Source: Corallium rubrum (Eukaryota > Cnidaria > Anthozoa > Scleralcyonacea > Coralliidae). Taken from it: a stretch of 64,000 nt of DNA. Positions within the stretch are counted from its first letter, which is position 1, and the number at the start of each line of letters is the position of its first letter. The DNA is taken from contig OZ036014.1 in assembly GCA_964035015.1 (NCBI GenBank), positions 2,196,201-2,260,200 on the forward strand, in the 5' to 3' direction. Made by a program: the position numbers and the translations under genes. Positions 1 to 64,000 of the stretch are shown here, piece by piece. The notes under the pieces are model-generated. The model had not been told where the DNA came from and searched no databases. It saw only the letters and a list, made by a program, of their open reading frames with translations.

Positions 1-1066
1 ATAATTCAATATTTCAATAGCTGGGTATTTGCGGCGGGGAACAAACAAATACTTTGTATTCAGATGGAGTTGTGCGGATGGAACCTCTCTCAATTGTTGC
101 AAAGTTACCCGTTGTGTGTAACGGACGAACGGCGTTTCTATAAACATATCTTTCCACAAATCTTGAATGGTTTGAATGCTATTCACGATATTGGATGGGT
201 CCACCGTGATATTCATCCAGGCAATATTTTGATAGCAAATCCAAAACCTAACTGCATATTCCGAGACACGGTGATAAAGATCGCGGATTTTGGACTTGCA
301 CATGGAAACATCTAGTATGAAGCTTTCCGACAAACCAACCCTTGACAAACTATCACCGAATGTTGGAAATAATTTCTTTAGAGCACCAGAAATGTCTGGG
401 GATATCTACGACAATAAAGTTGATTTATACAGTGCAGGGATTGTACTTTACATGCTTTCATGTTACCTCGAAGCCGTGCTCAAAGTTACCGACGTAAAGC
501 AGTGCCAGTGGGAAGCAATGTGGAAAGAAGAAATTTTTGCCTTACGAGCGGGAAAGCGGGATAAAACCAACCTCTGCCATCAAGATCAATTGCTGATCAA
601 GCTACTTGATGATCTTCTGAAACCAGTCCCTGCAGAACGACCTAGTGCTCGTGACGCCTTGGAAAGATTTTCCATGACTGAACAAGCAGATGGTGTCAAC
701 GCCGCAGCTTCGTCACCGACATCACGTACCAAGTTTTGGGTGAAGAAAGATGACGACGAGAGCTACAATCGTTGTAGATTTCCAGCAGAAGATCAGTCGT
801 TGGCTGGACTAAAAGAAGCAATACAAACATGTCCGTCAGTTGGTATTGCAAAAGAAAACCAATTGATACAACAAGCAATTTGTGATCCTAATGGTAAAAT
901 AGTTGATCTTGTAAATGTTACTTCCGATGCAGATGTTGACGAAATGTTTGAAAGCGCTGAAGAAGCAGGCCGTAAAGTTAAGCTAATAGTTTCAAATAAG
1001 GATAAACCAGGAGCAGAAATATCTGAACAATGTTCCAGTACCGGTGAAGCAATGGAACCGCTCTAG
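1..1066 (+). CDS. eIF2-alpha-kinase-like protein kinase, 5'-truncated by window edge, one frame break
   Basis: An open frame enters at base 1 and reads a kinase lobe: a YFNSWV segment, then LCIQMELCGW, which resembles the hinge of eIF2-alpha kinases (PKR/PERK/GCN2/HRI type, 'IQM.LC'). The catalytic loop is HRDIHPGNIL and the Mg-binding motif is DFGLA (about 283-300). That frame then stops at 316. The kinase continues in the next frame from about 302, with RAPE (APE motif, about 380-391), a DLYSAGIVLYML helix and an ERPSARDALE subdomain XI. It is followed by a ~110-residue acidic tail of unknown kind, ending at a TAG at 1064-1066. One extra base near 301 explains the switch. Either this is a sequence error or the gene is broken; the tail stays open for 258 codons, which favours an intact gene or a very recent break. 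The N-lobe lies outside the window, so sensor domains cannot be seen. Confidence 0.75.
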
Positions 1067-1224
1067 GCTAACAATATGTAGCACTTACATGTAATGGTTA
1101 ATTGGAATTTACATTGTTTAAAATGACTTTGTCATCGATAGAAAGTATTTAATAGTAAGGTACTTTTTGATAGCCTTTTACATGTAACTTGTTTACATAC
1201 TTTAGTTATGATTGTTTGGTATAT

Positions 1225-1496
1225 TGTAACTTTTGAACAATTTAACTTTAAAATAATACTGTAATGTCAATTTTTTGGTAGTGTAAAATGTGATATCTAG
1301 CTATATAGCCTATCAGATGAGCTATATAAATTTTATATGTAATTAGACTAGTCACTATCATTGTAACTTTTAAACAATTTAACATGAAAATAATGTCATT
1401 TTTTTAGTAGTGTCAAATGTGGAAATCTAGCTATATTTTATACAGATTGAGTTATATAAATTTTATATAAATAATTAGACTATAGCCACTATCATC
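1225..1496. repeat. Tandem duplication of a ~136-bp AT-rich unit
   Basis: Two diverged copies (about 1225-1361 and 1362-1496) both run from TGTAACTTTTRAACAATTTA through TCTAGCTATAT to TTAGACTA...CACTATCAT. They lie in the 3' flank of the kinase-like gene, with no coding signal. Confidence 0.7.
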
Positions 1497-1745
1497 ATTA
1501 ACATCATCTTTACCACATTTTTACATCATCATCTGACATTATTACCATATTATCTGACATTAACGTCATCACCATTATTATCAGCAGTATCACCATTACC
1601 ATTGCTATCACCATTATCATCATCTGACATCATTATCATCATATCATGATCATTATCACCATTCCCATTATCACTATCATTATTATCATCACCATCATCA
1701 TCAATACAGTGATCATCTGACGTATAATCGTCATCAATCATGATT
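1497..1745. repeat. ATC/CAT-rich microsatellite tract
   Basis: Impure trinucleotide and hexanucleotide repeats of ATC, ATT and ACC. The reverse-strand open frame is an Asp/Asn-rich shadow of the repeat and not a gene. Confidence 0.85.
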
Positions 1746-1831
1746 CATCATTAGCCTTCTTTGGCTTTCGGGGGGTGGTCCACTCTCCTCGTCGAATTAC
1801 AGCGAGAGACTGGCGCAGCTAGTGAATATTC

Positions 1832-2191
1832 ATGATGGCGGATCACATGAATGCCGAAATAAAGAGCCTTTTATCTTTGGCAAATAGACCATTACAAGAC
1901 GCTAAAGTTTGTGGTAAAATTGTTTGTTCGGAGTGTATTGTCTTGAACGAAGGAATAAAGTTCTATTTCGATGATGTTGGGCTGAAGCAACACTTTAAAA
2001 TAAAACATCGAGGGAAGACATTCGACTACAACGTGCATATGGAATTAAAGTGCTTCTTCGCATTTCCTTCGGCCCCGTCCTCCCCCCCGTCCTTCGCCTC
2101 CGTCCTCCCCCCGTCCTCCCCCAGCTCCGTTTCCCGCCTTCATATATCCTCCACTATCCCTAGTTATCCATTACTAATAATTCAGTGGTAA
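1832..2191 (+). CDS. Doubtful small ORF with one C2H2-like finger
   Basis: A 119-codon frame starts at ATGATGGCGGAT. Residues ~27-60 hold C-x2-C, a long loop, F..., L and H-x4-H (CSEC ... HFKIKH), a loose C2H2 zinc-finger layout. The second half is Ser/Pro-rich because it reads a CCGTCCTCC minisatellite (about 2071-2130), so only the first ~75 residues could be real coding sequence. A CCACTCTCCTC motif near 1782 recurs inverted near 2226, so the ORF may lie inside a small mobile element. I do not recognise a family. It could be a first exon, a relic or chance. Confidence 0.25.
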   Translation: MMADHMNAEIKSLLSLANRPLQDAKVCGKIVCSECIVLNEGIKFYFDDVGLKQHFKIKHRGKTFDYNVHMELKCFFAFPSAPSSPPSFASVLPPSSPSSVSRLHISSTIPSYPLLIIQW

Positions 2192-2511
2192 ATATAGCTA
2201 AAAATAGCCAAAGAATACCCTCTGCGGAGGAGAGTGGGGGGTGGTCAATGGTCAAATTGTGGTCGGAATTGGTCGACTCAAGATCGTGCGTTGCCGGCAA
2301 GTTAGCAACCGACAACATTGTCAACCTTTGTTTGTAAAACAACGGTCGTTTTGTCATTTGGACATGGTCTAACGAAACTGAAATGTTGAATGGTGTTTAT
2401 TTCGACCACTAGTTCCGCTCTTTCACCAAAATAAAGCTATTTCAAAGCCCATGCCAAATGTTGGACATTATGTAAACTAAGAGTGGTTCTTATATGCCTT
2501 TTATTAGAAAG
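2192..2511 (+). promoter_or_regulatory. Probable promoter and 5' UTR exon of Crumbs
   Basis: No coding signal. A strong donor (GAAAG|GTGAGT) at 2511/2512 pairs with an acceptor (TTTTGAACAG) ending at 2609, 24 bases before the Crumbs start codon. This suggests a non-coding first exon ending at 2511 and a 98-bp 5' UTR intron. The transcription start cannot be placed. Confidence 0.4.
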
Positions 2512-2633
2512 GTGAGTCTTGTTAAAATATTACTTACTAGTACTAAAAATTGGTATTTTATTTTGATATAATGCTCAAATTGTGTTCATACATATTGCTT
2601 TTTGAACAGGACCATCCCAAACTGGAAATACAA

Positions 2634-16629
<13,996 letters not shown>

Positions 16630-17149
16630 GAGTCACCAACTACAGTTTGAAGAGATAGCGACCAATTTAATTATTAACAGAGCAACAGAAAACATGTGGT
16701 AGGATAGGAATAACGTCAAAGAAAATATATAAATATATGTACAATCATTGTCAAAATTGTTGTAACAAAAGCAATATTAACATATTTTGCCCCACTCGAC
16801 CTACGTTCCTGTATCCCCCTCCCCCTAAACGATGTTGTATCACTACAAAACATTGGTGAATTGTTCTCGACAGCTTCGCATACCATTTCCGTTGATGGAA
16901 AAGCGACATTGAATAGGGGAGGGCGGTGAAAAATATAAAGATTGTAAAATGTCTTAATTTTGTGGACATGTTACAACTCATTTTGTCAGTGATTGTAGTT
17001 ATAAATATTTTTTTTTTTTACATTTTCAGTTAAAGTTTATTTTTTGTTACTATAAAATAATTCACGTATATAGTTTTTTTAACTTATTTGTATATATTTG
17101 TATAAGTATAATGTTTTTCTAACTTTAATTATATTATAAAATCTTCTTA

Positions 17150-17155
17150 AATAAA
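17150..17155 (+). terminator. Candidate Crumbs poly(A) signal
   Basis: AATAAA about 520 bp past the Crumbs stop in an AT-rich 3' flank. The convergent WD40 gene has a minus-strand AATAAA at 17041-17036, so the two 3' UTRs probably overlap. Confidence 0.5.
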
Positions 17156-17291
17156 GTAATATTCTTTTTATAACTATATGCTTAAACTGTATTTTTTGTT
17201 CAGCTCATTTTTTTTCGATGCTAATTTGTGTTTTCACAACTTTGGTTTGCTGTAAAGACCAGTCGTATTTGAGACGATTCTAAAATATCTT

Positions 17292-20127
17292 CTACGAAAA
17301 CAGTTCAATAATTTCTTGGACAATTGGTCTCATTTTAAGCAAGTAAATATTCCCGTTATTTGAACAAACTGCTAGCTGAGAATGGTCTGGTGAAAAGTGA
17401 CAACAAAGTAGTTGATCTTCGGACTCCAGTTCTTCATCCATTTTGCAAATTCGTTTCAGTTCAGTTCCATCAGCCATGTCCCAAAATCTGGAAGGAAGGA
17501 AGGACAAATAGAAACTGCGAACCATCCTTGAATTATACTTCTCAAACTCATTAATAATTCATGAACCAAAAACAAAAGAAATTAATGTTTAATCAGTGCT
17601 TTGAAATCGGAAGAAAAGTACTGGTACTTGGAAATAATGCAAAATACGTTTTCAAAGTCTTGGGACTTTGAAATAAGGCAAATTATATTACGTTTCAGAG
17701 GTTTCTTCGGAGTTTTGAGTTTGAGAAGTCAGTTCAAATACTCGACGTCGGACTTTACCAGGATTACAAAGCCCTCGTGCATTAAAAAGGCTCGCCTTTT
17801 CAAAAAGCACTCGGACTTTGAAATCCTGGTCCTCCGTCTCGTATTTGAACTATTTATTATTACTTAAAGTGAAAAAGTCGTTGGTATTTTTCTTGTTTTA
17901 ATGAAAAGAGGAGCATGGCAGGAGCATCCACTGAAAATTTTAAGAGAATCTGATGTATCAAATTTTGCCATGGATTGTTTGTTTTTTGAGAAAATTTGGG
18001 CTTTCGGTGACAACGCTTTGTGACGTACGCAAAAGGGACAACTATATGCATAAGAACAAACTGAAATATAGAAAGGTTTGAGTACTCTACCGAAGGCCCT
18101 TCGTCAGAGAGAAATGTGACGAAGGGCCTTCGCTCGAAATGTTAAGGCCTTTCTACACGGTACAATTGTTTTCGACTGTCATCGTGACTGCTGTTTTTTT
18201 TGGCATTCACCATCGAATCATGACCAAGATTTCACGTAGACAAAATTTCATACGCCAAAATGACAATCGTATCGTATAGATGGGCCTTTTGAAACTACGT
18301 TCAATAATTTCAGCAGTATACTCAAATTCATATTTCGATTTGTATTTCAACACTGCCTACGGCGTGGATTAACTTCAGCCATTCGTTTCGATCAGATCGA
18401 AAACTTTCAATCTTCCCATCTTCTTCACGTAAACACAACAAGGAGAAACAAGCTGCGAGATTTGACTTGAACCCTCGATCCGCTTTATGTAAACAAAGCC
18501 TTACTTGCTGGCTTATTGTATTAACTTAAACAATTAATACTTATTTACTCAATGACATGCATGCAGTTAAATTTACTGACGAACTTCTTTTTTTTAGTAA
18601 CTTAGGCTTACTTTTTAAGTTCATTTAGTTAAACTTATATATGCTAAATTATTTACAAAGTTGTTTAAGTTACTAACTTATTCACCTATATGTAAACTAG
18701 CTGTTCTTTATTTTGTCACAGGATGACCTGTGGAACCCAGCACACTACTTTTGTGTGTAAGAACAATGGATTTCAGCATTAATGTTCATTTGCGTACGTC
18801 ATACAGGCACAAGGCATTGTTACCGAGAGCCCAAATTTCTCAAAAAACGAACTATCCATGGCAGATTCTCTTGAAATTTTTAGTGAGTGCTCCTATCGTG
18901 TTGCTCTGTTCTTTAAAACAACAAAAATGCCAGCGAATTTTTCACTCTATGGACACTTCAAATTTCCCGAGATTTCACCATACAGGACTGGGTGGCTAAT
19001 CATCCTTACTTGCAGCCAGCGGCTGAATTGCGAAGGACGCAGATCAACGTGGCCGTGTCGGGGCATATCAAAGGCGCTCCAAGCAGCCGCCATACAACAC
19101 AGTTTAGACCACGGATCACAGCTAAGATGTTAGGTGTTAATTTTATGGAGGGAGGAAAACCGGAGAACCCGGCGAAAAACCCTCGAAGCACAGGGGAGAT
19201 CAACTACAACTCTACTCGCATGAGTCCAAGCCCGACAATGGGGTCATTCCCAAGTGGTCACCCATCCAAGTACTAACCCCGTCTAACCGGGCTTAACTTT
19301 TTGGTGAGAGGCAGCGCGCTAACAGCACACGCCACCCGTGCTCCATACTACGGTGCCTACCTGAGAGTTTTGTCACTAGAACATGACACCAAAATTGTTT
19401 TATTGTTCACAGGTCTTGTGTCACAGCACCACACTGTATTAAAATGACCAACAATGGTATTCCTATTTTCTCCCGAAATTCTATCCCAAACTTTTATAGT
19501 TTTATCATCAGAACACGACAACACAAGTTCTTCACTATTACACGGAAAACAACAAAAATTCACGCGTTTTTTGTGTCTTTTCAAACGTTTTAGTGTCCTT
19601 TTAGACTCGTCCATTAGATCCTCAAGAATTTGAACAGTTGAATCGCGTCCACAAGAAATTAGATTTTGGCCATTTCTAGAAAACGCGACATGATCCACAG
19701 TGTTTCTGTGATTTTCAAAACTTTGTTCCACACTGAGCGTTTTCCAGTTCCAAATTTTTACGAACATATCCGCCGATGCCGAAGCTATTCTCCACGACGA
19801 CCAACTTGGATCAAATGCGCATGACATAACGGTTTTTGTGTGCCCAGTGAAAGTTGCGATTGGGCCTTGTGAACGTTGATCCCAAATACGCACTGTTTTA
19901 TCGCTGGAAGCCGAGCATACGTAGATGCCATATTTGCTAAAATCACACGACCAAACTTCAGCGTCATGTCTGCCTATTGTCTGTTGTTTTTGACCAATTT
20001 GCGCGTCCCACATTACGACTGTTTGATCTCCGCTACAAGAAACCAAACGAGATCCATCTGTTGAGTACGAACAATCTTCAACAAATCTTGTATGCCCTGA
20101 CATTTTTGTAATATTAGTAAAATCCAT
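17292..20127 (-). CDS. WD40-repeat protein, two exons, 320 aa
   Basis: Minus-strand exons 20127-19361 (donor CTCTCAG|GTAGGC) and 17487-17292 (acceptor CTTCCTTCCAG) join in phase to give 963 nt (320 aa plus stop). The splice rebuilds one WD repeat: ...SSDKTLR|FWDMADGTEL. About seven WD repeats are visible (SGHTRFVEDCSYS ... VVMWD; GRHDAEVWSCDFS ... VRIWD; GHTKTVMSCAFD ... VKIWN; ENHRNTVDHVAFS; KRHKKRVNFCCF ... IKVWD; GHFNTVWCCDTR ... LRFWD), enough for one propeller with no other domain. The layout recalls WDR38/WDR88-type all-propeller proteins, but I cannot assign orthology. It is divergent from WDR31 with ATGs 264 bp apart. The 1.9-kb intron holds several repeats including a 5S-derived SINE. 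Confidence 0.85.
17733..17850. mobile_element. Palindromic MITE in WD40-gene intron
   Basis: TTCAAATACTCGACGTCGGA and GGACTTTACCAGGATT return inverted as AATCCTGGTCCTCC ... CTCGTATTTGAA. Confidence 0.7.
17865..18970. mobile_element. Inverted-repeat element split by another repeat family
   Basis: A ~190-bp arm (17865-18055, with AATTTTAAGAGAATCTG and TTTGCGTACGTCA-type motifs) returns inverted and diverged at about 18765-18970. Between them lies a copy of the GAAGGGCCTTCGCTCGAA family (18060-18370). No ORF. Confidence 0.55.
18994..19344 (-). mobile_element. 5S-rRNA-derived SINE, copy 2 (uninterrupted)
   Basis: 351 bp. On the minus strand the 5' part reads AAAAAGTTAAGCCCGGTTAG, ACGGGGTTAGTACTTGGATG and GGCGACCACTTGGGAATGAC, colinear with the 3' two-thirds of 5S rRNA and its Pol III boxes. 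The body and 3' end match copy 1. It ends 17 bp from the WD40 exon 1 splice junction. Confidence 0.85.
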
Positions 20128-20390
20128 TTTCAGAAAATCTTGAATTTACGGAAAGTCCTATATATAGTTTCTGAGAATTGACGCGTCGTTGCCATGGCGA
20201 GAAATGACGCTTTTTCGAAACACCGCTGACCATGAACTCGCTTTTTGTGAATTCAAGATGGCGGTTTCACCGTGTCACATTACGACTTTCACAGATTTTA
20301 ATTATAAAAAAAATCGTTTAATTTTTTAATTTACTGAATCAGTGGAAAGGACGTAGAGTGTTTAATGCATCTTCTTCCTTCTGAGCGAGA
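20128..20390. promoter_or_regulatory. Divergent (bidirectional) promoter, WD40 gene / WDR31
   Basis: 263 bp separate the two start codons, so both promoters and 5' UTRs must fit here. A GTTGCCATGGCGAGAAATGA stretch resembles an X-box (GTTGCCATGG.AAC type), the RFX site of ciliary genes. WDR31 is ciliary in other animals, so this is a plausible but unproven control site. No clear TATA box. Confidence 0.5.
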
Positions 20391-23300
20391 ATGGGTTTGA
20401 AAAAATCGAAGCACAGTCGTATTTCCAAGTATGAAGATAAGGGAGCAGCTATTGATGGTTTGCCACGAGAAGACAGTATGAAGGAATTTGGTCCGGTTCA
20501 TTCAGATAGAGTGTCTTGTTTAGCTGTGTGTAAACCTGGTGTGTGTTTATCGGGAAGCAATGATACGGTAAGGTTATGAGGGTAATGTGGAGGTTATACT
20601 TCAGATAGAAAGCAGGACAAATTATACCTGTGAAACCACCTGACTTTTGTGGTGTGCAAAGCAGAGTAATTAACGTTCAGATTTCTGTCCTGTTGTGAAT
20701 TTAACCCTCAATAGTACTTAAGTTAATCAGTTCTCGCGTGAGGTTAGAAATTTACATGAAGATATATTAATAACTTTAATAATAATTTTTAAATTATCAT
20801 ATTTACAGTACGTCTTGATATGTAATTAAATATTAGTTAGTTTCAGAAATTGCAGCTTGATGTTAGTAATAATTGTTATTTGTTTGCTGTACAAGCTGTG
20901 TGAGTTAGTAATACTCAGAAAACTCTGAGCTCGAGAAAAAAAAGAGCTCAGAAAAACTCTGAGCTCAGAAAAACTCTGGGATCGAGTCCCACTCAGAGCT
21001 CAGAGTTTTTCTGAGTATTACTAACTAACACAGCTTGTACAGCAAACAACTAACAATTATTAATTAAATATTTTTGTAAATTTTGAAAAATATTCATACA
21101 TGATGTAAATATGACAACTTATTATTATTATAAAGGAAGGGCCTTCGATGAAGGGCCTTTGCTCAAAATGTTAGAAAACTACATTCAATAATTTTGGCAG
21201 TACATGTACTCAAGCCTTACTATATTTCGATTTGTATTTCAACACTGTCTATGCAGCACACTACTTTTATTTCACTGTTATTATTCAATCTCGTTCCCAG
21301 AGCCCACGTTCCCCTCACCCAGCGGGTGGGAAACGAGAGGCTCTGGGATAATGCGTTCACGCCATCACAGGATTCTTGTTATCTGGAAGAAGAGTTATAC
21401 ATAGAGTTCACTGTGTTCATCAGCTAGTGAAATATCGATGTGAAACGGATTATCCCAGAGTCTCTTGTTTCCTGGGTGGGGAACGTGGGCTCTGGGAACG
21501 AGATGGTATTATTATTATACTCTTACAAATAATTGTCCAATTAAATATCTGCATACTTTATCTTTACCTGACACTCCAATATTTTGCAATGTAGGACAAC
21601 TATGTATGTCTAATTGTACAAGGTATACATCGAATATGGAACATAGTCTTGAGTTTTTCTATAATAGGCATAACCTTCAGTCTCAATGAATATTGAATTC
21701 CACCATGTTGGGTTAATTCATCTAAGAGGTAATATTATTTTTTTTAGAATTTAGCAATATTTGATTACCAAGAAGGCCGACTGTGTGCTAAATGGAAATG
21801 TCATGAAAAAGATGTGACTAAGGTTAGACTAGCCTGCAGTGCAGGTGTTTTAGGTGTTTCATTACAGAAACACTAGACTTTTTCAAAGTCCTTCTCAAAC
21901 ATTTTTGACCTTTCAACATTTTTGACCTTTCGGTTCCTCGTTGAAAAGGACTTTTCCCACCCGCAGTGCACCAAAATTCACCGGTGAATTTTTTGACCAG
22001 TGATGTAATTGGGGAAGTAATTATTCAGGCTATTAATTGCTATGCAAGTGCTATCTTTGGGAGTTGGAGTTAAACAGACTCTTGAAAATGTTTTAGTAGG
22101 GGTAGAACCACTTTCCATTGCATGTACAGGTACAACAACCCAAAACACATCAAAACAGGGTGATGTTTAATTAGATTCAAAAACCTGCAAGCAAAACAAG
22201 TCCACCTCTTTCCTCCCACTTTTCCACTCTCCCGCCTTTCCACTCACCCACAAAAACTAGCGCTAAGAGGTGGACTTGGAGCAAGTCTACAGAAACACCT
22301 GAACTGTTGTAGGCTAAGGTTAGACTGAAGAAACATTGACTAAAATCATTTTAAAATACTGGTACTTTTTAATAATATCTACTTAGAAATTAAGGTAGTT
22401 CATATATTTTTATTTTAGGTTTGCTATGGATTGTATCAAGGTCAGGAGATAGCATTTAGTTCTTCAAGAGATAAGACCATTAAGTCTTGGTTTGTTAATG
22501 AAGACCATGCAATTCAATTAAAGTCTGTTTATAAAGGACACGAATTGGTTGTGACTGCCATGGATAAAAATCCAGGCAAGGGCATGCAGATAGATATATT
22601 AACAAATTAATGGTCTACTTATAAAATATGTTGCAAGGTTTGTAGAATTTTGTTTTTCTTGATAGATTGTTCCATTTTATGTTCTGGGTCAAGGGATAAC
22701 TGCATCAAACTTTGGGACATAGAAAGAGACCAGTGCATAAGAACAAATACAGTTACAAGAAATTTGGTACTAATTAATTAATTAATAATTGTAATAATTA
22801 TTAAAATTATAATGATCAAAATTATTATAATTATCGTAATTATTATAATTATAATAATTATAAAATTATAATAATTATGATAATTATAATAATTATAATT
22901 ATAATAATTATCATAATTATTATAATTGTAATAATTATTATAATTATAATAATAATAATTATTATAATTATAATTATAATAATTATTATAATTATTAAAA
23001 TTATTATGACTACAGATCACTTGTGTGAAATGGTTTCCTGATGGAAATTCAATAGCTCAGGCAGGAGAAGATAAAATGCTACGGTTTGTAACAGTTATAA
23101 TTTCTTTTGTTAATTATAATGATAATTATGTAACATTGAGCAGAGCCATACTACAATCACAGAATATGCTGGACATTGCACCATAAAAAATTCCACAGAA
23201 ACCTATTCAATACTTTGGTTTTTCTTTTTGTAGAATTTGGGACAGTCGCTCACTGGAAGTTGCTTTTGCGTTTCCCCCTAAACAATATTTTGCGGTAATT

Positions 23301-24946
23301 TGTATTTCTAATTATTATACAGTAATGGAGTAGGAAGTTGGGAACTACTATATTTTATTTTTAGTTTATCTAAAATAAAATAAAATATAATAAAATAAAA
23401 TAAAATAAAATAAAATAAAATAAAATAAAATAAAATAAAATAAAATAAAATAAAATAAAATAAAATAAAATAAAATAAAATAAAATAATATTATAACTTA
23501 ATATTATAACTTAATATTATAACTAATGATCCAACCAGTGGATACAAATAATGCCTAGTTTACTTTGCTTTAAATTTCCATGCACTGATGTAGTATGTTT
23601 TCCACTTTCTAGACGTGTTGTGATGTTTCACAAGATGGTCGCTTTATATTAACTTCATCAAATGGTTTCAATGGAAATGGCTGTGAAATTATTGTAAGTC
23701 AAGTCAACCAAGTCATTACTGTCGTGGCAGAAGCTTTCCTAAAATAATTGTGCAATTCATTTGTTTAAATTGATCAATTCATACGATGCACTTCCTGTTT
23801 ATTACTGCTAAACTTCCTGTTTTGAATTTGATTGGTTCCTGGTTTTTGAATAACCAATAAGAAAAAGGATTATTTGCCAAACACCAATCAAATTCAAAAC
23901 AGAATTCAAAACAGGAAGTTTAGCAATATTTTCATCAAATGAATTGTTCAACGTGAGGAATACATTATACAACTGCACAATTATTTTAGGAACGCTTCTA
24001 TTGCCACGACAGTAATTAAATATATAATTTTATAGCACCTAGCTAGGTGAACTGGAATGTGAAAGTTAATTTGATTTGATGGAATTAATTGTGTATTTTG
24101 TAGTTATGGGATGTGAGAGGAAAGAAGCCAGTCTACACCTATCATGGACATGAACAAACTGTATCAAGGTGTTCATTTTTACCAAGAGTTACTGACATTA
24201 CTTCATGGCCATTGTAAGTGAAGAGTAAAAATGGGAAATGAAATGATTAGGAAAACGAAATACAGTACTTTAATATTGTAATGTTTTTTTCAGGTTTATT
24301 AAGAAAAGTACAGCAATATAAAACGAATTATAATCTTTAGTATAAAATTGCTTTTTAGAATTATCAGTGCATCACATGATTCCACTGTAAAAGTCTGGAA
24401 CCAAGAAAATCAAAGTAAGAAATACTACCATTTACATTCAAGCTTAACTATTTTGCACATTTGTTTACGTTTCAAAAGCTTACATTTGACTAATTAACTT
24501 CCTCATTTTGACCAATGAAATGCATTTGTTCACGTGAAATTCCCATGTGAAAAAACACACAAACATTTCATTAGTCGAAACGAGGAAGTTAATTATAAGT
24601 CAAATGTAGCTTTTCATTCAAGCTTGAACGTAAATGGTAGTCTCATGTTTTTAATTTCTCTCCTCTTCACTCCTCTCCGCTCTTCCTTTCTGTTTTTAAT
24701 CAGAATGTTTAGCCACAGAAACGTTTTTTGGATCAGGACCACTAACTGACATAGCAGTCTGGGATGATGGAAGGTAAAGGTGGATGCTATTCTACAAATT
24801 TAACTGTTGTACAAACTTTGCTTGAGTCTAACGATCGATATGTTTTTAGGTTTTGTGTTTCAAGCTTTGACACTGGAATCTATCAACTTAGCCTGGCGAG
24901 TGATGGGGAGGGTGGAGTTAATATAAAGTGTCATGCCCATTTTTAG
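20391..24946 (+). CDS. WDR31: WDR31 orthologue (WD40 protein linked to cilia)
   Basis: Eleven exons: 20391-20567, 21748-21822, 22419-22575, 22666-22766, 23016-23083, 23234-23294, 23613-23693, 24104-24213, 24359-24414, 24704-24773 and 24850-24946. The total is 1053 nt (350 aa; human is 367). The N-terminus starts MGLKKSKHS, and WD blocks follow: SSRDKTIKSWF, CSGSRDNCIKLWD, AGEDKMLRIWD, SSNGFNGNGCEIILWDVRG, SASHDSTVKVWN and FGSGPLTDIAVWD. The SNGF.G.GCE..LWD segment is characteristic of WDR31. Intron 3 uses a GC donor (CCAG|GCAAGG); the reading KNP|DCSILCSGSRDN confirms it. Published work on WDR31 places it in ciliary trafficking with ELMOD/RP2-type GAPs. Introns hold MITEs, SINEs and microsatellites but the frame is intact. 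Confidence 0.9.
20868..21062. mobile_element. Two tRNA-derived SINE tails in inverted orientation
   Basis: The right half carries GGGATCGAGTCCCACTCAGA (B-box) and the family tail. The left half repeats that tail inverted (TTTGCTGTACAAGCTGTGTG). AGAGCTCAGAAAAACTCTG repeats mark the junction. WDR31 intron 1. Confidence 0.75.
21135..21270. mobile_element. Fragment of the GAAGGGCCTTCGCTCGAA family
   Basis: GGAAGGGCCTTCGATGAAGG, then TTTGGCAGTACATG ... CAACACTGTCTATGCAGCAC. A decayed copy in WDR31 intron 1. Confidence 0.65.
21288..21504. mobile_element. 217-bp MITE with GC-rich inverted ends
   Basis: ATCTCGTTCCCAGAGCCCAC at the left and its inverse GTGGGCTCTGGGAACGAGAT at the right; a second inner inverted pair (TCTGGGATAA / TTATCCCAGA) follows. 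Confidence 0.8.
21874..22289. mobile_element. MULE-like MITE with 9-bp target duplication
   Basis: 416 bp from TAGACTTTTTCAAAGTCC to GGACTTGGAGCAAGTCTA, flanked on both sides by CAGAAACAC (21865-21873 and 22290-22298). A 9-bp duplication is typical of Mutator-like elements. It shares sequence with 10381-10809. Confidence 0.85.
22770..23010. repeat. ATAATT-rich microsatellite
   Basis: Imperfect TAAT/ATTATAATT repeats filling WDR31 intron 4. The reverse-strand Asn/Tyr-rich ORF is a shadow. Confidence 0.9.
23370..23490. repeat. (TAAAA)n pentanucleotide microsatellite
   Basis: More than 20 near-perfect TAAAA units in WDR31 intron 6. Confidence 0.95.
23717..24014. mobile_element. 298-bp MITE with ~40-bp inverted ends
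   Basis: TACTGTCGTGGCA...AAGC.TTCCTAAAATAATTGTGCA at the left is mirrored at the right by TTATTTTAGGAACGCTTC ... TGCCACGACAGTA. The core carries GGAAGTTT/AAACTTCC arms. A second copy is at 41315-41905. Confidence 0.85.
24476..24616. mobile_element. 141-bp palindromic MITE
   Basis: AAAAGCTTACATTTGACT ... ATTAACTTCCTC is mirrored by GAGGAAGTTAAT ... AGTCAAATGTAGCTTTT. WDR31 intron 9. Confidence 0.8.
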
Positions 24947-25341
24947 GCGATCAATTTGGGGTGCATCTTTGTGTAGTGTGCACTGATTTCATTTTTGCAT
25001 GAGCATTTGTTTCCCCACCAATCCAAAGTAATTTGTGCAATATATGTTGTATCAGGTGAAGGTTGTAGAGAAAAAAACAACACATTAACTGGCAAGTGAA
25101 AACAAAATAATGGAAAAACTAAATTAGAGAGATCCACTGTCCAAAATGTGGTTTGATGACAATTGTCCTTTAGGAAATAGTAAGAAGTATGTTATGAGAT
25201 TATAAAAAAAAAATATTAGTTGATTTTGACTTAGCCTAATTTTGACTTTGTAAATACATGTACATGTAAAGTATTGTTGTAAATATGTAAATTAAAATTA
25301 AATATCAAAATAAAGTTTTTAGGTCCCAACATGAAATAATA
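24947..25341. other. WDR31 3' flank
   Basis: About 395 bases of AT-rich sequence between the WDR31 stop and the target duplication of the foldback element. It presumably holds the WDR31 3' UTR (an AATAAAG occurs near 25309). No gene or repeat recognised. Confidence 0.5.
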
Positions 25342-25398
25342 ATATAAGGGGTTATTACTTTGTGTTTCGCGCACCAATATGAAAAACGTCATGTAATC

Positions 25399-25449
<51 letters not shown>

Positions 25450-28400
25450 AGCTATACCTAGCTCTACACAGCTATACACAGCTATACACAGCTATACCTA
25501 GCTATACACAGCTATACACAGCTGTACACAGCTGTACGTAGCTATACACAGCTATACACAGCTATACACAGCTATACGTAGCTATACACAGCTATACACA
25601 GCTATACACAGCTATACCTAGCTATACACAGCTATACACAGCTATACACAGCTGTACGTAGCTATACACAGCTATACACAGCTATACGTAGCTATACGTA
25701 GCTATACACAGCTATACGTAGCTATACACAGCTATACACAGCTATACGTAGCTATACACAGCTATACGCAGCTATACACAGCTATACGCAGCTATACACA
25801 GCTATACACAGCTATACGTAGCAATACACAGCTATACACAGCTATACGTAGCTATACACAGCTATACACAGCTATACACAGCTATACCTAGCTATACACA
25901 GCTATACACAGCTGTACACAGCTGTACGTAGCTATACACAGCTATACACAGCTATACACAGCTATACACAGCTATACACAGCTATACACAGCTATACACA
26001 GCTATACCTAGCTATACACAGCTATACACAGCTATACACAGCTGTACACAGCTGTACACAGCTGTACGTAGCTATACACAGCTATACGTAGCTATACGTA
26101 GCTATACACAGCTATACGTAGCTATACACAGCTATACACAGCTATACGTAGCTATACACAGCTATACGCAGCTATACACAGCTATACGCAGCTATACACA
26201 GCTATACACAGCTATACACAGCTATACACAGCTATACGTAGCAATACACAGCTATACACAGCTATACGTAGCTATACACAGCTATACACAGTTATACACA
26301 GCTATACGTAGCTATACGTAGCTATACACAGCTATACGTAGCTATACACAGCTATACACAGCTATACGTAGCTATACACAGCTATACACAGCTATACACT
26401 GCTATACACAGCTATACACAGCTATACACAGCTATACACAGCTATACACAGCTATACACAGCTATACGTAGCTATACACAGCTATACACAGCTATACGTA
26501 GCTATACACAGCTATACACAGCTATACACAGCTATACGTAGCTATACGTAGCTATACACAGCTATACGTAGCTATACGTAGCTATACACAGCTATACACA
26601 GCTATACACTGCTATACGCAGCTATACACAGCTATACACAGCTATACACAGCTATACACAGCTATACACAGCTATACACAGCTATACACAGCTATACACA
26701 GCTATACACAGCTATACACAGCTATACACAGCTATACACAGCTATACACAGCTATACACAGCTATACGTAGCTATACACAGCTATACACAGCTATACGTA
26801 GTTATACACAGCTATACACAGCTATACACAGCTATACGTAGCTATACGTAGCTATACACAGCTATACGTAGCTATACGTAGCTATACGCAGCTATACGTA
26901 GCTATACACAGCTATACACAGCTATACGTAGCTATACACAGCTATACACAGCTATACGTAGCTATACACAGCTATACACAGCTATACGTAGCTATACACA
27001 GCTATACGCAGCTATACACAGCTATACGCAGCTATACACAGCTATACACAGCTATACACAGCTATACACAGCTATACGTAGCTATACACAGCTATACACA
27101 GCTATACGTAGTTATACACAGCTATACACAGCTATACACAGCTATACGTAGCTATACGTAGCTATACACAGCTATACACAGCTATACGTAGCTATACACA
27201 GCTATACACAGCTATACACAGCTATACGTAGCTATACACAGCTATACACAGCTATACGTAGTTATACACAGCTATACACAGCTATACACAGCTATACGTA
27301 GCTATACGTAGCTATACACAGCTATACGTAGCTATACGTAGCTATACGCAGCTATACGTAGCTATACACAGCTATACACAGCTATACGTAGCTATACACA
27401 GCTATACACAGCTATACGTAGCTATACACAGCTATACACAGCTATACGTAGCTATACACAGCTATACGCAGCTATACACAGCTATACGCAGCTATACACA
27501 GCTATACACAGCTATACACAGCTATACTAAGCTATACGTAGCTATACACAGCTATACACAGCTATACGTAGTTATACACAGCTATACACAGCTATACACA
27601 GCTATACGTAGCTATACGTAGCTATACACAGCTATACGTAGCTATACACAGCTATACACAGCTATACGTAGCTATACACAGCTATACACAGCTATACACA
27701 GCTATACACAGCTATACACAGCTATACACAGCTATACACAGCTATACACAGCTATACACAGCTATACGTAGCTATACACAGCTATACACAGCTATACGTA
27801 GCTATACACAGCTATACACAGCTATACACAGCTATACGTAGCTATACGTAGCTATACACAGCTATACACAGCTATACACAGCTATACGTAGCTATACACA
27901 GCTATACACAGCTATACCTAGCTATACACAGCTATACACAGCTATACACAGCTATACACAGCTATACACAGCTATACACAGCTATACGTAGCTATACACA
28001 GCTATACGTAGCTATACACAGCTATACACAGCTATACGTAGCTATACGTAGCTATACACAGCTATACGTAGCTATACGTAGCTATACACAGCTATACACA
28101 GCTATACACAGCTATACGTAGCTATACACAGCTATACACAGCTATACACAGCTATACACAGCTATACACAGCTATACACAGCTATACACAGCTATACGTA
28201 GCTATACACAGCTATACACAGCTATACGTAGCTATACACAGCTATACACAGCTATACACAGCTATACGTAGCTATACACAGCTATACACAGCTATACGTA
28301 GTTATACACAGCTATACACAGCTATACGTAGCTATACGTAGCTATACACAGCTATACGTAGCTATACGTAGCTATACGCAGCTATACGTAGCTATACACA

Positions 28401-29983
28401 GCTATACACAGCTATACGTAGCTATACACAGCTATACACAGCTATACGTAGCTATACACAGCTATACACAGCTATACACAGCTATACACAGCTATACACA
28501 GCTATACACAGCTATACATAGCTATACACAGCTATACACAGCTATACACAGCTATACACAGCTATACGTAGCTATACACAGCTATACACAGCTATACGTA
28601 GTTATACACAGCTATACACAGCTATACACAGCTATACGTAGCTATACACAGCTATACACAGCTATACGTAGCTATACACAGCTATACACAGCTATACACA
28701 GCTATACGTAGCTATACACAGCTATACACAGCTATACGTAGCTATACACAGCTATACACAGCTATACACAGCTATACGTAGCTATACGTAGCTATACACA
28801 GCTATACGTAGCTATACGTAGCTATACGCAGCTATACGTAGCTATACACAGCTATACACAGCTATACGTAGCTATACACAGCTATACACAGCTATACGTA
28901 GCTATACACAGCTATACACAGCTATACGTAGCTATACACAGCTATACTATACACAGCTATACGCAGCTATACACAGCTATACACAGCTATACACAGCTAT
29001 ACACAGCTATACGTAGCTATACACAGCTATACACAGCTATACGTAGTTATACACAGCTATACACAGCTATACACAGCTATACGTAGCTATACGTAGCTAT
29101 ACACAGCTATACGTAGCTATACACAGCTATACACAGCTATACGTAGCTATACACAGCTATACACTGCTATACGCAGCTATACACAGCTATACGCAGCTAT
29201 ACACAGCTATACACAGCTATACGTAGCTATACACAGCTATACACAGCTATACGTAGCTATACACAGCTATACGTAGCTATACGTAGCTATACACAGCTAT
29301 ACACAGCTATACACAGCTATACGTAGCTATACACAGCTATACGTAGCTATACGTAGCTATACGCAGCTATACACAGCTATACGTAGCTATACACAGCTAT
29401 ACGTAGCTATACACAGCTATACACAGCTATACGTAGCTATACACAGCTATACACAGCTATACACAGCTATACGCAGCTATACACAGCTATACACAGCTAT
29501 ACACAGCTATACACAGCTATACGTAGCTATGCACAGCTATACACAGCTATACGTAGCTATACGTAGCTATACACAGCTATACACAGCTATACACAGCTAT
29601 ACGTAGCTATACACAGCTATACGTAGCTATACGTAGCTATACGCAGCTATACGTAGCTATACACAGCTATACACAGCTATACGTAGCTATACGTAGCTAT
29701 ACACAGCTATACGTAGCTATACACAGCTATACACAGCTATACGTAGCTATACACAGCTATACACAGCTATACACAGCTATACGCAGCTATACACAGCTAT
29801 ACACAGCTATACACAGCTATACACAGCTATACGTAGCTATACACAGCTATACACAGCTATACGTAGCTATACACAGCTATACACAGCTATACACAGTTAT
29901 ACACAGCTATAAAAAGCTATACACAGCTATACGTAGTTATACACAGCTATACACAGCTATAAAAAGCTATACACGGCTATACC
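25450..29983 (+). repeat. Left arm: ~450 decamers AGCTATACAC / AGCTATACGT
   Basis: Two main unit types, ending ACAC or ACGT, alternate irregularly; minor types end ACGC or ACCT, and there are GTAC, GCAA and GTTA variants. One register slip occurs near 28946. The innermost units are degenerate (AAAAAGCTAT). No open frame, no unique spacers. Confidence 0.97.
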
Positions 29984-31354
29984 TGTCATGCTAATTCTAC
30001 GTCATTCAGTTGTTGTTGAACATGCGGTCATCTTAGCTTTACAGGGTACGGGATTTTAATCTTTGTTTTCTTCGAACTGATTTGTCGATATCACTTGGAA
30101 TTTTTGAGACGATATTTTAAAATGAAGAAACTGGTTTATATTTTTATCAGCAGGTAAGCATGATAACATTTTTTAGTGTTTATGATGACAAAGTAAAAAA
30201 TAGGTACGCAATGCGTACATGTGACTACCCCTATTAAGCACAGAGAGATATAGCCTTAAGAAGCAATGCATGAAAATGTGTGAAAAGCACACAGAAAACA
30301 CAAACAAATGAGTTATTTTAAATCATTTTATACATGTGCTCCTAATTTGAACATGGCACATACTATACATACATCTTTACTGGCTGTTTCCATATATTAA
30401 TATATGGCATAGCATATATTAGCATTATAACATGCCCCAAAGTGATCTTGTAAAATTCAATTTTTTGTATGAAGCCTGGATTGCTACTTTATTGGCGCTT
30501 TGAACAACCCAATTAACGTTTATCCACTGAACAACACTATCACATACATAACTACATGTATTCTGTGGATAAAATTTTATATTAGGTTGTTCAAGTCATG
30601 ATTAGTGCTGTTCTTTATCTCGGATGTCAACTCACCCTAGTCCATATAGATTATTTTTGTGGAAACACCACGTAAAATATTTATTTGCTGAGCTTTTGGC
30701 CTGTTGACTCAGGTCTAAGCTCAGCAAATAAATATTTTACTTGGTGTTTCCACAAAAATAATCCATATTACATTATCGCCATGAAAACTTTCAAAGAATT
30801 AATCACCCCAGATTATCAACATTTTACCTGTCCTAAATATGCTGTCAGTGGCATTCAAGTGTCATGTATATCACTAATATTTTGTGATTCTGCTAGTAGT
30901 TTGAATAAGACTCATGTACAATACTCAGTACCGTAGTTTCAACAGATATATTTCTTCATTTCAAGGCTTTCAATATATTCAAGGCTTTCAGTTTCCCAAC
31001 AGCTCACAATAGCTTTTCAACAATTTATCAAAATGTACAATTGAGTGACACTTAGACATCAGATTATAGAATATTTTAGTACTTTCATAAGAGTCAGACT
31101 TTTGGTGTATCTACTATTCTGTGGTCAGACCACTGTAGCAGCTCTCGTGTGCACAAACTTTGGTTTCTTAATTTCATTATACAAGATATTGAACAACACC
31201 TAAATCAAGTAAACAAAGCAGGTTTTGTAATGTCGATATAACAGCCAAGATATTTTGTCAGCATAAATTTCTTATATACATGTATATAGTGTAAATACAG
31301 GGCACTGTGATTATGATTATACTTCTCCAAATCATTAATAATTTATAAACCAAA
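29984..31354. other. Central spacer of the foldback element
   Basis: Unique AT-rich sequence with no transposase-like ORF. The longest frame (30685-30936) mostly overlaps a nested MITE. One exon-like piece, an ATG with ten codons ending ATCAGCAG|GTAAGC (about 30122-30155), has a good donor but no partner exon that I can find. It could be captured host sequence. Confidence 0.6.
30650..30763. mobile_element. Palindromic MITE nested in the foldback spacer
   Basis: GATTATTTTTGTGGAAACAC ... TTTATTTGCTGAGC is mirrored by GCTCAGCAAATAAA ... GTGTTTCCACAAAAATAATC. Related copies, with the same ATCGCCATGAAAAC flank, lie at 53206-53450. Confidence 0.8.
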
Positions 31355-34300
31355 CATATAGCTGTGTATAGCTACATATAGTTGTGTATAGCTACGTATA
31401 GCTGTGTATAGCGGTGTATAGCTACGTATAGCTACGTATAGCTACGTATAGCTACGTATAGCTGTGTATGGCTGTGTATAGATCTGTATAGCTGCGTATA
31501 GCTGTGTATAGCTGTGTATAGCTGTGCATAGCAGTACGTATAGCTGTGTATAGCTGTGTATAGCTGTGTATAGCTGTGTATAGCTACGTATAGCTACGTA
31601 TAGCTGTGTATAGCTGTGTATAGCTACGTATAGCTGTGTATAGCTGTGTATTGCTACGTATAGCTGTGTATAGCTGTGTATAGCTGTGTATAGCTGCGTA
31701 TAGCTGTGTATAGCTACGTATAGCTGTGTATAGCTGTGTATAGCTACGTATAGCTGTGTATAGCTACGTATAGCTACGTATAGCTGTGTATAGCTGTGTA
31801 TAGCTGCGTATAGCTACGTATAGCTACGTATAGCTGTGTATAGCTACGTATAGCTACGTATAGCTGTGTATAGCTGTGTATAGCTACGTATAGCTGTGTA
31901 TAGCTGTGTATAGCTACGTATAGCTGTGTATAGCTGTGTATAGCTGTGTATAGCTGTGTATAGCTGCGTATAGCAGTGTGTAGCTGTGTATAGCTGTGTA
32001 TAGCTACGTATAGCTGCGTATAGCTGTGTATAGCTGTGTATAGCTACGTATAGCTGCGTATAGCTGTGTATAGCTACGTATAGCTGTGTATAGCTACGTA
32101 TAGCTGTGTATAGCTGTGTATAGCTACGTATAGCTGCGTATAGCTACGTATAGCTACGTATAGCTGTGTATAGCTGTGTATAGCTACGTATAGCTGCGTA
32201 TAGCTACGTATAGCTACGTATAGCTGTGTATAGCTACGTATAGCTACGTATAGCTGTGTATAGCTGTGTATAGCTGTGTATAGCTGTGTATAGCTGTGTA
32301 TAGCTGTGTATAGCTACGTATAGCTACGTATAGCTGTGTATAGCTACGTATAGCTGTGTATAGCTGTGTATAGCTGTGTATAGCTGCGTATAGCTGTGTA
32401 TAGCTGTGTATAGCTGTGTATAGCTACGTACAGCTGTGTATAGCTGTGTATAGCTGTGTATAGCTACGTATAGCTGCGTATAGCTACGTATAGCGACGTA
32501 TAGCTGTGTATAGCTACGTATAGCTACGTATAGCTGTGTATAGCTGTGTATAGCTACGTATAGCTGTGTATAGCTGTGTATAGCTACGTATAGCTGTGTA
32601 TAGCTGTGTATAGCTGTGTATAGCTGCGTATAGCTGTGTATAGCTGTGTATAGCTACGTATAGCTGTGTATAGCTGTGTATAGCTACGTATAGCTGTGTA
32701 TAGCTGTGTATAGCTGTATAGCTGTGTATAGTGTATAGCTGTATACTGTGTATAGCTGGTATAGCTGTATAGCTGTATAGCGTATAGCTACGTATAGCTG
32801 TGTATAGCTGTGTATAGCTGTGTATAGCTGCGTATAGCTACGTATAGCGACGTATAGCTGTGTATAGCTACGTATAGCTACGTATAGCTGTGTATAGCTA
32901 CGTATAGCTGTGTATAGCTGTGTATAGCTACGTATAGCTGTGTATAGCTGTGTATAGCTGTGTATAGCTGCGTATAGCTGTGTATAGCTGTGTATAGCTA
33001 CGTATAGCTGTGTATAGCTGTGTATAGCTACGTATAGCTGTGTATAGCTGTGTATAGCTACGTATAGCTGCGTATAGCTACGTATAGCTACGTATAGCTG
33101 TGTATAGCTACGTATAGCTACGTATAGCTGTGTATAGCTGTGTATAGCTGTGTATAGCTACGTATAGCTGTGTATTGCTACGTATAGCTGTGTATAGCTG
33201 TGTATAGCTGTGTATAGCTGCGTATAGCTGTGTATAGCTGCGTATAGCTGTGTATAGCTACGTATAGCTGTGTATAGCTGTGTATAGCTGTGTATAGCTA
33301 CGTATATCTGTGTATAGCTACGTATAGCTACGTATAGCTGTGTATAGCTGTGTATAGCTGTGTATAGCTACGTATAGCTGTGTATAGCTGTGTATAGCTG
33401 CGTATAGCTGTGTATAGCTGCGTATAGCTGTGTATAGCTACGTATAGCTGTGTATAGCTGTGTATAGCTGTGTATAGCTGTGTATAGCTGTGTATAGCTA
33501 CGTACAGCTGTGTATAGCTGTGTATAGCTACGTATAGCTGTGTATAGCTACGTATAGCTACGTATAGCTGTGTATAGCTGTGTATAGCTACGTATAGCTG
33601 CGAATAGCTACGTATAGCGACGTATAGCTGTGTATAGCTGTGTATAGCTACGTATAGCTACGTATAGCTGTGTATAGCTGTGTATAGCTACGTATAGCTG
33701 TGTATAGCTGTGTATAGCTGTGTATAGCTGTGTATAGCTGTGTATAGCTACGTACAGCTGTGTATAGCTGTGTATAGCTACGTATAGCTGTGTATAGCTA
33801 CGTATAGCTACGTATAGCTGTGTATAGCTGTGTATAGCTGTGTATAGCTACGTATAGCTGCGTATAGCTACGTATAGCGACGTATAGCTGTGTATAGCTA
33901 CGTATAGCTACGTATAGCTGTGTATAGCTGTGTATAGCTGTGTATAGCTACGTATAGCTGTGTATTGCTACGTATAGCTGTGTATAGCTGTGTATAGCTG
34001 TGTATAGCTGCGTATAGCTGTGTATAGCTGCGTATAGCTGTGTATAGCTACGTATAGCTGTGTATAGCTGTGTATAGCTGTGTATAGCTGTGTATAGCTG
34101 TGTATAGCTACGTACAGCTGTGTATAGCTGTGTATAGCTACGTATAGCTGTGTATAGCTACGTATAGCTACGTATAGCTGTGTATAGCTGTGTATAGCTG
34201 TGTATAGCTGCGTATAGCTGTGTATAGCTGCGTATAGCTGTGTATAGCTACGTATAGCTGTGTATAGCTGTGTATAGCTGTGTATAGCTGTGTATAGCTG

Positions 34301-36050
34301 TGTATAGCTGTGTATAGCTACGTACAGCTGTGTATAGCTGTGTATAGCTACGTATAGCTGTGTATAACTACGTATAGCTACGTATAGCTGTGTATAGCTG
34401 TGTATAGCTACGTATAGCTGCGAATAGCTACGTATAGCGACGTATAGCTGTGTATAGTTGTGTATAGCTACGTATAGCTACGTATAGCTGTGTATAGCTG
34501 TGTATAGCTACGTATAGCTGTGTATAGCTGTGTATAGCTGTGTATAGCTGTGTATAGCTGTGTATAGCTACGTACAGCTGTGTATAGCTGTGTATAGCTA
34601 CGTATAGCTGTGTATAGCTACGTATAGCTACGTATAGCTGTGTATAGCTGTGTATAGCTACGTATAGCTGCGTATAGCTACGTATAGCGACGTATAGCTG
34701 TGTATAGCTACGTATAGCTACGTATAGCTGTGTATAGCTGTGTATAGCTGTGTATAGCTACGTATAGCTGTGTATTGCTACGTATAGCTGTGTATAGCTG
34801 TGTATAGCTGTGTATAGCTGCGTATAGCTGTGTATAGCTGCGTATAGCTGTGTATAGCTACGTATAGCTGTGTATAGCTGTGTATAGCTGTGTATAGCTG
34901 TGTATAGCTGTGTATAGCTACGTACAGCTGTGTATAGCTGTGTATAGCTGTGTATAGCTACGTATAGCTACGTATAGCTACGTATAGCTGTGTATAGCTG
35001 TGTATAGCTACGTATAGCTGCGAATAGCTACGTATAGCGACGTATAGCTGTGTATAGCTGTGTATAGCTACGTATAGCTACGTATAGCTGTGTATAGCTG
35101 TGTATAGCTACGTATAGCTGTGTATAGCTGTGTATAGCTGTGTATAGCTACGTATAGCTGTGTATAGCTGTGTATAGCTGTGTATAGCTGCGTATAGCTG
35201 TGTATAGCTGTGTATAGCTACGTATAGCTGTGTATAGCTGTGTATAGCTACGTATAGCTGTGTATAGCTGTGTATAGCTACGTATAGCTGTGTATAGCTA
35301 CGTATAGCTACGTATAGCTGTGTATAGCTGTGTATAGCTACGTATAGCTGCGTATAGCTACGTATAGCTGTGTATAGCTACGTATAGCTACGTATAGCTG
35401 TGTATAGCTGTGTATAGCTACGTATAGCTGTGTATAGCTGTGTATAGCTACGTATAGCTGTGTATAGCTGTGTATAGCTGTGTATAGCTGCGTATAGCTG
35501 TGTATAGCTGTGTATAGCTACGTATAGCTGTGTATAGCTGTGTATAGCTACGTATAGCTGTGTATAGCTGTGTATAGCTACGTATAGCTGCGTATAGCTG
35601 TGTATAGCTGTGTATAGCTACGTATAGCTGCGTATAGCTACGTATAGCTACGTATAGCTGTGTATAGCTACGTATAGCTACGTATAGCTGTGTATAGCTG
35701 TGTATAGCTACGTATAGCTGTGTATTGCTACGTATAGCTGTGTATAGCTGTGTATAGCTGTGTATAGCTGCGTATAGCTGTGTATAGCTGCGTATAGCTG
35801 TGTATAGCTACGTATAGCTGTGTATAGCTGTGTATAGCTACGTACAGCTGCGTACAGCTGTGTATAGCTGTGTATAGCTAGGTATAGCTGTGTATAGCTG
35901 TGTATAGCTACGTATAGCTGTGTATAGCTGTGTATAGCTGTGTATAGCTGTGTATAGCTACGTACAGCTGTGTACAGCTGTGTATAGCTGTGTATAGCTA
36001 GGTATAGCTGTGTATAGCTGTGTATAGCTGTGTAGAGCTAGGTATAGCTG

Positions 36051-36051
<1 letters not shown>
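31355..36051 (-). repeat. Right arm: ~470 decamers, inverse of the left arm
   Basis: GTGTATAGCT and ACGTATAGCT units, the reverse complement of the left arm. A scrambled, out-of-register patch lies near 32705-32790. Rare variants mark higher-order copying: TGTATTGCTA at 33171, 33961, 34771 and 35721, and CGAATAGCTA at 33601, 34421 and 35021. Confidence 0.97.
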
Positions 36052-36113
<62 letters not shown>

Positions 36114-36307
36114 GATTACATGACGTTTTTCATATTGGTGCGCGAAACACAAAGTAATAACCATATAAGGCGCGTGCGGAAATTACGCCTGCGCCCGGGG
36201 CATGCCGAAATTCTGCGCAAATTTTTGATATCCCTTACTACCCATTATTATCCCATCAAGAGTCGTTATTATCCATCACTGTCCACTATTATCCAACAAT
36301 TTCCAAA

Positions 36308-36714
36308 ATGGCGGACAGAATGAACGGAACAAACCATGATGCAATTTCAGAAGAAGAATTTGAAGGTAATTGTCAAAGAAGTTTTTGATCTTTTTTTTTA
36401 AATTCGGTAACTGAATTACGTCCTGTAATATTTAATTTTTAAACCGTTAAAATTTACACTATTTAGTATATAATGACACATAAATATAATTGTATACAGT
36501 CTGACAGTTTGTAATTTCATTGTAAAGCCTACATATGAATTATTGTTGCTTTTTCCTAGATTATCAAACTTTAGAAACGGAGCTAGATAAGCTGGATTCG
36601 TGTCTCAGTGTGATTGAAGGATGGAATGAAAATTTACATTCAGAATGTCTTAAACTTCTAGAAAGAACCAAAGAGCTTCGTAATCAGACGTCTACAAACG
36701 AAGGTGCGACATGA
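36308..36714 (+). CDS. BBLN: Bublin coiled-coil protein (BBLN / C9orf16 family), 70 aa
   Basis: Two exons, 36308-36365 (GAAG|GTAATT) and 36560-36714 (TTTTTCCTAG|), join in phase to 213 nt. The acidic N-terminus (SEEEFE) leads into one coiled-coil helix: DYQTLETELDKLDSCLSVIE, then NENLHSECLKLLERTKELR. It matches the small bublin/C9orf16 family around LD..NSCLD..EE.N..LHA.LQELLE. In C. elegans the orthologue organises intermediate filaments at the apical cortex. The start follows an AAAATGGCGG context. It begins only 138 bp past the foldback target duplication, so its promoter must lie in that gap or inside the element. It is too short for usual ORF cut-offs. Confidence 0.75.
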
Positions 36715-37362
36715 AAAATTGTCTTTTTAAAAGAATGGCAAGCAAATAATAACATTTTGAATGTATCTATGGAAAACATTTCTGGATTCACTGGCACTCT
36801 ACTGTTTATTTGGTTAATTGGTTATGCAAGCAGTACTGTACTAATGTATATAAAGCCTCCCACAATACAAACCCATGGACTATAATTTATCAGATGTTTA
36901 CAGACAGACTACATAATACAATTTACATTACCATATTTACTCAAGCAGTGCTTTTTAAATTTTTAGTGTTTCAGAGCATAGTGCTTGGGGGGGGGGGTTA
37001 AAAAATCATAACATTTGTAAATAGCAGACGACAAAATAAACATGCTTCCAATGTCACTCTCAAACACATATAATATTTCTGAGGAAAGCTCAAAGGAAAA
37101 TGATGACTGATCTTGATACTGTGGCAACCCTTGAACGTTTTAACATCAATTTAAATGCTGGTTTGTTCGACAAGCTAGATCTAGCACATGAAATTGTTCT
37201 TTAACCAGAATTTCTAACCAGAAACATATCTCTAACCAGAAACATATCTCTAAAAATCTCAATTGAAATACACCACGGTACCTAAACACCTTGAAGTTGG
37301 TTAAAAAAAGTTGGCTATCCATCATTTTTTTCAACTTCTCGGTTCAGTATGAACAACCATTT
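36715..37362. other. Convergent spacer between BBLN and POFUT1
   Basis: Holds both 3' UTRs; AATAAA occurs near 37036 (+) and TTTATT near 36805 (minus-strand signal). A G-run sits near 36987. No gene recognised. Confidence 0.5.
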
Positions 37363-40300
37363 TCATAACTCATCTTTTGATGATGGATTTGTCTTCTCAC
37401 TTGATGTGTCAAACATCCAGAATGCAGAAGGCTTTCTTTCAACATCTCGTGTTCTCTTCACAAAAGATGAAAATGATGAAACACAGTTGCCTATAAATAC
37501 ATCTGCTTTGGTTAAAATAGCAAGGTCAATAATGGGGGTGTCTTCATCTGAACCTGGTCGTTGATGGACAGTTACCTAGTTTGAAAAGGAGAAAAAATTC
37601 ATTTAATGAAAAAGATTACAAAAAATAAAGGGGCAGTTTTTGGCCAGCTCAAGCCAAAATGGATTAATTTGTGTTATCAGAAGTTTCTCTTCATAACTAT
37701 GCTTATCAGGGGCATAGGAAGCAGGGGGGCCAGGGGGGGCCCACAGCCCCCCCCCCCAATATTTTATAAAGGGGGGCCAGAATAGCTTTCGGCCCCCCCA
37801 AAAATAATTGAATTTAAAAAAATTGCATTATAAGTGTGACTTTGATTGCACTGATCGGACAATTCATAATAATAATCCATCCTGACTCATGGATAGCATA
37901 GACTCACAAATTATAATGAAAGAATTAATGAAAGGGCCTAACGAAAGAGGTACAGGAGACTCTGAAAATGCCATTTCTGACAATCTAGAGACTCAAAATT
38001 TTCTCGCTCGGCGCCAACCATGGTGGTGCCTCGTGGGAGTCGGCCCCCCTAAGTTTATCAAGCTTCCTACACCCCTGATGGTTATACAGTAATTATTATC
38101 CTTGAAGAAATACGACTTACAACTGTTTTCAAGTTCTTTAGTTCTTTTTCAATTAGTTCAATCATTGGATCATTGTCTGTTGCAATGAACACTGATTTTG
38201 CTTTGTATTTCTTGACAAACTGTCTTGTCTTTTTGGCAACTTCTTTCTTCAATGGCCAGCACATTTCTTTGGTAAGTTTATATTCATTATTGTATCCTGT
38301 GCATTGTGGAGAGGCAAACAAATCCTTTATATCTTTTCCAACGTGCTGACAGGCATTTTTCTGTAAAAGAACAGAAAAAAGGATCTAGCAAAGCAAAGAA
38401 ATTATCACACACAGTAAGTTACTGTACATGTAATTTAAACTGTCCATTACCCAGTCTGAGCCTGTTCGTAAATGAATTCCTACAAACGGTCCCTCAGGTA
38501 GAACCTTTTGTATAAATTCATCAGCTTTTTTGTTGATCTTCTCTGACCATTGTAAATATTTCTGAAGTTTCCTGTTTCTTTCTGCAACTGGGAAATCACC
38601 AGGTGCTCCCATCAAGGCAAACACAAGATACTTAGAACTCGGAAACCTGAATGAAAAGAGGTTTGATTTTGAATCCAAGCTTAGCTTAGTGGAACTTGAC
38701 AAATTTACTAGCAAAATATATGCTTATAATGTTATAAGATGCCAAAATTGCTGGGATGTCTGAGGGTTCTCTCTTTGACGAGTAAAATTGTCTGATATGT
38801 TAGCAGATAAAAAACTAAAGGAGCCATTTTTGGCTGGCACAACAAGATATGCTCTTGTGGACCAACATTTAAACTGGAAAAGTAATACCGAAAATATATG
38901 TAAGAAAATAACGTCAGGATTATGTGCTCTTCGACGTTTAAGAGAATTTGCTAACAAAAAGACACTTTTATCAGTATACAATGCTATAGTGCAACCATAC
39001 TTCAACTATTGTTGTGAAGTTTGGAACGTATTTGGTGAAACCCAGTCCACACGCTTGCAAAAACTTCACAACAGAGCTGCTCGCATTATAGCAAATATGC
39101 CTAATGAAGTAGATCAGCAAACTGCATTAGATGCATTAGGATGGGAACCACTTAAAGAACAGAGAAAAAAAGCTAAAATAATGTTCAAAATACTAAACGA
39201 CATGGGGCCAAAGTGTCTCAATGATCTCTTTACTTTCAAAAAAGAAGTTTTGAATCACAATCTTCGCAACAGTGCTACTACAGTTTGTTTGCCACAACCA
39301 TGCACAAACAGTATGAAAAAGAGTCTTCTATTCGACGGAGCCTCCATATGGAACTCCCTACCAGCAAACATAAGAGAGAGAGTAAATCTCTTCCATGTTT
39401 TCAACGAAAAATCGCTACTTATGTTTCCCACTAATTATACTAATTTACATACTCATGTAAATATTTAAATTACTGTTATACTTACTACTTAACTCTTGAT
39501 TTGTAAATAATATAATTTTGTTCATGTTCTTATACACGCCCATCATGGAAACCAGCTTTTGCTGATGATGTAAGCGTGGTTAAATAAAATTATTCTATCT
39601 ATCTATCTAACTGATTTCTCATATTTTTAATGGTAATCTCAGGCCTGTACCTTCTGTTCCATTCATCTCTTACATATTCAAAATCTGTATTGTAGACTAG
39701 ACCAGGATGCTGCACATAATTGTCAAAATTCACTCCAAAATGATCCCAAAAAGGACCAAATGGATTGCCTTCCTTCATTTTGCACTCCTTGTCATTATCC
39801 CTGAACGAGTAGCAAAAACCTTAAAAGTAAGTTGCACTCAGTTAATATTATCATACAATACTAGTAAATCAGAAAAATATATAATTATAATGCATTTGAA
39901 TCTTTCAATTTTGTTCATTTTAGTACTGTGTAGCTACAGTTCATAGTTTTTTTTATATTAACAGCTTTTACAGCAGGAACTATTAATAAAAACTATGCTG
40001 TATAAATTCCCAGCTGAAACACCAGTACATGTACAAGCTAGTGCAACAATTCTTTTATTACAACCTACCAGGCACGTAGCTAGACTAAGAAATCTGGGAG
40101 TGCTAGTTTTATTTTTTTTTTTTTTGGGGGGGGGGGGCAAGTGAAAAGGTACAAAAGTTGAGCCATGCAGGACAATTGATGTAATCACACTGCACACACC
40201 CCTGGTCTGTCACATGGTATACATTACTAAATCATGATGCCATTGGACGCTTCGGATATAACAACATCACTTACATTATGCAAGTACACAACAGCGTTCA

Positions 40301-43159
40301 CACTTCAATTACTTAACCCTATCCAGACTTGGGGGGGGGGGGGGGGTGGAAAGTGCCCGTGCTGAATTTAAAAGTTAATATCTCCTAAACCAGTACAGGT
40401 ATGGTTCTGAAATTTTATGACTTTTCCTAAATATGTATGGGCTTTATGTGTGGAAAATTTGGTGAAAAAATATCCCACAAAAAAAAAAGTTACAGCGGAG
40501 TCATGAACACCTACCAACACAAAATTTCAGCCGACAATTTTTATTATGTTTGCTTTTATAATATTTACAATAAAAGTAAGCACTTTTTAATAAAGAGAGA
40601 CTATTCTTTTGATATACTACCTTTTTTATGTTAACAAAACAATAGGAAAAAATTCTTTGGAAATTCTAGTAATCCTGGGTTTTTGCAATTAATGATGTCA
40701 TAATGACATCATAATTTGTCACCATGACAACATAAGTGTAACACATACTTGAACAAGGCATACCATCCACCTGTAAAAGTTTCATCGGAATACACCAAAT
40801 GGTTCAGGAGATATTGACCGCGGGCACTTTCCACACCCCCCCCCCCCAGTCCCAAAAGACAAAAAAAAGCCCAGTCTGGATAGGGTTAATATCCACTCAT
40901 GTGGATTTTTTTGGTCATGCAGTCTCTGGTTGGGGGACAAGAAAGAACTGGGGGGGGGGGGGGGCAGTGCCCCCTGCCTGCAACCTACCTGTTCCAATGC
41001 CTGCAACCTACCTGTTCTAGTCCCTCGTGGCCAAATTGAAGGAGCAATTTTGGCCATGAACTTTTCCATTGTAATCACTTTATGATATGCTTGTAGTGGT
41101 GTCACCTTAAACCATTTATCAAAAGGGACCCTGTTCTGTAAGAAAAGTTTGATTATAAAAGTGTTGGGGGATTTTAATTTTCCTGAAAAAAATGAACTAT
41201 TGTCTTGTTACTGGTACTTGTTACTGGAACAAGGATATATAAAGATTTACTGTACAGTATTATGATTGACCTTTTTTTCATAGGGAAATATAAAAATTAT
41301 GAATATATAATAACTACTGTCGTGGCAATAGAAGCGGTCCTAAAATATTTTTGCAATTCATTTGCTATGTTTGACCAATTCATTTGATGAAAATTATTGC
41401 TAACTTCCTGTTTTGAATTTAATAAAAGTAGTGTGCTGCGTAGGCAGTGTTGAAACAACAATCGAAATATGGTATAGTAGGTTAATACTGCTGAAACAGA
41501 GAACGTGAGTGGTCTAATGTTTCGAGCGAAGGCCCTTCGTCAGAGAGAAACATAAAGAGTAAAACAAACAACGAGCTTATATACGCGAGATAATCACGTG
41601 ATAAAAATTAGCCAATCAGATAAAGGTAACCAAGACAAACTAATAATGAGATTCAAAAGAATAAGCCAATCAGAGCAAAGTAACAATAACAAATAAATAA
41701 TGAGATGCAAAAGCCATTTGCTATTCTCACCATCGATAAGTAAAACAAGGAGAGTAAAAAATAGAGAGTAAAGATCGAATGGAGAAGTAAAGTGAAAACA
41801 CTGTTTATGTCTGCCCTAGTTGCTATGAGTTGGTTTCTGGTTTTTAAACAACCAATAAGAAACAGGATTATTTGCCAAACACCAATCAAATTCAAAACAG
41901 GAAGTTGTCAATGAATCTTATCACAACCGTAAACATCCCATGAGAAATGTTACTGCATATTATAATGTTAATTTTACAAATTTAAATATATTACATAGAG
42001 GATATTACACAGTGGTGCGAAGATATGAATTTTATCTTCGAGTGGTGAAAACAATATTTTACAAATGAGTGTAGCGAATGAGTAAAATCTTGTTTTTACC
42101 ACGAGAAGATAAAATTCATATTTTCAAGCCACCGTGTAATTTTCTTTTTATTATATAGATTCAACGCAAAAAGGGGGAAAATGTTTAATCACGTGATCGA
42201 TATCTTCACTAGTGAGGATATGGAAAATATGTCACTGCATATTTCTTAGTAAAACACTCCCATCTATATAATAAAGTATGATATAATTTTATATAATATA
42301 TAAGTTTGTGATTATAGATAATTATTGTCTTGAAAAGTTTCAAAGGATTAAATTGTATACTGTACTCACTGATCCAGGAGTTCTACTCCGGTATGTTATC
42401 CAGGGCGGAAGAACAAGTGTTCGATTAAGACCTTTAGCAAAAGCTAAGGCACCAAGAAATTGGTCAGCTTGGTTTCCAAATCGACCTAAATGAGAATAAA
42501 GAAGTTTTTAACACAATTCTTGAGTAAAATATAAAATAATATTAAAAATATATACAAGATGTGTAGCTGGAATGGTTTGCTCCAAAAACATTTTGAGAAT
42601 CATTCGCGGCAAAATTAACATTTCGCGGTAATTTATGGCGGCAAAATTAATATTTGGCGGCAAAATTAATATTTGGCGGCAAAATTAGTATTTGACGGCA
42701 AAATTAATATTTGGCGGTAAAATTAATATTTGGCGGCGATCTTGAGATAAGCTTTGTAAAAAAATTCACATGTGCTATATCGTTTTAAAATAATTTAGGG
42801 CGCTGTTGGGTGAATGTAAAAGCTATCGATTGAACACCGAACTCTTTTATGGTACATTTCCCGAGTGGAAAAGCTTTATTTAATAGCATTAGCTCTATAT
42901 TAGCAACCACTTCAGACTACAATAAGCGCTAGCGAAGATATTCTGAACCTCCAATGATTAATTATAGCGGGTAATTGCTACAAAGAATTCCAAGACAAAT
43001 GTTCGAATACTTACCCATACACGGACAGTAGAGAATAAAGCCATTTTTATCCCACTTGTTTTTCGCTTGGACTAAGCTTTCCTTGTCTGGTTCAGCGTAG
43101 CCTGCGGAAAAAAGGACGCAGAGAAACAATGATAATGATTGGACCACAACAAGGCTCAT
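37363..43159 (-). CDS. POFUT1: GDP-fucose protein O-fucosyltransferase 1
   Basis: Seven minus-strand exons: 43159-43015, 42485-42370, 41135-41012, 39819-39651, 38646-38451, 38360-38121 and 37575-37363. The total is 1203 nt (400 aa; human 388), all phases matching. It starts with a signal peptide ([20 protein letters not shown]), then [20 protein letters not shown] (donor-site fold), [46 protein letters not shown], the catalytic [31 protein letters not shown] and [15 protein letters not shown], and ends SKDEL. The enzyme adds fucose to Ser/Thr in C2-x4-S/T-C3 of EGF domains in the ER lumen. The KDEL end gives ER retrieval (human RDEF). A LINE fragment and several MITEs sit in introns. Complete and apparently functional. 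Confidence 0.95.
38843..39609 (+). mobile_element. 5'-truncated CR1/jockey-like LINE: reverse-transcriptase C-terminus
   Basis: Open frame to 39468 with [55 protein letters not shown] and [17 protein letters not shown], the conserved C-terminal part of non-LTR retrotransposon RT. A short 3' UTR then ends in TTCTATCTATCTATCTA. The microsatellite tail and missing 5' end fit CR1-type insertions. It broke a piggyBac-type MITE (38745-38842) in POFUT1 intron 4 and is antisense to that gene. Confidence 0.85.
41315..41905. mobile_element. MITE (TACTGTCGTGGCA family) split by a second repeat
   Basis: TACTGTCGTGGCAATAGAAG ... CTTCCTGTTTTGAATTTAAT is broken at about 41412 by a GAAGGGCCTTCG-family element (about 41415-41830, starting AGTAGTGTGCTGCGTAGGCA), and resumes as TTGGTTTCTGGTTTTTAAAC ... 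CAATCAAATTCAAAACAGGA. The intact copy is 23717-24014. POFUT1 intron 2. Confidence 0.8.
42004..42140. mobile_element. Palindromic MITE in POFUT1 intron
   Basis: ATTACACAGTGGTGCGAAGA ... TATGAATTTTATCTTC is mirrored by GAAGATAAAATTCATA ... GCCACCGTGTAAT. Confidence 0.75.
42600..42735. repeat. ~20-bp minisatellite (GGCGGCAAAATTAATATTT)
   Basis: About seven imperfect units in POFUT1 intron 1, variable at the C/T and GG/GA sites. Confidence 0.85.
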
Positions 43160-46100
43160 CGTCAACTTTGATGAAAGACAAGCAACGATGGCAACGCAAC
43201 GATGACGTGTGGTCAATGGCGGCGTGGAAATTAATAATGAAGAGCCTGGTATCGATGACTGGCCTCGTTTTGGTGTCATGCGACCTACTATTAATACTAA
43301 GAAACACTTGCTAGCTAAAAGAGAGACATATTATTTGTTAGATTATAAATCTTTAATATTTTTGATTATTTTTTGTCAATAACGCATTTTACGATTTATA
43401 TTATGCTATTTTGCCAGTCGTATTCAGTGTTGGGAAACTGGATCTAGTGACGTCATGCATAAATTAAGTATTACAGTAATCGTATAAATTACGATCGAAA
43501 AAGGAATCAAAGATTGATTGACTGAAATTCTCACAAAAGGTCACAAATGGAAGGATGTCTGTGTTTGAGCTGCAGGTTTGAGTGTGTTTTTTTAACTTTA
43601 TTTCTGTTCTTTGGGATATAATTTTTAGACGTGCTTAATGTTGATGTGAAAAGAAAGCTGGATTGCCCTAGATTGGCGGTCGATGGATTTATTTCGGCAG
43701 TTTTAAAGTCATGTTTTTACTTGGAAATATTCTGAAATGTGGCAGATGCCTGGGTTTGTTTGAACATAGTTTGAAACCACTGAAAATATATTACCCAGTA
43801 TTACCCCTTTGATTAACCAGTATGGTGTTCTGGTGTATACCTTCTAAGCTTATTGTTTTTTTAGGTGAGAAATTTGAAAATTGCAGACGAGAACTCGAGG
43901 TATTTGTGACTAAAAAAAAAATTCACGTGGTCATGGGATCTGAGCTATGTAGCTATCAAAGAGCGAGAGACCAAGGTTTGTTTTATACTTATAGTTCATA
44001 CTTTCAAACATTCTATCTTGTTTATACTTAAACCTCTATAATTTTGCTGTGCCAATGTACTGCCCATGATGTTAACCAATATTTGCTATTTGATTGCGAA
44101 GGACAAAATGAAAAGACTTTACCACCAAGATCTGAGGCAGTTTCTAGGTTTAGCAATGTCTTCACTGTAAACTAAATGAAGTTCAGTAGAAGTAATGTCT
44201 TACTGGTTATTTTTAGGGGAACCTTTATATGGTGAAGAGTATAGTTGATGGTTCATTGGACAGAGCATGGTCAACCAGTCAAACATGCATGGTACTAATC
44301 TAGAACATGCATGGTCAACCAACAAGCATATGGTCAGACCAACAGGGTGATTGGTAAACAGCCTTGAAACATCTCCTTTGATGTTGTAGAAGGAGGTGTG
44401 TAAGTATAATTTTGTGAATCAAGATATCTGTTGAAGAAAATATTTCTGCATTTCACAAGATTTCCAGTTACAAAAATCAAACTTTGAGAAATTTCTAAAA
44501 CATAGAAAAATTTCCAGGACTTTGAGAAATTTCCTGTCTAAATTTTGCCAGTCATGCTGTCTTCTACAGTAGTAATATGTAATTAGGAAAATTTAAATGT
44601 GCTTTTTACATGGCATATGTTTCTTCAAAAATTTCACACTGGAAGATGGGTCTTATTAAACGTGTAATTTTCTGCTGGCTGAAGAATGAAAAAAGCAGAA
44701 AATGTGGGGATGATAGGTAATCAGGTGTATAGGGGGGGGGGGGGGTTGGGTTATGTCAGCACGTTTTTGTTGTTGCTTTGCCATGCTTGACCTCTAATCC
44801 CACCCACCCTTCCCCTTGTAAGGCATTCGTGGGTTGAAGTTTTAATTGTTAGGTTATATGGAAAATACGATTGAACTGCTATTAGTCCTCCAGTATTTAG
44901 ATTATTTCTAGTTGAGCTGTAATAGGTAACAGTAGTGCGATGTAAAGCTGTGATAGCTAATCTGTGGTTAAATAAAAGTTAAGCTTGCGGTGGTTGCTGT
45001 AGCAGCTCCCAGCTGTGTGTGAGAAATAATTTTTGTGACTGAATCTTAGTAAAAACAAGCAGCTGTACATAGACAATGGCTAGACTGCAGTTTAACAGAC
45101 ACCAGGGTCAGGGTTTATGTTAGGGTTTGGCCTAGAAAACTTAGTCTTGGACAATGGTGTCTGCTTTAGTAGGTAAATAGCACATAAAATCTGCTAGAAA
45201 GCATATGATGAAAAAAACCTATTACAGGACAGGTGAAGAATCTTTTAACCTGGTTGACTGCTGATCGATAGGTCTGATGCTTTTTACATTGTATTATACA
45301 TGTATTTTGTATTTATATATTTCATTTTGTTGTGTCTGTCTTGGTTTTATTTGGTTATTTATATTATTCTACTTTTATCGCAGATATTTGGATACTTCTT
45401 AAGTTATTATTCAAGGTAAACAAACGTTTCTGTAAGGTTGGGTTTAGGGATATATGTGCTATTTCGTACAAGAAAACAGGTTTGAAATTATTTGGAATAA
45501 ATCTACAGTAGGTTCTTTTGAAGTTGTATGTGTATAATAGTGTGTGATTTACAGTTAATTTCAAATGACTTGACAGTGGTGTGTTGTGATTAAATTGTAA
45601 TTAAAAATGCTGGTAAATGATGACCAAAGTGCATAGTTCACCTGAAGTCAACTGGTGAAGACAATATTAGCTCTATCTGATACCAGCCCTTATATACTTT
45701 CTAACAAAGGGTAGATTCAACTCCCTTGTAATAGAAAGTTCAAATCTCAACCAAGTATTTTATTCTGGTTAATGCCTGATGATTGTAAAAAGTCTTGGGA
45801 AATCACAACCTGGATTTGTTAACCTTTGAAGTTTAACTTTGTACAGCTTCCCAACATTTTATTCACCTGTTTTCTTTGTATTCATTTCAGGTGTAAAAAT
45901 ATTCTCTGGCTTATGGCAGAGTTAAAATTTTCATGGTGCTCTTGAAGGTTGGTTTGAGATTTGTGTACATGTACACACATAAAAATCTCACAGCTTGTCA
46001 ACAGGATGTGTTCGCAACAGGCTTGTAGCAAGGCTGTTAACAGGTTGTAACAATGCTGTTCATTCCTTTTTTACGTGTGTAGTTTAGTCTTGTTCAAAAT

Positions 46101-48640
46101 GGTAGCTAATTTTAGCATTTGATGTCCTTGATGATTTTTTATTGCCACCTTGTTTCAATGATGTAAAATATTCAATAAAATTTTTCTTCCAAAACAAGGC
46201 TCTGAGCTAATATGAGGGCAAGTACTTATTTGTGTGTAAAGGAAGCTAAAGTCCACCACCCTTCTGATATAAGTGTTTGTATTTGCAAATGATGAGTTCA
46301 GTTAGGGACATATGAATTGATATGTGATTCAAAAAGTTCTGGGATTACCATCCGTACTGATGCAAATACATGTTTTCTTTGTATGTTTTTAATGTTATTG
46401 TCTTATAATTAATTATATTGTAATTTGTCTTATAATTAATTATATTGTAATTTTCTTTGGTTTTACTTCAATAAAAGGATGATCAAGATGATTTCCAGCG
46501 GTTTTATTTCAGAATATTAAGGTAGGAGTGTCTCCCTAGATGGTTTCTTTTAGAGGTGAGCTGATCATCGGCAAAACATCGGCAGAGCTGATTAATGGCT
46601 AGTTTTCTCACAATCAGCCATCGGCCAATTGTCTTTCACCATTGGATCCTCATATTTCTGCTCTCTCGTCCTTGTTTATCATTGTTTGGCATTTTTGCGC
46701 TTGTTGAGTTGTTGGTACAAAAATATTTTAAATAAAAGAAACACTGCTGACTACTTGACTGTTTTCTGTTTGTTTTGTTGCGCTCAAAATATGCGAATTG
46801 GCTTGATGACTTCCTTTCATTGCAAAACTTGAGATGAATAAAATGACAAAACGGGAGCACTGAGCATATCAGGTTAGCAAACATCGGTTTTGCCGATTAA
46901 TTGGCCGATGTTGGGGAAATATCGGCTCTAAACAATCGGTATTGGCAATCGGCTTTTTTTTTAAACATCGGCTCACCTCTAGTTTCTTTTCAACTCTATA
47001 ATATTTTGTTGCCTGTGATGTAATCTGATATTTGCTACTCTTGACTAAAGAATGATGAGTAACCACCAAGATCTCTGAGGCGACTTTTTCTTTCAACAAT
47101 CTTTTCCAACCTGGCAGTTTTTTTGTATTGTATAATTAATTGTGTTTATTTTTCTAATTCCTGCAGGAGTTTGCCAACAAAGAAGGTATTATTTTAGTGT
47201 CGAGTGAAACATTGTATGATGCAGGAAAAACTTTGCTCCAGAATCTTCTGTGTTTTTCTTGTGTATCATCGACCCTTTCCTGTTCTCTATCTGAAGACTA
47301 CAATTGTCTGATGTTAGCAAAAGTAAAATATTATAACCCTTGAGAGTTAATGAATGCCATTAATGAGTTTGAGAACTAATTATTTGTTTAATAATTAAAT
47401 TTACCTGTTATATAAATTGTCTTGTAATTAGTCATTAAAAAGCTTATTAAAATGCTAATATTTAAACTAAATTGTTGTTTGTGAATAGAATTTGACAATG
47501 ACAAGACCTAACTAAAAAGGGGATTGATGAGTACAGGGGAATAGTATTTTTTTGTATTTTTACAAGAAAATATTGTTTATGGGTGACTATTGCAATTGCT
47601 CTTTGTAATCTTGTCAGACTGGAGGGTGAGTTCCTACCCTGTCCTTATTACATCTGTTACTGTTGTCCATCAGATAAAAAAGGCCACATCTATGATGGCA
47701 ATTTGTCAACATATTTCTACGCTTCAGTATAATATTACTTCTGTGTAATATTTAAAACATGAGCAGGAGTGTTTTATCATAAAACATGAGGTGAAGCTGA
47801 GTGTTTTAGATCTGATAAAACCATTGGATAAAACATGTTCTGTAAGTGTTTTGAATGGCTTTATCGCCTTGGTGTTGTAATTTTGAAAAATAACGTTTAA
47901 GTTATGTAAATCAGGAGAATGTTTTATCACATAAAACCACGATTTTTGTTTTCCTCATGAATTATTAATGAGTTTTTAAAAAACGCTAAAACGGGTACTC
48001 GATGGCAATGTGGGTAATAGGAAAAAGGAATAATTTGCAATTGAGCCAGAATACTAGCATAATTAATTAACCACACTCTTACAAGTTGCGACATGTGCAT
48101 GTAAAATCAGATTTACTTTTCTATTTATGTAGAGTACAAATTAGCCAGGATAGAGTAATTAAAACCAGCTTAAAGTCTTCGAATCAAAGCAGGCTTTTAT
48201 AAAATCACTATAAATAGTCATAACATACTTTGTACAGCTAACATTTTCAGTTAATTTTTTTTGAGATTTTTTATTTACTGGGACCCCTTTGAAAATCACG
48301 TCTTTTTGTGAAACGGCATCCTAGGAAAATATTTGTTAAATAAATAAAATAAAACCAAGTACTAAACATTTCCCATTTCAGTATGTAACCTTTAAAAGTG
48401 GCGCTTGCCAGAAAAATACCTATGTTATAATCAATTCTAGATCTGAGGACTGCGACGCAGGCTAACGTTTTTAGTAAGGACGATCGAATTAAACTGAACC
48501 CGGAAGACATGTGGAAGTCAAGTGGAACACAATGGATTGATTTTACGGCCAGTTGGGCCAGAGGATTACGACCAAGTTGCGGTGGAAAGCCTACGGAATG
48601 CCACGACAGAGTGAGGTCAACGTTCCTTGCTCGCGCAATA
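43160..48640. other. Long stretch without a recognised gene
   Basis: It begins with the POFUT1 upstream region. Exon-like pieces on the plus strand: ATGTCTGTGTTTGAGCTGCAG|GTTTGA (about 43555-43575), a spliceable block 43865-43976 after a TTTTTTTAG acceptor, and a block from 47168 after CCTGCAG. Joined in different phases they do not give a convincing protein, so a spliced non-coding RNA or a poorly conserved gene remains possible. Elsewhere I see AT-rich sequence, poly-G runs (44730) and repeat scraps. Confidence 0.4.
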
Positions 48641-48652
48641 AACTGATTCTGA

Positions 48653-48671
48653 CCAATCAGAGCAGGCCACG
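48653..48671 (+). promoter_or_regulatory. ER stress response element (ERSE) of BiP
   Basis: CCAATCAGAGCAGGCCACG is a perfect CCAAT-N9-CCACG, the NF-Y plus ATF6/XBP1 site, 166 bp before the BiP ATG. A near match (CCAAT-N9-ACACG) follows at 48685-48703. BiP promoters in vertebrates carry several such sites. Confidence 0.85.
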
Positions 48672-48836
48672 GGAATGGATTGAGCCAATGAGATGCAGAC
48701 ACGCCAGTTTGAGTTAGTTATATCTTGGAGCACATTACAGCGATTGCATGAATTTCAGTTCATTGGTTTCATGTTGTAGTTTTGGTTGTTTGAAAGAAGA
48801 GATTACACTTCTAGGGATTTCTATATTACTTTTATA

Positions 48837-52753
<3,917 letters not shown>

Positions 52754-53080
52754 ACACAATATGTTTTCCAGATACCTTGTTGCCTTCATTGGGTTTCTAT
52801 TTAAGATATTAAAAAAACAAAAAAAACTGGACAATGACCAAGATTTTTGGGAAGTAACAAACTCTTCATGCACAACAGTTGGCCTAGAGCCATTAGACTA
52901 TCTGTTGCTACACTTTCATTCATTTCTCACAATTTCGGCAGCATCTGAACAAACTGTGTGTCTTGGTGGGCCATGTCCTCCAATTCAAGGACTGAGTGTT
53001 GTTGAAAAGAGAGTATTCCAAATGACCAAAGATCGTCTTTGATATTTAAAAATAATGCTTTTTAGCACAAATTTCTTATA

Positions 53081-53086
53081 AATAAA
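53081..53086 (+). terminator. BiP poly(A) signal
   Basis: AATAAA in an A-rich context, 328 bp after the stop codon. It is the first good signal in the 3' flank. Confidence 0.6.
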
Positions 53087-53205
53087 AAAAAAGTTTAAAA
53101 ATATGTCTTGTTTCCAGTCTGATTAATATAAATCACTTTTTTGGGTTCTTTTTTACTGCTGCGCACAAATCAAGGTCCACCATGAAAAATGCGGACAAAC
53201 CTGAT

Positions 53206-53450
53206 GAAATATAAATAAGTTTTGTGGAAACACCACGTAAAATATTTCTTTGCTAATGTGAATACTCTCCATAGAGTTCGATAATTAATTCTTTGAACGT
53301 TTTCATGGCGATAAAGTAATATAAATAAGTTTTGTGGAAACACCACGTAAAATATTTCTTTGCTTTTCTTTTTTTTTCTTTTCTTTTTTTTCTTCACTTA
53401 TTTATATTACTTTATCGCCATGAAAACGTTCAAAGAATTAAAAACCTGAT
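53206..53450. mobile_element. Palindromic element, same family as 30650-30763
   Basis: TTTTGTGGAAACACCACGTA ... TATTTCTTTGC occurs at 53220 and again at 53332, with the flank CGCCATGAAAACGTTCAAAG present in both orientations (about 53290 and 53417). It looks like a duplicated or rearranged copy. Confidence 0.65.
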
Positions 53451-53459
53451 GAAATTGAC

Positions 53460-55687
53460 ACTTTCCGGAGCACCAAGAATTTTTTTCGAGGCTGTGCGTG
53501 AATATTATAGCTAGAGTTAGTTTAAAGGATAGTAAATTAGGGTTAGTATTACGGTTAGTTTCTTAGAGTTAGTATAAGAGTAATATTACGGTTATTTTGC
53601 ACTGCATACATCGGTTTCGGCGTTTCGCTTTATAATATTAAGACAGATTTAGAAAAGACGACGTGACATGCAGTGGCGTAACGGAGGAAGACGGGGCCCT
53701 TAGGCATATTTGGTGTGGGGGCCCCTATTGTCATGATTTGAAAGGCTGTATTATTTGATACATGTGTTTTAAGATGAAGAGAAGATTTATTGATACATAC
53801 AGTGTGGCTTTGTATTTGTACAAGTTAATTTTGCATTCAGTTCATGTGGCAAAAAGGCAGCACTTTCCTTGCGATAGTAACTCCTAGTATACGTATAATA
53901 TATTTATCAAGAAACCAAATTAAACTATTTCGTTTTGCATTCATCAATTGAAAGGTAAAGACCCAGGACTTTTGTTTTTGCTGAGCTAAAGAACTCCGCT
54001 GCCAGGCCAAAGTTTTAAGCTCTCAATAAATTTAATCTTGCTGTTAAATATCTTTTTTATGTTTTGTCCTTATAATACCATATTCTAATTTTGGCGGGGG
54101 CAGGGCTGGGGGCCCCTCGTGACCCCCAACTCGTGGGCCCTTAGTTCTCGCCCTAACCCTACCTAATGAGCGTCACGCCACTGGTGACATGGCGTGGACC
54201 CACGCCCAACCGCCCTGGGACCAGTGAACTGTATACTTTCAACACGATCTCTTACCAAAATTAAGCGTATATCTTAATTGTAAAATAGGGCTCGAATTAA
54301 GATATGGCCTTAATTTTAAAATAGGGCTCAAATTAAGACATGGCCTTAATTTATCTGTCCCACAAGCGGGATGTTAAACTTGAACACATAAAGCTAAAAA
54401 TCCTAGAGGGGGGTTGTGGTCCGGGTCTGAGAGGTGGGACTTTTTTCCGGAGGGTTGTGATTAGGCTTAGGGCTACTGGGGGGTTGTGGTTAGGTTTAGG
54501 GTTTCCGGGGGGTTGTGGTTAGGGGTTGGGGGAGAGTTTTCAGTTTAAAATTAAGGATTATCCTTAATTCTAGGCGAGTTGACAATTAAGGATAATCCTT
54601 AATTTTGGATGTGAGGTCGACCTGATACTTTATAAGTAATATTGGGCATTTCACTCGATTACATAGCGTGTTCTAAGGATTTTGAAGTTCACTACTTGGG
54701 ACATATGTACAGTGCATGCATGATTATGTGCATGATCCATGTAAATTATAATCCCACTTTGCAATTGACGTCAACGAAAATAGTCGGGAACTCAACGATA
54801 TGGCTAATTTGCTGAAGTGGCCTTCAATTTTCCTAAGTTATTTTTCCGGGGGTGTGGGGAGCAATTTAATCTACAATCATGAATCATTGATAAAAATAGT
54901 TAAGGTCACGTGGTATTCGGTTGTTATTTTTTGCCCAAACAAAAAGGCAAAATTTACGATTTCTTAATATCATCCCCTCCAGAGAATTGATGTTCGTCCC
55001 TTTATTTTGTTTGTAAACTTAGATCAAATTTCTAGTTTTACAACCTGTTTTTTGGAGTTTGTTTATTTTCTAACACATAACATTTCCCTATTGAAAAATA
55101 AATTTGAAGTATTTAAAAACTTTCCTATTCCACTTTTCGCCAAACAGCTGGTGTCAGATTCGAGTTCGCACGTGGAGGGAAGTGTGCAGCACTTGTTTCT
55201 TGTTTCTAACTGCCAAATTGACATGACGTCATTTTTTATCACGAATACTAACCCTTTTCGTAACTTGAAAAAAATAATCCTAATAATAAAACTAGTCTCA
55301 AAACACTTACCTTTAGAAAACGAAAAAAAAATAGAAAAATGAACGCCAAAAAGAGGAAGAAAAGTGGACGTCAAAATGACGTTATGTTATTTTGACAGAT
55401 GGGAAAGAGTATTTAGCACGTGGAAACGTTACCGGAAGTTCCGGTTCTAGGGTAGCAAAGGCTGCCGGGAGGTGTTTTTCTTATTGTTTTAAAAAAATTT
55501 ATCCAAGAGCGTTTTATAATTTCCGACCAAGAAATCGACGTAAGAGTTTTTAAATATGATTGCTTGTTGCTCCAAATTCCAGGGAACTTGGCTTGTGCTT
55601 TTGAAGTAATGGAGAGGTTTCGACAAGTGGAAGGAGAACGTACTTGAGGCTGGTAGAGAAGTTGTTTCAAATTTGTCTTAAGTCCAC
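53460..55687. other. Spacer upstream of COP1, no gene seen
   Basis: Contains GGTTAGTATTACGGTTAG-like repeats (53520-53590), an inverted TTAAGGATTATCCTTAA pair (54545-54605), a GGGGGGTTGTGGTTAGGTTT patch near 54480, and the COP1 promoter. ORFs here are short and overlap both strands without recognisable content. Confidence 0.5.
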
Positions 55688-58600
55688 ATGTCGACGTCGG
55701 CGGGAGAGAGAGCTGGTGGTCGACGCCGTAAACGACCTCATCCTCCTATTCACGATGGAATTGTGAACTCGTTTAGCGATAAGAACAGTGACTTTGTGTG
55801 GTAAGCATGAACTTGGCATCTTACAGTTTGCATGTGTTGAAAAGTGCACAACCCTGTCCAAGATTGCTGCAGTGAACGACAAGCATATCCATTGATCATT
55901 TATTTTTCTCTTTTCTATACAACGTAGCCCAATTTGTTTTGACACCATTGAGGAAGCTCATATGACAAAATGTGGACACAGTTTCTGGTAAGTGAACCAT
56001 ATTGACCTTTAAACTCATTTACGATATCGTTTACATGTTTTCTATCGCTTTCTCTCAGCTAAATATTGGGCACTTGCTTTACAAACAATGTGAATATTTG
56101 TGGACTGTTGTCAAGTGTTTGCCTGTGTCGGCGTTTGAGTTTCAAATCTTTTTCGCTAGATTTTGACCTCGATTAGCTCACAAGCATCGACTTGAAGAAA
56201 TGTTTTAGTAAACTGTAGCTTTAGATAGTAGGTACCGTTGCATTTACTAGCATAAAACAATCGTGACTATTTGATTATACTTAATTATTTTTGCGACCCT
56301 CTGCTGGTATTTGGGGCATGGCACGGAAGATTTCTAATCCGCTTGCTTTTAAACCTAATAATTTTAAATAAATCTAGGAAGTGCAACTTAGAAATTAGGA
56401 ATTAGTTTGCGGAAGAACAAGTTTTTGCATGCTTGGTTAAGTTGCTTGGATGTGCGGAATTTGTTGTTTTGTGCAAAATTTCAAGGAGCGTTGTCAGACT
56501 GAATTTATAAAACCCCGTGGTTGGTCTGTCTGGGAGAGCTCCTGATCGGCAATTAGTCAAAAAGAAAAATCACGTTAATCTGTGCTTGCAGATAGACAAT
56601 CTGCCTTGATTGATTAGTGTCTTTGACATTCCCGCGATTGAATTTCACGCCGAGAAAACACCATTTTATATTAATAGCATTCCGTGACCTTGTGTTTGCT
56701 TGTGTAACGTTTCAGCTGTGCACAAATCGATTAGGATCATTCCGTTTTGTTGATCTTTGAGACTCGGTGTGTTTCCTTTGCTCGCGTTTCCCCATCCGTT
56801 TGGGTTACAGACTTGAAGCTGTGGAGCTCCCTTAGGGCAAAAGCATCTAATCTTTTAAAATTATCAGCTTACAAGGTTGCTTGCTTTTGACAATAGCAAC
56901 TAAGGTCAAGAATTTGTGGCTGCGGAAATTTCTCAAGTGGGCGCGGTGACATCATTAGCATGCCAACACAAAAGGTTACCTCCTTATGACGTCAAAAGAA
57001 AAATGATAGTTAATAAAAAAACAGATTTAATAAGCTCAATTACTCAGCAAATATATCTGAGCTCCAGATAAATTATACACAAAGGAGAAACGTGGGGAAG
57101 GTGAAACCATGACACAATCTGTTGATTGTTTTTCTTCTTTAACATGCATCTAAATCAGAAGTTGACCAGTGATATTTATTGCATCAAAAATTGCACACGT
57201 AAAGAGGCCTTAATGACCAGTTAGACTACTGATATTCAGATGCAGGGATGTAGCCAGGATTTTGAAAGGGGGAGCTGAAATCAAAATAAATTTTTAGGGG
57301 GGGAAATTGTGAAATCGAGAGTCGCTGAAATGCCATTTCCTGGCTTTTTTGGAGGAAGATTTTACAGACTCTAAAGGTTAAAAAATGTCATATAAAATAC
57401 TCAAAACATGCAAATGTCACATAGATACTCAAAATGCATACACTCAGTAGATTGAATACACTGTTTACAGTTTATTTCCTGACATAATTCATATTGCATC
57501 AGTTTTGTAGTTACATGTCTGTTGTTTTATATCTAAAGGGGGAGGAGTCATGGCTACATCCCTTTAAGGATTGCAAAGCATATTTCTCCAACAACCACAA
57601 GATTTCCAACAAATATGTTAGCAAAATTGTTTTTTAGCTTTTTCTTAAAAACATTTTCTAGCTTCAAATGTATTCGTCGAAGTCTTCAAGAGAGCAACAG
57701 ATGCCCCAAATGTAATTTTGTCATTGACAAATCAGACCAGATTTTTCCCAATTTTCTTTGTAAGTTTGTGAAGCATAACATTTTTAATTTTAATAAATAA
57801 ATGATATATTGTAGCCATTTAAATTAAATAAAAATAGAACTTTGTTATTGGATTGGCTTTTTTACCATCTGTACTGTATGGTACTGTAGTGTACCCTACT
57901 GTACCCAGCTGTACCCTCCTAATACAGGGTGTCCCAAAAAAATGCTTTTTTTATCGGGTTACAGTAACTGACTTAATGTTCTATAGTTGTTTTGCTATAT
58001 GTATTATTATTATATTAGTCGGTGACTAGGCTGAGGCGGTTTTTCGGTATACCAGAAAAAATCGGGTTTTTTTCAAAACTGGTTTTAAAAAACGACCGAA
58101 GAATCATATATTGCCATTCATTCACACAATATTCGAGACCTATACGCGCGACTAATATGGGATGAAGCTTAATCCGAATGCAGATCAAACTTGGAATGCT
58201 AATTAATTTTACTTATTAAGTATTTCATAACAGAGAAACAAGAAACAACTGTATAGACCTTGGTATAATTTTTCCCAGTCTGTTTTTCGTGTTTTTTTCA
58301 GGCAAACTTCAAAAGCAAGCGTCGTTTTTGACAATGCGGACGTCAAGCGAATGTTAGCGTAGCTTATTTCGGCAGTGATTTTCATCATATTAATGGCCAT
58401 CTGGGCAAGTCACAGACTTGATTGCCACAAATGGTGACAAATGTTGTTTTTTAATCCAGTCTACTCGCGGCCAACTGACATCCGCGTTGTCAAAAACATC
58501 ACTTGCTTAGCTCCCTAATGATGCAATTAAACAGGGTTTCAAACGTCAAGATGGTGGACAAAAAACCCGGTTTTATCCATTTTTCGCGTCGGTTTTTGGT

Positions 58601-61600
58601 TTCAGTTTTCTTTGAAAACCACCCAAGCCTATCGGTGACAGTTATATATTACACTTATGTTGAGTCAAATCCAATTACACTGTACATGTATATTATTACC
58701 TTTGACCTGGGAGTGTGTTGGATAATTCACTTTATGAGAAATTAGACTTATAGTCAACTTTGACACCTGATTAAACGGCTTTGGCGGATTAATCAGTGGA
58801 TTATGTGTCCTACTGTAATTGGCCACAGATTAATTGAATCAGCTAATCAGCACTTTTTAGCGATCCGCTCATCCCTACTGTATCCAACTGTACTTTTAAT
58901 GACAGTATATACTGTGTTTGTATTAATATTTTGGAAGCTTTGTAATTTTTAAAATCAAATGTTATAACAAATGATAATAACAATTTACTGTAATGTAACT
59001 GTCTTTCAGTAAATGATCTTATCCTCAAAAGAAAACAAAGAAGTATAGATAAAAAGATACGAATTAATCAACCATTAAGTGAAGTGAGTTGTTTTTAATA
59101 ACATATAACAGTATACCTTTCCAGTCACAGAAAATTAATGTACAAATTATATGGTGACAATGTTTAACCTATTGATGAGTAAAAATGGGCCAGTTGGGCT
59201 CAGGTTTAAGGAAGCTAGTAATGGGGCAATGGCTTGGTGTCCGTTAATTGCTATCCAGGGTACTTGTGGGTTTGTCATTTGATGAGTAAAATTAGTGTTA
59301 GACAGAGTAAAATGATGTCATAAACAAGCAGTTTTTGGCCAGCTCAGGTAGGAATTGATTAATTCACAATTACAATACTTCATTTTTATATGCTTGGCAC
59401 CACTGCCTAGCGTACAAAATTTTCACCATTTTCACCTCCTATTCACCATTATCCTCATATCCACCATCCTCATATTCACTGTCATCCTTGTATCCACCAT
59501 CATCTTCATGTTCACCACCATCTTCATATTCACCATCTTCATATCCACCATCATCCTCATATTCACCATCATTCTCATATCCACCATCATCTTCATATCC
59601 ACTATCATCCTCATATCCACCATCATTCTCATATCCACCATCATTCTCATCCACCATCATTCTCATATCCACCATCATCTTCATATCCACCATCATCTTC
59701 ATATCCACCATCATCTTCATATCCACCATCATCTTCATATCCACCATCTCATCCACCATCATCTTCATATCCACCACCATCAAACATTTTCAGAATTTTT
59801 GCTTGGTAGTGGTGCCAAGCATACAAAAAATCTGAAAATTTTGTACACTTGACAATGGTGCTGAGGGTACAAAAAATCTGAAAATTTTGTACGCTTGGCA
59901 GTGGTGCCGAACATACAAAAAATCTGAAAATTTTGTATGCTTGACAGTGGTGCCAAGTGTACAAAAAATCTTAAAATTTTGTGCGCTTGGCACCACTGCC
60001 GAGCGTACAAAATTTTAAGATTTAACTTGGCCATATTTTTACATTACAAACAGTACTGGTCATGTGCAAATAGTTTTGAAATTAATTATTTACGGTACAT
60101 GTATAATATAATCTTTACTTTTTTAAACTTTTTTTATCATTTTATATATTTGTTTAATTTTTAAGTTTTTTTTACAGTACAATTTTTCAGAGCTGCAAGA
60201 AATTATATGTGGAGATGCTAATCTTAAAATCTCAGGTGGGTTAATCTATTGTGAATAGTTTTATATATAAAACTTTTATTTTTTTAAAATGTTACCGTAG
60301 AGGAGGGACTTATATTTCAATATTTTGAACTGGTGGGTTGGGTGAATATTGAAATTATTTTTGCAACGTCCATAAAATCATGATCTGAAAAAATAGTTCT
60401 CATTTTTTTACAGATGTAGATTCATTATTAGAAATATTATCAGTGAGAAAATATCAATTAGAAGCAGTAAGTATTGTTATAAAAACACTGCGATTTTCTG
60501 TCGAGCTTGGAGACTGGAAGTTTTATTGAAAAGTTTGATTGTTTCACAATTTGACACGTTCTCATGGGAAATTTGAATGCACATTTTGACAATAGAAATT
60601 GTTATATAGCTAGAGTTTCACTGGATGCAACGATGACTGTCATTGGTTGGTTTGTGGTCACATGACCTTAGATAAATTTCAATGTCTACCGAGCGGGCAA
60701 TAATTGAGAACTTATTGCCTGCTCGGTCAATAAGTTTTCAATTGTTGCCCACTTGCCCGCTAGAACTTTGAACTCTTCACGGCATCCTATAAACAAAAGC
60801 TTGTTTGGTACGAAAAAAAGAATATTTATAGGCCTTCAAAGCATGTGTGAAGATTAACTGGAGAAAGGTATTGCTGTTCTTTTGTTCTGAGACTCATATT
60901 TGTTTGGTTGAAGTGAAATTATGGAGCCAGGCGAAATGTTTTGGTAAGTCTTAGCGTTTGTCTTTCGTGTACTTTCCCGTAATAAACGTCGAAATTATTC
61001 AGTGAAACTCAAGCTATATAACAAAACACTTAATGTCTGACCCCTCGAGAAACAGTTAGTTTTGTTTTCCCTCGAGTCTCGATGTTTCCCTCGACTTCGT
61101 CTCGGGAAATATCAAGACTCTCGGGAAAACAAAACTAACTGTTTCCCTCGGGAGCAGACATTAAGTGTATATTATATAAGGCATTGCCCAAACTGTTAAA
61201 TTTGCCCATGAGAACATTCAAATTCTCACATGACAACATTTCGAATTTCCCTTGGCACCTTGTGTGTTTCAACAATCAAACTTTTAAATAAAACTATCTA
61301 TCTCCAAGCTCAGCTGCAAATCACAGTACAGTAATGTAGTTGGATTGAATTTAAGCAAGAAAGACTAGGATTTAAGTGTTGATAATTTACACATCACTTT
61401 CCTAGGTATGTTTAGTATAAGAAATATTGTAAAACTTTTGTATAAAGTCATGTTTTATGATCTATAGAATGATGGCAGCTATATAGAATGATGGCAGTAA
61501 TCTATTCTTTTTGTAATTTTTTTATATAGGACAGCACAGCAACTCAAAATGAAATTTTAAAAGATTTTTTAAAACAAGTCAAAAGACATAAACAAGAGGT

Positions 61601-62697
61601 TTGAAACTTTGAATAATTTTCATACTGGAACTCATTGCGTATATGCAGATATAGACATAGTTTCTTTTGACCATGGGTCTGTTTTATTTTGTCTTTTTAG
61701 CAACTTGATCAGTTAACACAAGAAGTAAAATTAATAGATGATGACTTAAGAAGGGCAGAGGTACTGTATGCTAGCTCAGAAAGAAATTGGGATGGGGGGC
61801 CCAGCTGCATTCTGACTAAATACTGATTTATTTTGATTTGTAGGACATGATAGCTGTCCACCAATCACAACATCAAATATCCATACTAGTAAGTGAACAT
61901 TAAGTTTTATTACAGTTTATATTTATATTATTATCTTATCTTATCTTATCTTATCTTATCTTATCTTATCTTATCTTATCTTATCTTATCTTATCTTATC
62001 TTATCTTATATTATATTATATTATATTATATTATATTATATTATATTATATTATATTATATTATATTATATTATATTATATTATATTATATTATATTATA
62101 TTATATTATATTATATTTTATTATATATTATATTATATATTATATATTATATATTATATATTATATATTGTATATTGTATATTGTATATTGTATATTGTA
62201 TATTGTATACTGTATACTGTATACTGTATACTGTATACTGTATTATATTATATTATATTATATTATATTATATTATATTATATTATATTATATTATATTA
62301 TATTATATTATGAATCTATTATCTCTGGACATTCATGTTCCCTTGATGCTTACAAGTACTCATAATTCAACATGTTTTCTTTAATTTCTTTATTTCTTAG
62401 GATCATGCAGTTCCTACAACACCAACTGTTAAATCATTTCCAACAAGCCTTGAGGAAGCAACAGCCAGGTGAAATGTCTATGTTCTTAGTGTGCTGCACT
62501 ATACTGTACCATACTGTATAATTTGTACAATTACTGTACTGCACACAACAAGGTTTGAATTTGGAAATTGCCCTGTATTATTTAATCTCTAAAACTGAAG
62601 TCAACATTGTTTTGTTATTAGTGCTTGTGGTTCAGAACTTGGTAATTCATCACAAACCAGTGAATTGCCTCAAGATGGTTTTAATGGCAGCCAACAT
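55688..62697 (+). CDS. COP1: COP1 (RFWD2) E3 ubiquitin ligase, N-terminal half
   Basis: Eleven exons visible: 55688-55800, 55928-55987, 57662-57759, 59010-59083, 60178-60235, 60414-60466, 61530-61598, 61701-61760, 61844-61888, 62401-62468 and 62622-62697. They give 774 nt (258 aa), all phases matching. A basic start ([11 protein letters not shown], possible nuclear signal) is followed by [28 protein letters not shown] and NRCPKCNF, a complete C3HC4 RING. Then come [15 protein letters not shown] and two coiled-coil stretches ([34 protein letters not shown]). This matches COP1, whose C-terminal WD40 propeller should lie past the window. COP1 with DET1/CUL4 targets transcription factors such as c-Jun/ETS types in animals. 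The RING is split by introns after its second and fourth Cys/His pairs. The last visible donor is CAACAT|GTGAGT; a (TCTG)n tract and a LINE follow. Confidence 0.93.
59430..59780. repeat. 18-bp minisatellite (TTCATATCCACCATCATC)
   Basis: About 18 imperfect units in COP1 intron 4. All frames stay open over it, giving Ile/Ser/Pro or Met/Asp-rich shadow ORFs. Confidence 0.9.
59800..60030. repeat. ~53-bp tandem repeat with hairpin potential
   Basis: About four units of TACAAAAAATCTGAAAATTT plus TGTACGCTTGGCAGTGGTGC. The last unit is inverted (GCGCTTGGCACCACTGCCGA), and a single inverted unit lies before the 18-bp array (59394-59425). The array may thus be internal to one element. Confidence 0.75.
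60485..61330. mobile_element. ~845-bp inverted-repeat element with nested palindromes
   Basis: GAGCTTGGAGACTGGAAGTT ... AAAAGTTTGATTGTTTCA at the left is mirrored by AACAATCAAACTTTT ... CTATCTCCAAGCTC at the right. Inside are a GAGCGGGCAATAATTGAGAA palindrome (about 60680-60750) and a CTTAATGTCTG...TTTTGTTTTCCCTCGAG palindrome (about 61028-61170). COP1 intron 6. Confidence 0.7.
61930..62290. repeat. (TTATC)n / (TTATA)n / (TATTG)n compound microsatellite
   Basis: Successive pentanucleotide tracts drifting one base at a time, in COP1 intron 9. Tyr/Ile/Leu-rich ORFs are shadows. Confidence 0.95.
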
Positions 62698-62701
62698 GTG
62701 A

Positions 62702-63020
<319 letters not shown>

Positions 63021-63035
63021 TAAAAACCTGTGAAG

Positions 63036-64000
63036 AAATTCAGCATACATCTCCTGGAACGAAGATAGCAATATCAGAGCTAACGACTCGACAAGATTCG
63101 AATGAGCTTGAACAAAAGCGTATCGACGTAAACAAGATTTTACGATCGTTTGCTAAAACAAGAGACTGGAAAGTTATTGCTCATAACTATATTGATCCAA
63201 GCTGTCTTAACAAGAGAAAACTGCATATGAACGTTCGTGGAACAATTAATTTAGCAAAAAACTTTAAAAATTACTTAACTAATCAGCATTGACCAACTTA
63301 TGGAAGCAATGGTGAGACAAAAATTAGCCTAAAAATTCCAGAGGTAAGAGGTTTTAAAATGGTCTCATTAAATATTGCAAGCCTGTTACTACACATAGAT
63401 GAAATTAGAGCATGGTTGCACAATGAAAATGTTGATTTTATCGCCCTTAATGAAACGAGGCTAGACAGTACTATTGCCGATAATCAAGTAAAACTTGAAA
63501 ACTATGACATAATCAGAAATGACCGTAATCGAAACGGTGGAGGCGTTTGTGTTTACCTAAAAAATCACATTAATTACCGGGTGCGAACTGATTTAATGCC
63601 AAATGAGACTGAAGCTATTGTAATTGAAATTCTAAAACCAAATAGTAAACCGTTTATTGTGATTTCGGCATATCGACCACCGTGCCTTAATCCGGACATT
63701 TTCTTTGAGAAAATATCAAACACTATAAAAACATTAGATCTAAAAGATATGGAAATCTTTCTATTAGGAGACTTAAATTGTGATTTACTTTGCACGCGAA
63801 ATTACCGTGCAACTTCACTCTTAAAATCATTCTCCGAGGTATACCAACTAGAACAACTTATTAACGAGCCAACTCGGTGTACCCAAAATACTAAGACTTT
63901 GATTGATGTTATTTATACCAACCGTCCAAATAGAGTTGTTGCATCGGGAGTGTTACACTTGGGTATAAGTGACCATAGTCTGATATACACAATAAGAAAG
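63036..64000 (+). mobile_element. CR1-like LINE: ORF1 esterase tail and ORF2 endonuclease, runs off the window
   Basis: Frame 1 ends at a TGA near 63291 with [20 protein letters not shown] and [20 protein letters not shown], resembling the C-terminal block (Asp...His) of the SGNH/esterase ORF1 found in CR1/L2 elements. The next frame, open to base 64000, is an APE-type endonuclease: MVSLNIASLLLHIDEIRAWL, FIALNETRLD, NGGGVCVYLKN, FLLGDLNCDL, TLIDVIYTN and GISDHSLIYTIRK. The RT domain would follow. No stop in the visible ORF2, so the copy may be young. The 5' end is truncated at the (TCTG)n tract. Confidence 0.88.

Follow-up and report, generated by a model that had tools for sequence, protein, structure and literature searches.

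The window analysed here is a 64,000-nucleotide stretch of the Corallium rubrum genome, within which an element of 10,813 bp (25350-36162) is bounded by perfect 51-bp ends and a flanking 8-bp duplication. The two copies of the target-site duplication, ATATAAGG, lie at positions 25342..25349 and 36163..36170, and the terminal inverted repeats that they border occupy positions 25350..25400 on the plus strand and 36112..36162 on the minus strand. Next to each terminal repeat there is an (AT)n run (25402..25446 on the left and 36052..36111 on the right), followed inward by a long array of decamers. The left arm (25447..29984, plus strand) holds about 453 units of GCTATACACA and its variants, and the right arm (31358..36055, minus strand) holds about 467 units in the orientation opposite to that of the left arm. 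With array lengths taken as assembled throughout, the arms measure about 4.5 kb (left) and 4.7 kb (right), and the core between them measures about 1.37 kb. The core consists of a subterminal sequence (part 1, 29986..30203, plus strand) and a piece of an unrelated dispersed repeat (part 2, 30194..31361, plus strand), the latter including a 52-bp inverted repeat with a 21-bp loop (30644..30768) that is part of the captured repeat.

TRF placed the decamer-based arrays at positions 25443-29982 and 31357-36055, reporting their periods as 30 and 40, and when the units were anchored on AGC, the left arm had 424 of 438 spacings at exactly 10 bp and the right arm had 431 of 452. Together with the comparison of ends and flanks, this confirmed the initial annotation of the locus as a foldback element with perfect inverted ends, 8-bp flanks, decamer arms and a 1.37-kb spacer; the long inverted ends made of short tandem subrepeats are the structure by which foldback elements are recognised. 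The accompanying description of the arms as inverted holds for the orientation of the decamers and for the outer 131 bp, which are identical between the two arms, but it does not extend to the order of the unit variants, which is not mirrored further inward. Few 12-unit words are common to the left and right arms in the window, and the ungapped identity of the two arrays is 0.67.

Copies of the element in the genome

A genome-wide search with a 40-bp part of the terminal repeat, allowing up to 3 mismatches, returned 28 forward and 26 reverse matches while the reversed control returned 0 and 0, so the ends in the window are not there by chance. Pairing was possible for 46 of these 54 matches, giving 23 end-pairs in the same 474-Mb genome, and, besides the two ends at C51:4710719 and C51:4711075 described below, five had no partner in the searches made. 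The 8-bp duplication is exact in 15 end-pairs and has one mismatch in 5, one other end-pair has an exact duplication of 9 bp, and two of the 23, at C49:365479 and C37:7270164, have no matching 8-bp duplication. At up to one mismatch, 8-bp duplications thus flank 20/23 true end-pairs, compared to 0/506 cross-pairs. The initial annotation had made its foldback family depend on finding further copies that have these ends and are flanked by 8-bp duplications, and such copies are present. The window element belongs to a real transposon family, whose dispersed copies have terminal inverted repeats and duplications of near-constant length, as is characteristic of foldback elements.

Uninterrupted paralogous empty sites were found for 3 of the 11 sites submitted, with junction identities of 93-98%. 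Nine copies that were read end to end have the same architecture, save for a nested stretch in one of them, and decamers were absent from the stretch read beside the ends at C51:4710719 and C51:4711075. MULEs are biased towards insertion near genes; in the Corallium family the flanks of the 23 insertion sites have a raised GC content and 3.29 CpG per 100 bp, versus 2.16-2.19 (p 0.0013 and 0.0017, one-sided), which is a measure of composition and not of distance to genes. A pair of ends 64.5 kb apart on C13, considered as a giant element, turned out to be an ordinary copy whose right arm is interrupted by about 59 kb of foreign sequence. A 20-base end motif also hit 5 IMG/VR contigs, but these all show a single conserved stretch that continues differently from the element and were discarded as unrelated.

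Full-length cores were found in 18 copies at 96-100% identity among 40 scored candidates, and 14 full-length cores, counting that of the window, are at least 99% identical to the window core. We read the family as young and the copy in the window as recent. Core identities of 45% between three copies and the rest were an artefact of orientation, as those three cores are reversed.

Candidate autonomous partner and chimeric core

For the autonomous partner sharing the ends that the initial annotation had envisaged, a candidate was located in the C82 element, which is 20.5 kb long, has the same ends as the window family with an exact duplication, and carries a transposase-like ORF of 791 aa. This ORF is single-copy, any other match being at most 47% identical. 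It retrieved the NCBIfam IS256 model (E 1.9e-6, 27 bits against a cut-off of 150), the Pfam ISL3 model (E 0.002, 18 bits against a cut-off of 23) and the Pfam Otubain model (E 4e-5), with no curated cut-off of Pfam or NCBIfam being reached. No Pfam MULE model was retrieved at E up to 1, no Pfam PHD model was found, and a search against solved structures yielded nothing beyond a chance match (E 1.7). On these profile matches, the source of the transposase probably belongs to the Mutator/IS256-like clan and, like C82, carries an OTU domain.

The C82 element is also informative about the core. Core part 1 comprises 218 bp that are common to it and the window at 98.6% identity, and core part 2 is about 97% identical to copies of the dispersed repeat on C15 and C53 that extend outside the stretch matched by part 2. 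The two parts overlap by junction bases that both parents have. The core of the window element is chimeric, with a subterminal stretch shared with C82 joined to a fragment of an unrelated repeat.

Although we lean towards C82 as the partner, there is an appreciable chance that it is not, in which case its ORF would come from a nested element of other origin, with the real autonomous copy missing or extinct. The interior of C82 does contain a nested ~395-bp repeat, which dominated the search of that interior, and there are about 5 kb of N beside its right arm and a stop codon directly upstream of the ORF; the A2 copy on C30, moreover, has a different core. Weighing against this, C82 shares with the family its ends, duplication, arm and the 218 bp of subterminal sequence described above.

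It is less probable, and in our view unlikely, that the family owes its mobility to a transposase of P or hAT type, in the manner of Galileo, and not to a Mutator-type one. Duplications of 8 bp are compatible with hAT and P as well. Galileo, a member of the P superfamily, has long, internally repetitive terminal inverted repeats (PMC3573991). However, the sole transposase-like ORF within the same ends matched IS256 and ISL3, and no P, THAP or hAT Pfam model was found at E up to 1 on this ORF, the only candidate tested. The mostly 8-bp duplications also fit the range of 8-11 bp given for MULEs (PMC6446971).

Decamer arms

Arms in the family measure between about 0.6 kb and about 23 kb, and at least one copy, at C8:5185333, has an arm (about 23 kb) far above those in the window. 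The copy at C8:51064790 has 0 core differences from the window, yet its arms contain 193 and 168 units as opposed to 453 and 467, i.e., less than half of the window's arm length. Between copies, array length is far more variable than the remainder of the element, and we read the arms as fast-changing minisatellites.

The likeness of two arms was expressed as the share of 12-unit words between them. Same-side arms of sister copies share from 0.33 to 0.69 of their words (up to 0.47 on the left and 0.69 on the right), while the medians are 0.036 over left-left pairs and 0.008 over right-right pairs. Left and right arms within one copy share 0.036 on average (9 copies), which is far below the values for sister copies, and we do not favour the idea that the arms are mirror copies produced by recent conversion. 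There may nevertheless be limited exchange between the two arms of a copy, since the value within copies is slightly higher than the mean of 0.019 for opposite arms of different copies and since the longest run common to the window's two arms, 19 units, only just exceeds the maximum of a Markov control (17 in 60; mean 13.2).

Decamer arrays are hard to assemble, as seen from 200 N inside an arm of the copy at C1:26054000 and the N run in C82 (N being either gaps or stretches withheld), and one could ask if the palindrome is an artefact in which the assembler mirrored a single array. We regard this as highly improbable because a copy's two arms are unequal in length and arrange their unit variants differently while resembling same-side sister arms elsewhere, and the flanking duplications and empty sites also argue against it. 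Similarly far-fetched is the reading of the decamer as an ordinary genomic satellite beside which the ends lie by chance: the arrays alone do resemble a minisatellite, but among the matches listed for the outer array motif (100 of 1,203), 99 are in loci with a matched end and 1 (C1:5148929) adjoins a core copy, a test that is biased towards element loci because the motif came from an element's own array start.

Interpretation

We consider it very likely that the window contains a recent, non-autonomous, cut-and-paste foldback copy, probably of Mutator type, that was moved in trans and whose arms are fast-changing minisatellites. Under this model, a transposase supplied from elsewhere would recognise the 51-bp ends, and a staggered cut at insertion would produce the 8-bp duplication. 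The founder would be a coding relative whose interior was swapped for a piece of some unrelated repeat, this one chimera being amplified afterwards. The decamer arrays would be carried along with the element, each arm growing and shrinking largely independently by block gain and loss of units, to yield the ~0.6- to ~23-kb span of arm lengths. We infer the identity of the transposase, mobilisation in trans, the repair mechanism and any link between length change and transposition. As a hypothesis, the initial annotation added that such large arms could extrude a cruciform or drive rearrangement.

A bolder extension, which we think doubtful, is that the arms play an active part, large block duplications being set off in both arrays whenever the element goes through a cycle of transposition, be it at excision, repair or insertion. 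The element would then generate long minisatellites and disperse them itself, and longer arrays might be favoured through the transposase-binding site that each decamer would add.

Because arm length varies between copies far more than the rest of the element, the family illustrates the way in which tandem-repeat DNA can be both dispersed and lengthened by a mobile element, and it suggests a route by which such an element could seed new satellite DNA. The nearly unmutated core is a clock that lies alongside two arrays with readable variant maps, and with it one should be able to measure the rate of tandem-repeat change relative to point mutation and to see if such change occurs at transposition. 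The element is also a hard benchmark for assemblers.

Comparison with known systems

The sea-urchin TU elements are modular foldback elements with short tandem repeats in their arms and 8-bp duplications. By description, the Corallium family resembles them in its modular foldback structure and 8-bp duplications and differs in arm and unit, the TU unit being 15 bp and the TU arm under 1 kb. The paper on Tetris cites a sea-urchin foldback element (PMC4079207).

The Tm1 elements of root-knot nematodes form a Mutator/Foldback family whose composite terminal inverted repeat consists of a short outer motif and a variable count of tandem repeats of about 14 bp (PMC3169594). The two repeats of a Tm1 copy are unequal in size, 8-10 bp duplications are given for 45 of 53, and the groups are either MITE-like or have a putative transposase gene (PMC3169594). 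The Corallium family has the same composite, size-unequal repeats and a duplication length in that range. Unlike Tm1, whose outer 7-bp motifs are asymmetric and whose duplications are most often 9 bp (PMC3169594), it has another sequence and unit, and its arms reach kilobases, with one copy at about 23 kb.

Tetris of Drosophila virilis is also an apparently non-autonomous foldback element with tandem repeats in the terminal inverted repeat, with 8-10 bp duplications and with ends that also occur on a MITE, DAIBAM (PMC4079207). Its unit is 220 bp, its terminal inverted repeat reaches 1,735 bp and its repeats also occur as free arrays (PMC4079207), whereas the Corallium unit is a decamer and free arrays were not seen among the matches listed (100 of 1,203). 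Galileo has long terminal inverted repeats of variable length, tandem-repeat change that is independent in each, and chimeric copies (PMC3573991), all of which recall the Corallium family. In contrast to its 7-bp duplications and terminal inverted repeats of 18-1,250 bp, or close to 1,264 bp in two copies (PMC3573991), the Corallium family has 8-bp duplications, and no THAP or P-type model was found on the C82 ORF. Rehavkus, which is MULE-related and found in animal hosts, has a minisatellite ahead of its 3' terminal inverted repeat, 9-bp duplications and a PHD finger in its transposase (PMC6446971). The Corallium family shares the animal host and the minisatellite adjoining an end, but its duplications are 8 bp long in all but three of the 23 pairs, its arrays stand at both ends, and the C82 ORF has no PHD match.

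The Corallium element is of a kind already known from FB, Tm1, Tetris and Galileo, and the size of its arms is beyond the ranges given for such elements in the publications cited here.

Anatomy of the element and its relatives

The 10.8-kb foldback element proposed at 25350-36162 in the initial annotation was borne out: the insertion has perfect inverted ends of 51 bp with ATATAAGG on either flank, (AT)n runs of 45 and 60 bp, and two decamer arrays (25443-29982 and 31357-36055) that flank a core of approximately 1.37 kb. The outer 131 bp of the two arms are identical. Nine copies, including that of the window, have one layout (end, (AT)n, arm, core of 1,373-1,399 bp, arm, (AT)n, end), and one of them, C12:9484885 (contig and position in the same genome), carries an extra 2.5 kb without decamers close to its left end. 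The main units of their 18 arms are GCTATACACA, GCTATACGTA, and GCTATACGCA, with 2,827, 1,380, and 370 of 5,057 units, respectively.

Arm size varies widely. The decamer arms of the nine copies run from approximately 0.64 to 7.4 kb, those of a tenth copy (C51:4741151) are approximately 1.3 and 1.2 kb, and copy C12:6064027, which has a window-type core and a variant end with GGTTATTTC (named A2; 19 exact occurrences), has just 0.6 kb on either side. The largest span, 28.3 kb, is that of the copy at C8:5185333-5213619, with an exact duplication GCGTTTTG; from the core and end positions, and counted with the ends, 23.2 kb lie to the left of the core and 3.8 kb to its right. The left part was sampled by probes and over its first 1.5 kb; 14 of 14 short probes, one 301-base probe, and the first 1.5 kb are all decamer in a single orientation, which would make a decamer arm of approximately 23 kb.

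At C13:1801524-1866067 (loci L101 and L102), the right decamer arm is split by approximately 59 kb of foreign DNA. Seen from both ends and by short probes, this insert may be a nested mobile element of very large size; its ends have repeated TGTGAGGACC-like motifs, there is possibly a 5-bp duplication (TGTAT), and a frame near one end has a weak C2H2-finger match.

Copies in the genome and signatures of transposition

Allowing at most 2 mismatches, the outer 20 bp of the end occur 146 times forward and 147 times reverse in the 474-Mb genome, where the reversed control gives 2 in each direction. The 40-bp inner form of the window subfamily has 28 forward and 26 reverse matches, and its control has none in either direction. 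Among the resulting 54 ends, 46 form 23 pairs. A further end, C12:5355759, has a partner (pair C12:5355759-5359973), which lies outside the 23 pairs on which the duplication figures rest. The ends C51:4710719 and C51:4711075 have no decamers within the 0.7 kb read, and five ends (C1:26054000, C1:42725881, C25:6147779, C128:51378, and the C230:38267 region) had no partner in the searches made. At C1:26054000 (L025, 4002-4625), another hairpin repeat is inserted in the (AT)n run, and 200 N stand at the arm start.

Other copies with the same ends and 8-bp duplications, the check proposed for the element, are present: flanks are identical at 8 bp in 15 of 23 pairs and one base off in 5 of 23, while 506 mismatched end pairings, serving as control, gave 0 with fewer than 2 mismatches. 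The flanks of pair C53:5328170 are identical at 9 bp. Among the 23 pairs compared, C37:7270164, with mutated ends, and C49:365479 have flanks without a matching duplication. We also joined the flanks of the 23 sites and searched the genome with 11 of them, scoring 40 of 3,399 candidates. Paralogous empty sites, uninterrupted across the junction at 93-98% identity, were retrieved for three (C8:1688101, C8:5185333, and C8:12506148), and the other 8 of 11 queries had no match among the candidates scored.

Among 40 candidates scored, 18 carry the core at full length (one of them starting at position 14) with 96-100% identity, and another 22 carry part of it with 85-97%. The window-type expansion is therefore recent.

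Most loci read with other interiors are a short relative of approximately 160-420 bp, TTAGGG-rich inside, with the outer 20-25 bp in common and mostly 8-bp flanking repeats (an exact 8-bp match is absent in L024 and L028). Nine of these (L012, L019, L020, L022-L024, and L026-L028) have asymmetric ends, GGTTATTAC and GGTGCTTAC, and in L022 one short relative is nested within another.

The 160 bp around the 23 sites hold 3.29 CpG per 100 bp; the remainder of the window has 2.19 (one-sided p 0.0013) and flanks farther out have 2.16 (one-sided p 0.0017). GC is 0.413 at the sites, compared with 0.370 and 0.343. In the window, 145 bp separate the element's end from an ATG at 36308 that plausibly opens a first coding exon (ATGGCGGACAGAATG...), which may place the insertion in a promoter. 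Both the CpG and GC excess and the nearby ATG fit a possible bias toward gene starts. Elsewhere in the window, 13519-16629 is an EGF-repeat open frame of 1,036 aa, with a 117-bp tandem repeat (15.6 copies, 89% match) and an apparent transmembrane stretch near its end.

A candidate partner and a chimeric core

A search for an autonomous partner sharing the ends had also been proposed. The candidate is C82, a 20.5-kb element at C82:2800742 whose ends are the same and whose duplication, AGTAAGTT, is exact; elements of its type are a putative partner whose role is probable. A left decamer arm, shared subterminal sequence, and a 791-aa open frame follow in order. The frame matched the NCBIfam IS256 transposase (E 1.9e-6) and, in Pfam, the ISL3 transposase (E 0.002), Otubain (E 4e-5), and OTU (E 0.014), all below curated cut-offs. 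A D-D-E order can be read in the translation, together with a DxxH motif that follows the second D and precedes the E, a reading guided by features of the family. Counting against this partner, the copy has approximately 5 kb of N in its right half, a stop just upstream of the frame, and a nested repeat. In a genome search with 57 of 233 candidates scored, no protein other than C82 itself matched the frame at above 47% identity. The 57 scored loci form a large protein family with a transposase-like part, many with an OTU-like end and many lying within open frames 500-1,000 codons long.

The core of the window element is chimeric. Its positions 1-218 match C82:2800742 at 98.6%, just inside that element's left arm, and from 30194 on it matches, at 97%, a dispersed repeat at C15:3851300 and C53:6267400, copies of which continue beyond the point where the window switches into the right arm. 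At the left junction, TAAAAAATAG is present in both C82 and the C53 repeat copy, and the C15 copy is shorter there by one A. All nine copies compared have the same junctions, which points to a single founding event. Template switching at the microhomology would be one route, and a study of animal TIR transposons found microhomology at one or more breakpoints in 67.6% of captures (PMC8277862). Since the dispersed repeat's own copies begin at the same point, it is equally possible that the repeat inserted first and a deletion came afterwards. In the A2 copy C30:10620227 (2,646 bp), the decamer arms enclose a core that is palindromic and quite different, so the arms are a module occurring with more than one core.

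Largely separate histories of the two arms

With unit variants coded as letters, the left and right arms of a copy share on average 0.036 of their 12-unit words (nine copies; maximum 0.09); for opposite-side arms taken from different copies the average is 0.019. Same-side sharing between copies reaches 0.47 for left arms (window and C8:51064790) and 0.69 for right arms (C8:1688101 and C12:6790234); the same-side means, 0.066 and 0.068 over 36 pairs each, are low, as close sisters are a minority among the copies. Both arms are therefore inherited as largely independent arrays, each mainly with its own history and neither recently copied from the other across the palindrome. This also argues against a mirror made by the assembler. 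The longest run in both window arms, 19 units, exceeds a Markov control (mean 13.2, maximum 17; 60 trials), making some old or limited exchange between them possible.

The core of C8:51064790 is identical to that of the window (100.0%), with arms of 193 and 168 units where the window copy has 453 and 467. In these shorter arms, 165 of the 193 units and 154 of the 168 fall in collinear blocks of 8 units or more, so the difference, approximately 2.6 and 3.0 kb, consists mainly of a few large internal blocks that were gained or lost. For C51:4741151, with 5 core differences and arms of 128 and 112 units, the coverage is lower (36 of 128 and 60 of 112). Repeated 12-unit words make up a fraction of 0.19-0.37 in the seven arms above 300 units and 0.39 and 0.21 in two shorter arms, in line with block duplication; in the remaining nine (69-265 units) the fraction is 0.05 or less. 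A nearly fixed core beside two hypervariable, variant-coded arrays, in many copies, amounts to a clock, and this is the feature most worth following.

Comparison with known transposons

The family is real and recent and belongs to a known kind; its arms are unusually large and variable. By its structure it is a foldback transposon. The proposal of a new foldback family with very large arms stands as to type and arm size. Among the best-ranked papers on foldback, TU, minisatellite-bearing TIRs, Rehavkus, and OTU transposases, none was recognised as describing this family, a weak sign of novelty. Among the published arms compared, those of Galileo span 18-1,250 bp, two copies lying near 1,264 bp (PMC3573991), and those of Tetris reach 1,735 bp (PMC4079207), both far shorter than here. 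Rehavkus has a minisatellite at one end (PMC6446971). The nearest design among the elements compared is that of Tm1, in which an outer motif is followed by a variable number of approximately 14-bp repeats (PMC3169594).
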